From NCBI RefSeq assembly GCF_024218775.1, contig NZ_CP100404.1:3286001-3350000 (forward strand): DNA of 64,000 nucleotides, read 5' to 3'. A program made the translations under genes and the position numbers. The notes beneath the pieces were generated by a model that was not told where the DNA came from, did no database searches, and worked only from the letters and a program-made list of their open reading frames with translations. Shown here piece after piece: positions 1-64,000 of the stretch. Source of the stretch: Haloarcula marina. GTDB taxonomy: Archaea; Halobacteriota; Halobacteria; Halobacteriales; Haloarculaceae. The first letter of the stretch is position 1. Each line of letters opens with the position of its first letter.

Positions 1-1
1 G

Positions 2-553
2 GGTGACCGGCAGGGCGACGCCGGGGTTCGCGCGCTCGACCCCGAAACGGGTGAACTCCTGTGGCGTGCGGTCGACCAGGAGGTTCGCGGTGCCCCGACC
101 GTCGGCGACGGAACTGTGTACGCCACGACGCCGAACGACGTGGGGCCGAAGACGCTGTTCGCGCTCGACCCCGCCAGCGGTGAGACGAAGTGGTCGTTCG
201 AGACGCTGAACGGGACGAACGGGTCGGCCGTCGTCGCCGACGGGACGGTGACGTTCGGGACGTCCGACGGCGAGATATACTGTCTCGACGCCGAGGGAGC
301 GCCGCTGTGGCGATATCGCGGAGAGGACGTTCGCTTCTCGCAAGCAGGCCCCATCCGCGTCGGTGACACCCTCATCGCGGGGGCCACACAGGAACAGAGC
401 GGTCTGTACGCCATCGACGCGGCGACCGGCGACACGCTGTGGTCGGTACCGACCCCCGACGTAGCGATGACGCCAGCGGTCGTCGACGGTGTGGTGTACG
501 CGATGTACCGGACCGAAGACTACAGCCACCATCTGATGGCGTTACGAGCGTGA
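2..553 (+). CDS. PQQ-binding-like beta-propeller protein, 3' part
   Basis: The reading frame is open from the window edge and ends with TGA at 551–553, so only about 183 C-terminal residues are present. At least four repeats of the PQQ/beta-propeller type are visible, each with the pattern A/CLD–x–G–x–x–LW (for example LDPETGELLW, LDPASGETKW, LDAEGAPLW, IDAATGDTLW). These Trp-docking blades form an extracytoplasmic beta-propeller as in PQQ-dependent dehydrogenases and BamB. Many haloarchaeal members are secreted binding or scaffold proteins with no known enzyme activity. The N-terminus and any Tat or lipobox signal lie outside the window, so cell location and function cannot be decided. Confidence 0.85.
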   Translation, partial: GDRQGDAGVRALDPETGELLWRAVDQEVRGAPTVGDGTVYATTPNDVGPKTLFALDPASGETKWSFETLNGTNGSAVVADGTVTFGTSDGEIYCLDAEGAPLWRYRGEDVRFSQAGPIRVGDTLIAGATQEQSGLYAIDAATGDTLWSVPTPDVAMTPAVVDGVVYAMYRTEDYSHHLMALRA

Positions 554-811
554 CACGGTATCGAACGCGGATTCGTGCCACGATAGACAGCGATACGAAG
601 CGTTCTGACCGGCATTCGTAGCGGTGTTACCAGTTACGCGCGAGCGGAAATCCCGACGCTGCGCGACAGTGTGCCAGGAATCGACCGGTTTTGGCCCAGC
701 CGCTGCGACGGTGAGCGCCTGCACGCGACCCGATTTTGTATATCTATATTTGGTTTACAACCGACTGTCGGTCGTAGCGTCCCAGTTCGCCGGGTAGCCA
801 CGGAGAAGGCC

Positions 812-1654
812 TCACTCGTCGGAAGCCACGCGCTCGACGTGTGCGGCCACTGTCTCTGGATTCTCGCGAGGCGCCCAGTGGGCGCAGTCGTCGAGAACGT
901 GGAGTTCGGCGTCGGGAATCCGGTCGGCGGCCCGTTCGGCCCACTCGACGGGGAACAACTCGTCGTGTGCGCCGTGGAGCAGCGTCGTCGGCGCGGCGAG
1001 GTCCCCGAATCGGTCGAGAAACGTCGTCCGATAGCCGCGTCGGGTGACCTCGGCCTTCCGAAATCGCCGAAACGCCGCGCCCGCCGTGGGACGCTGGACC
1101 TCACGGTAGACGGCGTCGACGGCCTCGGCGGGGAGCGCATCGAGGTCGTGGACGATGCCGCCCAGACTCGCGCGTGTGAGGCCCCGACTCCGCCGAAAGG
1201 CCGCGATAGCCACTCGATTGAACACCTGCACGCGCGCGAGGACGTACGAGAGAAAGCCGTTCGGCAGGTCGCGACCGAGGCCGAACGGGTCGATTGGGAC
1301 CAGCGCCTCGACGAGGTCCGGGCGGTCAAGCGCCAGTTGGATGGCGACGCCGCCGCCCAGCGAGAGACCGACGAGCGTGACCGGCCCTAACTCCAGTGCG
1401 TCCAGAACGCCCGCGATTACCTCGGCGTGTCGGGGAATCGAGTACGGACCGTCGGCGAGTTCACTCTCACCGTACCCGAGGAGGTCCGGAGCGACGACGC
1501 GGTAGTCCTCGGCGAGGCGGTCCCGCACCGGCGGCCACGAGACGTGTGCCGCGTCGACGATGCCCCCGTGCAGGAGGACCACCGGCGGCCCCTCGCCCGC
1601 CGTCTGGTAGTGAATCCGTGTCCCCGCGACCGTGACGCTCGCGTCGGTGACCAT
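812..1654 (-). CDS. alpha/beta hydrolase
   Basis: A 280-residue alpha/beta-hydrolase fold protein. The oxyanion-hole HGG is at 29–31, the nucleophile elbow GLSLGG puts the catalytic Ser at 98, and the acid and base are Asp231 (in HGAHDELFP) and His259 (in DDCAHW). The reaction is probably cleavage of an ester or a related bond, but the substrate cannot be read from sequence. ATG at 1654 is preferred: the frame stays open to 1993, but the extra residues are Arg-rich, not acidic, and do not look like haloarchaeal coding sequence. The gene stands alone, with an AT-rich stretch (ATTGCGATATAG) about 120 nt upstream that may hold its promoter. Confidence 0.88.
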   Translation of the reverse strand: MVTDASVTVAGTRIHYQTAGEGPPVVLLHGGIVDAAHVSWPPVRDRLAEDYRVVAPDLLGYGESELADGPYSIPRHAEVIAGVLDALELGPVTLVGLSLGGGVAIQLALDRPDLVEALVPIDPFGLGRDLPNGFLSYVLARVQVFNRVAIAAFRRSRGLTRASLGGIVHDLDALPAEAVDAVYREVQRPTAGAAFRRFRKAEVTRRGYRTTFLDRFGDLAAPTTLLHGAHDELFPVEWAERAADRIPDAELHVLDDCAHWAPRENPETVAAHVERVASDE

Positions 1655-2145
1655 AGCGACCGGTCGACGGCCATCCACTGAAGCGTTTCGTCGGTCTGCC
1701 CGCGAGAGAAGCCAATTCGCTGTTTCGTGAGTGAATCCGTGTGACCGCCTTCGCCGCCAATAAATCACATATTGCGATATAGAATTCCGGATGCTGGTCT
1801 TCGGTGGCCGAGAGTGACGGCGCGCACTACGCGTTTTGTGTTCCCTAAGATATGGGACGGCTGTCATCCGTCGTCGCGGGACGACGGACCCGGGCCACGT
1901 CGAACGGCCAGTCACACGCATATCCGAAAACGACCACCCGCCAGCAGTGAGAGCGAGCGAAACAGGGGTGTGCCCGTCGAACTCGGCGAGCAACTCCGGG
2001 ACGGCGGCGAACCGACCAGCACCACCGGCGAGTGGGAACTGCCCTTCGCCTTCGGCGAACCGGGCCTCGAAATCGAACTGGAATCCCGGGCCGGACCGAC
2101 GAAAAAACGCCGTCTACCGAGCAGTCCACGTGCGGTCGCCGACGG
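1655..2145. other. 491-nt intergenic region with a coding-like tract
   Basis: No complete gene is convincing here. An AT-rich segment around 1766–1790 could carry the promoter of the minus-strand hydrolase. From about 1972 to 2110 on the plus strand, one frame has haloarchaeal codon usage (C/G-rich third positions, GAA for Glu) and reads as an acidic peptide containing ELGEQLRDGGEP and GEWELPFAFGEPGLEIELES. It then runs without a stop into the antisense of nrdB. It may be the remnant of a small gene or a short gene whose ends I cannot fix. Confidence 0.4.
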
Positions 2146-3138
2146 TCACCACTCCAGCGACCCGCCGCTCTGGTACTCGGTGACCTGCGTCTCGAAGAAG
2201 TTCTTCTCCTTGTTGAGGTCGACCTGTTCCGAGAGCCACGGGAACGGGTTGTCGGTCCCGTACTGCTCAGGTAGGTCGAGCTGGCCGAGCCGCCGGTCCG
2301 CGACGTACTCGACGTACTCTGCGAACTGCGCGGCGCTCATGCCGAGTATCTCGTCGGGACAGGCCTCGTAGGCGTAGATGTGTTCGAGGTCGACCGCCTC
2401 GGTCACGAGGGCGACGATTTCCTCCTCGAACGCTTCGGTCCACACAGCGGGTCGTTCGGCCCGAATCTGGTTCACGAGGTCGACGCCGAACCCGACGTGG
2501 AGTGATTCGTCGCGCATGATGTACTCGAACTGCTGACCGACGCCGACCATCTTCCCCTGTCGTTTCAGGCCGAGCATCATCGCGAATCCGGCGTAGAAGA
2601 AGATGCCCTCCATGATGACGTAGAAACCGACGAGGTCCCGCAGGAAGTCCCGCACGTCGGCGTCCGTCTCGATACTGAACGCGGGGCGGTCGATGGCCCG
2701 CGTGAGGTCGACGACGAACTCGTCTTTCTCGGCGATGGAGGGGACGCGGTCGTACATCCCGTAGAGGTACTCCGGGTCGAACCCCAGCGAGTCACAGCAG
2801 TAGATGAACGTGTCCGTGTGGATGGCCTCCTCGTAAGCCTGTCGCAGGAGGTACTGTCGACACTCCGGGGCGGTGACGTACTCGTAGAGGGCGAGGACGA
2901 TGTTGTTGGCCGTCAGCGACTCCGCCGTCGAGAAGAAGCCGAGGTTCCACTCGACGAGTTGGCGTTCGGCCTCGGAGAGGGCGTCGCCCTCCCACTGGGT
3001 GATGTCGTCCTGCATCGGTATCTCCTCGGGCACCCAGTTGTTGTTGACGCCCGCCTCGTAGTACTCGCGGGCCCAGTCGTAGTCGATTGGCAGTATCTTG
3101 TTCGGGTCGTGTTCGGCGTCGGTATCGATGATTGGCAT
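2146..3138 (-). CDS. nrdB: ribonucleoside-diphosphate reductase small subunit, class Ic-like
   Basis: A 330-residue R2 ferritin-like subunit that generates the oxidant used by NrdA to reduce ribonucleotides. The metal ligands are visible: Glu73, Glu104, His107, Glu177, Glu211 and His214. The position of the radical Tyr in classical R2 (E. coli Tyr122) is Phe111 in EEAIHTDTF, and the first ligand is Glu rather than Asp. This combination is the signature of class Ic, the Mn/Fe type first described in Chlamydia trachomatis. A C-terminal Tyr (VTEYQSG) is kept for electron transfer to the large subunit. The gene starts 3 nt after the nrdA stop and is clearly co-transcribed with it. Metal content is inferred, not seen. 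Confidence 0.95.
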   Translation of the reverse strand: MPIIDTDAEHDPNKILPIDYDWAREYYEAGVNNNWVPEEIPMQDDITQWEGDALSEAERQLVEWNLGFFSTAESLTANNIVLALYEYVTAPECRQYLLRQAYEEAIHTDTFIYCCDSLGFDPEYLYGMYDRVPSIAEKDEFVVDLTRAIDRPAFSIETDADVRDFLRDLVGFYVIMEGIFFYAGFAMMLGLKRQGKMVGVGQQFEYIMRDESLHVGFGVDLVNQIRAERPAVWTEAFEEEIVALVTEAVDLEHIYAYEACPDEILGMSAAQFAEYVEYVADRRLGQLDLPEQYGTDNPFPWLSEQVDLNKEKNFFETQVTEYQSGGSLEW

Positions 3139-3141
3139 TGG

Positions 3142-5604
3142 TTATTGACAGGCGTCGCAGGTCGGGTCTTCGACGGTACAGAGGTCGCTCTCGCCGTCCG
3201 CCGGTTTGGTTCCTTCGTAGGCATCACGATGTTGTGTCTTGCCGTACTCGGCCATGTCCAGCGTCGACTTCTCTATCTGGGACGCACCGAGCGTCCGGAG
3301 GTAGTACGTCGTCTTCAGACCGAGTTCCCACGCGGTCGTGTACACGTCGTCGAGCAACGACCCGTCCGTCGACGGGAAGAACACGTTGTGGGAGACGGAC
3401 TGGTCTATCCACGTCTGTCGGTGCGCGGTCAGTCGCAACTGGTGGCGCGGGTCTATCTCGAACGCGCCCCGGTGGAGTTCTCGCAGGGACGCTGGAATCT
3501 CGGCTATCTCCTGAATCGACCCGTCGTGGAACTTGATGCGGTCCACCATCTCCTCGTCCCATAGCCCTTCTTCCCGGAGGTCGTCGACAAGGTGGTCGTT
3601 GACGATGGTGAAATCCCCCGACATGTTCGACTTCACGTAGAGGTTCGAGTACAGCGGTTCGATAGAGGGCGTGGTCCCGTTGATGGTCGAGACGGTGGCC
3701 GTCGGCGCGATGGCCATCGTGTTGGAGTTGCGCATCCCGTGTGCGTCGACGTGCGCCCGGACGCGGTCCCAGTCCATCGTCTCCGTGCGCTCTGTCGGAA
3801 TCTCGCGGCCCCGTTCCTCTTCCAGCAAGTCGACGGTGTCCTGCGGGAGCAGGCCACGGTCCCATTTGGAACCTTCGTAGGAATCGTACGTGCCGCGCTC
3901 GGCGGCGAGTTTCGAAGACCCGAGGATAGCGTGGTAGGAGACGAACTCCTGCCACCGGTTCGCTTTCTCGACGGCGGCCTCGGAGGCCATCGGAACCCCC
4001 AGTTCCAGCAGGGCTTCGTGAAAGCCCATCGTCCCGAGGCCGACGGGTCGATGACGCATGTTCGAGGCCGACGCCTCGTCGGTCGGGTAGAAACACAGGT
4101 CCACGACGTTGTCGAGCATCCGCATCGCCGTCTCGATGGTGTCGGCGAGGTGGTCCTGGTCGAGCATCGCGGTCGAGTCGGACCGCTCGGTCTCCGCGGC
4201 CCCGTGGTCCGCGCTCACCGCCTCGACGTGGGTCGCGTAGTTGACGCTCCCGAGGTTGCAGACGGCGTGTTCGTCGGCGCTGGTGTTGAGCGTGATTTCG
4301 GTACAGAGGTTCGAAGAGTGGACCGTCCCGACGTGGTCCTGTGGCGACCGGACGTTACAGGGGTCTTTGAACGTCAGCCACGGGTGGCCCGTCTCGAAGA
4401 GGCGCGTGAGCATCGTCCGCCAGAGCTCGGCCGCCTCGACCCGCTCGTACTGACGCATCTCCCCGTTCTCGGCCTCCCGTTCGTACTCCCGGTACCGCTC
4501 GGCGAACGCCTCCCCGGACAGGTCGTGGAGGTCCGGCACTTCGTCGGGCGAGAACAGTGTCCACTCCCCGTCGGACTGCACCCGTTCGACGAACAGGTCC
4601 GGAATCCACGCCGCGGTGTTCATGTCCGGCGTCCGCCGACGCTCGTCGCCCGTGTTGCGCTTCAGGTCCAGAAACGCCGGGAAGTCCAAGTGCCAGCAGG
4701 CGAGGTAGGCACAGGCCGCACCGCGTCGCTTGCCCGAGCGGTTGATGGCCGCGGTCACGTCGTTGCTGATGCGCAGGAACGGGACCACGCCGGTCGACTC
4801 GACGCCGGTCGACTCGATGAGCGACCCCGCGGCGCGGAGGTTCGTCCAGTCGTTGCCGAGGCCGCCGCTCCACTTCGACAGTTGGGCGTGGTGCTTGTAG
4901 GCGTCGAAGATGTCGCCGAGGTCGTCTGGGACCGTCGTCAGGTAACACGAGGAGAGTTGGGGATGCGTGGTACCGCTGTGGAACAGCGTCGGCGTCGACG
5001 GCGTGAACTCCAGTTTCGAGAGCACGTCGTAGAACTCCTCGGCCCGTCGCTGCGGGTCGTCTTCCTCGACCGCCAGTCCCATCGCCACCCGCATCCAGAA
5101 CGCCTGCGGGAGTTCGAGGTGTTCCCCCTCGGTCTCGGTCTTGAGGAAGTACCGCTGTCTGAGCGTCTCCATCGCCATGTACTCGAAGTGTTCGTCCCGG
5201 TCGAGTTCGAGATACTCCGCGAGGGCTTCGCAGTCGAAGCGGTCGAGCAGTCGCTCGTCGAGGAGTCCGAGGTCGACGCCGCGTTCGAGGTTGGTGACGA
5301 ACGCCGCCCGGTACTCGCGGTCGAGTGCGTCGCCGGTCACGTCCTCGCCCAGCACCGTTCGGTAGTACTGGTGGCGCGCGACGGCACCGGCCACCCGTTC
5401 GAGTCCGGGTTCGCGCTCGATGCGGGCGGTCAAGGCCTGCAAGACGGCGTCGTACACCTCGTCTCGTGACGCCCCCTCGTACAGCGAGCGGTCAATCTCG
5501 CTGCGGATGGCCGCCCAGTCGGCGTCGGGAAGCGGTTCGTCGGTAGCAGTTCGTGCGCGGTCGAGAATCGACCGTCCGTCGTCTGTCGTCTGTTGTCGGC
5601 TCAT
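3142..5604 (-). CDS. nrdA: ribonucleoside-diphosphate reductase large subunit
   Basis: An 820-residue class I catalytic subunit. Visible active-site residues are the disulfide pair Cys220 (QLSSC) and Cys449 (HAVCN), the thiyl-radical Cys434 with Asn432 and Glu436 (SNLCTEI), and the C-terminal relay CDACQ at 816–820. No clear N-terminal ATP-cone is seen, so dATP overall inhibition may be absent. ATG at 5604 is chosen. A GTG at 5700 in the same frame would add 32 residues, which contain a basic, Pro-rich stretch. It is the first gene of nrdA-nrdB, and a TATA-like TATAAAAT lies at 5769–5776. Together the two subunits make deoxyribonucleotides from ribonucleoside diphosphates under aerobic conditions. 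Confidence 0.96.
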   Translation of the reverse strand: MSRQQTTDDGRSILDRARTATDEPLPDADWAAIRSEIDRSLYEGASRDEVYDAVLQALTARIEREPGLERVAGAVARHQYYRTVLGEDVTGDALDREYRAAFVTNLERGVDLGLLDERLLDRFDCEALAEYLELDRDEHFEYMAMETLRQRYFLKTETEGEHLELPQAFWMRVAMGLAVEEDDPQRRAEEFYDVLSKLEFTPSTPTLFHSGTTHPQLSSCYLTTVPDDLGDIFDAYKHHAQLSKWSGGLGNDWTNLRAAGSLIESTGVESTGVVPFLRISNDVTAAINRSGKRRGAACAYLACWHLDFPAFLDLKRNTGDERRRTPDMNTAAWIPDLFVERVQSDGEWTLFSPDEVPDLHDLSGEAFAERYREYEREAENGEMRQYERVEAAELWRTMLTRLFETGHPWLTFKDPCNVRSPQDHVGTVHSSNLCTEITLNTSADEHAVCNLGSVNYATHVEAVSADHGAAETERSDSTAMLDQDHLADTIETAMRMLDNVVDLCFYPTDEASASNMRHRPVGLGTMGFHEALLELGVPMASEAAVEKANRWQEFVSYHAILGSSKLAAERGTYDSYEGSKWDRGLLPQDTVDLLEEERGREIPTERTETMDWDRVRAHVDAHGMRNSNTMAIAPTATVSTINGTTPSIEPLYSNLYVKSNMSGDFTIVNDHLVDDLREEGLWDEEMVDRIKFHDGSIQEIAEIPASLRELHRGAFEIDPRHQLRLTAHRQTWIDQSVSHNVFFPSTDGSLLDDVYTTAWELGLKTTYYLRTLGASQIEKSTLDMAEYGKTQHRDAYEGTKPADGESDLCTVEDPTCDACQ

Positions 5605-5768
5605 GGTGTCACACGCGGCGGTCGGTCGTGTCGGAGTCTGGCCACTGTTGGCACTCAGAGCGTCCGGGCGTGCCACCGCCTGGCGAGCGTCGCCACTCAC
5701 CGGACAGTGTGGCTTACACGGCTTGAGGACCGTCTACCGCCGCAGTACGTGCGGTTGTCCCGATACGG

Positions 5769-5776
5769 TATAAAAT
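5769..5776 (-). promoter_or_regulatory. TATA-like element upstream of nrdA
   Basis: The sequence TATAAAAT (ATTTTATA on the minus strand) sits in the AT-rich gap between the antiporter stop and nrdA. A TATA box here would place the start of transcription near 5743. That is upstream of both candidate nrdA start codons (GTG 5700, ATG 5604) and would give a leader of about 40 or 140 nt. Confidence 0.45.
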
Positions 5777-5828
5777 TTCCCCAACTGAATTTCAGTAATA
5801 CAAGTTCACTTTATTTCGAGGCGTGCCG

Positions 5829-7022
5829 TCACTGCTCCGCCGACGACGGCAGTATCGCCGACGTAATCGTATCCGCGCGGTCGACGAGGACGCTCCCGAC
5901 GACGCTCATCACGAGGACGTAGCCGACGGTAAAGGCCGGGAGGACCGACCCGAGACGACCCGTCCCGATCGAGGCCGCCAGCGCGACGATGACCAGCGAG
6001 AACTCACCGCGGGGGACCAGTCCCAGTCCGACCCGAAGCGACCGGCGCTGGTCCAGTCCGTAGACCCGTCCCGAGAGGGTGCCGCTGACGAGTTTCCCAG
6101 CGGTGGTCGCGACGACGGCGACGGCCAGCAGTCCGGCGACGCCCGCGAGCAGGGTGATGTCCGTCGAGAGGCCGATGGCGAAGAAGAACACGGCCGCGAA
6201 GAGGTCCCGCGCTGGAGCGACGATGTGTTCGATGCGCTCGACGTGGGTGGTCTGACTGAGACCGGTCCCGAGGAAGAAGGCGGCGACGGCCTCGCTGACG
6301 CCCAGCGCGAGTGCCGCCCCGGCCACCAGCGTCGTCAGGCCGACGACCCGGAGGATGAACAGTTCGTCCGACCCGGTGGTAAAGAGGCGTTCGAACCACG
6401 CCGACCCGTACCACGCGACGACCGAGAGGCCCCCGAGAAAGAGGAAGGCGACGCCGACGGAGACGGCCGCCTCGCGGAGGCCGCCGCCGCCGGTGACCGC
6501 CGCCAACAGCGCGAGGTAGACGGCGATGAGGATGTCCTCGAAGACGAGAGTCCCGAGGATGGGGCTCGACTCCTCGTTGGCGATCCATCCCGTCTCGATG
6601 AGCGACTTCGTGACGACGGCACTCGAAGAGATGTAGACGATGCCCGCGAGGAACAGCGTCTCGACGAGCGTCCATCCGAAGGCGAGGCCGATGGCCGCGC
6701 CGATGCCGAAGTTGACGAGGAAGTCCACGCTTCCGACGGTGGTTATCTTCCGCCGGTCCCGAAGCAGTTGCTCGACGCTGAACTCCAAGCCGAGGAAAAA
6801 GAGGAGGAAGACGACCCCCAGTTCCGCCAGCACGGCGATGACCTCGCCGTCGCTGACGAAATCGACGGGGAGGCCCAGTATCGCCGTCGGCGCGTTCGGT
6901 CCCAAGAGGACGCCGACGAGGATGTACGCGGGGATGACCGACAGGCCGACCCGCGTGGCCAGTGCCCCCGCGACGGCGATGCCGGCGACGGCGACGCCCA
7001 GTTCCAGTAGTAACTCAGCCAT
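5829..7022 (-). CDS. cation:proton antiporter, CPA2 family (KhtU-like)
   Basis: A 397-residue polytopic membrane protein with about 11–12 hydrophobic segments and CPA2/KefB-type sequence (FLLFFLGLEFSVEQLLRDR, GLVPRGEFSLVI near the C-terminus). It probably exchanges K+ (or Na+) for protons at the cytoplasmic membrane. Its N-terminus overlaps the 3' end of the KhtT-like gene by 8 nt, so the two are translationally coupled. This matches the B. subtilis KhtT/KhtU arrangement, where the soluble subunit gates the channel-like antiporter. Ion specificity is inferred from the partner, not visible in the protein. Confidence 0.9.
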   Translation of the reverse strand: MAELLLELGVAVAGIAVAGALATRVGLSVIPAYILVGVLLGPNAPTAILGLPVDFVSDGEVIAVLAELGVVFLLFFLGLEFSVEQLLRDRRKITTVGSVDFLVNFGIGAAIGLAFGWTLVETLFLAGIVYISSSAVVTKSLIETGWIANEESSPILGTLVFEDILIAVYLALLAAVTGGGGLREAAVSVGVAFLFLGGLSVVAWYGSAWFERLFTTGSDELFILRVVGLTTLVAGAALALGVSEAVAAFFLGTGLSQTTHVERIEHIVAPARDLFAAVFFFAIGLSTDITLLAGVAGLLAVAVVATTAGKLVSGTLSGRVYGLDQRRSLRVGLGLVPRGEFSLVIVALAASIGTGRLGSVLPAFTVGYVLVMSVVGSVLVDRADTITSAILPSSAEQ

Positions 7023-7506
7023 CGTCGTCCGGCGTCACCAGCCCTTCGACTGCCGACTGCTCGTCGCGGGTGCCGAGGGTGACGAGAATGTCGCCCGCGG
7101 CGATGGTGTCGTCCGCGTCCGGGTTCGGAAGCGTCTCCGCGTCCCGTTGAATCGCGATGATAGACGCGCCGGTCTGCTGACGGACCTGCGCGTCGGCGAG
7201 GGTCTGCCCCGCCAGCGGTGAGTCGTCGCCGACGTCTATCCACTCGATGATGGCGTCGCCGAGGGGCACGTCGACCGAGTCCGTCTCGACCGGTTGGAAG
7301 TACGCCCCCTGCAAAATCGCGCCCACCTCGCGCGCCCGCTGACCGGTGAGCGAGAACACCCGGTCGGCGTCGGCGTCGGGGTTCGACTTGTGGAACACCT
7401 CTCGCTTGCCGTCGTGGTGAATCACGATGACGAGGCGCTCCTCCCCGCCGATTTCCACCTCGAACTTCTTGCCCACGCCGGGCACGTCTGTCTCGTAAAC
7501 CGTCAT
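7015..7506 (-). CDS. antiporter regulatory subunit, KhtT-like with RCK_C (TrkA-C) domain
   Basis: A 163-residue soluble protein. Residues 1–70 (DVPGVGKKFEVEIGG, VIVIHHDGKREVFH) match the N-terminal domain of KhtT proteins. Residues about 80–155 form an RCK_C/TrkA-C ligand-binding domain (VPLGDAIIEW, SPLAGQTLADAQV, DTIAAGDILVTLG). It should gate the downstream antiporter in response to a nucleotide or pH. ATG at 7506 is chosen because the conserved KhtT N-terminus begins there; an upstream in-frame start adds 11 unrelated residues. Overlap with the antiporter gene supports a two-gene operon. Confidence 0.9.
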   Translation of the reverse strand: MTVYETDVPGVGKKFEVEIGGEERLVIVIHHDGKREVFHKSNPDADADRVFSLTGQRAREVGAILQGAYFQPVETDSVDVPLGDAIIEWIDVGDDSPLAGQTLADAQVRQQTGASIIAIQRDAETLPNPDADDTIAAGDILVTLGTRDEQSAVEGLVTPDDDG

Positions 7507-7578
7507 ACCGGGGGCAACGGGGGCGAGCGAAATAAACATCTACCACGTCGGGGGAGTATGACCACCGCCTCGTGCCGC

Positions 7579-9636
7579 TCAGAACTCGCCGCTCGGCGCG
7601 GGGACGCCGCCGTCGTCGCCGCCGTCCAAGTCGAACTCCTCGCGGAGTTCGCGGATGCGGTCGCGGATGTCCGCCGCGAGTTCGAACTCCAGATTGTTGG
7701 CGGCCTCCTGCATCCGCGCTTCGAGTTCGTCGACCTGTCGGGCCGCCTCGTCCTCGTCTGCCGGGCCGTCGCCCGAGATGCCGCCGGTGTCGGTCTTGCT
7801 CCCGGGGAGGTTCGTCTCGCCCACGTCCTTCTCGATGGTCGTCGGTTCGAAGCCGTGTTCCTCGTTGTACGCCTGTTGAATGCGGCGGCGGCGCTGGGTC
7901 TCGTCGATGGCCGACGCCATCGCGTCGCTGGTGTCGTCGGCGTAGAGGACGACTTCGCCGTTGACGTTTCTGGCGGCCCGGCCCATCGTCTGGACGAGCG
8001 TCGTCTCCGAGCGCAGGAACCCCTCTTGGTCGGCGTCGAGGATGGCGACGAGCGAGACTTCGGGGATGTCGAGTCCCTCCCGCAGGAGGTTGATACCCAC
8101 GAGCACGTCGATGTCGCCCAGTCGGAGCGAGCGGATGAGTTCGTGGCGTTCGAGCGTGTCCGTCTCGTCGTGCATGTACGCCACGCTGACGCCCGCTTCT
8201 TCGAGATACTCGGTGAGGTCCTCGGCCATCCGCTTGGTGAGCGTGGTGACGAGGACGCGTTCGTCCCGGTCGATTCGGTCGTCGATGCGGTCCATCAGGT
8301 CGTCGACCTGTCCGGTGGCGTCGGCCACCTCGACGGCGGGGTCGACGAGGTGCGTGGGTCGGACGATTTGCTCGACGACCTGCTGGCTGTGCTCGCGTTC
8401 GTAGTCGCTCGGCGTCGCGGAGACGTACAGCGTCTGGTCGGTCTTCTCTTCGAACTCCTCGAAGGTGAGCGGGCGGTTGTCGAACGCCGTGGGGAGGCGG
8501 AAACCGTTCTCGACCAGACTCTCCTTGCGCGACTTGTCGCCCGCGAACTGGCCGCGAATCTGCGGGATGGTCTGGTGGGACTCGTCGATGACCGTGAGGA
8601 AGTCGTCCGGGAAGTAGTCCAGCAGGGTGTAGGGCGCTTCGCCGCTCTCGCGGTCCGAGAGGTGGACCGAGTAGTTCTCGATGCCCGAACAGTACCCCGT
8701 CTCCTGCATCATCTCCAAGTCGAAGGTGGTGCGCTCCTCGATTCGCTGGGCGGCGACGGCGTCGCCGTTCCGCTCGAAGTACCGGATGCGCTGGTCGAGC
8801 AGTTCCTTAATCTCCTCGATGGCTCGCTCCAGCCGTTGCTCGGGGATGGAGTAGTGTTCGGCCGGGTGAATCAGCGCGGCGGGTTCCTCCCGGACGACTT
8901 TGCCCTCCAGCGGGTCGACTTTGAGCATCCGGTCTATCTCGTCGCCCCAGAACTCCACGCGGATGGCGTAGCGGCCGTACATCGGGTAGATTTCGAGCGT
9001 GTCCCCGCGCACGCGGAACGTGCCCTGCGTGAAGTCCACGTCGTTGCGCTCGTAGTTCAGGTCGACGAGGCGGCCCAGCAGTTCGTCGCGTTCTATCTCC
9101 TGGCCGACTTCCAGCGGGAGGGACATGTCGACGTAGTTTCGCGGGTCGCCGAGGCCGTAGATGGCCGAGACGCTCGCGACGACGATGACGTCGTCCCGAG
9201 TGAGCAGGGAGCGCGTCGCCGAGTGGCGCAGGCGGTCGATTTCGTCGTTGATGGAGGCGTCCTTGTCGATGAAGGTGTCCGTCTGCTCGACGTAGGCCTC
9301 GGGTTGGTAGTAGTCGTAGTAGGAGACGAAGTACTCGACGGCGTTGTCCGGGAAGAGGTTCCGGAACTCCTCGTACAACTGTGCGGCCAGCGTCTTGTTG
9401 TGGGCGATGACGAGTGTGGGCTTTTGAATCTCCTCGATGGTCCACGAGACGGTGTTTGTCTTGCCCGACCCCGTCACGCCCAGCAGGGTCTGTTTGTCCA
9501 TCCCCTGCCGGAACCCCTCGGCCAACTGCGCGATGGCCTCGGGTTGGTCACCGGCCGGGTCGAACGGCGCGTCGACGCGGAATTCGCTGTCGGCGTCCGG
9601 GCGGTCGATAGAGAGGGGGCCTCCGGCGTCGCTCAT
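7579..9636 (-). CDS. uvrB: excinuclease ABC subunit UvrB
   Basis: A 685-residue SF2 helicase-like damage-loading subunit of nucleotide excision repair. Walker A GVTGSGKT is at 53–60, the DEXX box reads DESHQ, and the beta-hairpin Tyr cluster ([15 protein letters not shown]) follows the first ATPase motifs. The C-terminus carries the UVR domain that binds UvrC ([18 protein letters not shown]). ATG at 9636 matches the family N-terminus; the open frame up to 9798 encodes basic, Ser-rich sequence unlike the protein. No uvrA or uvrC is in this window, so it is a stand-alone transcription unit. Confidence 0.97.
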
Positions 9637-9855
9637 TGTGTGGTGGTAGGGTTGGAGCGACTTGAGGCTAGCGAGGGGTGCGAACGGAGTTCGCGGCCCG
9701 CCGAATGAGCGAGCGTCGAAGCCGCGAACAGTAGCGAGGTTCTGACCGACAGGGAAGAACCGCGAAGCGGAACGGGAACGGAGTGAGTCGTGGAGCAATA
9801 GGTGGGGCGCGAAGCGACCCGCGAGCAGTGAGAGCCGACAAAACCGCGTCTCGGT

Positions 9856-10017
9856 TCACGGCTCTTGGACGTCGAACGGCAGGTCGTCCGGGTCTTCGGT
9901 GACCAGCCACCACTTCTGGTTGCCGTCGGCGTGCCGTCGCTCAGTGTGGGTGCGCAGTTCCTCGAACCCGTCGAAGTCGCGGCCGCAGATGTGACAGCGG
10001 TAGTGGTGTTTCGTCAT
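9856..10017 (-). CDS. small C2H2 zinc-finger protein
   Basis: A 53-residue protein with one classical zinc finger: Cys8-x2-Cys11-x12-His24-x4-His29 (CHIC … HTERRH). An acidic tail ending DLPFDVQEP follows. Proteins of this size and shape are common in haloarchaea and may act in transcription or as protein-binding adaptors, but no target can be read here. ATG at 10017 is the only sensible start. The coding signature is clear although the gene is short. It lies 39 nt downstream of the rubrerythrin-like gene on the same strand. Confidence 0.85.
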   Translation of the reverse strand: MTKHHYRCHICGRDFDGFEELRTHTERRHADGNQKWWLVTEDPDDLPFDVQEP

Positions 10018-10056
10018 GGCGGGCAGTTCTCGCCGTGCGAGTTAGTAACTCGGCGC

Positions 10057-10671
10057 TTAACAGACCGGCTTGGGGTTGACACCGAGGTCTTCCAGCGTCT
10101 CGAAGTAGTCGTCGTACGCGGCGGCCACCACGTCGACGGCGGCGGCCTCGGCCGCGTCCCAATCGTCGTCGTTCTCGCAGTTCTCGTCCAGCAGTTCGGC
10201 GGCCTCCTCGCGCAGGACCTCGATGTCCGACCGCGCACTCCGGAAGGTACTCGCGGTCTGTGGGTCCGCCTGCCCGGTGAAGAAGCCGGTGAGTTGGCCC
10301 TTCGTCTTCTCGTCGACGAGTGCCCACCCGACGAGGCCCCCGAGGCGTTCGACCGTCGACTCGAAGTCGTCGAGGACGTCGTGCATCGCGAAGTCTCGGT
10401 CGGCGGGGTCCGCGCCCACGTCGTCCAGTCGGTCGGCGGCGTCTCCGGCCGCGTCGGCGAACAGCGCGGCGGCCGCGTCGTCTGACTCGTCGTCGGCCCA
10501 CGCCGAGAAGGTGTCGTGAGCGGCCTGTTCGCGGGCCGCCGCGGCCGCGCGGACGGCCTCGGGGTTCATCTCGCCGCCGGTGTCGGCGTACAGCGTCTTC
10601 GAGGAGCCGAGTCGGGAGAGTTCGGTCTGCTGGTCGTCGCGCACGGCGTCGAGGAGGTCGCTGGCTGTCAT
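10057..10671 (-). CDS. rubrerythrin-like helical protein
   Basis: A 204-residue, very acidic, mostly helical protein starting MTASDLLDAVRDDQQTELS. The pattern LSRLGSSKTLYADTGGEM followed by long Ala-rich helices resembles a haloarchaeal family usually annotated as rubrerythrin-like. The two ExxH di-iron motifs of true rubrerythrins are not evident, so an iron-peroxidase role should not be assumed. It is upstream of the small zinc-finger gene on the same strand, with a short gap that allows co-transcription. Confidence is high that it is a gene and low for function. Confidence 0.7.
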   Translation of the reverse strand: MTASDLLDAVRDDQQTELSRLGSSKTLYADTGGEMNPEAVRAAAAAREQAAHDTFSAWADDESDDAAAALFADAAGDAADRLDDVGADPADRDFAMHDVLDDFESTVERLGGLVGWALVDEKTKGQLTGFFTGQADPQTASTFRSARSDIEVLREEAAELLDENCENDDDWDAAEAAAVDVVAAAYDDYFETLEDLGVNPKPVC

Positions 10672-10717
10672 AGTCCGGACTGCGCCCGGCGCGGGCTTGA
10701 AACCGTCGGACCCGCGC

Positions 10718-11707
10718 TTACCCGTGCCACGCCCCGCGGCGCTCGTCGTAGGTAGCGTCGGCGAGTCGGGCCGGTATCGCCGCCTCGTCGACCCCGAAGG
10801 CGACCAGCAGTTGCCGGGCGACGTGCCAACTGGCCGCCTCGCGGTCGAGGTCCACGAGCAGGATTTCGACGCGCGTGTACGTCTCTATCGCGCCGTCGGC
10901 GTCCGGGTCGGTCCCCTCTACGCGCGCGCACGACCCCGCGTCCGGTCGGCACTCGGCCGACGCCACCGGTTCGACGACGACATCGGCCGTCTCGGGGTCG
11001 TCGACGACATCCACCGAGACGTTCGCGGGGACGGTGCCGTCGGCCCCCTCACCGACGTAGGCCGCGGCATACGCGACTTCCTCGCGGTAGGCCGCCCGTT
11101 CGGCGTCCGACAGGCCCTCTCCGCGGACGGCGACCGTCAGCGTCGAATCGTTCCACGGGACGGGTCGCTCGCTGGCGTTCGGTCGCGGGAGCGTCGCGAG
11201 GGCGCGCTCGTGACGCATCACGTCACGCGGCGCGTCGTCGTGCGAGCGTCCGAGCAAGTGCCCCACCTCGTGCATGGCGACGAGGCGCGTCGAGTCGTCG
11301 TCGAACCCCCGCTGGACCCGCACCGTCGCGGGCCAGTCGACCCGGGTCGTCGCGTTGATTCGCGGCGCACACCCCGCCGAGTAGTCGGTGTCCCCGCAGT
11401 CACCGACCGTCTCGACGAACCGTACCTCGACGATGGGACCCGCAGTCGTCGGCGTCTCGCCGGGGTCGACCAGTCGGAACTCGGTCTCGAACCCGGCGTA
11501 CTCGGCGGCGTGGCTCTCCCAATAGGTCAGTGCGTCGCGCGTGAGCGCACGCTCGCGGTCCGTTCCGTCGACGGCGACGGCCACCGTCTCGTCGGCGAAC
11601 GGATGCCGCTGTTCGCCCAACTCCCCGACCGCCTCCGAAGCGGCACTACATCCGCTCACGGTCACGAGGGCGACCGCTACGAGTGCGACCGCCGTCCGTC
11701 GGTCCAT
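10718..11707 (-). CDS. metzincin-like zinc metalloprotease lipoprotein
   Basis: A 329-residue secreted lipoprotein. The N-terminus has a short basic start, a hydrophobic stretch and the lipobox VSGC with the lipidated Cys at 20. The extended zinc motif HEVGHLLGRSH supplies His146, Glu147, His150 and His156, and Met164 in DVMRHE fits the Met-turn, so the protein looks like an archaeal metzincin (matrixin/archaemetzincin-like). Two extra Cys (104, 113) may form a disulfide outside the membrane. The C-terminal half has no recognised domain. Substrates are unknown. It follows the RNase P RNA gene on the same strand. Confidence 0.8.
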   Translation of the reverse strand: MDRRTAVALVAVALVTVSGCSAASEAVGELGEQRHPFADETVAVAVDGTDRERALTRDALTYWESHAAEYAGFETEFRLVDPGETPTTAGPIVEVRFVETVGDCGDTDYSAGCAPRINATTRVDWPATVRVQRGFDDDSTRLVAMHEVGHLLGRSHDDAPRDVMRHERALATLPRPNASERPVPWNDSTLTVAVRGEGLSDAERAAYREEVAYAAAYVGEGADGTVPANVSVDVVDDPETADVVVEPVASAECRPDAGSCARVEGTDPDADGAIETYTRVEILLVDLDREAASWHVARQLLVAFGVDEAAIPARLADATYDERRGAWHG

Positions 11708-11751
11708 CGTCCGGAGGTGGGCCTACGCGTATTTTTCAGTTGCGGCCGCAA

Positions 11752-12154
11752 ACCGGCTGAGGGGAGTAAGCCCCCTTCTGTTCGGGCCAGCATTCGGCTG
11801 AGCGGCCGCGTCCAACGCTCGCGCGCGGTGCCGAACTACCTGTCGACGCGGCCTTGCACCGGTGAGGATTCGCCGTTCCATCGGTCCGTCGTCGGCGCGG
11901 GTCGCGGGACGAATCCCCGCGGTCCGCGGTGGCCCTCGGTGGGTTATCTCTCCCTCGCTTCGGTGGCGTGGGGCGCAAAGCGGCCCACGGACCTCGCTCG
12001 GAATTCGCGCACCTCATCGGTCCGACGACGACGTGTCGTTGCTGTTCCAGCGCCGACGGTCTCCCGCCCCGGGCTTGCGCCCGGTCACCTGTTCGACGGG
12101 TGGGGGGACTTTCCTCATGCCTCGCGGCACGGGAGCTGGCCTCCCTCTGCCGGG
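11752..12154 (-). ncRNA. rnpB: RNase P RNA
   Basis: On the minus strand the universal CR-I element GAGGAAAGTCC lies at about 12107–12117. The CR-V partner, ACAGAAGGGGGCTTACT, lies near the 3' end at about 11765–11781. The ends CCGGC (12149–12153) and GCCGG (11753–11757) can pair to close helix P1, giving a length of about 400 nt, normal for an archaeal type A RNA. It is the catalytic RNA that matures tRNA 5' ends. The exact ends are estimated from P1 pairing. A TATA-like GCGTTATCC lies about 20–30 nt upstream. Confidence 0.92.
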
Positions 12155-12326
12155 TGAGCGTAGACGACAGGCGGGGATAACGCTTACCAACCGCCTCGTC
12201 ACCGGGCGGCCCACGCAGCGCGCTCGCCCGACCAGCGAGAATGCGACGGTCTCACCGGTTCACAGGGGTCTGCGACGCCGCACCGGCTTTGTCTCGGCGC
12301 GGCCGGAGTCGGTTCAACCAATCCAT

Positions 12327-15300
12327 ATGTTTTTTGTTTCGGCGACGAAGGCCGTAGCTAAGAGACAAACTGTGGACGTGAATCGAGTGCTGTCGGTGAC
12401 GTTGGCGCTGCTCTGCATCGCGAGTTTCGGGCTCTCGGCCCCGTTGTTGCAGTCGGGGCCGACAGCGTCGGTGTCCCCCGCTGGCGACGCGATGCCGGGA
12501 CAGGCACAGAGTGCGCTCCCAGTCGGTGGGATGTCAGGTGCAGGGGTCTCCGACACGGGCGACGGCGAACAGGCGTCCTCCTCGTCCTCGACGGGGTCGG
12601 GCGGCGCGGGGGCGGGAAGTGACGCCCGTTCGAGCGAGGTCGGTGACGGGAGCGGCGGCGACCCCACGGGTGCCGCGACGAACACGGCGTGGGACCAAGC
12701 GGCGCTCGAACGGTCGCTGTCGCAGTCGGCCGACGGCGGCCTCACGTCGACCGCGGGCGGTGGGACCGGTGGCGCGACGAGTTCCGAATCCGGAGCGACG
12801 GCCGGTGGCGAAGCGAGCGAGCAACAGGTCGGAACCGAGACCGGCGGTGACGGGTCAGCGACCGCTACCCCGTCGGGAGGGAGCGGGAGCGGCGAGAGCG
12901 GCGCTGAAGGCGACGACGGCGGCAACAGTGCGGGCTCCGGTCCGACCGCCGACTGCACGCGAGCGGACGCCACCAGACTCGGCCTCGACGGGGCGGCGCT
13001 CGTGGACGTGGTCGGCGACACCTGCGGCATCGGCCCGCAAGAAGACCCCTACTGGCGCGTGGCGTCGTACGCGACGTACACGGGGGTCGGATGGGCCCCG
13101 AGCGACGCCGAGCGTCGGCGACCGTCGAGTGACTACCCCGCGAGCGGACAGACCGTCCGCTTGCGCTACACCGTCGTCAACGAGACGGACGCGGCCCCGG
13201 TCCCGTGGCGACCGACCGCCGTCTCCGGCCTCGGCGGGCCACAGTTGACGGGCGCGGGCGTCGAGCAACCGGCGACGCTCGAGAACGGGACGACGTTCAC
13301 CGCCGCGGCGACGCTACCGTCCTGGTCGCCCCGGACCCTCCAGCGTGCCGGGCGGGACTACCCGGACGCCGTCGAACGACGGTACACGGCGCTCCCGAGC
13401 GACACGCCGGAGCGCCTCGACCGCCTGAGCGAGCGCGTGACGCGCAACGCGTCGACGCCCTACGAGTCGGCGGTCCTCGTCGAGCAGTGGCTCCAGACCG
13501 AGAAGGGCTATTCGACCCAAATCGACCGACCGGACGGCACCGTCGCCACGGCGTTCGCCACCGAGATGGAGCGGGGCTACTGCATGTACTTCGCGACGAC
13601 GATGGTCGCGATGCTCCGGACGCAGGGCGTCCCCGCGCGGTACGTCAGCGGCTACTCACCGTCCGCGGGCCAGACCGCAGACGGCGACCTCAAAATCGAC
13701 CGTGCGAAGGCCCACGCGTGGGTCGAGGTGTACTTCCCGGAGACCGGTTGGGTCACCTTCGACCCGACGCCGTCCGACCGGGAGACGCTCCGCGAGACGG
13801 GAACGACCCGGGCGTCCGTCGCCGCGCCGACCGCCGCCCCCGACTTCGCGCCGGTCACGACGGACGCCAGCCAGCAGTCCGGCGGCGACCTGCCGCCAGA
13901 GATTACCGACGTCAACATCAGATACGACGGGCGCGTCGTTCCCGGCAACGAAATCGGCGTCATCGTCACCGCCGACGGGAACCGCGTCGGGGACGCCGTC
14001 GTGACGTTCAACGGGAAGCGAGTCGGGCGCACGGACTCCCTCGGTCGGGTTCGCGGCGTCGTCCCGTACGTCGCGGAGTTCGACGTCGACGTGTTCAAAG
14101 CGCGGGAGACGAGCGACGATGCGAGCCGATCGGGCACGCAGACCGACGGCGGCCAGACGGACGGGACGCAGTCCGACAGCACCGACGGCCAACAATCCGG
14201 CCCGCGGGACGGCGGGGGGCAGACGCAGGACGGCACGTCGTCGGGCGGGGCTTCCCAGTCCGGGGAGTCGGCCGGCGGCCAGTCACCGGGCGGCCAATCG
14301 CCCGCCGAAGCCGCCAGCGGCGGGGGCGACGGTCCCGTCACCCTCCCGGGGTCCATCACGATTCCCGACTCGACGGTCCTGTATCACGTCGAGATACTCG
14401 GCGTGAGCGACGGCGAGAGCGAGGAGACGCGGTCGGTCTCCAGCGGTCGGGCCCCCGATTCGAGGGCGTCGCCGTCGTTCGCGCCGGTGTTCGCCCAACA
14501 GAGCGACGACGGGACCCGCGACCTGAACACGACCATCGGCCTCTCGAACATCGAGACGCGGACGCCCGGCACGAACGCGACGATTCGGGCCGAAATCGAG
14601 GGGATTCCCGTCCGGGACGCCACCGTCGCCGTCGACGGCGTCCCCGTGACGACCACCGACGGGAACGGGGAGGCATCGGTCGCCGTCCCCTACAGCGAGT
14701 CGTTCACCGTGACGGTCACGCGCGGGGACGCCCGCGGCGAACGGACCTACACCGGTATCGACACCGACATCGACGTGACCGCGCCCACCCTGTCCAACGA
14801 GACGGTCGACACGCCGGGGACGAACGCGACGGTCCGGGCCGACATCAACGGCGTGGCCGTCCCGAACGCCACGGTCCGGGTCGCCGGAGACATCGTCGCA
14901 CAGACCGACCGCGACGGGGCGGCGACCGTCACCGTTCCCTACCGGAACGAGTACGCCATCGCCGTCAGACGCAGCGGTGCGGCGGGGCGAACCGCCGTTC
15001 GCGGGACGGACCTGAACGTCTCGCTGGCCGTCGGGGACCAGCGGCGACCCGGCCGGGAGGTCCGGGTGCGCGCGACGGTCGACGGGGTTCCCGTCCGAGA
15101 CGCCACCGTCGCCATCGGCGGGCAACGGGTCGGCGAAACCGACGCGGACGGGGTCGCACGCGTGTCTATCCCCTACGTCCGAGAGGGGCCGGTGACGGTG
15201 CGACGCGCCGAGGCCAGCGGCCAGCGAGCCTTCGCCGTCGTCACCGACACCGCCCTCACTATCGCCGGCGACCCGGTTCCCGGGCGAGAGCACCGCGTCA

Positions 15301-16457
15301 CCGCGACGCTGGGCGGGGCCGCGTTTCGCGGGGCCGCCGTCTTCGTCGACGGCGAGCGACGGGCGACGACCGGTGAGAACGGGACCGCGACCGTCACCGT
15401 CCCCTACGCCGAGCGCCTGAACGTGACCGTCAGGCGCGGCGAACTCGACGAACGAACGACCGCGCCGCTCCCGACGGACATCAACGTCACCCTCTCCGGC
15501 CATCCGATTCCGACCCAGCGGGTGACCGTCAACACGACCATCGCTGGCTACCCCGTCGCGAACGCGACGGTGCGCCGCGGCGAGAACGGAAGCGTCGTGG
15601 CCCGGACCGCCGAGAACGGGACGTTCACCGCGACGGTCCCCTTCCTGCCGCCGCGGTCCGCGTTCGCCCTGACAGTCACTCGCGGCGCGGCCTCCGGTGC
15701 GGTCACGCGGACGCTGCTCCCGTTCTACGGCGGTCTCGCGCTCTTGCTCGTCGGCGTCGCCGGTGGCTTACAGCGCCGCTACGGACTGCTCGGGCGGGCC
15801 GTTCGGGGCGGCGAGGCCACGGCGGGCCTGACTCGCCGAACCGTCAGAGCCGTCGTCGACACCGTCCTCAAACTCGGCGAGGTGGTCGCCGCCGCCGGTC
15901 GTGCGGTCGTCGGCGTCGGTCGGCGCGTCCTGACCGCCGTCCGAGACGCCCTCCGGCAGGCCCCGACGCTGCTCGCCGGTATCGCGGCGTTGGCCGGGTC
16001 GTTGGCCGCGTGGCTTCGGACGCTCCCCGCCCAACTCCGGCGACTCCCGGCCCGCTTGCGGGCCGTGTTCACCTCGTCGCCGTCGCTGGACGCCGACGGT
16101 CCCGGCCCGAGCGACCCGGCGGTGATGCGGGCCGGAGATGACGAGTCGGGCCCCGACGAGGCGACGGTCGAGACGGTCGTGGATGCGTGGGTGACCCTCG
16201 CCGAGAACACGCCCCGGACGGCGCTGACCGAGACGCCCGCGCGGGTGGCGACGGCCGCGACGGCCTACGGCTACCCCACGCGGCAGGTCCGGCGGATTAC
16301 CGAGGCGTTCCAGCGGGTACGCTACGGCCACTACTCGCTCGACACTGACCGCTTGCAGTCGGTCACGGAGGCCGCCGACACGCTCCGGTCACCGGACGAG
16401 GGCGACGGCGACGACCCGGACACTGTCGGTGACCGAGAGGAGGGCGGGGACCGATGA
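12327..16457 (+). CDS. giant membrane transglutaminase-like protein with six Ig-like repeats and DUF4129
   Basis: A protein of about 1376 residues. In order: a hydrophobic signal or anchor (about 20–45), a long Ser/Gly/Asp-rich linker, and a transglutaminase/protease-fold domain with the triad Cys419 (GYCMYF), His463 (KAHAWVEV) and Asp479 (TFDPT). Six related Ig/CarboxypepD_reg-like repeats follow, each with a T-D-x-x-G-x-A-x-V-x-V/I-PY core. A membrane segment (about 1133–1150), a basic amphipathic region and a C-terminal DUF4129 end the protein. The first ATG is at 12327, inside an AT-rich TATA-like stretch; GTG codons at 12372 or 12378 may be the true start, giving VNRVLSVTLALL as signal. 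It overlaps the next gene by 4 nt. It probably modifies or cross-links envelope proteins. Confidence 0.88.
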   Translation: MFFVSATKAVAKRQTVDVNRVLSVTLALLCIASFGLSAPLLQSGPTASVSPAGDAMPGQAQSALPVGGMSGAGVSDTGDGEQASSSSSTGSGGAGAGSDARSSEVGDGSGGDPTGAATNTAWDQAALERSLSQSADGGLTSTAGGGTGGATSSESGATAGGEASEQQVGTETGGDGSATATPSGGSGSGESGAEGDDGGNSAGSGPTADCTRADATRLGLDGAALVDVVGDTCGIGPQEDPYWRVASYATYTGVGWAPSDAERRRPSSDYPASGQTVRLRYTVVNETDAAPVPWRPTAVSGLGGPQLTGAGVEQPATLENGTTFTAAATLPSWSPRTLQRAGRDYPDAVERRYTALPSDTPERLDRLSERVTRNASTPYESAVLVEQWLQTEKGYSTQIDRPDGTVATAFATEMERGYCMYFATTMVAMLRTQGVPARYVSGYSPSAGQTADGDLKIDRAKAHAWVEVYFPETGWVTFDPTPSDRETLRETGTTRASVAAPTAAPDFAPVTTDASQQSGGDLPPEITDVNIRYDGRVVPGNEIGVIVTADGNRVGDAVVTFNGKRVGRTDSLGRVRGVVPYVAEFDVDVFKARETSDDASRSGTQTDGGQTDGTQSDSTDGQQSGPRDGGGQTQDGTSSGGASQSGESAGGQSPGGQSPAEAASGGGDGPVTLPGSITIPDSTVLYHVEILGVSDGESEETRSVSSGRAPDSRASPSFAPVFAQQSDDGTRDLNTTIGLSNIETRTPGTNATIRAEIEGIPVRDATVAVDGVPVTTTDGNGEASVAVPYSESFTVTVTRGDARGERTYTGIDTDIDVTAPTLSNETVDTPGTNATVRADINGVAVPNATVRVAGDIVAQTDRDGAATVTVPYRNEYAIAVRRSGAAGRTAVRGTDLNVSLAVGDQRRPGREVRVRATVDGVPVRDATVAIGGQRVGETDADGVARVSIPYVREGPVTVRRAEASGQRAFAVVTDTALTIAGDPVPGREHRVTATLGGAAFRGAAVFVDGERRATTGENGTATVTVPYAERLNVTVRRGELDERTTAPLPTDINVTLSGHPIPTQRVTVNTTIAGYPVANATVRRGENGSVVARTAENGTFTATVPFLPPRSAFALTVTRGAASGAVTRTLLPFYGGLALLLVGVAGGLQRRYGLLGRAVRGGEATAGLTRRTVRAVVDTVLKLGEVVAAAGRAVVGVGRRVLTAVRDALRQAPTLLAGIAALAGSLAAWLRTLPAQLRRLPARLRAVFTSSPSLDADGPGPSDPAVMRAGDDESGPDEATVETVVDAWVTLAENTPRTALTETPARVATAATAYGYPTRQVRRITEAFQRVRYGHYSLDTDRLQSVTEAADTLRSPDEGDGDDPDTVGDREEGGDR

Positions 16458-17083
16458 TACGGACCCTGATTCGCCTCACGAAGTTGCTCGTCGTCGGCGC
16501 ACTCGTCGGCGGGGCGGCCGTGGGACTGCTCCGTCCGGCGGCGTACCCGCCGGTCGTGGGGACCGCCCTGGGACTCGTCGAGACGGAGACGCCCCTGCTG
16601 TGGGTGGCTGTCGGGGCCGTCGCGGGCCTCGTCACGGCGGCCATCACCACCACGCAGGCGCGGACCCGCCGCGCCGAGTTGGACGTCGGGACCCCCGAAC
16701 TGGCCAGTTCGAGCGAGGAGTCGGTCGTTCAGCGCGACCTCGAGGACCGAATCGAACGGGTTCGGGCCGAGGGCGACGACGCCGCCGTGGACCCGCAGAG
16801 CGTCGTGGCGGACCTCAGGCGGGCGGTGGTGACGCTGGTCGCGGAGACCGAACAGCTACCCACCGAGGCCGCCCGCGAACGGGTCCGCGACGGGTCCTGG
16901 ACCGACGACGCGTACGTCGCGGCGGTTCTGAGTCCCGACGACGAACGTCGGCCCTCGCTGCCGACCCGAGTCTGGGAGTGGTTCCTCGGCCCGCGGGCCG
17001 TCGCCCGGCGCGTGGCCCGCATCGAGCGAGCGCTGTTGGCCTACGTCGAGGAGCGACAGTCAGGAGGCGACATCGATGAGTGA
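16454..17083 (+). CDS. small membrane protein of the MoxR/DUF58 module
   Basis: A 209-residue protein with two predicted membrane helices at the N-terminus (LLVVGALVGGAAVGLL and LLWVAVGAVAGLVTAAI). An acidic cytoplasmic part follows with charged helices (EDRIERVRAEGDDAAVD). ATG overlaps the preceding stop (ATGA), and its own stop overlaps the DUF58 start by 8 nt, so it is translationally coupled on both sides. Haloarchaeal members of this family are known only as uncharacterised. Context suggests a structural partner of the transglutaminase and DUF58 proteins. Confidence 0.85.
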   Translation: MIRTLIRLTKLLVVGALVGGAAVGLLRPAAYPPVVGTALGLVETETPLLWVAVGAVAGLVTAAITTTQARTRRAELDVGTPELASSSEESVVQRDLEDRIERVRAEGDDAAVDPQSVVADLRRAVVTLVAETEQLPTEAARERVRDGSWTDDAYVAAVLSPDDERRPSLPTRVWEWFLGPRAVARRVARIERALLAYVEERQSGGDIDE

Positions 17084-18338
17084 GAGCGACCCGGCGCCCA
17101 TCCGGACCAACCGCTACCGCCACCTCGTCGGCGCGATTCTGCTTCCGGTCGTCCTCGGGGTGACCTTCCAGTCGCCGGTCGTGTACGCCACCGGCGCGGT
17201 CCCCATCGTCTACGTCCTCTACGGCGAACTCAGTACCCCCGACCCGGCGGCGGCACGACTCGACGCGACGCGGTCGCTGGCCCCCACGACGCCCGTTCCC
17301 GGCGAACCCGTCACGGTCACCGTGACGGTCGAGAACACCGGCGACGACGCCGTGACGGACCTGCGTCTCGTCGACGGCGTTCCGGACGAACTGGGCGTCA
17401 CCGACGGGACGCCCCGTCACTCGCTCTCGCTGGCCGCCGGCGAGACGGCGACGTTCGAGTACGACGTCGTCGCGAAACGCGGGACCTACGCGTTCGGCGA
17501 CCTGACGGTCGCCTCCGTCGGCTTGAGCGGCGAATACGACGCTCGCGGGACCGTCCCCGTCGAGACGACGCTCCGCTGTGAGGTGCCCGTCGAAGACGTG
17601 CCGCTGACGAGTCAGACCGCCCGCCGCGCCGGGCAGATTCCGACGGACATCGCGGGGGAGGGAATCAGTTTCCACAGCACCCGCGAGTACCGCACCAGCG
17701 ACCCGGCCCGCCGCATCGACTGGCGGCGCTACGCCCGGACGAACGAACTCTCGACCGTCGAGTATCAGGAGGAACACGCCGCCACGGTGGTCTTGCTGGT
17801 CGACCGCTCGCAGGCCGCGCAGGTCCGGGCGGCCCCCGACCAACCGACCGGTGCGGCGCTGTCGCTGTACGCCGCCGAGCGGACCTTCTACGAACTGCTG
17901 AGCGGCGGGAACCGCGTCGGCGTGGGGTTCTATCCCGACGACGTGACCGCGCTGGCACCGAGCGTTGGGGCTGACCACGCCGCCACCGGCCGAGAGTTGT
18001 TCGAGGCGGAAGACGCCGCTCCGACCGACACGTACGTCAGCGACCCCGCGCGGGACCTCCTGACGTGGCTCCCGTCCGAGGCACAGGTCGTCCTCGTCTC
18101 ACCCCTACTGGACGACGAGATGGTCACGCTCGCGAAGCGACTCGGGGCGCACAGACACGACGTGAGCGTCATCTCCCCGCGGTTAGTCGAGTCAACCAGC
18201 GTCGGGAAAGCGCTCACCGCCGCCAACCGCTCGCGGCGGCTCCGGACGCTGGAGGGGAGCGACGTGCCCGTCGTCGACTGGGACCGCGCCGAACCGCTGC
18301 GTCTCACGCTGGAGTCGTTCGCCCGGAGGTGGCTCTGA
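17076..18338 (+). CDS. DUF58 domain protein
   Basis: A 420-residue protein with two N-terminal membrane helices (about 18–55) and an extracellular domain resembling a CARDB/DUF11 beta-sandwich (VTVTVTVENTGDDAVTDLRLV). The DUF58 core follows at about 200–225 (RTSDPARRIDWRRYARTNEL), and then a vWA-like region begins VVLLVDRS. DUF58 proteins are nearly always encoded with MoxR ATPases and are thought to act in chaperone-like activation or envelope assembly. It overlaps both neighbours (8 nt and 1 nt), and the order here (transglutaminase, small membrane protein, DUF58, polytopic membrane protein) forms one operon. Confidence 0.92.
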   Translation: MSESDPAPIRTNRYRHLVGAILLPVVLGVTFQSPVVYATGAVPIVYVLYGELSTPDPAAARLDATRSLAPTTPVPGEPVTVTVTVENTGDDAVTDLRLVDGVPDELGVTDGTPRHSLSLAAGETATFEYDVVAKRGTYAFGDLTVASVGLSGEYDARGTVPVETTLRCEVPVEDVPLTSQTARRAGQIPTDIAGEGISFHSTREYRTSDPARRIDWRRYARTNELSTVEYQEEHAATVVLLVDRSQAAQVRAAPDQPTGAALSLYAAERTFYELLSGGNRVGVGFYPDDVTALAPSVGADHAATGRELFEAEDAAPTDTYVSDPARDLLTWLPSEAQVVLVSPLLDDEMVTLAKRLGAHRHDVSVISPRLVESTSVGKALTAANRSRRLRTLEGSDVPVVDWDRAEPLRLTLESFARRWL

Positions 18339-19837
18339 TGGCGGGCTACGACCCGCGGCCCCGAACCGGCGGGACGGCGGTGGCCACGCTCGTCGCCTGT
18401 CTCGTCGCCGGAACCGCCGTCGCCGCGGTCAGCAGCGTCGCTCTGACGGCTGGATTCCTCGGCGCGGCCGTCGCCCTCGGGGCGGCGTTCCGCCTCACCG
18501 GGAGCGAGACGCGACTGGCGACGCTCGTCGGAAGCCTCCTGGCGCCGACCGGCACCGTCGCCGCCGTCGGATTGGCGGGCTACTGGCTGTCCCTCGGGTT
18601 CCAGCCCGAAGGAGCGCTCATGCCGCTGCGCCTCCTGAAACGCCTCGTCTTGCCGAGTCTGGGACTGGGGCTGGTCGTCCTCGCGCTGGCGAGACAGCTC
18701 TCCTTCCTCGCCGACGACGAGGGCGGGAGTTTCGGGTCGGTCGGGTGGTCGCTGTTCGTCCAGTCGGTCGGTATCGTCGGCGTCGCACTCGCCGTCGGCT
18801 GGATAGCCTTCCTCCCGCCGGGCGTCCAGTCTCAGTTCACCGCCGTCTTCGAGACGTGGGCGCACTTAGTCGAACTCCGCGCCGAACCGAACGTCGCCAC
18901 GACGCTGCTGCCCGCGCTCCTGTTCGCTTCGGCGCTCGGCGGACACGTCCTGCTCGTCCGGGTCGAGTCGCTCGACCTCCGGCGGTCCCCGCGTGAACGG
19001 ACGGGGCGCGACCCCGTCCGCCTCGTGACCGTGCTGACGGGTCTGGCCGCAATCGCGGCGCTGATGGTGATGTTCGTCCGTCTCGGGTCGCCACAGACCG
19101 GCATCCCGTTCCTCGTCGGCCCACCCGTCGTCTACGACGCGCTCGCGGGCCTCGTCATCGCAGAGACGTGTCTGGTCGCCGCGACGTACGTCCTCGCGGT
19201 CGTCCGGCGGACACAGAGCACGTGGCTCGTCGACATCGGCACCGAACAGAGCGGGACCGCGGCGATAGCGGCGCTCCTCCTCCTCGCACCGTTCCCCCCG
19301 CGGGTCGCGACGGCCGCAGAGACGGTGGTGACGAGCGTCCCGCCGATTCCGAACGTCCTCGCGTTCCGATTCGTGCTCGTGGTTCTCGCTGGGGCCGCGC
19401 TGTTCTCGCTGGCGGTCGGCCTGCGAACTCTCCTGAGTACCGTCGATATGTTCACCCGCAGCGACGGCCACACGGCACGCGTCCGCGGGACCGCCGCGAT
19501 GCTGTACCTCGGTGTCGTCCTCGTGGCGTTCCGTCACGACGTCGCGGTCCTCGCGCTGGTCGGCGGCGTCGGGAGCATCCTCGTGTGGGACCTGCAAGAA
19601 CACGCCATCGTCCTCGGCGAGCAGGTCGGCCGTCGACTGACGATGACCCGTCCCGAGGGGGCGCACTTCGTCGGGAGCACGCTGGTCGGCGGCGTCGGCG
19701 TCGGCATCGGATACGCCGTCGTCGCCGCGACGGACCGGAGCGTCTCCGCCGCGTTCCCCGCCGTGGTCCTCACCGGTGTGCTCGTGTCGGCGATACTGCT
19801 CGCCGTCCTGTGGCTCCCCCGCGTGCGCGCCGACTGA
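18338..19837 (+). CDS. polytopic membrane protein of the MoxR/DUF58 module
   Basis: A 499-residue protein with about 12 hydrophobic segments spread over its length and short, charged loops. No catalytic motif is visible. ATG at 18338 shares one base with the DUF58 stop (TGATG), so translation is coupled. It is the last gene of the operon and ends 8 nt from the stop of the convergent moxR. The family occurs in haloarchaea in this same context. It may be the membrane platform of the transglutaminase/MoxR system, or a transporter; sequence alone does not decide. Confidence 0.85.
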   Translation: MAGYDPRPRTGGTAVATLVACLVAGTAVAAVSSVALTAGFLGAAVALGAAFRLTGSETRLATLVGSLLAPTGTVAAVGLAGYWLSLGFQPEGALMPLRLLKRLVLPSLGLGLVVLALARQLSFLADDEGGSFGSVGWSLFVQSVGIVGVALAVGWIAFLPPGVQSQFTAVFETWAHLVELRAEPNVATTLLPALLFASALGGHVLLVRVESLDLRRSPRERTGRDPVRLVTVLTGLAAIAALMVMFVRLGSPQTGIPFLVGPPVVYDALAGLVIAETCLVAATYVLAVVRRTQSTWLVDIGTEQSGTAAIAALLLLAPFPPRVATAAETVVTSVPPIPNVLAFRFVLVVLAGAALFSLAVGLRTLLSTVDMFTRSDGHTARVRGTAAMLYLGVVLVAFRHDVAVLALVGGVGSILVWDLQEHAIVLGEQVGRRLTMTRPEGAHFVGSTLVGGVGVGIGYAVVAATDRSVSAAFPAVVLTGVLVSAILLAVLWLPRVRAD

Positions 19838-19844
19838 CCGGCCG

Positions 19845-20804
19845 TCAGTCCGCCCCGTCGACGTTCGGCACGTCCAAGCTATCGACGATATCGCGGACGA
19901 TGGCCCGCTTGTTCCGGTCGTCCATCCGGGCCTGCGCGGTCAACACCAGTCGATGGGCCAGCGCGCCCGGTGCCACGGTGGTCACGTCGTCCGGCGTCAC
20001 GAAGTCGCGACCCTGCAAGACCGCACGCGCTCGCGACACCTCGAACAGCCGTTGGGTCCCGCGCGGTGAGACGCCGGTGTCGACGTTGGGGTGAGTGCGG
20101 GTCTCGCGCGCGAGGTCGGTGATGAACCACCGCAGGTCGTCGTCGACGGTGACTTCCTCGGGAAGGCGCTGTATCGCCGTTATCTCGTCTTCGGTCACCA
20201 CCGGGTCGACCGACGGCGTCGAGGACCGGCGGTCGGCCCGCCGGTCGAGCAGTTCCTTCTCCCCGTCCCGGCCGGGGTAGCCGATGGTGTCTTTGAACCA
20301 GAAGCGGTCGACCTGTGCCTCCGGCAGCGGGAAGGTCCCCTCCTGCTCGACGGGGTTCTGCGTGGCGATGACGAAGAAGGGGTCCGGCAGGTCGTGTTCC
20401 TCGCCGTCGACGGTGACCTGTCCCTCCTCCATCGCCTCCAGCAGCGCCGACTGGGTCTTCGGCGGCGCGCGGTTTATCTCGTCGGCCAACACGACGTTGG
20501 CGAATATCGGCCCGGGGACGAACTCGAAGCTACTGTCGGCGTCGTTGTAGATGTTCGACCCGGTGATGTCCGCCGGGAGGAGGTCCGGCGTGAACTGGAT
20601 GCGCGAGAACGCCAGTCCGAGGGCGTCCGCGAAACTGTTCGCCGTCAGCGTCTTTCCGGTCCCCGGCACGTCCTCTAAGAGGACGTGACCGCCGGCGACG
20701 ACGCTCGTCATAACCGTCTCTAAGAACGCTCTGTCCGTGATGACCGCCGCGCCGACTTCGTCGACAATCGACTGGGCGCGGGAACCTGCTTCGGCGACGT
20801 CCAT
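19845..20804 (-). CDS. MoxR-family AAA+ ATPase
   Basis: A 319-residue AAA+ ATPase of the MoxR class. Walker A is VPGTGKT at 46–52, Walker B VVLADEINRA has Asp108 and Glu109, and sensor 1 is in FVIATQNPVEQEGTFPLPEAQ. MoxR ATPases act as chaperones that activate or assemble partner complexes, often together with DUF58 and vWA proteins. Here the partner operon is on the opposite strand, with only 7 nt between the two stop codons, so moxR is controlled from its own promoter (TATA-like GTATAAG at about 20830). Confidence 0.94.
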   Translation of the reverse strand: MDVAEAGSRAQSIVDEVGAAVITDRAFLETVMTSVVAGGHVLLEDVPGTGKTLTANSFADALGLAFSRIQFTPDLLPADITGSNIYNDADSSFEFVPGPIFANVVLADEINRAPPKTQSALLEAMEEGQVTVDGEEHDLPDPFFVIATQNPVEQEGTFPLPEAQVDRFWFKDTIGYPGRDGEKELLDRRADRRSSTPSVDPVVTEDEITAIQRLPEEVTVDDDLRWFITDLARETRTHPNVDTGVSPRGTQRLFEVSRARAVLQGRDFVTPDDVTTVAPGALAHRLVLTAQARMDDRNKRAIVRDIVDSLDVPNVDGAD

Positions 20805-21072
20805 ACACTGTTGGGCGAACGGACCGGCTTATACGTACCGACGGAGACGGTGGAATCAACCGCCGAGACCACTGCGACTAACGAAGCGAAACGCGACACG
20901 CGGCCTTCGACGGCGCGTGTGGGACCGTATCGCGGCGTTCGACGACGCCTACTCGCCGGGAACCGGGGACCGAGAACCAGGGACCGGGAGTCGTCGAAAC
21001 GCTGGCCTGAATAGGCGGCCACGCCCCCATCCTGTTCCCGACCGGAAAGCGCGAAAGCCGAGCAGTGAGGGG

Positions 21073-22836
21073 CTAGTCGTCAGAGGGGAGCGGCTTACCC
21101 TCGCCGTCGGTCGGTGCGGGCGAAGCGCTCATGTCGTCGTCCTCGGCGTAGGGGTACCACGTCATCTTCGTGTTGTGCATGTACGGGTCCTCGTAGTCCG
21201 TCTCCTCGGGTTCGACCATCGCTGCGAGGGCGTCCTCGTCGGTGGCCTCGACGAAGTCGCGGAACGTCTGGTCGTCGTCGCGCGCTTCTTTGAAGTTCTC
21301 GACGAGATTGCGGATTGCGCCGGGGACTTCGTCCGCCGGGACGCGCATCTCGACCCACTCGGCGAAGCGCGGTTCCTCGCCGAGGCCGCCGCCGAGACCG
21401 ATGTCGAGCGCTTCGACCGGTTCGCCGTCCTTGCGGGTCTTCATGCCGCGCAGGGACACGTCGGCGATCTGAGGCTGGGCGCAGGAGGCCGTACAGCCCG
21501 AGAGGTGGATGTGGAAGTCCTCGTGGTCGGCCGGGAGGTCGACGTTCTCCTTCAGCCAGCGGGCATAGCGGACCTGCCGGTTCTTCGTCTCGACGATGGA
21601 GAGCGAACAGAACTCCGTGCCCGTACAGGCGATAGAGCCGCGCATGAACGGCGACGGCTCTGGCGAGTAGTCTTCGAGGAGTGGTTCAGCGAGCAGGTCG
21701 TCGAGGTCGTCCTCGGGAACGTCCGTGACGATGACGTTCTGGCGTTGGGTCAGGCGAACTTCGCCGGAGCCGTACTCGTCGGCGAGTTCGGCCAGTTCCA
21801 GCGTGTCGTCCGCGCCCATCCGCCCGACGAGGACGTTCAGGCCGACGTAGTAGTTACCGTCCTTCTGTTCGTGGACGCCGACGTGGTCGTTGTGCCCCGA
21901 CTGCGTCCCGGTGTTGTACGTGTACTGGTCGCGCATGTCCTCGCCCGCCGTCGGGAGTTCGAAGTCGACGAACTCCTCTTGGAGGACCGAGCGCATCTTC
22001 TCGGGGCCCCACTCGTCGACGAGGAACTTGATGCGGGCGTTGAAGCGGTCCTCGCGGTCACCGTACTCGCGGAAGAGCGCGGACATCCCGTGAGCCACGT
22101 CGGCCGCCTGTTCCGGCGGAACCCACACGTCGATGTCGCGGGCGAAGCGCTCCTCTTTGCGCGAGAGGCCGCCGCCGACGCGGACGTTGAAGCCGAGTTC
22201 GCCGTCCTTCTCGGCGGGTTCGAAGGCGAGGTCGTTGATGTCGCCCTGCCCACAGCCTTCGTCACAGCCCGTGACGGCGACCTTCCACTTCCGGGGGAGG
22301 TTCGAGTAGTCGTCGTTGCCCTTGAACGTCTCGTGGAGGTCCTCGGCGACGGGCCACGCGTCGACGTGTTCGTGTTTGTCCTTCCCGGCGACCGGACAGC
22401 CGACGATGTTTCGCCACGAGTCACCGCAGGCCTGCTGGGTCGAGAGGCCGACGGCTTCCAGTTTCTCGAAGATTTCCGGGATGTCCTCCAGTTTGATCCA
22501 GTGGAGTTGGATGGACTGGCGGGTCGTCCAGTCACAGTACGCGTCGCCGAACTCGGGGTTCTCGGCGGGACCGCTGGCGTACTCCTTGGCGACTTCGCCG
22601 ATGACTTCGAGTTGGCCCGGTTCGATGACGCCGTTCGGTGTCCCGATGCGCATCATGAAGTACGACTCTTGCCCGGAGCGCTGGTGGTACAGGCCCCACC
22701 ACTTGAAGCGCTCGAACCACGCGTCCTGTTCGTCTTCCGGGATGGCGTCCCATCCCTGCTCTGCGAACTCCAGCAGATGCTCGCGAATCTCGTTACCGTA
22801 GACTTCGTCTTTCCATTTCTCTACTTTGCTCGGCAT
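21073..22836 (-). CDS. ferredoxin-dependent nitrite/sulfite reductase
   Basis: A 587-residue siroheme protein. The 4Fe-4S/siroheme cluster ligands are Cys404 and Cys410 (ACTGTEFC) plus Cys448 and Cys452 (SGCTASCAQ). Both duplicated ferredoxin-like half-domains are present (TTRQSIQLHWI near 104–114; LTQRQNVIVTDV near 362–373). It performs a six-electron reduction, nitrite to ammonium (NirA/NasD role) or sulfite to sulfide; motif inspection does not separate the two. No nitrate reductase, transporter or cysteine gene is adjacent to decide. A TATA-like CGTATAAGG lies about 35–40 nt upstream, and a short inverted repeat abuts the start codon. Confidence 0.92.
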   Translation of the reverse strand: MPSKVEKWKDEVYGNEIREHLLEFAEQGWDAIPEDEQDAWFERFKWWGLYHQRSGQESYFMMRIGTPNGVIEPGQLEVIGEVAKEYASGPAENPEFGDAYCDWTTRQSIQLHWIKLEDIPEIFEKLEAVGLSTQQACGDSWRNIVGCPVAGKDKHEHVDAWPVAEDLHETFKGNDDYSNLPRKWKVAVTGCDEGCGQGDINDLAFEPAEKDGELGFNVRVGGGLSRKEERFARDIDVWVPPEQAADVAHGMSALFREYGDREDRFNARIKFLVDEWGPEKMRSVLQEEFVDFELPTAGEDMRDQYTYNTGTQSGHNDHVGVHEQKDGNYYVGLNVLVGRMGADDTLELAELADEYGSGEVRLTQRQNVIVTDVPEDDLDDLLAEPLLEDYSPEPSPFMRGSIACTGTEFCSLSIVETKNRQVRYARWLKENVDLPADHEDFHIHLSGCTASCAQPQIADVSLRGMKTRKDGEPVEALDIGLGGGLGEEPRFAEWVEMRVPADEVPGAIRNLVENFKEARDDDQTFRDFVEATDEDALAAMVEPEETDYEDPYMHNTKMTWYPYAEDDDMSASPAPTDGEGKPLPSDD

Positions 22837-22854
22837 GGCTGAGTGTGTTCAGCC
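22837..22854. repeat. 6-bp inverted repeat abutting the reductase start codon
   Basis: GGCTGA and TCAGCC are perfectly complementary and separated by six bases (GTGTGT), directly next to the ATG of the nitrite/sulfite reductase. In RNA it could fold into a small hairpin over the start region; in DNA it could be a dimer-binding site. Both are inferences from symmetry and position. Confidence 0.4.
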
Positions 22855-22929
22855 ACTAGACACCCAGCCTTATACGACACGCTTTCTCGTCAACCGTCTC
22901 CCCCACTAGCCGAAACAGGAGATTGTTGC

Positions 22930-23271
22930 CTACTGTTCGGGCCGAGCAAGCCGGGTCCGTTTCTCCGGGAAGTGGACGCTCTCGTGGACGACACCGTAGA
23001 ATTCGCCCGATTCCGGGTCTACGACGCGGCCGACGGTCAGCCAGTCGGTGACGCCGCTCTCGCCACACGCGATGCACTGGCCCGCGATTCGAGCCTCGAT
23101 ATTCGGATGGTCGACGCCGACTTTCACGAATCCCTCGGCGAGGAAATCCGTCGTCTCACACCCGCAGAAGTCACTCCGGGCCAACAGCCACAGGTCCGAG
23201 ACGTTCACTTCCCGCGAGTCGTTGACGGATATCCACGCCCCGTCGTCGAGTTGGTGAACGTCCGTGGTCAT
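22930..23271 (-). CDS. small conserved haloarchaeal protein with CxC and CxxC
   Basis: A 113-residue acidic protein. Four Cys are arranged as CGC (about residue 36–38) and CIAC (about 68–71), which could bind one metal ion. I do not recognise the family. It lies 93 nt upstream of the nitrite/sulfite reductase on the same strand, so a shared transcript is possible, but the reductase also has its own promoter-like sequence. A perfect 6-bp inverted repeat (ACATCT–CATT–AGATGT) sits immediately before its ATG. Confidence 0.7.
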   Translation of the reverse strand: MTTDVHQLDDGAWISVNDSREVNVSDLWLLARSDFCGCETTDFLAEGFVKVGVDHPNIEARIAGQCIACGESGVTDWLTVGRVVDPESGEFYGVVHESVHFPEKRTRLARPEQ

Positions 23272-23272
23272 T

Positions 23273-23288
23273 ACATCTCATTAGATGT
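23273..23288. repeat. 6-bp inverted repeat just upstream of a start codon
   Basis: ACATCT-CATT-AGATGT begins one base from the ATG at 23271 of the small Cys-containing protein. Its symmetry and position suit an operator or a start-site hairpin. No family of regulator can be assigned. Confidence 0.35.
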
Positions 23289-23535
23289 GCGAGCTACCTG
23301 AGGGCGTCGCCGGTCGCAAGTTTCGCCGGGGTCGGAACGGACCGCTCGCCGTCGTGCGGTGCCTGCGAACTGGTAGCACTCGCCTCCACCTCTTTCCGGC
23401 CGTCGGAGATAGGCGCACACGTTGCCGGTAAGCCGCAGTGCGGGTGAAGATTACAGGAGAGTGCGGCCTTATGATGACGGCTCTATAACAGGGAGATACC
23501 GATACGCGGCAACTGTCGCCGCGCCACCAGAAACG

Positions 23536-23685
23536 ATGACGAACGCACACCAAACCCACGACGAAGCCGAAGCCGAAGCCGAAGAACCACGCACCGACCA
23601 CCTCGACAACGTCGAGGACGGGTGCGGTTGCACGGAAATCTGGGAACACATGAGCGAAGAGCGCGAGAGCGCTTCCGACGACTGA
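23536..23685 (+). CDS. 49-residue acidic protein with CGCTEIWEH motif
   Basis: A very short protein: an acidic and Ala-rich N-terminal half (EAEAEAEE) and a C-terminal DGCGCTEIWEHMSEERES. The two adjacent Cys could bind metal. ATG at 23536 is chosen over upstream in-frame codons because the acidic composition starts there, and a TATA-like CTATAAC at 23483–23489 precedes it by about 50 nt. I know of no function. Small acidic proteins ending in a CTEIWEH-type motif recur in haloarchaea, so this is likely a real gene. Confidence 0.65.
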   Translation: MTNAHQTHDEAEAEAEEPRTDHLDNVEDGCGCTEIWEHMSEERESASDD

Positions 23686-23811
23686 ACCGGACTGCCGCCG
23701 CCGTTTTCCAGTCCAATCGCACCGATAGCAGTCGGTTCTGAGCCGACTGGAGAGTCGTGCGCGCGACGCGTCCGGACGGGGTACTTTTGTGGACTGACCG
23801 CGAATCATCCG

Positions 23812-24480
23812 ATGATGCCAGAGGACGCACCGTCCACCGACCGTAAATCACCGGTCGGGAAGCCAGTCATCCGTGGCGATCCGACCCTCACCGGCCAGCG
23901 TGCCGAGGAAGCCGTCGAGTTCGACCCCGACGACCCGGAGAGCCTCGAACTCGCCGCGCAGACCGTCCGCCGGTTCTCCGAGAACACTGCCGGGGCGGAC
24001 GACAACGTGTACATGCTCCGCGGTGCGGCGGCGTGTGCGGCGCTCGTCCGCGGCGAAGGGTCGTACAAGGCGGCCGCAGAGCGCGCCGGTGGCGACGCCA
24101 CCGTCTCGTTCATCCGGAAGTGGTCGCGTGTCCACGACCTCCCACGGTCTATCCGCATCCACGTCGCCAAAGGCGAAATCGCGCCGACGGCGGCCAAACA
24201 CATCGCCCGCGTGGCCGGCGAAGCCCGCCTCCTGCTGGCGTGGGCCGCCCTCGACCACGGCTTGACCGTCCGCGAGATTCGGTCCGTCGCCAGTCGCGTC
24301 AACGACGGCGCGAACATCGAGAGGGCACTCGCCACAGAAGGCTACCGCCTCGGTGAACTCACCCTCACCATCGACGTCGACGCGTACCGCGAACTCCGCC
24401 GCCGCGCCGCCCTCGACGCTACCGACCCCAGCACCGTCGTCACCGACGCACTGGAGTCGACCCTCGACGGCGGACCGTAA
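23812..24480 (+). CDS. conserved haloarchaeal protein with ParB-like helix-turn-helix
   Basis: A 222-residue protein (start at 23812 or the adjacent ATG at 23815). Its middle part, about residues 110–165, has the pattern IRIHVAKGEIAPTAAKHIARVAG followed by AALDHGLTVREIRSVASRV. This closely resembles the KorB/ParB helix-turn-helix, where 'the effect of HTH then ‘G-L-S-V-R-E-L-E’' is typical. The C-terminus may be a ribbon-helix-helix-like or dimerisation region (VDAYRELRRRAALDATD). No ParB nuclease domain is seen, so it is probably a DNA-binding regulator rather than a segregation protein. It ends 34 nt upstream of tRNA-Lys on the same strand. Confidence 0.75.
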   Translation: MMPEDAPSTDRKSPVGKPVIRGDPTLTGQRAEEAVEFDPDDPESLELAAQTVRRFSENTAGADDNVYMLRGAAACAALVRGEGSYKAAAERAGGDATVSFIRKWSRVHDLPRSIRIHVAKGEIAPTAAKHIARVAGEARLLLAWAALDHGLTVREIRSVASRVNDGANIERALATEGYRLGELTLTIDVDAYRELRRRAALDATDPSTVVTDALESTLDGGP

Positions 24481-24514
24481 GGCCTTAGCCGTCCCTCCCC
24501 CCACTCGATATCGA

Positions 24515-24588
<74 letters not shown>

Positions 24589-24803
24589 TTTTCCTGTGAA
24601 CAAAGTGAGCAGTGAAAACATCACGGGGGGAGTCGAATCCGACACGTCGCAGCGCCGAACGAAGCGAGACAACCGTCTTTCCGTGGTGCAACTCCCGACG
24701 GACACCGACCCTCGCGAACACGATGTGTTCGTCCAGCCACTCCCGGCCCGTCTCTTCCACGGGAACGAATGTTTTACCACCCTCACCCACCGAGCACTCC
24801 CAC

Positions 24804-25019
24804 ATGAACGCACTCTCCGATTCCCTCGAAGACCCACTCCGGCCGCTGGGCGTCGTCGCCGGGACCTTCCTCGTCCTCGCCGCGCTCGGAACGATTGCTG
24901 GCGCACCGTGGGCGACGCACGCGACTATCGCGAGCGCAATACTGCAACTCGTCGGCGCGATACTGATGATTATCGTTGGCGGGAGTCTCGCCTACCTGTC
25001 GTGGACGAACGACGAATAA
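24804..25019 (+). CDS. small two-helix membrane protein
   Basis: A 71-residue protein with two membrane helices (about 16–34 and 43–65) and the acidic tail SWTNDE. ATG at 24804 is the natural start; longer upstream frames cross the tRNA region and lack coding character. It has no recognised domain. It is convergent with the next membrane-anchored protein, 22 nt away. Confidence 0.75.
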   Translation: MNALSDSLEDPLRPLGVVAGTFLVLAALGTIAGAPWATHATIASAILQLVGAILMIIVGGSLAYLSWTNDE

Positions 25020-25041
25020 CGCAAAACTCGAGGTCCGCTTT

Positions 25042-25905
25042 TCAGCCGCGCGTCGGCATGTACGCCATACCGAGCATCAGCACCGCCGCGATGCCGCTCA
25101 GGATGGAGACGCCCCAGAGGCCGTTCTTCCGTTCGTGGAAGTAGTCCTGGCGGTCGAGGTCCTCCTGATAGGCCGGATACTCGTCGACGCTGACGACCTG
25201 CACCGTGCTGTGGTCCGGGAAGTGTGCGAAGTACTGCTGGCCCTGCAGCGTGACGTTCCCACCTTCGGTGAGTTCGACCGTGCGCTCGCGGGGCGCGAAC
25301 CACTCGACGGTCGCGCTCTCGGCGGACACGTCGACCACTGTCGTCTGTTGGACACCGCTGTCGGTCTGGTACGGATAGACGCCAGAAACCGGGTAGGTTT
25401 CCGTCTGTGGCTCCGGCAGCCACTCGCTGACCGGACGGAGCGTGTCGTTCTCGCGGTAGACGACGTAGTCGGTACCGTTCTGCGTCGCCACCGAGTTCTC
25501 GACGGCGGGGTCCTCACGCAGCAGTTCCGTGACGTTCATCTGTTCGGTCAGGGTCACCGTGTTCGACTCGTTGTTCGTCGTGATGAGGTACGTCGTGTTG
25601 TCGACGGTCGTCGTGGATCCGTTTTCCAGCGTCGCCGTGTATCTTGACGACTCGTTAGTCCACGCCAGGTCCGCGACCATCGACCCACCACCGCCGCCGT
25701 GGCCACCGCCACCACTCGATAGATGGATATTCGACGCCGTAAAGGTCGTTCCGTCGACACTGAACGTGCTGTCGTTGGTCAACTCGGCGGTCGCGTCGAG
25801 TGACACCTCCGGCCGCTGACTCTCCGCGACGCCAATGTACGCGTACGCTGCGACACTGACGACGAGGAAGAACGCGAAGTATGCCGCCGCGGCTCGTCGT
25901 TGCAT
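25042..25905 (-). CDS. membrane-anchored extracellular protein, uncharacterised
   Basis: A 287-residue protein with an N-terminal membrane helix (YFAFFLVVSVAAYAYIGVA) and a C-terminal one (LWGVSILSGIAAVLMLGMAYM). About 220 residues lie between them, probably outside the cell. That segment is rich in N-x-S/T sites (NDST, NESS, NGST, NNTT, NVTE, NGTD, NDTL), suggesting an N-glycosylated surface protein, and contains a Gly/His-rich loop (SSGGGGHGGGGG). No enzyme motif is visible. It has no operon partner. Confidence 0.72.
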   Translation of the reverse strand: MQRRAAAAYFAFFLVVSVAAYAYIGVAESQRPEVSLDATAELTNDSTFSVDGTTFTASNIHLSSGGGGHGGGGGSMVADLAWTNESSRYTATLENGSTTTVDNTTYLITTNNESNTVTLTEQMNVTELLREDPAVENSVATQNGTDYVVYRENDTLRPVSEWLPEPQTETYPVSGVYPYQTDSGVQQTTVVDVSAESATVEWFAPRERTVELTEGGNVTLQGQQYFAHFPDHSTVQVVSVDEYPAYQEDLDRQDYFHERKNGLWGVSILSGIAAVLMLGMAYMPTRG

Positions 25906-26069
25906 ATCCAGACGGTCAGGTGCGGCACGGTTTAATGATTACTTTTCGACTGCACAGAGACCTGTCCGCTCATGCCACAACCGGTCGTTCACAGTGGCTC
26001 TCTTCATCGGACGAGCCCGCCCGTCGCATCTGGCCCACGAGCCGATACGCAAGCTCGGTGGTTACCGAT

Positions 26070-26081
26070 AGAGAAGAAAAA
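26070..26081 (-). terminator. T-rich terminator after tRNA-Cys
   Basis: On the minus strand TTTTTCTTCTC directly follows the tRNA 3' end. Archaeal transcription commonly ends at such uridine tracts. Confidence 0.5.
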
Positions 26082-26157
26082 AGCCAAGGGCCGGATTTGA
26101 ACCGGCGATGGGCGGCTCTGCAGGCCGCTGCGTTAGGCCGGACTCTGCCACCTTGGC
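26082..26157 (-). tRNA. tRNA-Cys (anticodon GCA)
   Basis: A 76-nt cloverleaf with acceptor GCCAAGG/CCTTGGC and discriminator U73, the identity base of tRNA-Cys. The anticodon arm is GCGGC/GCCGC with loop CTGCAGA, and the T arm GGTTCAAATCC is normal. It is on the rRNA strand, downstream of 5S, as is common in haloarchaeal rRNA operons, but here a protein gene lies between. A T-rich tract (TTTTTTCTTCTC) follows its 3' end. Confidence 0.96.
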
Positions 26158-26204
26158 GCAACTAATCGTAGTAAAGTCGGTCGCTTAAGGCTAGCGGATT
26201 CGAC

Positions 26205-26462
26205 TTAGCCCTCGCCCTCCGACTGACCGGGTTCGCCGACGCCTTCTACTGGAATGATGTTCATGATGGAAGTCTGTGCATCCCCGGCAGATTCAAACCG
26301 CTCGTCCGGAACTCGGTCGAGCACCGCTGACAACTGTTCTGTCCCGTCGGCGTAGACGAGCGTGACATCGTCGAACCGTGTCTTCGCCTGCGTCACCCCG
26401 ACCGGATACGTCATCTCCTCGAGCAATTCCGCAAGCTCGTTCAGTTTCACCTCACGTGGCAT
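26205..26462 (-). CDS. DUF5789-like small haloarchaeal protein
   Basis: An 85-residue acidic protein starting MPREVKLNELAELLEE and ending in VEGVGEPGQSEGEG, the C-terminal signature I associate with the haloarchaeal DUF5789 family. The fold is probably a small alpha/beta domain, and function is unknown. It lies in the gap between 5S rRNA and tRNA-Cys on the rRNA strand, after a hairpin terminator that follows 5S. It therefore likely has its own promoter (ATGTGTAAGACG region at about 26500). Confidence 0.82.
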   Translation of the reverse strand: MPREVKLNELAELLEEMTYPVGVTQAKTRFDDVTLVYADGTEQLSAVLDRVPDERFESAGDAQTSIMNIIPVEGVGEPGQSEGEG

Positions 26463-26514
26463 ACAGATGTCTCTACTGAACGGAACATAGTTACACGCGT
26501 CTTACACATAGAAA

Positions 26515-26542
26515 GCCCGCGAGAGCGATTACTCTCACGGGC
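26515..26542 (-). terminator. hairpin terminator after 5S rRNA
   Basis: The minus strand reads GCCCGTGAGAG–TAATCG–CTCTCGCGGGC, an 11-bp stem with one mismatch or wobble, followed by TTTC. It lies 22 nt beyond the 5S 3' end and probably ends the rRNA transcript or stabilises its 3' end. Confidence 0.55.
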
Positions 26543-26563
26543 CTCGAATGAATAGGTATGAAT

Positions 26564-26685
26564 GGTGGCGGCGAACCAACGTTCCCAGAGGCTCGCGCAC
26601 TCCAGTACTTACTGGAACGCTGGCGGGCTTATCTTCCGTGTTCGGGATGGGTACGGGAGGCAACCCCGCCGCTATGGCCGCCTAA
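26564..26685 (-). rRNA. rrf: 5S rRNA
   Basis: The minus-strand sequence begins TTAGGCGGCCATAGCGG and ends CGCCGCCACC. It closely follows the haloarchaeal 5S pattern (CCCATCCCGAACACGGAAG, ACTGGAGTGCGCGAGCCTC). The length is 122 nt, the usual size, and the ends are set by pairing of the terminal helix. Confidence 0.95.
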
Positions 26686-26739
26686 CGCCGAGTCACGGAG
26701 TCGAACCGTGATGCTCCAACTCGGTCGGTCGATGAATTC

Positions 26740-26776
26740 GTACGTGCGATCCAGTTTGCGCCTGGACTCGTTCAGT
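26740..26776 (-). other. 23S processing stem, 3' arm (bulge-helix-bulge)
   Basis: The arm comprises plus-strand 26740–26754 and 26762–26776, both perfectly complementary (15 + 15 bp) to the leader arm at 29755–29791. Between them, GCGC (26758–26761) pairs with GCGT of the leader to make a 4-bp helix, and TTT/AAA (26755–26757) is the 3-nt bulge. This is the substrate shape of the archaeal splicing endonuclease. Confidence 0.85.
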
Positions 26777-26811
26777 CGACGAGTAATCGTCGGTGAATCG
26801 AGTCACAGTGC

Positions 26812-29735
<2,924 letters not shown>

Positions 29736-29754
29736 CGTCGTTGTGACTCGTTAA

Positions 29755-29791
29755 ACTGAACGAGTCCAGTGGACGCCTGGATCGCACGTAC
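29755..29791 (-). other. 23S processing stem, 5' arm (bulge-helix-bulge)
   Basis: This arm lies 20 nt before the 23S 5' end. Its two 15-nt segments (29755–29769, 29777–29791) pair perfectly with the 3' arm at 26740–26776. The bulge TGG (29770–29772; CCA in RNA) and ACGC (29773–29776; GCGU in RNA) complete the 3-nt bulge / 4-bp helix / 3-nt bulge motif. Confidence 0.85.
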
Positions 29792-29884
29792 ACACGGTTT
29801 CATACTCGCCCCCAAGGTGGTAGATGGTAGGCGAATCGACCCTTCCTATCCGCGGTTTCACCCGGGATAGTGCACCGGTCTTCG

Positions 29885-29915
29885 TACCATATCCCATCGC
29901 CGTCCCACACTTAAG
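29885..29915 (-). promoter_or_regulatory. candidate internal promoter in the 16S–23S spacer
   Basis: The minus strand has CTTAAGTGTG at 29906–29915 and, about 25 nt downstream, TACGAAG (about 29880–29886). This resembles the TTAAGTATGG … TGCGAACG pair seen in the main promoter upstream of 16S. It lies between tRNA-Ala and 23S and could give extra 23S/5S transcripts. Confidence 0.4.
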
Positions 29916-29943
29916 GGGCACGGTTCGGGGCTGGCACGTGACA

Positions 29944-30015
29944 TGGACCCACTGGGATTTGAACCCAGGGCTTCCTCCTTGCAAAGGAGGTGCTCTGCCG
30001 CTGAGCTATGGGCCC
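29944..30015 (-). tRNA. tRNA-Ala (anticodon TGC) in the 16S–23S spacer
   Basis: A 72-nt cloverleaf with acceptor GGGCCCA/TGGGTCC containing the G3·U70 wobble pair that defines alanine identity, and discriminator A73. The anticodon loop TTTGCAA gives TGC. It sits between 16S and 23S, the standard place in haloarchaeal rRNA operons. Confidence 0.97.
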
Positions 30016-30028
30016 GGAACTCCGCAAC

Positions 30029-30057
30029 GTTAGCCTTGATAGTTCATAGGTGCTCGG
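30029..30057 (-). other. 16S processing stem, 3' arm (bulge-helix-bulge)
   Basis: Plus-strand 30029–30045 is the exact complement of 31686–31702 (17 bp). ATA (30046–30048) is a 3-nt bulge, GGTG (30049–30052) pairs with CACC of the leader, and CTCGG (30053–30057) begins the inner helix. The arm lies between 16S and tRNA-Ala. Confidence 0.88.
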
Positions 30058-30116
30058 ACGGTGAGTCTCGTCGAACGCCAAAGGTGGGCTGAGGCAGAGC
30101 CTCAGTCCCGATCAGT

Positions 30117-31587
<1,471 letters not shown>

Positions 31588-31673
31588 GGTCCCGGCACAA
31601 GGCCGGGGGGTTAGGCGGGTCACACCCAGATGGGTGTGGTCGCTATCGAAGGGCGTTCGAGGACACTCGCCGA

Positions 31674-31702
31674 CCGAGTGTCACCGAACTATCAAGGCTA
31701 AC
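31674..31702 (-). other. 16S processing stem, 5' arm (bulge-helix-bulge)
   Basis: Plus-strand 31686–31702 pairs with 30029–30045 over 17 bp without mismatch. CACC (31682–31685) forms the 4-bp helix, TGT (31679–31681) is the 3-nt bulge and CCGAG (31674–31678) starts the inner helix. With the 3' arm it forms a textbook bulge-helix-bulge. Confidence 0.88.
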
Positions 31703-31778
31703 ATCAGATCCCATCTTGACGGCGGACCGCAGGGGTGGAATCCTCATTTACTTCGGACGTGAACGTTGGCTCGAAGCC

Positions 31779-31788
31779 TTCTTAAAGG
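31779..31788 (-). promoter_or_regulatory. possible second rRNA promoter
   Basis: The minus strand has CCTTTAAGAAGG inside an inverted repeat (TCGAAGCC … GGCTTCGA). The TTTAAG core could be a second TATA element of the kind found in multi-promoter haloarchaeal rRNA leaders. The downstream start motif is weaker than for the promoter at 31937–31972. Confidence 0.3.
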
Positions 31789-31936
31789 CTTCGAGTTGGA
31801 GTCGAACGGCGCTCCGTCGCGTTCACTTCGGCCGGGTGTCGTCGGTCCCGAACAGGCCGTGCGTTCCACGGTACCCGCTTGCACTGATGTGGGCACCGCG
31901 GGAATTGGCTTGGCCGGGTGTCGTCGACCCGCGCCG

Positions 31937-31972
31937 CGTTCGCATCAAATCCGATGGGAGTGCCATACTTAA
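31937..31972 (-). promoter_or_regulatory. main rRNA operon promoter
   Basis: The minus strand reads GTTAAGTATGG at about 31962–31973 and TGCGAACG at 31937–31944. Spacing of about 25 nt and both sequences match the conserved haloarchaeal rRNA promoter and start site. Transcription would begin about 350 nt upstream of mature 16S. Confidence 0.65.
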
Positions 31973-32104
31973 CGTCGTCGGACCAGATGCGCTACGTCAG
32001 GTGGTTACACGCGTGAATGAGCCACATAGGACGCGGGTCGAAACGACGGGACACGCAACATCGTCCACTCGTCATATCAAGTGCTCACGCTGGAGAGACG
32101 TAGC

Positions 32105-32116
32105 CGCTGAAAAATC
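32105..32116 (-). terminator. T-tract terminator after the MC1 gene
   Basis: The minus strand reads GAGATTTTTCAGC about 20 nt past the MC1 stop. It would separate MC1 transcription from the rRNA promoters that follow on the same strand. Confidence 0.5.
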
Positions 32117-32132
32117 TCGGGTGCTCGACGAC

Positions 32133-32441
32133 TCAAATGTCGTCTAAGTGTTCGACGCCCTGCTTCGAGACGTTCCCTTTGGTGATATCGCCGGGCATCC
32201 AGTCGGGCTTATCGTCGGGCGCCTCTTCGATCCACGCCCACGCTTCGTAGATGTGGACCTTGTGCGTGCCTTTCTCCCTGAGTCGTATCTCCACTGGGGT
32301 AGCATCGTCCTCGCTGTCGGCCGGATCAAGCCGCCGTGCTGCCTTCAGTGCAGCCTGTCGGGGAGTCCCGCCTGAGAAGACGCTCGATTCGTCACCATCC
32401 TCACGGAGCGCAAAGTTGCGCTTGTCACTGTCGCGTGCCAT
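32133..32441 (-). CDS. MC1-family non-histone chromosomal protein
   Basis: A 102-residue protein with MC1 motifs in order: RNFALREDGDESSVFSG, PRQAALKAARRL, IRLREKGTHKVHIYEAW and PDWMPGDITKGNVSK. MC1 binds and sharply bends DNA and is one of the chromatin proteins of haloarchaea and Methanosarcina. ATG at 32441 is used rather than GTG at 32450. A strong AT-rich box (TATATTTATATT) about 40 nt upstream suggests high expression. It lies directly upstream of the rRNA operon on the same strand and is divergent from the AbrB-like gene. Confidence 0.93.
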   Translation of the reverse strand: MARDSDKRNFALREDGDESSVFSGGTPRQAALKAARRLDPADSEDDATPVEIRLREKGTHKVHIYEAWAWIEEAPDDKPDWMPGDITKGNVSKQGVEHLDDI

Positions 32442-32478
32442 GGTTTTCACCGCTCCATGTCAACCCAGCACATGACCC

Positions 32479-32535
32479 AATATAAATATACCCCCCAATT
32501 CGGCTCCCGTCTCCGGATACGTTTATATACCAAGA
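32479..32535. promoter_or_regulatory. divergent AT-rich promoter region of MC1 and the AbrB-like gene
   Basis: AATATAAATATACC (about 32480–32493) faces MC1. GTTTATATACC (about 32521–32531) lies on the other side and may face the plus strand. A further ACTTAAGTG element (about 32649) is closer to the AbrB-like start at 32691. Confidence 0.4.
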
Positions 32536-32690
32536 GCGGAACGACTGTGTATCAGCCGATAATCAGTACGTTTGCGGGGTGATTCGGCCCCTGTTCGCCC
32601 TCGCGCGCGCCCCTCGCGGTATCCGCTGGGGGCCCGCCGCACGGTAGACTTAAGTGTATCCTGCGGCGATGCACGGAATAGGATAGCGCG

Positions 32691-32888
32691 ATGGTGCGAA
32701 AAAAGAAGCTCAGCCCGAGTGGCGCCAAAGATGAGGACGGCGAGTACCACAACGTACATATCAACATCCACGAAGACGAACTCGCGGTTGCCGGTATGGA
32801 AATCGGCGACGAGGTGTTCGTCCGGGTGCGCGACAACAAGATTATCATTCAGAAAGCCGACCCAGAAGAGGTTGAGCACGACTTCTGA
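32691..32888 (+). CDS. small SpoVT/AbrB-like domain protein
   Basis: A 65-residue protein, MVRKKKLSPSGAKDEDGE at the start. It has a swapped-hairpin-like core (VHINIHEDELAVAGMEIGDEVFVRVRDNKIIIQKA) typical of AbrB/MazE-type DNA-binding domains. Such stand-alone domains dimerise and can act as regulators or antitoxins, but no toxin gene is adjacent. The next gene, pyrD, begins 51 nt downstream on the same strand and may share the transcript. A TTAAGTG element about 40 nt upstream may be its promoter. Confidence 0.85.
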   Translation: MVRKKKLSPSGAKDEDGEYHNVHINIHEDELAVAGMEIGDEVFVRVRDNKIIIQKADPEEVEHDF

Positions 32889-32939
32889 CGTGTTGTTACC
32901 GGTGTTCCAAATTCACCGAGACGATGTGAGAGAACGGCC

Positions 32940-33992
32940 ATGAGACTCTACGATATCGCGAGACCGCTGTTGTTCTCGCTTCCGGCGGAGACGGCCAACA
33001 ACGGGGTCCACACCCTCTTGGAGGGCGCCGCCGGGACCCCTATCGAGAGCGCCGTCGCGCGCCAGTACACGGTCGACGACGACCGCTTGGCTGTCGACGC
33101 GTTCGGCCACTCGTTCGACAACCCCGTCGGCGTCGCCGCCGGGTTCGACAAGAACGCGACCATTCCCTCGATGCTCGGGTCACTGGGCTTTGGCTTCGCG
33201 GAAGTGGGCGGCGTCACGGCGGAACCCCAGACCGGGAACGCGCGTCCGCGGATGTTCCGCCTGCGCGAGGACGAGGGCATCATCAACCGGATGGGTCTGA
33301 ACAACGACGGCGCGGACGTGGTCGGCGAGCGACTCTCCGCGGCCGACGTGGACTTTCCGCTGGGCGTCAACATCGCCAAGAGCGAGCACGTCGGCACCGA
33401 CGCGGCCCCGGCGGACTACCGCTACACGTACGAACGGGTGGCCGACGGCGGCGACTTCTTCGTCGTGAACGTCTCCTGTCCGAACTCGCAGGGGTTCGAA
33501 GAACTCCAGAACCGCGACGCGATGGAAGCCATCTTCACCGAGTTACAGGACGCCGGTGCGGCGCCGCTCCTCGTGAAACTCTCCCCGGACCTCCCGGAAC
33601 CCGCCGTCGAGGACACGCTGGACCTCGTGACGGAACTCGGCCTCGACGGCGTCGTCGCCACGAACACCTCGACGGAACGCCCGGCAAGTCTGCGCTCGCC
33701 GAACGCGAGCGAACAGGGCGGCCTCTCGGGCAAGCCTATCGAAGGACAGTCCACGCGGATGGTCAAATTCGTCGCCGAACGAGTCGACGTGCCGGTCGTC
33801 GGCGTCGGCGGCGTCTCCACCGCCGAGGGAGCCTATCGGAAGATTCGCGCCGGGGCCTCGCTCGTCCAGTTGTACACCGGCCTCGTCTATCGCGGCCCGT
33901 CGACCGCCCGCGACATCAACGAGGGACTCCTCGACCTGCTCGAACGCGACGGCTTCGACAGCGTCGAGGACGCTATCGGCGCGGACCTGTAA
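32940..33992 (+). CDS. pyrD: dihydroorotate dehydrogenase, class 2 architecture
   Basis: A 350-residue FMN enzyme of de novo pyrimidine synthesis. It has the N-terminal helical extension of membrane-associated, quinone-reducing class 2 enzymes (MRLYDIARPLLFSL) and the barrel motifs GVAAGFDKNA, NRMGLNNDGAD, LLVKLSPDL, VATNTS, GGLSGKPI and GVGGV. The catalytic-base segment reads NVSCPNS with Cys180. Class 2 enzymes normally have Ser at this site and class 1 enzymes Cys, so the active site is a hybrid. It follows the AbrB-like gene by 51 nt. The assignment is sure; the electron acceptor is inferred. Confidence 0.94.
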   Translation: MRLYDIARPLLFSLPAETANNGVHTLLEGAAGTPIESAVARQYTVDDDRLAVDAFGHSFDNPVGVAAGFDKNATIPSMLGSLGFGFAEVGGVTAEPQTGNARPRMFRLREDEGIINRMGLNNDGADVVGERLSAADVDFPLGVNIAKSEHVGTDAAPADYRYTYERVADGGDFFVVNVSCPNSQGFEELQNRDAMEAIFTELQDAGAAPLLVKLSPDLPEPAVEDTLDLVTELGLDGVVATNTSTERPASLRSPNASEQGGLSGKPIEGQSTRMVKFVAERVDVPVVGVGGVSTAEGAYRKIRAGASLVQLYTGLVYRGPSTARDINEGLLDLLERDGFDSVEDAIGADL

Positions 33993-34031
33993 CGGACCAA
34001 CGTTGAATAGACAGGGTAGAGAAGCCGGGGT

Positions 34032-34517
34032 ATGTCCGATAGCGCCGACTCTCGACGGGTACTCATCGCCTCGTGGGACGACCGGTTTCTCGCGTGGCTG
34101 GTCGACGTGCTACTGGTCGGGGCCGTCCTCGCTGGCCTCGGCGAAGTAGCGGGGTTATTCGCAGTTCTCACGGGAAGCCTCTCGCTCTCGACGCCCTTCG
34201 CGGGCCTGAACGGCCTCGCGCTGTTCGTCTACTGGACGGTACTGGAGGGGTATCAGGGCCAATCGGCCGGAAAGATGGTCATGAACATCGCCGTCACCGA
34301 CGAACGGGGCGACCCAATCGGGTACGGCACGGCGGCCATCGAGAGCTTCGGGAAGGCGTTCTTACTCCCGCTGGACCTCATCATCGGGTGGCTCGCCTAC
34401 GAAGAGGAGGGACTCCGCCTGTTCAACAAACTCTCGTCGACCATCGTCGTCGAGACGGGCGAGGACGCCGACAGCAGACCTGAAGGCGTCGAGTACGTCT
34501 ATCCGAGCGAACGGTAA
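34032..34517 (+). CDS. RDD family membrane protein
   Basis: A 161-residue protein with three hydrophobic segments (about 16–45, 55–73 and 105–127). The RDD pattern starts DRFLAWLVDVLLVG, with the characteristic Arg and Asp in the first helix and GKMVMNIAVTDERGDPIGYG after the second. RDD proteins are small membrane proteins; a few act as Na+/H+ antiporters, but most have no known role. It is downstream of pyrD by 39 nt and may be co-transcribed. Confidence 0.85.
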   Translation: MSDSADSRRVLIASWDDRFLAWLVDVLLVGAVLAGLGEVAGLFAVLTGSLSLSTPFAGLNGLALFVYWTVLEGYQGQSAGKMVMNIAVTDERGDPIGYGTAAIESFGKAFLLPLDLIIGWLAYEEEGLRLFNKLSSTIVVETGEDADSRPEGVEYVYPSER

Positions 34518-34547
34518 GCGAAGGGCGGTACAGTCGCTCTCGCCGTT

Positions 34548-34612
34548 CGCGTCCTACTCCAGCGCGTCCAGACGGAACTCGAACGCCGCGACCGGCAACT
34601 CCAGGTCGTGTT
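34548..34612. repeat. duplicated 3' end of pheT (65 nt, about 94% identical)
   Basis: Positions 34548–34612 match 34701–34765 with only about four differences, starting at the pheT stop codon and extending into the gene. On the minus strand the copy still encodes HDLELPVAAFEFRLDALE and a stop, exactly the PheT C-terminus, but no upstream pheT sequence accompanies it. It sits between the RDD gene and pheT and looks like a partial tandem duplication or a recombination scar. Confidence 0.8.
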
Positions 34613-34654
34613 GCAACCACCTTTTTCGGCGTCGGGTCGTCGCAGACGACCGCT

Positions 34655-34680
34655 CCTGGAAAAACGTGGGCGAAAAAGGC
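34655..34680 (-). terminator. T-rich terminator after pheT
   Basis: The minus strand has CCTTTTTCGCCCACGTTTTTCC, two five-T tracts, 30–50 nt beyond the pheT stop. It lies between the stop and the duplicated 3' end. Confidence 0.5.
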
Positions 34681-34706
34681 GCTCGCTCCCGTTGGTCGCT
34701 CGCGTC

Positions 34707-36440
34707 CTACTCCAGCGCGTCCAGTCGGAACTCGAACGCCGCCACCGGCAACTCTAAGTCGTGTTCCACGAGCACTTTCGGGTGAATCTCACCGAGGACA
34801 CCCACCACTTCGTCGTCCATCACTACCTCGGCCACCCGGCCGTCGATGAACGACGGATGGGTCGTCGCCGGAGTCACGAGGTCCACGTCGAACGCCTCGG
34901 CGATAGCCTGCAGGCGGGCCTTCGCGTCCTCGTAGGAGGCGTCGGTGCGCGCGAGTGCGCCCGCGACGGTGCGGCGTTCGGCGACGCCCGTGTTCAGGGA
35001 GTCGTCCAGTCCCGCCGCGAGGCCGATTTCCGCGAGGTCCTGCGGGTAGCGGCGATGGGTGTTGTTCTCCAAGACCATCATCAACGAGGGGAGCGCCCAC
35101 GTCCGGAGGATGGTGTAGTCCTCGCTGTAGGGCTCCTGAATCGTGACCGGGTCGGCCGCACCCACGCAATCGTCGTCGGGAGCGACGTTCATCCGCTCGA
35201 AGTTCTCTGCCTCGTTGGTCATGTGGAAGTTCAGCAGGTCCTCGAAGCCCAGTCCCACGAGCGTATCGCGGGCGGCGTCCTCCAGTCGGGACCGCTCGTG
35301 GCGGCCGCCGACCGTCGACACGTCCGGATAGGTCGGTTGGAGGGTGTTGAACCCCAGCGCGCGGCCGATGTCGTCGACGATATCCTGCGGGTGGAGCACG
35401 TCGACGCGGTAGGGCGGAATCTCCACCTCGAAGGAGACGCCCCCTTCGCCGTCGCTGGGCGTCGCGCTCAGGCCCGCGCGCTCGGCGTAGTCGACGACGT
35501 CCTCGGCGGTCAGGTCCACCCCGAGGAGGCTCTCGATGCGGTCCAGCGTGACCGTCTTGGTCCGCGTCTCGAAGTCCGGTCGGTCGAGGGTGTGACCCGC
35601 GTACTCGCCGGGGGCGTCGTCGGCGTACTCGACGGTGACCCGTTCGACCTTGCCGCCGCGGGCCTCCAAGGCGTAGCAGACGATGTTGCACATGTGGTCG
35701 ACGGTCCACTGGTCGGACCCGGTCATCTCGATGAACAGGTCCCGGGAGTCCTCGGTCACCTCGGTCCGGCGGCCGTTGATGACGGGCGGGAACGAGAACA
35801 GGCCGATGGAGTCGTAGATGGCGGGCACGCGGTCGAAGTCCGCGACGAGGTCGCCGTAGGCCTGTCCGGTCTGATGCTCGGCGATGACCTCGCGGGGGGT
35901 CATCTCGGCGTCTGATTCGAGGGGGACGAACGTCGCCTCGTCGGGGTCGACGCTCGTGTAGGTGATGGACTTGGCCGTCCCTTCCGTGGCGGCCTCACCC
36001 TTCAGCATCGTCAGGTCGTGGACGCCGATAGCGCCCTTCGCGCGCTTGCGGCCCATCGTCGCGTGGAGTTTCTCCTGCAGTTGAATCAGGGACTCCAGCG
36101 CGCCGCCGCTCATGTCCAGTCCGCGGACGACGGCACCGGTGACGTAGGGGCGTTCGGGCGGTTGGTCCTCGACTTCGATGGTCCACTCGGGCGTGTTCGT
36201 GTTCGGGACGTAGACGCCCCGGTCGTCGCCGTAGTGGTAGCGCAGCGAGCGAGCGACTCCCTCGACGGAGAGGCGGTCGAGTCGGTCCGGCGCGAACTCC
36301 AGTTGGAACTCGTCGTCCTCGGTCCAGCCCTCGAACTCCAGTCCGAGGTCGAACAGGTCCGAGCGGAGTTCGTCGTCGTCTTTCTCCTCGTGACCCGTCA
36401 GATAGCGCAGTTCGTCGGGGTCGACGTCGACGACGGGCAT
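34707..36440 (-). CDS. pheT: phenylalanine–tRNA ligase beta subunit
   Basis: A 577-residue subunit of the archaeal/eukaryotic short type, without the bacterial tRNA-binding EMAP and ferredoxin-like anticodon domains. B3/4 editing-domain sequence (about 90–250, with RKRAKGAIGVHDL) and B5 (about 300–380) are recognisable, and the C-terminal class II-like domain ends AAFEFRLDALE. It forms an alpha2-beta2 synthetase with PheS. The start codon shares one base with the pheS stop (TAATG), so it is translationally coupled. Confidence 0.96.
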   Translation of the reverse strand: MPVVDVDPDELRYLTGHEEKDDDELRSDLFDLGLEFEGWTEDDEFQLEFAPDRLDRLSVEGVARSLRYHYGDDRGVYVPNTNTPEWTIEVEDQPPERPYVTGAVVRGLDMSGGALESLIQLQEKLHATMGRKRAKGAIGVHDLTMLKGEAATEGTAKSITYTSVDPDEATFVPLESDAEMTPREVIAEHQTGQAYGDLVADFDRVPAIYDSIGLFSFPPVINGRRTEVTEDSRDLFIEMTGSDQWTVDHMCNIVCYALEARGGKVERVTVEYADDAPGEYAGHTLDRPDFETRTKTVTLDRIESLLGVDLTAEDVVDYAERAGLSATPSDGEGGVSFEVEIPPYRVDVLHPQDIVDDIGRALGFNTLQPTYPDVSTVGGRHERSRLEDAARDTLVGLGFEDLLNFHMTNEAENFERMNVAPDDDCVGAADPVTIQEPYSEDYTILRTWALPSLMMVLENNTHRRYPQDLAEIGLAAGLDDSLNTGVAERRTVAGALARTDASYEDAKARLQAIAEAFDVDLVTPATTHPSFIDGRVAEVVMDDEVVGVLGEIHPKVLVEHDLELPVAAFEFRLDALE

Positions 36441-37951
36441 TACCGCATCACCTCCGTCTCCCGCAGCAGTTCGAGGTCACAGAGCGTCCCGTGTACGTCG
36501 CGGATATCTTCGAAGCCGTACATGAGCATGAGTAGTCGTTCGAGCGAGAGGCCCCACGCCATCACGTCGCAGTCGACGCCCAGCGGCGAGAGCACTTCCT
36601 CGCGGAAGATGCCCGAGTTCCCGACTTCGACGATTTCGCCGGTCTCGGGATGGGTCCCGAACAGTTCGAAACTCGGTTCGGTGTAGGGGTTGTAGTGCGG
36701 TTTGAACTCCAGGTCGGTGATGCCGAACTGCTCGTAGAACTCCGTGAACGTCCCCATCAGGTCGCGCACGGAGAGGTCCTCGGCCATCACCCAGCCCTCG
36801 ATTTGGAAGAACTCCAGGAGGTGCGTCGGGTCGAGCGTGTCGTTGCGGTACACCTTCTCGACGCTGAAGAAGCGCTGGGGTGGTTCTAACTCGCCGATTT
36901 CGTGCCCCGAGAGGTAGCGCATCGACAGCGAGGTGGTGTGGCCGCGGAGGTCCAAGCCCCGCGCCACGTCCTCCTCCCACGGCGAGTGATACCCTTCGCC
37001 GTCGGGACCGACGCCGTTCTTGTGGGCCGAGTGAACCCGTTCGACCAAGTCCTCCGGAAGGTCCTTGATTTCGTCCGGCCGTTCCAGCGCGAACTGGTCC
37101 CAGTGGGTCCGGGCCGGGTGGTCCTGCGGCATGAACAGGCAGTCGTTGATCCAGAACTGCGCGTCGACGTGCGGCCCTTCCATCTCCTGAAAGCCCATGC
37201 CGACGAGCGTGTCCTTCACGCGGTTGGCGGTCTGTCGGAGGATATGCTCCTTGCCGTGGGGAACGTCCTCGGCGTCCGCCTCCACGTTGTACTCGGTGAA
37301 CTCCACGTCTTCCCACTCGCCGCTGGTGAGCAGTTCCGGCGTGAGTCGGTCGACCGTCTCGGCGGCCTCGACGCCCTCCATCAGGGCGGTGACGCCGTCG
37401 TCGGTCAGGCGCACGGAGCGGACCGTCTCCTCGTCGGTTACGAGGAGGCCGCGGCGTTCGAGTTGGTCCAGCGCATCGGCGTCGGCGTCCTCGATTCGGC
37501 CGTCGGCCACCGCTTCCAGCGCGTGCATCTCTCGGTCGCCGCCAACGTCGGCGTCGGGGTCGGCCGTAATCTCGCCGCTGGCTATCTCGCCGTAGCCCTT
37601 GCGGGCGTAGTTCGAGAGTGCGATGTCGACGGCCCCGCCGTCGAGACCGGACGCGCCGATGACCTGCCCCATCCCCACGGGGGACTCGTCGGCCCCGGCG
37701 TCGAGGGCGGCCTCGTAGAGGTCCTGTTCGGGGAGGCTCTCGCGGACGTACCGTTCGCCCTCCTCGGTCAGTTCGTAGTGTTCGACGGTCTCTTCGCTGA
37801 CGGTCAGCAGGCCGTCGTCTTCAAGTTCGAAGGCGGCGCGGGTGGCGGCCTCTGGTTTGAGGCCCGCCTCCCCGGCCACCTCGTCGATTCGTCTGTCCTC
37901 CTGTGCGTCGGCGGCCTGCAGGACGGCCACCTGTGCCTGTGGTCGTTTCAT
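36440..37951 (-). CDS. pheS: phenylalanine–tRNA ligase alpha subunit
   Basis: A 503-residue catalytic subunit. The N-terminal third contains winged-helix domains (about 1–200), as in archaeal/eukaryotic PheRS. The class II core follows with motif 2 (PQRFFSVEKVYRNDTLD) and motif 3 (MAWGLSLERLLML). The segment MPQDHPARTHWDQFAL and the Phe-binding segment EFYEQFGITDLEFKP are clear. It charges tRNA-Phe with phenylalanine in the cytoplasm and is first in the pheS-pheT operon. Confidence 0.97.
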   Translation of the reverse strand: MKRPQAQVAVLQAADAQEDRRIDEVAGEAGLKPEAATRAAFELEDDGLLTVSEETVEHYELTEEGERYVRESLPEQDLYEAALDAGADESPVGMGQVIGASGLDGGAVDIALSNYARKGYGEIASGEITADPDADVGGDREMHALEAVADGRIEDADADALDQLERRGLLVTDEETVRSVRLTDDGVTALMEGVEAAETVDRLTPELLTSGEWEDVEFTEYNVEADAEDVPHGKEHILRQTANRVKDTLVGMGFQEMEGPHVDAQFWINDCLFMPQDHPARTHWDQFALERPDEIKDLPEDLVERVHSAHKNGVGPDGEGYHSPWEEDVARGLDLRGHTTSLSMRYLSGHEIGELEPPQRFFSVEKVYRNDTLDPTHLLEFFQIEGWVMAEDLSVRDLMGTFTEFYEQFGITDLEFKPHYNPYTEPSFELFGTHPETGEIVEVGNSGIFREEVLSPLGVDCDVMAWGLSLERLLMLMYGFEDIRDVHGTLCDLELLRETEVMR

Positions 37952-38219
37952 ACGGGTGTCTCGGTCGTTGTCGGGAAATACCGCGGGTCGCTCAGTTAAC
38001 GGTTCTCACTTGGTGGTCGGGTGCGTCGGTGGGACGCGCCCGCCGGGTGGTTTCGTCCGGCCGCGTCTCCCGACGCGGCGCGGAGTCCACTACCGGCCGA
38101 CGGGGCCGAAAAAGCCGAATCCCGGACGGCGAACTGACTCGTGTGCGGCGCTGGCATGGTGGGATTCGGATGCCATGCGAGAACGAATGACGAGGACCGA
38201 AAAAAGGGTTGCGGACCGT
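37952..38219. other. intergenic region with no gene seen
   Basis: The region contains the pheS upstream sequence and, at about 38196–38208, the terminator of the FG-GAP gene (minus-strand CCCTTTTTTCGG, with the T-tract at 38200–38205). Reading frames here lack haloarchaeal composition. Confidence 0.5.
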
Positions 38220-39452
38220 CTACACCGGGAACAGCACGAACCCGCGGAACGCGAAGTCCGCATCTTCGTCCTCGCGAATGACGGCCCGCGGACTGTCGCC
38301 GGTCCGAGCGATAACGAGTTCGTCGTAGCCGTCGTCGTCCATGTCCCCGAACGACGCGTCGATGGCGTAATCGTCGTCGCCCCAGTCGCCACCCTCTGTG
38401 TACAGGAGTTCGAAGTCCGCGTCCTCGTCTTCGTGGACGAACACCCGCGCGTTCGACCCGGACCGGCGGGTGACGACGAGTTCGTCGAAGTCGTCGTCGT
38501 CGGTGTCACCGAAGTCGATGCTGGTCGCGAAGGCGCTCCGGCCCCAGTTGCGCCCGGCGGCGAGAATCCGCTCGAAGTCGGCGTCGGCGTCCTCGAAGAC
38601 GAAAAAGCGGGCGTTCGACCGGGCACGGCGGGCGACCCCCAACTCCTCGTAGCCGTCGTCGTCCACGTCGCCGAAGGCGAGGTCGGTGGTGTAGGCGTTC
38701 GAGGACCACTCTCGACCGCCGCGGTACAGCATCCGGAAGTTCCGGCGGGCATCGTCGTGGACGAAGAACCGGGCGTTCGACCCCGCACGGCGGCCGACGG
38801 CGAGTTCGTCGCGGCCGTCGTCGTCGATATCACCGGCCGCCAGCGCCGTCGTCGGGATGCCACGGCCCCAGTTGCGGCCGCCGCGGACCAGGAGTTCCCG
38901 GTCCTCGTAGTCGAAGACGAAAAAGCGGGCGTTGCCGCTCGCGGCCCGCCCGACGGCCAGTTCGTCGGTCCCGTCACCGTCGAAATCCCCCGCAGCGAGT
39001 GCCGTCGTCCCGGCGTCGCGACCCCAGTTGTTGCCAGCGGCGAGGAGGCGGTCGAAGTCCTCGTCGGCGTCGTCGTAGATGAACACGCGCGCGTTACCGC
39101 GGGCCTGTCGACCGATCGCGAGTTCGTCGGAGCCGTCGTCGTCGAAATCGCCGAACTCGACGGCCGTCGCGAAGGCGTCGTCGCCCCATCGCTCGCCCGT
39201 CGTGAACAGCACCTCGAACTCTTCGTCCTCGTCGTCGAGCACCCAGACCTGCGGCCCGTCGTCGGACTTCAGCGCGATGGCGAGTTCGTCACGCCCGTCG
39301 TCGTCCACGTCGCCCCACGCGGTCGCCGTCGGTCCGTCGGGCACGTCGTCGAGCGGGAGCGGTATCGCCGCGGCCGTCGCCGACGACCCGGCGTAGAGGG
39401 CGGTTCCACCGAGGGCTGTCCCAGCAGTCCGGAGGTAGTCTCGTCGTTGCAT
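38220..39452 (-). CDS. secreted seven-repeat FG-GAP/VCBS-like beta-propeller
   Basis: A 410-residue protein with a Tat-type signal (MQRRDYLRTAGTALGGTAL). Seven repeats follow, each carrying a calcium-binding loop of the form GD-x-D-D-D-G-x-x-E/D-E-L-A/V and then a segment like GSNARFFVF. Seven blades fit a closed integrin-like propeller folded in the cytoplasm and exported by Tat. No enzyme domain is present, so it is probably a binding or scaffold protein at the cell surface. ATG at 39452 is chosen because the Arg pair of the signal follows it. A six-T terminator lies 15 nt past the stop. Confidence 0.88.
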   Translation of the reverse strand: MQRRDYLRTAGTALGGTALYAGSSATAAAIPLPLDDVPDGPTATAWGDVDDDGRDELAIALKSDDGPQVWVLDDEDEEFEVLFTTGERWGDDAFATAVEFGDFDDDGSDELAIGRQARGNARVFIYDDADEDFDRLLAAGNNWGRDAGTTALAAGDFDGDGTDELAVGRAASGNARFFVFDYEDRELLVRGGRNWGRGIPTTALAAGDIDDDGRDELAVGRRAGSNARFFVHDDARRNFRMLYRGGREWSSNAYTTDLAFGDVDDDGYEELGVARRARSNARFFVFEDADADFERILAAGRNWGRSAFATSIDFGDTDDDDFDELVVTRRSGSNARVFVHEDEDADFELLYTEGGDWGDDDYAIDASFGDMDDDGYDELVIARTGDSPRAVIREDEDADFAFRGFVLFPV

Positions 39453-39619
39453 CGCGACCAATAGTTAGAACGGTGACATCAAAACGACGGCTTATCGTTC
39501 AGTATCGTTCACCGAAAACGGTCGCTGAAGCCCGCCTTACCGCGTCGGGAACGACCGCCGCGTCGGGCCGCACGCTCCCGCTCGCTCGCTGGACAGCGTT
39601 GTGTCGCCTTACCGACCGT

Positions 39620-41239
39620 TCACGACCGTTTACGGGCCGAATCGAGGTCGATGTCCAGTTCGTCGAGTTTGTCCTCCCACTCGGCGCGCTTCTCCTGGTG
39701 GTCTTCGAGGAACTCGGCCATCAACTCGGCGGCCTGTTCCTTACACCCGCCGCAGAGTCGTTCACCGCCGACGCACTCCTCGTACACCTCCGTCGCGAAC
39801 TCGTCGTCGTCCCCCGAGAGGAGGTAGGCGTACAGTTCGTACACCGGGCACTCGTCGGCTTTCCCGCCCTTCTCGCGCTGTTCCTCGGCAGTGGTTCGGC
39901 CCCCCGTCGTCGCCGACTTCACCTTGTCGTAGCCGTCCTCGGGGTCGTCCAGCAGGGAGATGTGCGATGCCGGAACCGAGGAGGACATCTTACCGCCGGT
40001 GAGGCCGGTCATGAACCGGTGGTAGATGGACGACGGCGGGAGGAAACCGTAGCCGCCGTTGTCCAGTTCCACCTGCCGGGCGAGGTCTTCGGCTTCCGCC
40101 TCGCCGAGGTCGAAGGCGTCGACGTGTTCGTCGTAGACGCGCTTCTCGCCGTCGACGGCCTCGATGAGCGCCTCGAACGCCGCCTCGGTCGCGCGGCGGT
40201 CGAAGATTCGCGTCCGCGGTCGAATCGGTTCCTTCCCGGCGTTTTCGAGTTTCTCGACGGCCGAGTCGCGGGCCTCGGCCGGTGCTGGCTGGTGGTCCCG
40301 AAGCCACTCGGCGGCCTCGACACACCGGGGCATCTCCGGGTCCTCGGCGTACGCCTCGCGGGCCTCGTAGGCCTCCCGAAGCAGGGGTCGCTCCTCGGGT
40401 CGGGCCTCGAAACTCGCGAAGGCCTCGGTCACGCCGAAGTAGCGCATGCGGGCCGCCAAGTCCCGCGCCAGTCGCATGTGCGGGTCTTGGTCCGGACCGA
40501 CGGGGATGACCGTCGGTTTCGGTTCGTCCAGTTGCGGGTAGAGGATGTCGGCCATCTGCGTGACCACGGACTGCATGTAGGAGATGTTCGTCTCGCCGTC
40601 GAAGTCGTAGATGGCCTGCAGTTCCGAGGCGTTGGCCTCCGCGCCGAGTTCGAACGCCAAATCCTGTAGCTCGCGGTTCTCGGACTGGCGGTACAGTTCG
40701 CCCTCCTCGGGGTCGAAGCCGAGCGCCAAAAGCGAGAGGACGTAGCTCCGGGCGTGTTCGTCGATTTCCTCCCACGTCAGGCCACGGGCGGCGTGGGCCT
40801 CCATATCGGCGATGAGGCCGTAGGCGTCCGCGCCCTGCCGTTGGTGCCAGATTATCTCGTCGAACACCATCTTGTGGCCGATGTGGGGGTCGCCGGTCGG
40901 CATGAACCCCGACAGCGACGCGAACGCCTCGCCGTCGCGCATCGCGTCGGCGACGGGCCGGTAGTCGCGGTGGCCGAAGATGACGCCGCGGCGCATCAGG
41001 TAGTGGGGGTTCGGGACTTCGGGAAGCACCTCGTCGAACTCCTCGATGCCGAACTGCTCGAACAGTTTGCGATAGTCGTCGATGGTCGAAGAGCCCCACG
41101 GGTCGAGTTTGACCTCGTCGGCCCCGGCGGCGTCGGCCCCCCCATCCGTCCGCAGATGGGACTCCCGCCACGAGTCTCCCGACTGGCGGCGGTCCTCGTC
41201 GGGCGATACGTCGTCGTGGTGGGAGTCGCGGTCGGTCAT
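39620..41239 (-). CDS. trpS: tryptophan–tRNA ligase
   Basis: A 539-residue class I synthetase of the archaeal/eukaryotic type. The HIGH-like motif PHIGHK is at 118–123 and the KMSSS loop near 416. It begins with an acidic, haloarchaea-specific extension of about 45 residues. The C-terminal part has CVGGERLCGGCK, a Cys cluster that could bind zinc. It charges tRNA-Trp. Its neighbours, endA and the DUF91 protein, lie upstream on the same strand, with a T-tract terminator between endA and trpS. Confidence 0.97.
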   Translation of the reverse strand: MTDRDSHHDDVSPDEDRRQSGDSWRESHLRTDGGADAAGADEVKLDPWGSSTIDDYRKLFEQFGIEEFDEVLPEVPNPHYLMRRGVIFGHRDYRPVADAMRDGEAFASLSGFMPTGDPHIGHKMVFDEIIWHQRQGADAYGLIADMEAHAARGLTWEEIDEHARSYVLSLLALGFDPEEGELYRQSENRELQDLAFELGAEANASELQAIYDFDGETNISYMQSVVTQMADILYPQLDEPKPTVIPVGPDQDPHMRLARDLAARMRYFGVTEAFASFEARPEERPLLREAYEAREAYAEDPEMPRCVEAAEWLRDHQPAPAEARDSAVEKLENAGKEPIRPRTRIFDRRATEAAFEALIEAVDGEKRVYDEHVDAFDLGEAEAEDLARQVELDNGGYGFLPPSSIYHRFMTGLTGGKMSSSVPASHISLLDDPEDGYDKVKSATTGGRTTAEEQREKGGKADECPVYELYAYLLSGDDDEFATEVYEECVGGERLCGGCKEQAAELMAEFLEDHQEKRAEWEDKLDELDIDLDSARKRS

Positions 41240-41278
41240 GGTCGAGTGTCTGCGTACCTCATCGTTGGCTCCGGTTCG

Positions 41279-41290
41279 CGCAAAAAGGGT
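41279..41290 (-). terminator. T-tract terminator after endA
   Basis: The minus strand reads AACCCTTTTTGCGC about 20 nt past the endA stop and 40 nt before the trpS start. Confidence 0.45.
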
Positions 41291-41306
41291 TCGCTTCCGG
41301 CCGCCC

Positions 41307-42305
41307 TCAGGGCGTCAACCGGCGCACTTCCGTCCACTCGATGTCGCCGTCGGTGACGGGCGCGAACACCATCGTCTTCCGGACACCGTGGGCCAGTCGA
41401 ACGTCCAGCGCGAGGTCCCGCGGTTCGAACTCGAAGTCGGCGGGGAGGACGCGAACGAGGAGTTCCGAGTGCCCGAGGTCGTCGACGCTCTCCACGTCGG
41501 CGTAGGTCCGGAAGTCCGCGCCGAACTTGAATCCGGTCTTGGGGACGACGCCCGCGTCCCGGAGCGCGGCGTAGACGGTCAGGCGGCGGTCGAACCGTTC
41601 GCCTTCGACCTCCCGACCGCGCTCGATGACTGCCGACTGGCCGCCCGCGACCGAGAGCGTCCCCTCGCGAGCGAGGTAGGCCGCCTCCACCAGCGACAGT
41701 TGCACCGCGTCCTCGTCGAGTCGCTGGCCGTAGAACGCCCGCTCGTACAGCGCGCCCGGCGGGTCCCAGCACAGCACCCGCTCGGCCAGCAGTTCCCCGT
41801 CGACGAGCGGCACGGTCGAGTCGCTCGACCCCGCCACCTCGCGGCGAGTGGTGTCCAGATACGTTATCTCGCTCTCCTCGTCCACGACGGCGAGGACGCA
41901 CTCGCCCAGCGACTCGACCGGGACGCCGTCGCGCTCGCCGACCACGCGGACCCGATAGGCCACCTCGTCGTCCCACGGCCCCTTCCCGCGGGGGTACACC
42001 ACGAAGTCCGCGCCGTCTGGGTCGTCTACCCAGCCTTCTCGCGCGGGCGTGAGGTAGAATCCCCGGTCGCGCAGGTCCTTGTAGACGAAGAACTCGACGG
42101 CCGAGACGGCCGACGACGACAGCAGTTCGCGGAAGTCCATCCCGCCGACGGCCTCGATATCGCCCCGATAGAGGAGGTGGGCGGCCTCCACCGGCGCGAA
42201 CGCCACGTCGCCGTTCAGTACGTGCCCGTAGCCGCGCGAGTCGTAGAAGCGCTCCCGTGCGCGCGTGCCCGCTCGGACGACGTTGCCGTCCAGCGTGAGG
42301 TCCAT
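41307..42305 (-). CDS. endA: tRNA-splicing endonuclease EndA
   Basis: A 332-residue enzyme consisting of two fused EndA units, as in the alpha2 (duplicated) type of Euryarchaeota. The C-terminal unit keeps the catalytic triad Tyr268 (FRTYAD), His279 (LGHSELLV) and Lys310 (GVRKTMVF); the N-terminal unit is structural. It cuts bulge-helix-bulge motifs in tRNA introns and in the 16S and 23S precursor stems, two of which lie in this same window. ATG at 42305 is clear. It begins 31 nt after the DUF91 protein gene, probably on one transcript. Confidence 0.96.
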   Translation of the reverse strand: MDLTLDGNVVRAGTRARERFYDSRGYGHVLNGDVAFAPVEAAHLLYRGDIEAVGGMDFRELLSSSAVSAVEFFVYKDLRDRGFYLTPAREGWVDDPDGADFVVYPRGKGPWDDEVAYRVRVVGERDGVPVESLGECVLAVVDEESEITYLDTTRREVAGSSDSTVPLVDGELLAERVLCWDPPGALYERAFYGQRLDEDAVQLSLVEAAYLAREGTLSVAGGQSAVIERGREVEGERFDRRLTVYAALRDAGVVPKTGFKFGADFRTYADVESVDDLGHSELLVRVLPADFEFEPRDLALDVRLAHGVRKTMVFAPVTDGDIEWTEVRRLTP

Positions 42306-42336
42306 ACCCGGAGTGGCGCGCCCGCGGACAAAGCCC

Positions 42337-43062
42337 CTACGGGTCGGCGGCGTCGCAGGTGCCGTCCAGACAGCGCCGCCGCCCGGCCGTCTCGAAGATG
42401 GGGAGGCCACACGGGCACTTCTCGACGACGAGGCCCGACGGGAACGAGAAGCCGGTATCGCAGTCGGGGTAGTTCTCACACCCGGCGAGCAGGCCGCCCC
42501 GACGGATGATTCGCAGGTCCCCGTCGCAGTCCGGGCAGTCCCACATCCGGTCGAACGCCTCGGCGACCCGGTCGTCCATCGACTCGCACGCGCGGTCCAG
42601 ACAGCACTCGAAGGCCTCGCCGCGTTCGACCCGCATCGTCGGCAGGCCGCAGTCCGCACAGCGGCCGCCGGTGACGCTGGCGTCCGAGGGGATGCCGTAG
42701 TCCGCGTCGCAGGTGGTGCAGGTGACGTTCCCGCGCGTGCGGACGAGCGTGCCCCCACACGCGGGGCAGTCCGCTACCGGGACGCCCGCGTTCGAGGCCG
42801 GGAACCGGGCGCTGCCGTGTTCCTCGTGGGCGACCACGCGGAGGAGTTCGTCGCCGTCGCTCGCGGTGACCGTGCCGTCCTCAACGGCGACGCTCTCGGC
42901 TCTGGTGAGCCACGCCACCGGCTGATACCCCTCGGCGTCGTGGACCAAGACGGTGTTGTCGGGCTTGACCACCACCAGTACGTCCCCGCGCTGTTCTCGC
43001 TCGCGGGACCCCTCGAAGACGGTCGTACACTCACCGGCCATCACGCGCGTTCCGTCGTGCAT
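42337..43062 (-). CDS. DUF91-like protein with C-terminal topoisomerase-type zinc ribbons
   Basis: A 241-residue protein. The N-terminal part (about 1–75, CTTVFEGSREREQRGDVLVVVKPD, then VLVHDAEGYQPVAWL) matches the DUF91/NucS-like N-terminal domain. The rest contains several Cys4 zinc ribbons of the topoisomerase I C-terminal type (CPACGGTL, CADCGLP, CPDCDGDL, GCENYPDCDTGF, CPCGLP). DUF91 domains occur in single-strand-binding nucleases, but the NucS C-terminal nuclease domain is not present here, so a nucleic-acid-binding role is the safest inference. ATG at 43062 is selected. It precedes endA and is divergent from the HAD gene. Confidence 0.82.
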   Translation of the reverse strand: MHDGTRVMAGECTTVFEGSREREQRGDVLVVVKPDNTVLVHDAEGYQPVAWLTRAESVAVEDGTVTASDGDELLRVVAHEEHGSARFPASNAGVPVADCPACGGTLVRTRGNVTCTTCDADYGIPSDASVTGGRCADCGLPTMRVERGEAFECCLDRACESMDDRVAEAFDRMWDCPDCDGDLRIIRRGGLLAGCENYPDCDTGFSFPSGLVVEKCPCGLPIFETAGRRRCLDGTCDAADP

Positions 43063-43139
43063 AGACTGCCCTGGTTCCGCTCCGGTATCTAAACCCTCGC
43101 CCGCAACACGCAAATCCCTCGGGCGATTGGACCAAGCCA

Positions 43140-43793
43140 ATGAGCGACGCGCCGCGAGCTATCTGTTTCGACATGGACGGGGTCCTCGTCATGTCCGAGG
43201 ACCACTGGGTCAGTATCCAGCGCGACCACATCCTGCCGACGGCCGCGCCGAACGACGACATCCCGCTGTCGGCCATCACCGGCCGGGACTACACGGAAGT
43301 GTACCCCGAACTCGACGCCGAGTACGACCTCGCGGTCACGCGCGAGGAGTACGAAGCCCTGTTCGAGGAGGCGGGCGAGCGCATCTACCGCGAACACGCG
43401 ACCTTCCTCGACGGTGCGCACGACCTGCTCGCGGACCTCCGGGAGGCCGGTGTCTCGCTCGCGCTCACCACGTCGGCCCCGTGGGACTGGATAGAGGTCA
43501 TCGACGACCGATTCGACCACCTTCGGCACTTCGACGCGGCGATAAGCGCACAGGACCTGGACGGCCCGGGCAAGCCCGCGCCCGACATCTACGAGCGCGG
43601 CGCGGCGGAACTCGGCGTCGACCCGAGCGAGTGCTGGGCGGTCGAGGACTCCACCGCGGGCGCACGCGCGGCCGTCGCCGCGGGCATGACCACCGTCGGG
43701 TTCCGAGGCGACGGCGACGAGACGGACCTCTCGATGGTCCAGCACCTCGCGGACGACGCCGAGAGCCTTCGCGCGGTGCTACTCCAACAGTAA
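43140..43793 (+). CDS. HAD-superfamily phosphatase
   Basis: A 217-residue HAD hydrolase of the beta-phosphoglucomutase/phosphoglycolate phosphatase type. Motif I is FDMDGVLV with nucleophile Asp11 and Asp13, motif II is LTTSAPWDW, the motif III Lys is in GPGKPAPDIY, and motif IV is VEDSTAGARAA. An alpha-helical cap (about 20–85) gives substrate choice, which cannot be predicted. It is transcribed away from the DUF91 gene. Confidence 0.92.
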   Translation: MSDAPRAICFDMDGVLVMSEDHWVSIQRDHILPTAAPNDDIPLSAITGRDYTEVYPELDAEYDLAVTREEYEALFEEAGERIYREHATFLDGAHDLLADLREAGVSLALTTSAPWDWIEVIDDRFDHLRHFDAAISAQDLDGPGKPAPDIYERGAAELGVDPSECWAVEDSTAGARAAVAAGMTTVGFRGDGDETDLSMVQHLADDAESLRAVLLQQ

Positions 43794-43870
43794 GGGACGC
43801 TTGGGGAAGGGGGAGTGTGTGGGAGGGACGGGGACCGCAGGGCGGGGGGAGGTGGTGCTGTCTGTGTCCG

Positions 43871-44116
43871 CTACGCGTCGACGCGGTAGCCGCGGCCAAG
43901 GAGGAGGCCGAGGACGTTCACGACGAACACGCCCGCCAAGAGGACGAGGAGGCTCTGTCCGTCGAGTCCACTCAACAGGAGCGGGGGGTACGCCAGCGGC
44001 GAGAGGACGGCCGCCCAGAACCCGGCGAACCGGACCGGACGGACGGCGAGCGATTGGATGTCGATACTCCTGTTGGGAAGGGCTTCGGACGGGGATTGGA
44101 AGGGCGAGGTTGACAT
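43871..44116 (-). CDS. small membrane protein, uncharacterised
   Basis: An 81-residue protein, MSTSPFQSPSEALPN at the start. Two membrane helices (about 33–50 and 57–76, LLVLLAGVFVVNVLGLLLG) are followed by a short basic tail. ATG at 44116 is favoured; in-frame ATG codons at 44131 and 44134 would add a few residues. It is convergent with the HAD gene and has no recognised domain. Confidence 0.7.
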   Translation of the reverse strand: MSTSPFQSPSEALPNRSIDIQSLAVRPVRFAGFWAAVLSPLAYPPLLLSGLDGQSLLVLLAGVFVVNVLGLLLGRGYRVDA

Positions 44117-44326
44117 TGGGTTCCTCCTCATCACACCGTATTACTGGGACCCCGATATAAGGGGCCGATGCTTACCGTGAATTCGCGAGATTAACAACCG
44201 GTTGAGTCGTTTCACCCGGTTTCACTGTCGGCTTTTGGGTCCTGCTAAAACGTTTTGAGAGGGCTTTAGATATTTTACAACGTATTCTGAGGTCGTATCT
44301 CCGGCCAGATTTGAGGACGGTCCGCG

Positions 44327-46759
44327 TCACCGCACGTCGACGGTTCGAGAGGCGGTCACAGGAGGCAGCGGCCGGTTCGGAAACGTCACTTCGACGGTGT
44401 ACTCCAGTTCGTCCGCGTCGGCCCCGAAGACGGCGACCGGCAGGGTCGACTGTCCGAGATAGGAGGGTTTCGCCGTCATTTCGCGACCGTTTACCGTCAC
44501 CCTAAGCCCGGCGCGCGCGCCGCCGCCGTTGTTCGCGACGGTCACTTCGCGCATCTCGTGGTCGCCGGTTGCCACCGACTCCGGGAACTTCCCCCAGTCG
44601 ACGACGACGACGGGCAGGTCCCGCGCGTTCGAAACGACCTGTTCGGCGACGCCCTCGGAGAGGCCCGCCGCGACGACGCCGGAGACGCCCGCCGCGACCA
44701 CGTCCGCGGGAGAGCGGAGGCCGTCGGCGGCGAGTTTCTTCGCCCGACCGGACCCGACGCCGTCGATGGCGGTCAGGCCGACCGCGTCCTCGCTGATACC
44801 GTGTTCGACGCGCGCCTCGACGCGACAGGCGAGGTTGGCGAAGCGGGCGGGCGCGAGGTTGTCGAGGAACTCCCGCAGGGCCGCCAGCAGGCGGAGCGCG
44901 TTCTGCCGGATGACCCACGCGTCGCTCTTCAGTTCCGTCGGTGTCGTCCCGGTCATCCCAGACCGGAGGATGGCGAGGACCTTCCGCTGGCCTGCGTCGA
45001 GGTCCGACTCCTGACTCGCTCGCGGCTGGTCGCCGCTCGCGTTGTCCGAGGCGCGTAGCGCCTCGCTACCCAGTACCGCGTTGACGGCATCCTGTTCGTC
45101 CGACCGCGCGCTGACGCTGTCGAACTCCGTCGCGCCCGCGACGGTGGTCAGCAGGTCCTCAGCGTCGACGGTCGCGCCGTCCTCGCTACAGCGCTCTGCG
45201 AGGTCCGCGAAGCGCCGGGCCGTCTCCAGACGGAGATAGAACTTCGAGGCGAGTTGGCCGAGTCGCGTCGACTCGATGCGGAGGCCGTCCTGTTCGACGA
45301 AGCCGTCGGCGACCAGTTCCCCGAGCGTGCGACTGACCCGTTCGCGCAGGTCGCTCCCGGCGTCGTACTCGGCGGGCGCAGACTGGGCGCGCGCGTAGTA
45401 GAACGTCGTCTCCAACCAGTCCATCACGTCGTCGACGTCCCGAATCGTCCCGAGGGCGATTTCGGCGTTCAGGTGGGCGTCCAGTTCCGCGGCCAGTCGG
45501 GACTCTATCTCCTTGCCGTCCCGCAGGAGGCGGCGGTACTTATCCGCGTCCGAGCGGTCACAGACGACCCACGCGTACCCCAAGTCGTCGTAGCCGGGAC
45601 GGCCCGCCCGCCCGAGCATCTGGAGGATGTCGAGCGGACTCATGTCGACTTCGCCCTCCAATGGGTCGTGGAGCTTGGTGTCCCGGATGACGACACAGCG
45701 AGCGGGGAGGTTCACGCCCCACGCCAGCGTCGACGTGGAGAACAGCAACTGAATCTTCCCTTCCTTGAACCACTGCTCGACGCGGTTCTTGTCCTCGCGG
45801 GCCAGGCCCGCGTGGTGGAAGCCGACACCGTCCAGCACCGACTGCCGGAGCGTGTCGTTCGAGAGGTCCGCGGCGTCGTTGTGGAAGTCGTAGTCCCCGC
45901 GCGCGCCCATCGGGATGTCGCGCTGGGTGAGTTCGTCGCGGGCCTTCTTCGCCGCCTGCACCGTGTCCTGTCGCGACGAGACGAACACGAGCGACTGGCC
46001 CTCCTCGCGGATGTGCGGTTCGGCCAAGTCGAGCGCGCGGTAGAGCCGCCGGTACTTGTCGGCGAAGGCGTTCTCGCCGTGCGAGTACGTCTTCACGTCG
46101 GCGTTCAGCGGCACGGGTCGGTAGTCGTCGCCGAAGGCGAACGTGGTCTCGCTGGGCGCGTCCAACCAGTCCGCCACGTCGTCGATGTTCGGCATCGTCG
46201 CCGACAGCGCGACCACGCGGGGGTCACAGAGCCGTCGGAGTCGGGAGACGGTGACCTCAAGCACCGCACCCCGGCGGTCCGAGTCCAAAAGGTGGACCTC
46301 GTCGATGACACAGCAGTCCACGTCGGTGATAAAGGAGTACCGCGGCGTGTCGTGTTTCCGGGTCGCCGAGTCGGCCTTCTCGGGGGTCATCACGAGGATG
46401 TCCGCGCGCTCGGCGCGGCGGGGACTCAGGTCGCGTTCGCCCGTGACGACGTACACCGAGTACCCCATCTCCTCGAAGCGCTCCCACTCGCTCTCTTTCT
46501 CGTTAGTGAGCGCGCGGAGCGGCGCGAGAAACAGGGCGGTCCCGCCCTCGGCGAGCGTCTTGCAGATAGCCAGTTCCGCAAGGGCGGTCTTCCCGCTGGC
46601 AGTCGGCGCGCTGACGACCACGTTGTCCTCGCGGTTCAGTAAGGCCGGAAGCGCCGCCGACTGCATCTCGTTGAACCGCTCGAACGGGAAGGCTCCGGTG
46701 AACTTCGGCAGCACGTCTTCGACCGCCACCGTCGGCTCACTGTCTGCTCGGCGTGGCAC
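44327..46759 (-). CDS. Ski2/Hel308-like SF2 helicase with C-terminal FN3-like domain
   Basis: A protein of about 810 residues. SF2 motifs are in order: SAPTASGKTALAELA (Walker A), VIDEVHLL (DEVH box), ALSATMPN, VFVSSRQ and QMLGRAGRPGYDD. A winged-helix and ratchet region and a helix-hairpin-helix (LTAIDGVGSGRAKKLA) follow. The last 100 residues are beta-rich and resemble the FN3-like end of a Sec63 unit, as in Brr2/Ski2 proteins rather than canonical Hel308. GTG at 46759 is my preferred start, where acidic coding composition begins; the frame remains open to 46885. It probably remodels nucleic acids in repair, recombination or RNA processing. Confidence 0.9.
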   Translation of the reverse strand: MPRRADSEPTVAVEDVLPKFTGAFPFERFNEMQSAALPALLNREDNVVVSAPTASGKTALAELAICKTLAEGGTALFLAPLRALTNEKESEWERFEEMGYSVYVVTGERDLSPRRAERADILVMTPEKADSATRKHDTPRYSFITDVDCCVIDEVHLLDSDRRGAVLEVTVSRLRRLCDPRVVALSATMPNIDDVADWLDAPSETTFAFGDDYRPVPLNADVKTYSHGENAFADKYRRLYRALDLAEPHIREEGQSLVFVSSRQDTVQAAKKARDELTQRDIPMGARGDYDFHNDAADLSNDTLRQSVLDGVGFHHAGLAREDKNRVEQWFKEGKIQLLFSTSTLAWGVNLPARCVVIRDTKLHDPLEGEVDMSPLDILQMLGRAGRPGYDDLGYAWVVCDRSDADKYRRLLRDGKEIESRLAAELDAHLNAEIALGTIRDVDDVMDWLETTFYYARAQSAPAEYDAGSDLRERVSRTLGELVADGFVEQDGLRIESTRLGQLASKFYLRLETARRFADLAERCSEDGATVDAEDLLTTVAGATEFDSVSARSDEQDAVNAVLGSEALRASDNASGDQPRASQESDLDAGQRKVLAILRSGMTGTTPTELKSDAWVIRQNALRLLAALREFLDNLAPARFANLACRVEARVEHGISEDAVGLTAIDGVGSGRAKKLAADGLRSPADVVAAGVSGVVAAGLSEGVAEQVVSNARDLPVVVVDWGKFPESVATGDHEMREVTVANNGGGARAGLRVTVNGREMTAKPSYLGQSTLPVAVFGADADELEYTVEVTFPNRPLPPVTASRTVDVR

Positions 46760-46952
46760 GTCAACAGGGCGGAACCGCGACGGCAAAGGCGTTTCTATGG
46801 ACCGGCGACTGACGGGCCTGCGACTCCCCGAACGCGGAAATTTCTCGCGACCGAGCCGTAACAGACACAGGCCGGGAATTCGCACGTTTCAGCCGCTTTA
46901 TCCCCTGCAAACGTTATAACGCCCTCCCGCTCACAGGCATCGGGTAGAGGCG

Positions 46953-47135
46953 ATGTCCGTACTCGAAACCGTCGAGCAGACGGGCGGAATAGAGGCGGAG
47001 AAACCGAGCTACGAGTGTGCGGACTGAGGCTACGAGTTCCAGACCGACGCCGACCCCGGGTCGTACTGGTTCAACCGTTCGGAGTGCAGTTCCGAAGACC
47101 TCACACCGCTTGACGACACCGCCGACGCGAACTGA
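46953..47135 (+). pseudogene. small zinc-ribbon gene interrupted by in-frame TGA
   Basis: A 60-codon frame from ATG 46953 to TGA 47133–47135 with haloarchaeal composition, but codon 25 (47025–47027) is TGA. The frame reads SYECAD–(TGA)–GYEF … SYWFNRSECSSED. In two-knuckle zinc ribbons the stop position is the second Cys of the first CxxC. In the second knuckle the expected first Cys is Arg (CGT), one base from TGT. Two of four metal ligands are therefore lost, which points to decay rather than recoding. A TATA-like GTTATAAC lies about 40 nt upstream, and lipA starts 41 nt downstream. Selenocysteine is the alternative reading and is judged unlikely. Confidence 0.7.
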
Positions 47136-47175
47136 GACACAATCTCTTTTGCGGGCAGGTCCTAACCGTCGGACA

Positions 47176-48102
47176 ATGAGTCGTGCGCGCAAGCCCGACT
47201 GGCTGAAGATGCGGCCGCCGTCGGGCGAGCGGTTCACCGACATCAAGCAGACCCTCCGCGACCGGAACCTCAACACCGTCTGCGAGGAGGCCAACTGCCC
47301 GAACCTCGGAGAGTGTTGGAGCGGGCGCGATGGGCCGGGGACGGCCACGTTCATGCTGATGGGCGAGCGGTGTTCGCGGGGCTGTAACTTCTGTGACGTG
47401 CAGACGGGCGGGATGGACCCCTTGGACCCGGAGGAACCCGAACAGGTCGCCGACGCCGTCGCCGATATCGGTCTGGACTACGTGGTGCTCACCTCCGTCG
47501 ACCGCGACGACCTACCGGACCAGGGCGCGGGCCACTTCGCGGAGACGATTCGGGAGATAAAACGACGCGATTCGGACGTGCTCGTCGAGTGTCTGATTCC
47601 GGACTTCCGCGGCGAGGAGCGCCTCGTTCGAAAGATCATCGACGCCGAACCGGACGTGCTGGCCCACAACATCGAGACGGTCGACCGCCTCCAGTGGCCG
47701 GTCCGCGACCGGCGGGCGGGCTACGAGCAGTCGCTGTCGGTCCTGCGGCAGGCGAGTCGGGCGGCGGACATCTACGCGAAGACGAGCATCATGCTCGGCG
47801 TGGGCGAGTACGCACACGAGGTGTATCAGACGCTCTCGGACCTGCGGCAGGTCGGCGTCGACGTGGTGACGCTGGGCCAGTACCTCCAGCCCTCGCGGTC
47901 CCATCTGGAAGTGGCCGACTACGTCCACCCCGACGCCTTCGAGACGTGGCGGCGGGTCGCCGAGGAGGAACTTGGGTTTCTGTACTGCGCCTCGGGCCCG
48001 ATGGTCCGGTCGTCGTATCGCGCGGGCGAACTGTTCGTCGAGGCGGTTCGACGGGGCGACGACGTGGCCGACGCGCGGCGAGCGGCGCGCGTGGACCGGT
48101 AG
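47176..48102 (+). CDS. lipA: lipoyl synthase
   Basis: A 308-residue radical SAM enzyme. The auxiliary cluster Cys are 36, 41 and 47 (CEEANCPNLGEC), and the SAM cluster is Cys66-x3-Cys70-x2-Cys73 (CSRGCNFC). It inserts two sulfur atoms into octanoyl groups bound to lipoyl domains. It lies 87 nt upstream of the 2-oxoacid dehydrogenase genes, whose E2 carries a lipoyl domain with Lys42, so it serves the next operon directly. ATG at 47176 is clear. The conserved Arg-Ser-Ser-Tyr near the end (VRSSYRAGE) is present. Confidence 0.97.
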   Translation: MSRARKPDWLKMRPPSGERFTDIKQTLRDRNLNTVCEEANCPNLGECWSGRDGPGTATFMLMGERCSRGCNFCDVQTGGMDPLDPEEPEQVADAVADIGLDYVVLTSVDRDDLPDQGAGHFAETIREIKRRDSDVLVECLIPDFRGEERLVRKIIDAEPDVLAHNIETVDRLQWPVRDRRAGYEQSLSVLRQASRAADIYAKTSIMLGVGEYAHEVYQTLSDLRQVGVDVVTLGQYLQPSRSHLEVADYVHPDAFETWRRVAEEELGFLYCASGPMVRSSYRAGELFVEAVRRGDDVADARRAARVDR

Positions 48103-48189
48103 TTCTCACGAAGGCAGTAGACGGGTGATAACCGCGAAAACCCTAAGCCGTCAGCGAGAGAATTGTTCCCATATGCCAGTACGAGGCAG

Positions 48190-49305
48190 GTGGTCCTTCT
48201 GAGTGTCCTCCAACGCGACCCGACCGACCGGGTCCAGATTCTCGACGAAGACGGACAGGTCGTCGACGGCGCGACGGTGCCGGACCTCGCCGACGAGGAA
48301 CTGGTCGAGATGTACCGCACGCTCAAACTCGGGCGACATTTCGACCAGCGAGCGGTGAGCCTCCAGCGGCAGGGCCGGATGGGTACCTACCCGCCGATGG
48401 CCGGTCAAGAGGCCTCCCAAGTGGGGAGCGCGATGGCGCTCGACGACGGCGACTGGACCTTCCCGAGTTACCGCGAACACCTCGCGCTGTACGTTCGCGG
48501 ATGGGCGCTCTCGGACGACCTGCTGTACTGGATGGGCAACGAACGGGGGAACGCGCCGCCCGAAGACGTACAGGTGTTCTCGCTGGCCGTCCCTATCGCC
48601 ACGCAGATACCCCACGCGACGGGGGCGGCGTGGGCCGCGAAACTGCGAGGCGAAGACCGGGTGTTTCTGACCTACTTCGGGGACGGAGCCACCTCAGAGG
48701 GGGATTTCCACGAGGGCCTGAACTTCGCGGGCGTGTTCGACGTGCCCGCCGTCTTCTTCTGTAACAACAACCAGTGGGCGATTTCGGTCCCGCGTGAACG
48801 ACAGACCGCCAGCGAGACACTGGCCCAGAAGGCCGACGCGTACGGGTTCGACGGCGTGCAGGTCGACGGGATGGACCCGCTCGCGGTGTATCAGGTCACC
48901 TCGGAGGCCGCCGCGAAGGCCCGCGACCCCGCCGACGGTGAGCGCCGACCGACGCTCATCGAGGCGGTGCAGTATCGCTTCGGCGCGCACACCACCGCCG
49001 ACGACCCGTCGGTGTACCGGGACGACGCCGAAGTCGAGCGCTGGAAGCGCAAAGACCCGATTCCGCGACTGGAGACGTTCTTGCGGGAGCGCGGCCTACT
49101 GGACGACGAGCGAATCGCGGCCATCGACGAGTCCATCAAAGCGGAGGTGGGTGACGCCATCGACGCCGCCGAGTCCACCGAACGGCCCACCCCCGAGGAG
49201 ATGTTCGCGACGGTGTACGCGGAGATGCCGAAACGACTCGAACAGCAACTCGACTACCTGCGGGACCTGCGGGCGCGACACGGCGACGAGGAGGTACTCC
49301 AATGA
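48190..49305 (+). CDS. 2-oxoacid dehydrogenase E1 alpha subunit
   Basis: About 371 residues of a thiamine-diphosphate E1 alpha. The ThDP motif runs [13 protein letters not shown] … [11 protein letters not shown], and the phosphorylation-loop-like [12 protein letters not shown] is present. The start is unclear: the conserved N-terminus ([15 protein letters not shown]) has CTG where Met is expected (48199), while GTG at 48190 lies just upstream and is used here. An upstream in-frame start at 48163 is also possible. It overlaps the E1 beta start by 4 nt. Substrate is uncertain, because haloarchaea oxidise pyruvate mainly with a ferredoxin oxidoreductase; a branched-chain oxoacid is plausible. 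Confidence 0.92.
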
Positions 49306-50297
49306 GCACCCAACAGCAGACACAGAGTCTCACTTTGGTACAGGCGGTCAGAGACGGTCTCTACGGCGAGATGGAACGCGACGAGGACGTCCTCGTCATG
49401 GGCGAGGACGTGGGCAAGAACGGCGGCGTCTTCCGGGCGACGCAGGGCCTCTACGAGGAGTTCGGCGAGGACCGCGTCATCGACACCCCCCTCGCGGAGT
49501 CGGGCATCATCGGCACCGCCGTCGGGATGGCCGCCTACGGGATGCGGCCGGTCCCCGAGATGCAGTTCTCCGGGTTCATGTACCCCGCCTTCGACCAAAT
49601 CGTGAGTCACGCCGCGCGCCTGCGCACCCGAAGCAGGGGCCGGTACACCTGCCCGATGACCATCCGCGCGCCCTACGGCGGCGGCATCCGCGCCCCGGAA
49701 CACCACTCCGAGTCGAAAGAGGCCTTCTACACCCACGAACCCGGTCTGAAGGTGGTCGTCCCCTCCACCCCGAGAGAGACGAAAGGCCTGCTCGCGGCGT
49801 CGATTCGGGACCCCGACCCGGTCGTCTTCCTCGAACCGAAACTCATCTACCGGGCGTTCCGCGAGGACGTGCCCGACGACACCTACACGGTGGAGTTGGG
49901 GACGGCGAACGTCCGCCGCGAGGGCGAGGACGTGTCGGTGTTCACGTGGGGCGCGATGACCCGGCCGACGATGGAAGCGGCGGAGGACTTAGCCGAGGAG
50001 GGCATCGACGTGGAAGTGGTCGACCTGCGGACACTGAAACCGATGGACACCGACGCCATCCTCGACTCGTTCCGCAAGACCGGCCGGGCCGCCGTCGTCC
50101 ACGAGGCCCCCAAGACCGGCGGCCTCGCGGGCGAGATTATCGCCACGATACAGGAAGAACTCCTGTTGTATCAGGAAGCGCCGATTACGCGGATTACGGG
50201 CTTCGACGTGCCCTTCCCACTGTACGCCCTGGAGGACTACTACCTCCCGGAACCTGCCCGCATCAAAGACGGTATCAGAGAGGCCGCGGAGTTTTAG
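49302..50297 (+). CDS. 2-oxoacid dehydrogenase E1 beta subunit
   Basis: A 331-residue transketolase-like subunit that completes the E1 heterotetramer. Typical segments are [53 protein letters not shown] and [10 protein letters not shown]. It binds the pyrimidine part of ThDP and shapes the oxoacid pocket. Start and stop overlap or nearly abut both neighbours (4 nt overlap upstream, 2 nt gap downstream), so E1 alpha, E1 beta and E2 are one transcript. Confidence 0.96.
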
Positions 50298-50299
50298 CC

Positions 50300-51889
50300 A
50301 TGTTCGAGTTCGAACTCCCGGACCTCGGCGAGGGCGTCGCCGAGGGGGAGGTCTTGGAGTGGCACGTCGCCGTCGGCGACGCCGTGACCGAGGACCAAGT
50401 GCTGGCCGAAGTGGAGACGGACAAGGCGGCCGTCGACGTTCCCTCGCCCGTGAACGGCGTCGTCCGCGAGTTACACGCCGAGGTCGGGGACATCGTCGCC
50501 ACCGGCGACGTGCTCGTCACCATCGAGGAGGACGGAGACGCGGACGCCGCGGCGAGCGAGGCGGTCGAAGCCGACGAGAGTGAAGCAACGGCGTCAGCCG
50601 ACGGCGAAACCCCCGGCGGTCGCGTCTTCGCGGCCCCGAGCGTCCGCCGACTGGCCCGCGAGGAAGGCGTCGACATCGCGACCGTCGAGGGGTCCGGCCC
50701 CGGCGGCCGCATCACCGAGGCGGACGTGGAAGCCGCTGCGAGCGAGAGCGAGGACAGCGGCCCGACCAGCGTCGTCTCCCGCGTCGACGAGGACGAGGAC
50801 AAAGACGAAGGGGACGGTCCCACCTCGGTCGTCTCGCGCGTGAGCGACGACAAGCAGGAAGAATCCGAGGACGAGGGCACGGCCGTCAAATCCGCCGTTC
50901 GGAAAGTTTCGACAGCCGAGTCGACGGTGACCGAACGGCGCGAGCGGACGCTGGCGACGCCCGCGACGCGGCGTCTCGCTCGCGAACTCGACGTGGACAT
51001 CGACGTGGTCCCGACCGACCAGACCCGCGACGGCGAACCGTACGTCGACGCGGCGGCGGTCCGGGCCTACGCCGAGAGCGAGGCCGAATCGGTTTCCGAC
51101 GAGGCCGTCCGCGAGGTGGCCGAAACCGTCGTCTCGGAGATGCGGTCCATCGCCGAGGCGAGCGGTTCGGGGGCGGCGGTCGACGCCACCGAGGGCGACC
51201 ACCGAGAACCCTACCGCGGAGTCCGCCGGGCTATCGGCGAGCAGATGGCCCGCTCCCGGCGAGAGGTCCCGCACGCGACCCACCACGACAAGGTGGCCGT
51301 GCCGGGCCTCGTCGAGGCGCGCGAACGGCTTCGACCGCTGGCCGAGGAGCGCGGCGTCCGCCTCACGTACACCCCGTTCCTGCTGAAGTGCGTCGCCGCC
51401 GCGCTGGACGACCACCCGATTCTCGCCACCCAACTCGACACCGACGCCGAGGAAATCGTCTACAAGGGCGACCGGAACGTCGGCGTGGCGACGGCCACCG
51501 ACCACGGCCTCGTCGTGCCCGTCGTCGACGACGTAGACCAGAAAGGACTGTTGCAGTTGGCGACGGAACTCACGGACCTCGTGGAACGCGCCCGCAGTCG
51601 GGACATCGCCCGCGAGGAGATGCAGGGCGGGACGTTCACCGTGACGAACTTCGGGGCCATCGGCGGCGAGTACGCCGACCCGGTCATCAACGTCCCCGAG
51701 ACGGCGATTCTGGGCGTGGGGCAATTGAAAGAACGGCCGGTGGCGGAAGACGGCGAGGTCGTCGCAAAGCCGACGCTGACGCTCTCGCTCGCCATCGACC
51801 ACCGCGTCATCGACGGGGCCGACGCCGCCGCGTTCGTCAACACCCTCAAGGAGTACCTCGCGGACCCGACCCGCCTCTTGCTCGACTAG
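50300..51889 (+). CDS. 2-oxoacid dehydrogenase E2 (dihydrolipoyl acyltransferase)
   Basis: A 529-residue core subunit. The lipoyl domain at 1–75 has its lipoylated Lys42 in EVETDKAAVDV. An acidic linker and a peripheral-subunit-binding domain at about 110–150 (APSVRRLAREEGVDI … GPGGRI) come next. A second, degenerate binding-domain-like segment at about 217–255 (ATPATRRLARELDVDI) precedes the catalytic domain, which ends with His501-x3-Asp505-Gly (DHRVIDGADAA). It transfers the acyl group to CoA. The 3' end overlaps the convergent decarboxylase-like gene by 4 nt. Confidence 0.96.
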   Translation: MFEFELPDLGEGVAEGEVLEWHVAVGDAVTEDQVLAEVETDKAAVDVPSPVNGVVRELHAEVGDIVATGDVLVTIEEDGDADAAASEAVEADESEATASADGETPGGRVFAAPSVRRLAREEGVDIATVEGSGPGGRITEADVEAAASESEDSGPTSVVSRVDEDEDKDEGDGPTSVVSRVSDDKQEESEDEGTAVKSAVRKVSTAESTVTERRERTLATPATRRLARELDVDIDVVPTDQTRDGEPYVDAAAVRAYAESEAESVSDEAVREVAETVVSEMRSIAEASGSGAAVDATEGDHREPYRGVRRAIGEQMARSRREVPHATHHDKVAVPGLVEARERLRPLAEERGVRLTYTPFLLKCVAAALDDHPILATQLDTDAEEIVYKGDRNVGVATATDHGLVVPVVDDVDQKGLLQLATELTDLVERARSRDIAREEMQGGTFTVTNFGAIGGEYADPVINVPETAILGVGQLKERPVAEDGEVVAKPTLTLSLAIDHRVIDGADAAAFVNTLKEYLADPTRLLLD

Positions 51890-52218
51890 CGCTCGGTCAG
51901 GTCGGTCACCCAACTTCTCGCGGCCATCGCCTTCGGGAACCCGATGGTGGGAATCCCCAGCACCGCGACGTGCTGTAACTGTTCGGCGCTGAGACCTTCG
52001 TTTAGCCCCCGGCGGACGTGCGAGTGGACCGCGCCCTCCGACTGTGCGCCGACGGCCAGCGCGAGTTTCACGAGGCGTCTGGTCTCGTCGTCGAGCGGCC
52101 CCGCCTGCGAGCAGGCCCGCCCCAGGTCGCCGTAGCGGTCCCACACGTCGGGGTGGGTCTCGGCGAACGTGCTTGCAGTCTCGGGCAGTTCCTCCGTGTC
52201 GGTAACTTCGTCTGCCAT
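51886..52218 (-). CDS. carboxymuconolactone decarboxylase/AhpD-like protein lacking the CxxC
   Basis: A 110-residue helical protein of the CMD/AhpD fold (DDETRRLVKLALAVGAQSEGAVHSHVRRGL). In AhpD-type members the two redox Cys lie 7 and 4 residues before the conserved His. Here those places are Ser and Ala, so a disulfide-reductase activity is unlikely. It lies on the opposite strand between E2 and E3 of the 2-oxoacid dehydrogenase and overlaps the E2 stop by 4 nt. Its own promoter must lie between 52218 and 52303. Function unknown. Confidence 0.85.
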   Translation of the reverse strand: MADEVTDTEELPETASTFAETHPDVWDRYGDLGRACSQAGPLDDETRRLVKLALAVGAQSEGAVHSHVRRGLNEGLSAEQLQHVAVLGIPTIGFPKAMAARSWVTDLTER

Positions 52219-52302
52219 AGCGGGTGTTCGACGGCCCGATAGACATAGTTTGGCACACCCCGCTGTCGTCCCTTTTATCCCCCGGGCAAGCGACGGTCCG
52301 GT

Positions 52303-53721
52303 ATGGTCGTAGGAGACGTCACAACGGGCACGGAACTGCTGGTCGTCGGCGGCGGGCCGGGCGGCTACGTCGCCGCCATCCGCGGCGCGCAACTCGGACT
52401 GGACACGACACTGGTCGAACGGGACGCCTACGGCGGCACCTGTCTCAACCACGGTTGTATCCCCTCGAAGGCGTTCATCTCGGCGGCCGACGTGGCCCAC
52501 GACGCCGGACACGCCGAGGACATGGGTGTCTTCGCCGACCCAGCGGTGGACATGGCCGGAATGAGCGAGTGGAAAGACGGCGTCGTCACGCGCCTGACGA
52601 AGGGCGTCGAGTCGCTGTGTAAGAGCGCGGGCGTCAACCTCGTCGAGGGGACGGCGACGTTCGCCGACGAGGAGACGGTCCGCGTCGCCCACGGCGGCGA
52701 GGGCCAAGGCTCCGAGTCCATCTCGTTCGAACACGCCGTCGTCGCCACCGGCAGTCGCCCCGTCGAGATTCCGAACTTCGAATTCGACAGCGAACACATC
52801 CTCTCCTCGCGGGACGCTCTCGCGCTCGAATCCGTGCCGGACGACCTGCTGGTCGTCGGCGCGGGCTACATCGGGATGGAACTGTCGACGGTGTTCGCCA
52901 AGTTGGGCGCGGACGTGACCGTCGTGGAGATGCTCGACGACGTGTTGCCGGGCTACGAGGCTGACGTGGCCGACGTGGTCCGAGAGCGCGCCGAGTCGCT
53001 GGGCATCTCCTTCGCCTTCGGCGAGGCGGCCCGCGACTGGGAGCGACTGGACGACGGCATCCGCGTCAGCACCACCGACGAGGACGACGAAGTGGTCGAG
53101 TACAACACCGAGACGTGTCTGGTCGCCGTCGGCCGCGAACCCGTCACCGACACGCTCGCGCTGGACGCAATCGACCTCGAACCCGACGAGAACGGCTTCC
53201 TCGCCACGGACGAACAGGCCCGAACCGACGTGGAGCACGTCTTCGCGGTGGGCGACGTGGCGGGCGAACCGATGCTGGCCCACAAGGCGATGGCCGAGGG
53301 CGAAGTCGCGGCGGCAGTCGCGGCGGGCGAACCGGCCGCGCTGGACCAGCAGGCGATTCCCGCCGCCGTGTTCACCGACCCCGAAATCGGCACCGTCGGC
53401 ATGACCGAGGGCGAGGCCGAATCGGCCGGGTTCGACCCCGTCGTCGGGCAGATGCCGCTCCGGGCGAACGGCCGGGCGCTCACGCTCGACGAGAAAGAAG
53501 GGTTCGTTCGCGTCGTCGCCGACGCCGACACGGAGTTCCTGCTGGGCGCGCAAATCGTCGGCCCGGAGGCCTCCGAACTCATCGCCGAGGTGGGACTGGG
53601 CATCGAGATGGGGGCGCGCTTAGAAGACGTGGCCGGGACGGTCCACACCCACCCGACACTCTCCGAAGCGGTCCACGAGGCTGCGCTGGCGGCCCGCGGC
53701 GAAGCCATCCACACCCGATAG
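52303..53721 (+). CDS. lpdA: dihydrolipoyl dehydrogenase (E3)
   Basis: A 472-residue FAD disulfide reductase. It has the dinucleotide motif VVGGGPGGYVAA at 14–25, redox Cys47 and Cys52 (GGTCLNHGCIPSK), the NAD motif VVGAGYIGMELS, and the C-terminal HTHPTLSEAVHEAA with catalytic His-Glu. It re-oxidises dihydrolipoyl groups of E2 and reduces NAD+. It is separated from E2 by the convergent decarboxylase-like gene, so it is transcribed from its own promoter or by read-through. Confidence 0.97.
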   Translation: MVVGDVTTGTELLVVGGGPGGYVAAIRGAQLGLDTTLVERDAYGGTCLNHGCIPSKAFISAADVAHDAGHAEDMGVFADPAVDMAGMSEWKDGVVTRLTKGVESLCKSAGVNLVEGTATFADEETVRVAHGGEGQGSESISFEHAVVATGSRPVEIPNFEFDSEHILSSRDALALESVPDDLLVVGAGYIGMELSTVFAKLGADVTVVEMLDDVLPGYEADVADVVRERAESLGISFAFGEAARDWERLDDGIRVSTTDEDDEVVEYNTETCLVAVGREPVTDTLALDAIDLEPDENGFLATDEQARTDVEHVFAVGDVAGEPMLAHKAMAEGEVAAAVAAGEPAALDQQAIPAAVFTDPEIGTVGMTEGEAESAGFDPVVGQMPLRANGRALTLDEKEGFVRVVADADTEFLLGAQIVGPEASELIAEVGLGIEMGARLEDVAGTVHTHPTLSEAVHEAALAARGEAIHTR

Positions 53722-53800
53722 CCGCCTCGCCCGTTGCGATAGCGGACGACGGTCCCCGCCATCCGACTCCCTTTGAGGCTGGCCCGCGAACGTCACCGCG

Positions 53801-54640
<840 letters not shown>

Positions 54641-54645
54641 TTCAG

Positions 54646-54657
54646 CAGCCTTTTTGA
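54646..54657 (+). terminator. T-tract terminator after the aldo/keto reductase
   Basis: CAGCCTTTTTGACG with five T at 54651–54655 follows the stop closely and precedes the sensor kinase gene by about 30 nt. Confidence 0.5.
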
Positions 54658-54686
54658 CGAGTAGTCGAAGACTACGCGTACGCTGT

Positions 54687-56408
54687 ATGGCGACCAGAGC
54701 GACGGTCCGGTTCGTAACGACGGACGCCGACCAGGCAGTCCTCGAAACGCTCGAGCGGCGAGCGGACATCGACGTCATCGTCTCCCTCCCGGACGGTGCG
54801 CGGGCCGACGGCGGGACATCGGCCGTCGACTGCGTCGTCGTCGACACCGACACCGTGTCGCCGGACACCCCACAGGTGACCGCGGCCGACGGCACGCCGG
54901 TCATCCGCTGTGCCCACGACCCGCCCGAGGAGGCCGACGACGGGTGGGTCGAAGTGGGGACCGTCGCCGGTCGTCGCACGCTGGTCGACCGCATCCGCCG
55001 CGCCGCCTCGCCAGCGGACCCCGCGCTTGCCGCCACCGACGACGAACTCGTCGACGGTGTGCCCGCCGCCGCCTACGTCCTCGACGTTCGCGGCCGCTTC
55101 GTCGCCGTCAACGACGCCTTTCTCGACTTGACGGGCTACGAGCGACAGGCCCTGCTGGGGAGTCACGCCTCGCTGACGGTGACCGAGACGACCGAAGCCG
55201 CCTTCGGCGACCACGAGCGAACACCGGTCCGCGTCAACGCGGCCGCTGGCGGTGCCATCGACTGCCGCCGCGACGCCGGGGTCGCCACCGTCGCGACGCC
55301 GGACGGGCCGGTGACCCGGACGGCGGGCTACCTCGAACCCCGGACCGCGCAACCGCACATCGAGCGCAACCCGGCGGTCCTGAAACGCGCCATCGACGCC
55401 GCGCACACGCCGCTGTCGCTCTCGGACCCGACCCGCGAGGACAACCCGCTGGTCTACGTCAACGACGCCTTCGAGCGGGTGACCGGGTACGAGCGTGAGG
55501 CGGTTATCGGCCGAAACTGTCGGTTCCTCCAGACCGAGGACACCGACGAGGAGACCGTCGCGGAACTCCGGCGAGCCATCGACAACGAGGACCCGGTCAC
55601 CGTCGAGTTCGAGAACGAGCGCGCCGACGGGTCGACGTTCTGGAATCGCCTGACGGTGACCCCAATCTACGACGAGACGGGCGAACTCGTCCACTATCTG
55701 GGCTCCCAAGAGGACATCACCGACCGACTGGATACCGAGGAGACGCTTCGAGACCAGCGCGACGCGCTGGACTTGCTCAACGAGATGGTCCGCCACGACA
55801 TCCGCAACGACCTCCAGATGGTCCTCTCGTACAACGGCGCTATCGCCGACGAGGCGGACGGCGAAGTCGCCGAGTTCGCCGACCGCGCCCGGCAGACCGC
55901 CCGGAACGCGACAGAACTCACGGAGACGGCCCGGGACCTCGCGGGGACGATGCTCCGGACCGACCGAGACGTGCACCCGGTCTCGCTCGCCGAAGTCGTC
56001 GAGACAGAGGCCGAGAAGGCCCGCGCCGCCGCGACCGACGCCCGCATCACCGTCGGCCCGCTTCCGGACCGGGACGTACTCGCCAACGAGATGCTCGGTT
56101 CCGTCCTCCGGAACCTCCTGAAGAACGCGGTCGTCCACAGCACGCACGACGACACGGAGATACAGGTGTCGGCCGTCGCGGACGACGACTGGGTCACGGT
56201 CGCTATCGCCGACGACGGTCCCGGCGTGCCAGACGACCAGAAGGCCGAAATCTTCGAGCGAGCGAAGACCGGCAACGGCGGGAACTCGGGTATCGGCCTC
56301 TATCTGGTCGCGACGCTCGTCGGGCAGTACGGCGGCGAAGTGTGGGTCGAGGACCGCCAGGGCGCTGTCGAGGGGTCCGTGTTCAAGTTCACGCTCCGAC
56401 TGGCCTGA
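54687..56408 (+). CDS. PAS/LOV-domain sensor histidine kinase (putative blue-light receptor)
   Basis: A 573-residue soluble kinase without membrane segments. An N-terminal receiver-like or degenerate domain (about 1–105) is followed by PAS (about 115–200). Then comes a LOV domain (about 215–345) with the flavin-adduct Cys278 in GRNCRFLQ, plus FWNRLTVTPI and GSQEDIT, which supply FMN contacts. The kinase part has H-box MVRHDIRNDLQ with His370, N-box LLKNAVVHS, G1 DDGPGVP and G2 GIGLYLV. Blue light would form a Cys–FMN adduct and alter phosphorylation. No response regulator is adjacent. ATG at 54687 is preferred to 54654. Confidence 0.9.
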   Translation: MATRATVRFVTTDADQAVLETLERRADIDVIVSLPDGARADGGTSAVDCVVVDTDTVSPDTPQVTAADGTPVIRCAHDPPEEADDGWVEVGTVAGRRTLVDRIRRAASPADPALAATDDELVDGVPAAAYVLDVRGRFVAVNDAFLDLTGYERQALLGSHASLTVTETTEAAFGDHERTPVRVNAAAGGAIDCRRDAGVATVATPDGPVTRTAGYLEPRTAQPHIERNPAVLKRAIDAAHTPLSLSDPTREDNPLVYVNDAFERVTGYEREAVIGRNCRFLQTEDTDEETVAELRRAIDNEDPVTVEFENERADGSTFWNRLTVTPIYDETGELVHYLGSQEDITDRLDTEETLRDQRDALDLLNEMVRHDIRNDLQMVLSYNGAIADEADGEVAEFADRARQTARNATELTETARDLAGTMLRTDRDVHPVSLAEVVETEAEKARAAATDARITVGPLPDRDVLANEMLGSVLRNLLKNAVVHSTHDDTEIQVSAVADDDWVTVAIADDGPGVPDDQKAEIFERAKTGNGGNSGIGLYLVATLVGQYGGEVWVEDRQGAVEGSVFKFTLRLA

Positions 56409-56456
56409 GCGGAAACGACCGCGTCGTTTTTACCCGCCAACGCAGTACCGGGAGCC

Positions 56457-57275
56457 ATGACCACGATTACGCTGGGGCCGTCCGGGACCTACTCCCACCG
56501 GGCCGCGTCGGCCATCGCCGACGACGGTGACATCGAGTTCGCGGAGTCGATGACCGCCATCGTCGAAGCCGTCGCGAACGGCGAGGCCGACCACGGCGTC
56601 GTCCCCGTCGAGAACAGCATCGAGGGGTCGGTGACCGAGTCGCTGGACGCCTTCGCGGAGTACGACGTGGCCGTCGTCAAGGAGATAATCACGCCCATCC
56701 GTCACGCCCTGCTGGCCCAGCGCGAAGACTTCGAGTTGGTGTGTAGCCACGCCCAGGCGCTGGCGCAGTGTCGCGGCTGGCTGGACGAACACTACCCCGG
56801 CGTCGACGTGGAAGCCGTCGCCTCGACGGCCCGCGGCGTCCAGCGCGCCCGTGAGGACCCGAGCGTCGCCGCCATCGGCCACCCGGACAACGCCTCCAAC
56901 GGGACCGAACTCGACGTGCTGGCCGAGGACATTCAGGACCAGTCCTCGAACGCGACGCGGTTCCTCGCCGTCGCGCCCGCGAGCGAGCGCTCGGAGGCCG
57001 GTGGGAAGTCCTCGTTCATCGTCTACCCGAACGCCGACTACCCCGGTCTCCTCCTGAAACTGCTGGAACCGTTCGCCGACCGCGACATCAACCTCACTCG
57101 CGTCGAGTCCCGACCCAGCGGCGAGCGACTCGGCGACTACGTCTTCCACATCGACATCGCCGCGGGCCTCTACGAGGAGCGGACGCAGGACGCGCTCGGC
57201 GACATCGCGGAACTGGCCGAGAACGGCTGGGTCCGCCGACTCGGGTCGTACGACAGCGTCACCGTACTGGACTGA
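56457..57275 (+). CDS. pheA: prephenate dehydratase
   Basis: A 272-residue enzyme converting prephenate to phenylpyruvate in phenylalanine synthesis. The periplasmic-binding-like catalytic region (TLGPSGTYSHRAA, VVPVENSIEGSV with the catalytic Thr/Ser region, NATRFLAV) is followed by a C-terminal ACT domain (about 185–270, ESRPSGERLGDYVFHID). The ACT domain binds Phe for feedback inhibition. No chorismate mutase domain is fused. A TTTTTAC element about 27 nt upstream may be the TATA box. Confidence 0.95.
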   Translation: MTTITLGPSGTYSHRAASAIADDGDIEFAESMTAIVEAVANGEADHGVVPVENSIEGSVTESLDAFAEYDVAVVKEIITPIRHALLAQREDFELVCSHAQALAQCRGWLDEHYPGVDVEAVASTARGVQRAREDPSVAAIGHPDNASNGTELDVLAEDIQDQSSNATRFLAVAPASERSEAGGKSSFIVYPNADYPGLLLKLLEPFADRDINLTRVESRPSGERLGDYVFHIDIAAGLYEERTQDALGDIAELAENGWVRRLGSYDSVTVLD

Positions 57276-57341
57276 CCGGGGCGCTCGTCCGCACGAGTTC
57301 GGCACGTGAATTTATGTTCCCGGCTTGACTGGAACTCACGT

Positions 57342-57794
57342 ATGCGTTTCCGTCACACGCTCGACCAGTTCGTCGGCCGACCGCGCTGGGTCACGGTGCT
57401 CGGCACAGCAACCGTCCTCGCGTACGCCGTCGCGGTGTTCTACGCCGGTGGACTCGAAGTCGGTGGGGACGTCACGTTCTACGCTGCGGGTCTGGTCGGC
57501 GGACTCGTCGCCGGATTCGCCCTCGGAACGAACGTGTACGACGGGATGGCCGCCGGACTACGGGCCGGGGCGTTCGGCGTCGTGACGCTCGCCGTGGCGG
57601 CGACGGCCGCGTTCTTCGTCCTCTGGCAGGCCGCGTCGGGACAGCTATTCTTCTACTGGGCGTCGTTCTACGGCCTCCTCGGCCTCATCTTCCTCGCACC
57701 GATATACGGGTTCACCGGTATCCTCGGCGGGGCCGTCGGCGTGCTCCTCCGACGCTGGACGCTCCCCGACCACCTGAACCCACGCGCGTACTGA
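57342..57794 (+). CDS. four-helix membrane protein, DUF5518-like
   Basis: A 150-residue protein with four hydrophobic segments (about 17–35, 45–63, 73–95, 103–132) and Gly-rich turns (GLVGGLVAGFALGTNVYDGMAAGLRAGAFG), as in the haloarchaeal DUF5518-type membrane proteins. No transport or enzyme motif is visible. ATG at 57342 is used. The gene stands between pheA and hsp20, all on the plus strand, with its own gap of about 65 nt. Confidence 0.75.
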   Translation: MRFRHTLDQFVGRPRWVTVLGTATVLAYAVAVFYAGGLEVGGDVTFYAAGLVGGLVAGFALGTNVYDGMAAGLRAGAFGVVTLAVAATAAFFVLWQAASGQLFFYWASFYGLLGLIFLAPIYGFTGILGGAVGVLLRRWTLPDHLNPRAY

Positions 57795-57894
57795 GGGAGT
57801 CGTCGCGATTCCGCGCTGTCTGCCGTGGCGAGCCGTGACACTCGGCCAGACACTCTGTTCTAGAGTTAAGTCCGTCAAGGTCGTACGGCCAGTT

Positions 57895-58296
57895 ATGAGC
57901 GACCGTGACCCCTTTGCGGAGATAGAACGCGCGTTCGATGTACTGGGTGGCCAGTTCGGCGTCCACCTCGACACCGTGCCGACGGACATCGTCGACGACG
58001 ACGACGCCTTCGTCGTCCACGCCGACCTCCCGGGGTTCGACGCCGACGACATCGACGTGGCGTTGACCGACGACCGGCGACTCACCATCAGCGCCAGCCA
58101 CACCGAGGAGTCGGAGGCGAGCGAGGGCCAGTTCGTCCAGCGCGAACGCCGCCAACAGTCCGTCAGTCGGACCGTGACGCTGCCGGAATCCGTCGACGAG
58201 AGTGAGACGAGCGCCGCGTACGACGCCGGTGTCCTCACCGTCACACTCCCGAAGATGACCGCCGACGAGTCGGGGACCGACATCCCGGTGAACTGA
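57895..58296 (+). CDS. Hsp20 small heat-shock protein
   Basis: A 133-residue alpha-crystallin-domain protein (ADLPGFDADDIDVALTDDRRLTISASH … SVSRTVTLPESVDES … AAYDAGVLTVTLPK). The C-terminal motif is IPV, close to the I-x-I/V oligomerisation motif. It is an ATP-independent chaperone that holds unfolding proteins. ATG at 57895 fits the family. The peroxiredoxin gene starts 2 nt after its stop, so the two form a stress operon. Confidence 0.93.
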   Translation: MSDRDPFAEIERAFDVLGGQFGVHLDTVPTDIVDDDDAFVVHADLPGFDADDIDVALTDDRRLTISASHTEESEASEGQFVQRERRQQSVSRTVTLPESVDESETSAAYDAGVLTVTLPKMTADESGTDIPVN

Positions 58297-58297
58297 G

Positions 58298-58756
58298 ATG
58301 GTGCTCGAACCGGGCCGCCCAGTCCCCGACGTGACGGCGACCAACCAGTGGGGCGAGGAGGTGCGCCCGAACTTCTCGACGCCGACGGTCCTGTACTTCT
58401 ACCCCGAGGACGACACCCCCGGGTGTACGACCGAAGCGAAGCAGTTCAACGACCGCTACGACGCTTACGAGACCGCGGGGGTCTCCGTCTACGGCGTCTC
58501 CACCGACGACGTGGACAGTCACTGCGAGTTCGCCGAGGCCCACGATCTCCGGTTCGACCTGTTGGCCGACCCAGACGGGAAAATCGCCGCGGCGTTCGAC
58601 GTGGAGATGCGCGACGGCCGGGCCCGTCGGACGACGTTCGTCGTCGCACAGCAGCAGGTCGTCGGCGTCTACGAGGGCATCCATCCCGACGGACATGCGG
58701 GCGACGTGTTGCGGGCACTCGACGACGCGGGCCTCATCGACGCCGAACCGTCGTAG
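58298..58756 (+). CDS. peroxiredoxin, BCP/PrxQ type
   Basis: A 152-residue thiol peroxidase. The peroxidatic Cys43 is in FYPEDDTPGCTTEA. The resolving Cys five residues later, typical of many BCP proteins, is absent; Cys76 (DSHCEF) may act instead. It reduces hydrogen or organic peroxides with thioredoxin-type donors. It is translationally close to hsp20 (2 nt) and abuts the convergent leuS stop codon. Confidence 0.93.
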   Translation: MVLEPGRPVPDVTATNQWGEEVRPNFSTPTVLYFYPEDDTPGCTTEAKQFNDRYDAYETAGVSVYGVSTDDVDSHCEFAEAHDLRFDLLADPDGKIAAAFDVEMRDGRARRTTFVVAQQQVVGVYEGIHPDGHAGDVLRALDDAGLIDAEPS

Positions 58757-61474
58757 TTACTCGGCGATATCGATGGCCGGACGACCCGGTTCGGCCTTCT
58801 TCGCCAGGCCGTCGTCGGCGTCGGCGGCCGACTGCACGACCACGTCGGCGTCGAACTCTTCCTCGATAAGCCACGCGGCCCGTGCGAGCGCCGTCAGTTC
58901 GCCCTCGGGGGCCAGCGTCTCGTCGTACTGGGCGCGGCCCGCCAGTTCCTTCGCGAAGTCGGCGGCGGCCGACCCGTACCGCTGTAACTCCTCGTTTTGC
59001 ATCACTGCGGGCACGACGTCGTCGGCGTCGCGGGCGATGTCGACGACGCGGTGTTTCCACGCGGGCGCGACGGCCAGCGTGATGGTCTGTGGGTCTTCGA
59101 TACCGACGGTGTCGACGATGTCGCGGATGTCCTCACGGGTGTTCTCGACCAGTCGGCGGGAAACAGCGTAGTCCTCGGGGGCCTCGGCGCTGGGCCAGTC
59201 GGACTCCGCCATCAGGCCGTCGTTGTCCAGCACCGACCACAGTTCCTCGCCGACGTGGGGCGCGACCGGCGACAGTAGTTTCGCCGCCGTCGTCAGGCCG
59301 CGTTCGAACACCTCGGCGTCGGGGGTCGTCGCGTTGCGGTAGCGGCGAAGCAGGGAGACGAGTTCCCGGACCGCCTGCAGGGCGTGGTTGAAGCGCAACT
59401 GTTCGTACTCCTCGGTGGCGCGGGCCGCCGTCGCCTCGATTTCGCGGGCGACGTAGTCGGCGATGTCCGTGTTCGCGGTTTCACCGCTCTCGGTCGAGGC
59501 GCTCTGCGCCTCGCTCCCCGCGGTTCCCGTCTCGACGCCCCCGTCTGCGTACTCCTCGGCCAGCGTGTAGACGTTCTGGAGGAAACTGTGGGCGGACTGG
59601 ACCTCCTCGGCGCTCCACGCCAGTTCCTTCTCCGGTTGGGCGGCCTCCATGATGAACAGGCGGGCGGTGTCGGCACCGTACTCCTCGATGATGCGCTGGG
59701 GCGAGACGCCGTTGCCGCGACTCTTGGACATCTTGTGACCGTCCTCGCCCAGCACCATCCCCTGGTTCGTGAGGTTGGTGAAGGGTTCCCGAACGCCGTC
59801 GAGCATGTCGAGGTCCTCGACCACCTTCGTGAAGAAGCGGGCGTACAGCAGGTGCATCACGGCGTGTTCGATGCCGCCGACGTACTGGTCGACCGGCATC
59901 CAGTCGCTCGCCCGGTCGGCGTCGAAGGGCGCGTCGGTCAGGTCCGGGGCGGTGTAGCGCAGGAAGTACCACGAGGAGTCGACGAACGTGTCCATCGTGT
60001 CCGTCTCGCGCACGGCGTCGCCGCCGCAGTCGGGGCAGTCGACGTGCTTCCACTCCTCGGCCGCGTCCAGCGGGTTCCCGGTCGTGTGGATGAACTCCGG
60101 CAGTTCGACCGGCAGGTCCTCGTCCGGGACTTCGACGTAGCCGCAGTCCTCGCAGTGAATCATCGGGATGGGCGTGCCCCAGTAGCGCTGGCGCGAGATG
60201 CCCCAGTCCCGGAGGTTGTACTCGGTCCGCTCCTCGCCGTCGAACACGTCGACGAACGTTTCGCGGGCGTCCTCGCTGTGGAGGCCGTCGTACTCGCCGC
60301 TGTCGACCAACAGACCGTCTGGCGTGTACGCCGCCTCCTGCACGTCGATGTCGTCGGCGTCCACCTCGGCCTCGGGGCCGGGTTCGACGACCTGCACGAT
60401 GTCGATATCGTGGGCCTCGGCGAACTCGTGGTCCCGGTCGTCGTGGGCGGGCACGGCGTACAGCGCGCCGGTCCCCACGTCCGTGAGGACGTAGTCGGCG
60501 ACGTACACCGGAATCTCCTCGCCCGTGGCGGGGTTGACGGCGTACTCGCCGGTGAACACGCCGGAGGTCACGTCGAGGTCGTCCTCGTCGGCCTGTTCGG
60601 CCATCTCGATGTACTCCGCCACGTCCTCGTTGCTCTCGGCGATTTCCTGTGCGACGGGGTGGCCGGGGGCCAGCGAGAAGTAGGTCGCCCCGTAGATGGT
60701 GTCCAGTCGCGTCGTGAAGATGTCCACGTCGCCGTAGCCCGGAATCTCGAAGGCGACGCTCGCGCCCTCCTGCTTGCCTATCCAGTTGCGCTGCATCTCC
60801 CGGACGTTGTTTGGCCACCCGTCCAAGCCGTCCAACGCTTCCAGCAGTTCCTCGGCGTAGTCGGTGATGGTGAAGAACCACTGGTCCATCTCGCGGTGCT
60901 CGATGGGCGTGTCACAGCGCCAGCACAGTTCGGCTTCGCCCTCGACCTGTTCGTCAGCGAGGACGGTTTCGCAGGAGGGACACCAGTTCAGTTCCGCGCC
61001 CTGCCGCTCGACGAGTCCGGCCTCGCGGAAGCGCTTGAATAGCCACTGGTTCCACTGGTAGTACTCCGGTTCGCAGGTGGTGACCTCCCGCTCCCAGTCG
61101 TAGCCAAAGCCCATCTCGGTCAACTGGTCTCGCATCGAGTCGATGCACTGCATCGTCCAGTCGCGGGGGTTGGTGTCGCGCTCCTCGGCGGCGTTCTCGG
61201 CGGGCAGACCGAACGAGTCCCACCCCATCGGGTGCAGGACCGACTCGCCGCGCATCCGCTCGAAGCGGGCGAAGGCGTCGGTGATGGTATAGTTCCGGAC
61301 GTGTCCCATGTGGAGACTGCCCGAGGTGTAGGGGAACATCGCCAGCACGTACTCGGGGTCCTCGGCATCGTCGTCGATACGGAACACGTCGGCGTCCTCC
61401 CACGCCGCCTGCCAGCGGGGTTCGATGGCGGTGTGGTCGAACCCACGCTCGCGTTCCTCGCCAGTCGTGGTCAT
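58757..61474 (-). CDS. leuS: leucine–tRNA ligase
   Basis: A 905-residue class I synthetase. It has HMGH at 55–58 (TSGSLHMGHVRNY), zinc-ribbon Cys pairs (WCPSCETVL … CWRCDTP), a large editing domain CP1 (about 220–400, with TRLDTIYGATY), KMSKSRGN before the anticodon domain and the C-terminal extension. It charges tRNA-Leu and edits mischarged norvaline or isoleucine. It ends exactly next to the peroxiredoxin stop codon, convergent. Low-complexity Ser/Glu insert residues (ETGTAGSEAQSASTESG) lie after KMSKS and are haloarchaea-specific. Confidence 0.97.
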   Translation of the reverse strand: MTTTGEERERGFDHTAIEPRWQAAWEDADVFRIDDDAEDPEYVLAMFPYTSGSLHMGHVRNYTITDAFARFERMRGESVLHPMGWDSFGLPAENAAEERDTNPRDWTMQCIDSMRDQLTEMGFGYDWEREVTTCEPEYYQWNQWLFKRFREAGLVERQGAELNWCPSCETVLADEQVEGEAELCWRCDTPIEHREMDQWFFTITDYAEELLEALDGLDGWPNNVREMQRNWIGKQEGASVAFEIPGYGDVDIFTTRLDTIYGATYFSLAPGHPVAQEIAESNEDVAEYIEMAEQADEDDLDVTSGVFTGEYAVNPATGEEIPVYVADYVLTDVGTGALYAVPAHDDRDHEFAEAHDIDIVQVVEPGPEAEVDADDIDVQEAAYTPDGLLVDSGEYDGLHSEDARETFVDVFDGEERTEYNLRDWGISRQRYWGTPIPMIHCEDCGYVEVPDEDLPVELPEFIHTTGNPLDAAEEWKHVDCPDCGGDAVRETDTMDTFVDSSWYFLRYTAPDLTDAPFDADRASDWMPVDQYVGGIEHAVMHLLYARFFTKVVEDLDMLDGVREPFTNLTNQGMVLGEDGHKMSKSRGNGVSPQRIIEEYGADTARLFIMEAAQPEKELAWSAEEVQSAHSFLQNVYTLAEEYADGGVETGTAGSEAQSASTESGETANTDIADYVAREIEATAARATEEYEQLRFNHALQAVRELVSLLRRYRNATTPDAEVFERGLTTAAKLLSPVAPHVGEELWSVLDNDGLMAESDWPSAEAPEDYAVSRRLVENTREDIRDIVDTVGIEDPQTITLAVAPAWKHRVVDIARDADDVVPAVMQNEELQRYGSAAADFAKELAGRAQYDETLAPEGELTALARAAWLIEEEFDADVVVQSAADADDGLAKKAEPGRPAIDIAE

Positions 61475-61556
61475 GATACCGTGATTTCGGACACGGACGG
61501 TGCTATACCTTTCCCTTCACGGGACCGACGCGACGCCGTTTCGGTCGGCCAGACGG

Positions 61557-62339
61557 TCACTCCGCGTCGCGCTCGGCCGCCTCGAACTCCCTGACGAACC
61601 GCTGGGTTCCTTTCTTGACGACGTACGGGAACCGCTGTGCGAGCGCCAAACCGAGACGGACCGTCCAGTCGGCCGTGATGACCGGGCCGGTCGACTCGAT
61701 TTTGGTCGCCAGTTTCCGGCCCACGTCGGCGGGGTCGCGCAGCAGGAAGTCGGGGTAGCCGAGTTCGGCCGCCGACCGCGTTCCGGTGAGCGGCGGGTGC
61801 ATCACCGTACACGAGACGGACTCGTTCTGCAGTTCCAGTCGAAGCGAACGGGTGAACGCCTCGACGGCCCCCTTCGTCGCGGCGTACCCCGAGAGGCCCG
61901 GGTTGCCGACCAGGCCGACGCCGGAACTCACGTTGTGGACGATGCCCTCCCCGCGGGCCCGCATGTGGGGCAAGACGGCGTGAATCGTCCGCAGATACCC
62001 GAAGAAGTTTACCTCGAACTCGCGGCGCGTGGCCGCGAGCGTCTGGTCCGCGAAGGGGCCGAACTCGAATATCGCGGCGTTGTTGACGAGGATGTCTATC
62101 CCGCCCCACTCGGCCAGCACCCCGTCGATGGCCGCCTCGACGGCCGCGTCGGCGGTCACGTCGCACTCGTAGAAGGCCACCCGGTCGGGCAGGGACTCGT
62201 GCAACGGGCGGAGGTTCGCGCCGTCCACGTCGAGTCCGGCGACGCGGTAGCCGTCGTCGACGAGCGCACGGCAGAGATGGTAGCCGATGCCCTCGTTCGC
62301 GCCGGTGACGACGACGCGTTTCGCATCGGTAGCGGGCAT
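61557..62339 (-). CDS. short-chain dehydrogenase/reductase
   Basis: A 260-residue Rossmann enzyme of the SDR family. The cofactor motif TGANEGIGYHL is at about 13–23, followed by NNAA in the beta4 motif and the catalytic Ser (NVSSGVG) and Tyr-x3-Lys (YAATKGAVEAF). It oxidises or reduces alcohols or ketones with NAD(P); the substrate is unknown. It has a C-terminal extension with RFPYVVKKGTQRFVREFE. It is upstream of leuS on the same strand but 82 nt away. Confidence 0.92.
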   Translation of the reverse strand: MPATDAKRVVVTGANEGIGYHLCRALVDDGYRVAGLDVDGANLRPLHESLPDRVAFYECDVTADAAVEAAIDGVLAEWGGIDILVNNAAIFEFGPFADQTLAATRREFEVNFFGYLRTIHAVLPHMRARGEGIVHNVSSGVGLVGNPGLSGYAATKGAVEAFTRSLRLELQNESVSCTVMHPPLTGTRSAAELGYPDFLLRDPADVGRKLATKIESTGPVITADWTVRLGLALAQRFPYVVKKGTQRFVREFEAAERDAE

Positions 62340-62429
62340 ATGTCGTCTAGACGCCGTTCGGCGCTATCACCTTACCGCCCACTGCACTTCGACCGTATCC
62401 TTATGCTCGCGCCGAACCTATCAGCGAGT

Positions 62430-62642
62430 ATGACAGACGATGCCGACGAATCGAGCACGTCGCTGTTGCCGGAGCCACTCAGAACCGTCACGCCGCTAAC
62501 CGGGTCGCACCGCGACGAGAGCATGGACGTTATCGGCTGGGGCATCTTCCTGGGCCTCGTCGTCTTGCTCCTGCCGCTGTTGCCGTTCATCCTCATCGTC
62601 TGGCTTATCTCGAAGGTGACCGAGTCGCTGACGCCGAGTTAG
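62430..62642 (+). CDS. small membrane protein, conserved in haloarchaea
   Basis: A 70-residue protein with an acidic N-terminus, a conserved-looking RTVTPLTG segment and one long or two short membrane helices (about 38–62, WGIFLGLVVLLLPLLPFILIV). ATG at 62430 is preferred because the longer frame upstream is antisense to the SDR gene. Its 3' end overlaps the convergent cyclodeaminase-family gene by 4 nt. No function is known to me. Confidence 0.75.
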   Translation: MTDDADESSTSLLPEPLRTVTPLTGSHRDESMDVIGWGIFLGLVVLLLPLLPFILIVWLISKVTESLTPS

Positions 62643-63634
62643 GTCCGGTCGGTCCCGACCAGTTCGAAGTCCGTCCCCGCACCGGCCGCCCGCGCCCCCT
62701 CGTAGGCGACGTGGGCGGCGGCCACGTCCTGAATCGCCAAGCCCGTCGAGTCGAAGACAGTGAGGCCGTCCTCGGGGGTTCGGCCGTCGAGGTCACCGGC
62801 GACGATGGGGCCGAGTTCGCCGTAGAGGTCCGCGTCCGAGAGGACGCCCGCACTCCACGGGACGTTGATTTCGCCCGAGTGGGTACACTGCTCGTAGTCG
62901 TCGATGACGAGTTTCGCGTCCAATAGGGTCTGGTCGTCGTGTTCGTGCTTCCCGGCGGCGTCGGCCCCGATGGCGTTGACGTGGGTCCGGTCGCCGAGCC
63001 ACGACCGCTCGACGATGGGCGACTCGACGGGCGTAATCGTCGAGAGTACGTCACACCCGGCGGCCTCGGCGATGGACCCCGCCCGAACCTCGAATCGGTC
63101 CGAAAAGTGGTCGACGAACGCCTGCTGTTTCTCGGGGTCCCGGTCGGCGATGACCACCGTCTCGATGTCCCGAACGGTCGCGATGGCTTCCAGTTGAGTG
63201 TACGACTGTGTGCCCGCGCCGACCAGTCCCAGCGAGTCGGCGTCGGGGACGGCGAGGTGGTCGGTGGCGACGGCGGCGGCCGCGCCGGTCCGCAGTCGGG
63301 TCAGGACGGTGCCGTCCATCACCGACAGCGGGAACGCCGTCTCGGGGTCCGAGTAGATGAGCGTCCCCAGCACCGTCGGCAAGTCGTGGTCGGTGGGGTT
63401 GTCCGGGTGGACGTTAACCCACTTCACCGCGGCGGCGTCCCACTCGCCCGCGTGGACGTAGGCGGGCATCGACCGGAAGTCGCCGTTGTACTCCGGAAGG
63501 TCGATGTAGGACTTCGCGGGCATGATGGTGTCGCCGCGAGCGTCGGCGGCGAAGGCCGCCGAGACGGCGTCGATGACCGCCGGGAGGTCGGCGTAGTCGG
63601 CCACGTCGTCGGGACCGAGCAGCAACGTCTGCAT
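62639..63634 (-). CDS. ornithine cyclodeaminase/mu-crystallin family protein
   Basis: A 331-residue NAD(P)-dependent enzyme of the OCD/mu-crystallin family, which also includes archaeal alanine dehydrogenase (AlaDH of Archaeoglobus). Motifs are MPAKSYIDLPEYNGDFRSMPAY, KWVNVHPDNP, LTRLRTGAAAAVATDHLA and the dinucleotide-binding LGLVGAGTQSYTQLEAI. The catalytic Asp region is NAIGADAAGKHEHD. Ornithine cyclodeaminase, alanine dehydrogenase and ketimine reductase cannot be told apart by motifs. ATG at 63634 is the family start. Confidence 0.93.
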   Translation of the reverse strand: MQTLLLGPDDVADYADLPAVIDAVSAAFAADARGDTIMPAKSYIDLPEYNGDFRSMPAYVHAGEWDAAAVKWVNVHPDNPTDHDLPTVLGTLIYSDPETAFPLSVMDGTVLTRLRTGAAAAVATDHLAVPDADSLGLVGAGTQSYTQLEAIATVRDIETVVIADRDPEKQQAFVDHFSDRFEVRAGSIAEAAGCDVLSTITPVESPIVERSWLGDRTHVNAIGADAAGKHEHDDQTLLDAKLVIDDYEQCTHSGEINVPWSAGVLSDADLYGELGPIVAGDLDGRTPEDGLTVFDSTGLAIQDVAAAHVAYEGARAAGAGTDFELVGTDRT

Positions 63635-63739
63635 AACAACAGGTCGAACGCCGCGACACTTATACTGCGTGCGTCTTTCCCACGTGTAAAATAAATGGCG
63701 CGGCAGAGCCGTTATCACGCGGCAGGCCCTCGTAACCGT

Positions 63740-64000
63740 ATGCACGGGGGCGTCGCGGCAGTCGCGGTGGCGTGCTGTCTCCTCACCGCCGGGTGCACCG
63801 GCCTCATCGGGCCCGCCCAGTCGACCGGCGGCGCGACGGTGACGCCCGCGCCAGTCCCCCCCGAACCGCCCGCCCGGGTCGCCCCGGGACTGACCGAGGC
63901 CGGAGTCACCGACACGAACGCGCTGGCACGCGCGCACGTCCGGCAGTTGGGCAACGCCTCCTACACGCTCCGGCACACCCGAACCGTCGAAACGGCCGAC
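63740..64000 (+). CDS. lipoprotein, N-terminal part
   Basis: The first 87 codons of a gene that continues beyond the window. A short hydrophobic signal ends in the lipobox LTAGC (Cys at 19), followed by a Pro/Ala/Val linker and a region with LARAHVRQLGNASYTLRHTRTV. This resembles haloarchaeal lipoproteins with an outer-membrane-LolA-like fold, but too little is present to be sure. It is divergent from the cyclodeaminase-family gene. Confidence 0.75.
   Translation, partial: MHGGVAAVAVACCLLTAGCTGLIGPAQSTGGATVTPAPVPPEPPARVAPGLTEAGVTDTNALARAHVRQLGNASYTLRHTRTVETAD

Follow-up and report, generated by a model that had tools for sequence, protein, structure and literature searches.

The small frame that precedes the lipoyl synthase gene, lipA, in Haloarcula marina raises the question of whether an in-frame TGA is read as an amino acid there or marks a gene in decay. 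The frame lies on the plus strand at positions 46953 to 47135 of the window, by which we mean the whole stretch of 64,000 nucleotides analyzed. It has 60 codons with one in-frame TGA, codon 25, and reads MSVLETVEQTGGIEAEKPSYECAD, TGA, GYEFQTDADPGSYWFNRSECSSEDLTPLDDTADAN and a closing stop. The features of the locus are as follows.

44327 to 46885, minus strand: helicase-like ORF, putative from sequence motifs, divergent upstream neighbor; its true start is probably within this range
46914 to 46920, plus strand: TTATAAC, a TATA-box-like element, at a similar place in most intact relatives
46953 to 47135, plus strand: zinc-ribbon gene remnant (very probable pseudogene); 46953 to 47114 is the family part, and 47115 to 47135 is extra frame opened by loss of the usual stop
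47025 to 47027, plus strand: TGA where relatives encode C25, the second Cys of the first CxxC (TGT in the sister lineage G018)
47076 to 47081, plus strand: Arg-Ser codons (CGT TCG) where the relatives have an invariant Cys-Pro in their second knuckle, CPxC
47176 to 48102, plus strand: lipA (lipoyl synthase), intact and strongly constrained, the conserved downstream neighbor

Relatives of the interrupted frame

Among 32 genomes belonging to the genus, 9 carry an uninterrupted relative of 54 to 57 codons that is 49 to 67% identical to the query. In seven cases lipA follows directly downstream in the same orientation, and a CxxC...CPxC arrangement with four Cys residues is common to all nine. A first contig scan, with a query in which the Cys was filled in, had found only two relatives. 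A protein profile built from eight intact relatives matches the window copy at E = 3.5e-22, and because no other match in the genome is better than the next-best value of 0.03, there is no second copy in this genome. A DNA profile from which the window sequence was left out, run against the regions upstream of lipA in the genus, recovers the window copy with 112 bits (E = 2.3e-34). Judged by these matches, the window frame is not a chance ORF but a real member of a family of predicted zinc-ribbon proteins of 54 to 57 amino acids. A 146-codon minus-strand ORF that covers the TGA site was put down to high G+C content and rejected.

Neither Pfam nor NCBIfam has a named family whose cut-off is reached by the intact relatives, and the family is therefore described here as unnamed and C(P)XCG-like. 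The intact relatives resemble the haloarchaeal C(P)XCG micro-proteins (HVO_2753 and HVO_0758 of Haloferax volcanii and Brz of Halobacterium salinarum) in having fewer than 70 amino acids and two CxxC-type knuckles (PMC11241148, PMC2253796), and their zinc site is a predicted one. In H. volcanii, 49 proteins of the C(P)XCG type have been predicted, several of which do not bind zinc (PMC11241148). The window copy shares with seven of the uninterrupted relatives both homology and the place upstream of lipA, but it differs from the micro-proteins in that it is interrupted and lacks two of the four Cys residues, and it does not combine their small size with two CxxC motifs.

Several variants were seen among the other genomes. 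G006 (L012) and G014 (L013) carry an intact zinc-ribbon gene and have no lipA match at E 1e-60; lipA may have been lost or replaced there. In G009 (L042), the same place before lipA is occupied by a different short CxxCG...CPNC protein (MSDQNTADAEANYECDDCGNAFHANRNDSPPFTCPNCKSDNASPLNG), which is perhaps a divergent form of the zinc-ribbon gene. Halomicroarcula rubra (G018; L017 and L044) has two lipA-like genes, the second of which is 83% identical to the query and lies in another context. In a homologue from another genus of the family (G161; L057), the first knuckle starts with Tyr instead of Cys (YDYVECG), and no stop is present.

Lesions in the window copy

A sequence-only reading of this locus had placed TGA codon 25 at the second Cys of the first CxxC in a gene upstream of lipA and had noted Arg (CGT) for the first Cys of the second knuckle. 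Both descriptions were borne out, the latter as C42R against Cys in all nine relatives. The first knuckle of the window copy is SYECAD-TGA-G, and the second is FNRSEC. In the sister lineage, H. rubra, the interrupted codon is TGT, one base apart from TGA. No stop was found inside the zinc-ribbon gene in any other genome among the 32 of the genus or the 242 sampled of the class; stops flagged as interruptions in G005, G011, and G017 proved to be normal terminal stops.

The damage extends beyond the two knuckles. Along with C42R, the window copy carries P43S, V11G, and S31T at columns that are invariant in the nine relatives. Altogether it is changed at 5 of the 19 columns that are invariant in the others, compared with 0 to 2 for intact relatives in a similar leave-one-out count. 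The usual stop of the relatives, after codon 54 to 57, is absent through a small deletion or substitutions, and the window frame is therefore overlong, running to codon 60. The earlier description of the frame as intact therefore does not hold for its length. Homology continues on both sides of the TGA. Past the TGA, the window frame offers no in-frame ATG, GTG, or TTG at which translation could restart.

Sequences that resemble promoters are found on both sides of the frame. When upstream sequences are compared, most intact relatives have an element like TTATAAC about 25 to 45 bases ahead of the ATG; it is the putative promoter of the zinc-ribbon gene. Just before lipA itself, a promoter-like sequence similar to CCCAANCNCTTTTG is conserved in the window and in most relatives. 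A bacterial promoter scan of the region was set aside, as its bacterial model is uninformative for archaea.

Gene loss and selection among neighboring lineages

The lipA tree groups the window genome (G000) with H. rubra (G018), then with Haloarcula pellucida (G015; L003), and then with the pair G010 and G002. The zinc-ribbon gene is intact in G018 and G010, truncated to its 3' half in H. pellucida, and erased in G002, where 23 bases of it survive together with the 3' flank (pairwise blastn E = 1e-05 and 2e-34, respectively). Because the tree interleaves the affected genomes G000, G015, and G002 with the intact G018 and G010, the gene has been lost at least three separate times. In most other genomes of the genus, the DNA before lipA is unrelated, and many have lipA without the zinc-ribbon gene.

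A codon model fitted on the lipA topology gave an omega of 0.28 on the window branch versus 0.079 in the background, based on 54 codons. An omega of 1 was not rejected on the window branch (P = 0.19), whereas it was rejected on the branches of G018, G010, and G011 (P = 0.0003, 0.004, and 0.02, respectively). The omega of lipA on the window branch was 0.035. With only 54 codons, the two-ratio model gave no significant gain over the one-ratio model (P = 0.10), a result to be anticipated when a short gene has been lost recently. This and the conservation of much of the frame count against decay, which must therefore be recent.

Alternative readings of the TGA

If the TGA were read as selenocysteine, or as another residue by a suppressor tRNA, a full-length product would result in which Sec could serve as a metal ligand. 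Cys codons are the usual place of Sec/Cys exchange, the TGA sits at such a codon, and the homology on both sides of it would fit a continuous product; an in-frame TGA at a Cys position is also what the window copy has in common with archaeal selenoproteins of the Methanococcales type. It differs from those in occurring in a single genome, in the loss of a second ligand, C42, and in the lack of Sec machinery. No tRNA-Sec was found above the cut-off in the genome (RF01852, best 40.3 bits versus a cut-off of 47); five weak RF01852 matches were ordinary Thr, Arg, and Lys tRNAs and were rejected as cross-matches. SelD and SelB had no match above their curated cut-offs, and sub-cut-off matches were rejected as the cross-matches that other GTPases and AIR-synthase-type proteins would be expected to give. 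The archaeal Sec synthase model (SepSecS, TIGR03531) matched the Methanocaldococcus jannaschii positive control and nothing in this genome. Transfer RNAs were located with RF00005, which misses some intron-bearing tRNAs, and read in pieces by ARAGORN; none of the 42 of 43 matches that were read has a UCA anticodon, although an intron-bearing UCA tRNA may possibly have been missed by the search. The 43rd, a 102-base tRNA-like match over the Rfam cut-off that ARAGORN did not call (L116; G000:C1:1927121-1927222), is probably an intron-bearing tRNA, and reading by eye found no TCA in the region that separates its D and T arms. The intron-bearing Trp tRNA, located by pattern where ARAGORN made no call, has the anticodon CCA. 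No SECIS element was matched by Rfam, whose coverage of archaeal SECIS may be poor, at E values up to 10 in 46750 to 47450. Sec use in archaea has been published only for Methanococcales, Methanopyrales, and Asgard lineages (PMC9312934, PMC11227280). Recoding is thus extremely improbable, and the relatives upstream of lipA, with Cys codons at both places, speak against it as well. The preference of the sequence-only reading for pseudogenization or error over recoding is supported by these Cys codons, by the lone stop, and by the missing Sec machinery, and its proposed search for tRNA-Sec, SelB, and a UCA-anticodon tRNA was negative at the thresholds and among the tRNAs given above.

The two halves of that preference did not fare alike, since decay is upheld while sequencing error is unlikely as the full explanation given the other changes. 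A sequencing or assembly error in an otherwise living gene would need a single wrong base between the TGA and the Cys codon of G018. A missing Cys alone is also no proof of death, given the G161 relative that lacks one and the several Haloferax C(P)XCG proteins that bind no zinc (PMC11241148). Correcting the TGA alone, however, would leave C42R, P43S, V11G, S31T, and the lost usual stop, and by its sequence the frame would still be without a complete metal site; so many wrong calls in 180 bases beside a normal lipA are unlikely, and we regard error as improbable. A new role for the 24-codon short frame or its transcript, such as a lipA leader, would fit the retention of the first codons and of the promoter-like element. 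The conserved promoter-like sequence of lipA itself and the many genomes of the genus with lipA alone make such a role highly doubtful.

Probable decay of a dispensable gene

The window copy is very probably a pseudogene of recent origin, derived from a small C(P)XCG-type zinc-ribbon gene of haloarchaea. Losing a Cys is by itself tolerated in such proteins, and so the case for decay is built on the stop in combination with the other lesions; the TATA-box-like element, which is still present, counts against it. As relatives either keep the gene intact or have lost it independently, we interpret the locus as ordinary gene decay and not as a new reading of the code. The ancestor would have been a gene of about 54 codons upstream of lipA, encoding a single-domain CxxC...CPxC zinc-ribbon protein. 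After the split from H. rubra, a Cys codon would have become TGA on the species branch, ending the frame at codon 25, and on the same branch Cys-Pro would have been lost from the second knuckle, along with the usual stop. Translation most likely stops at the TGA and would yield a peptide of at most 24 residues without a metal site; near-cognate read-through at some level, giving a 60-residue protein whose metal site is altered, is very unlikely. We infer the order of these lesions, and likewise that no functional product is made.

To our knowledge, no recoding is known in Halobacteria, and this case, if true, would be the first; the evidence is against it. The phenomenon is instead a familiar one, ordinary gene decay, with little significance beyond annotation, and the frame at 46953 to 47135 should be annotated as a pseudogene. 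For the genus, the repeated losses indicate that the lipA-linked zinc-ribbon gene is dispensable.
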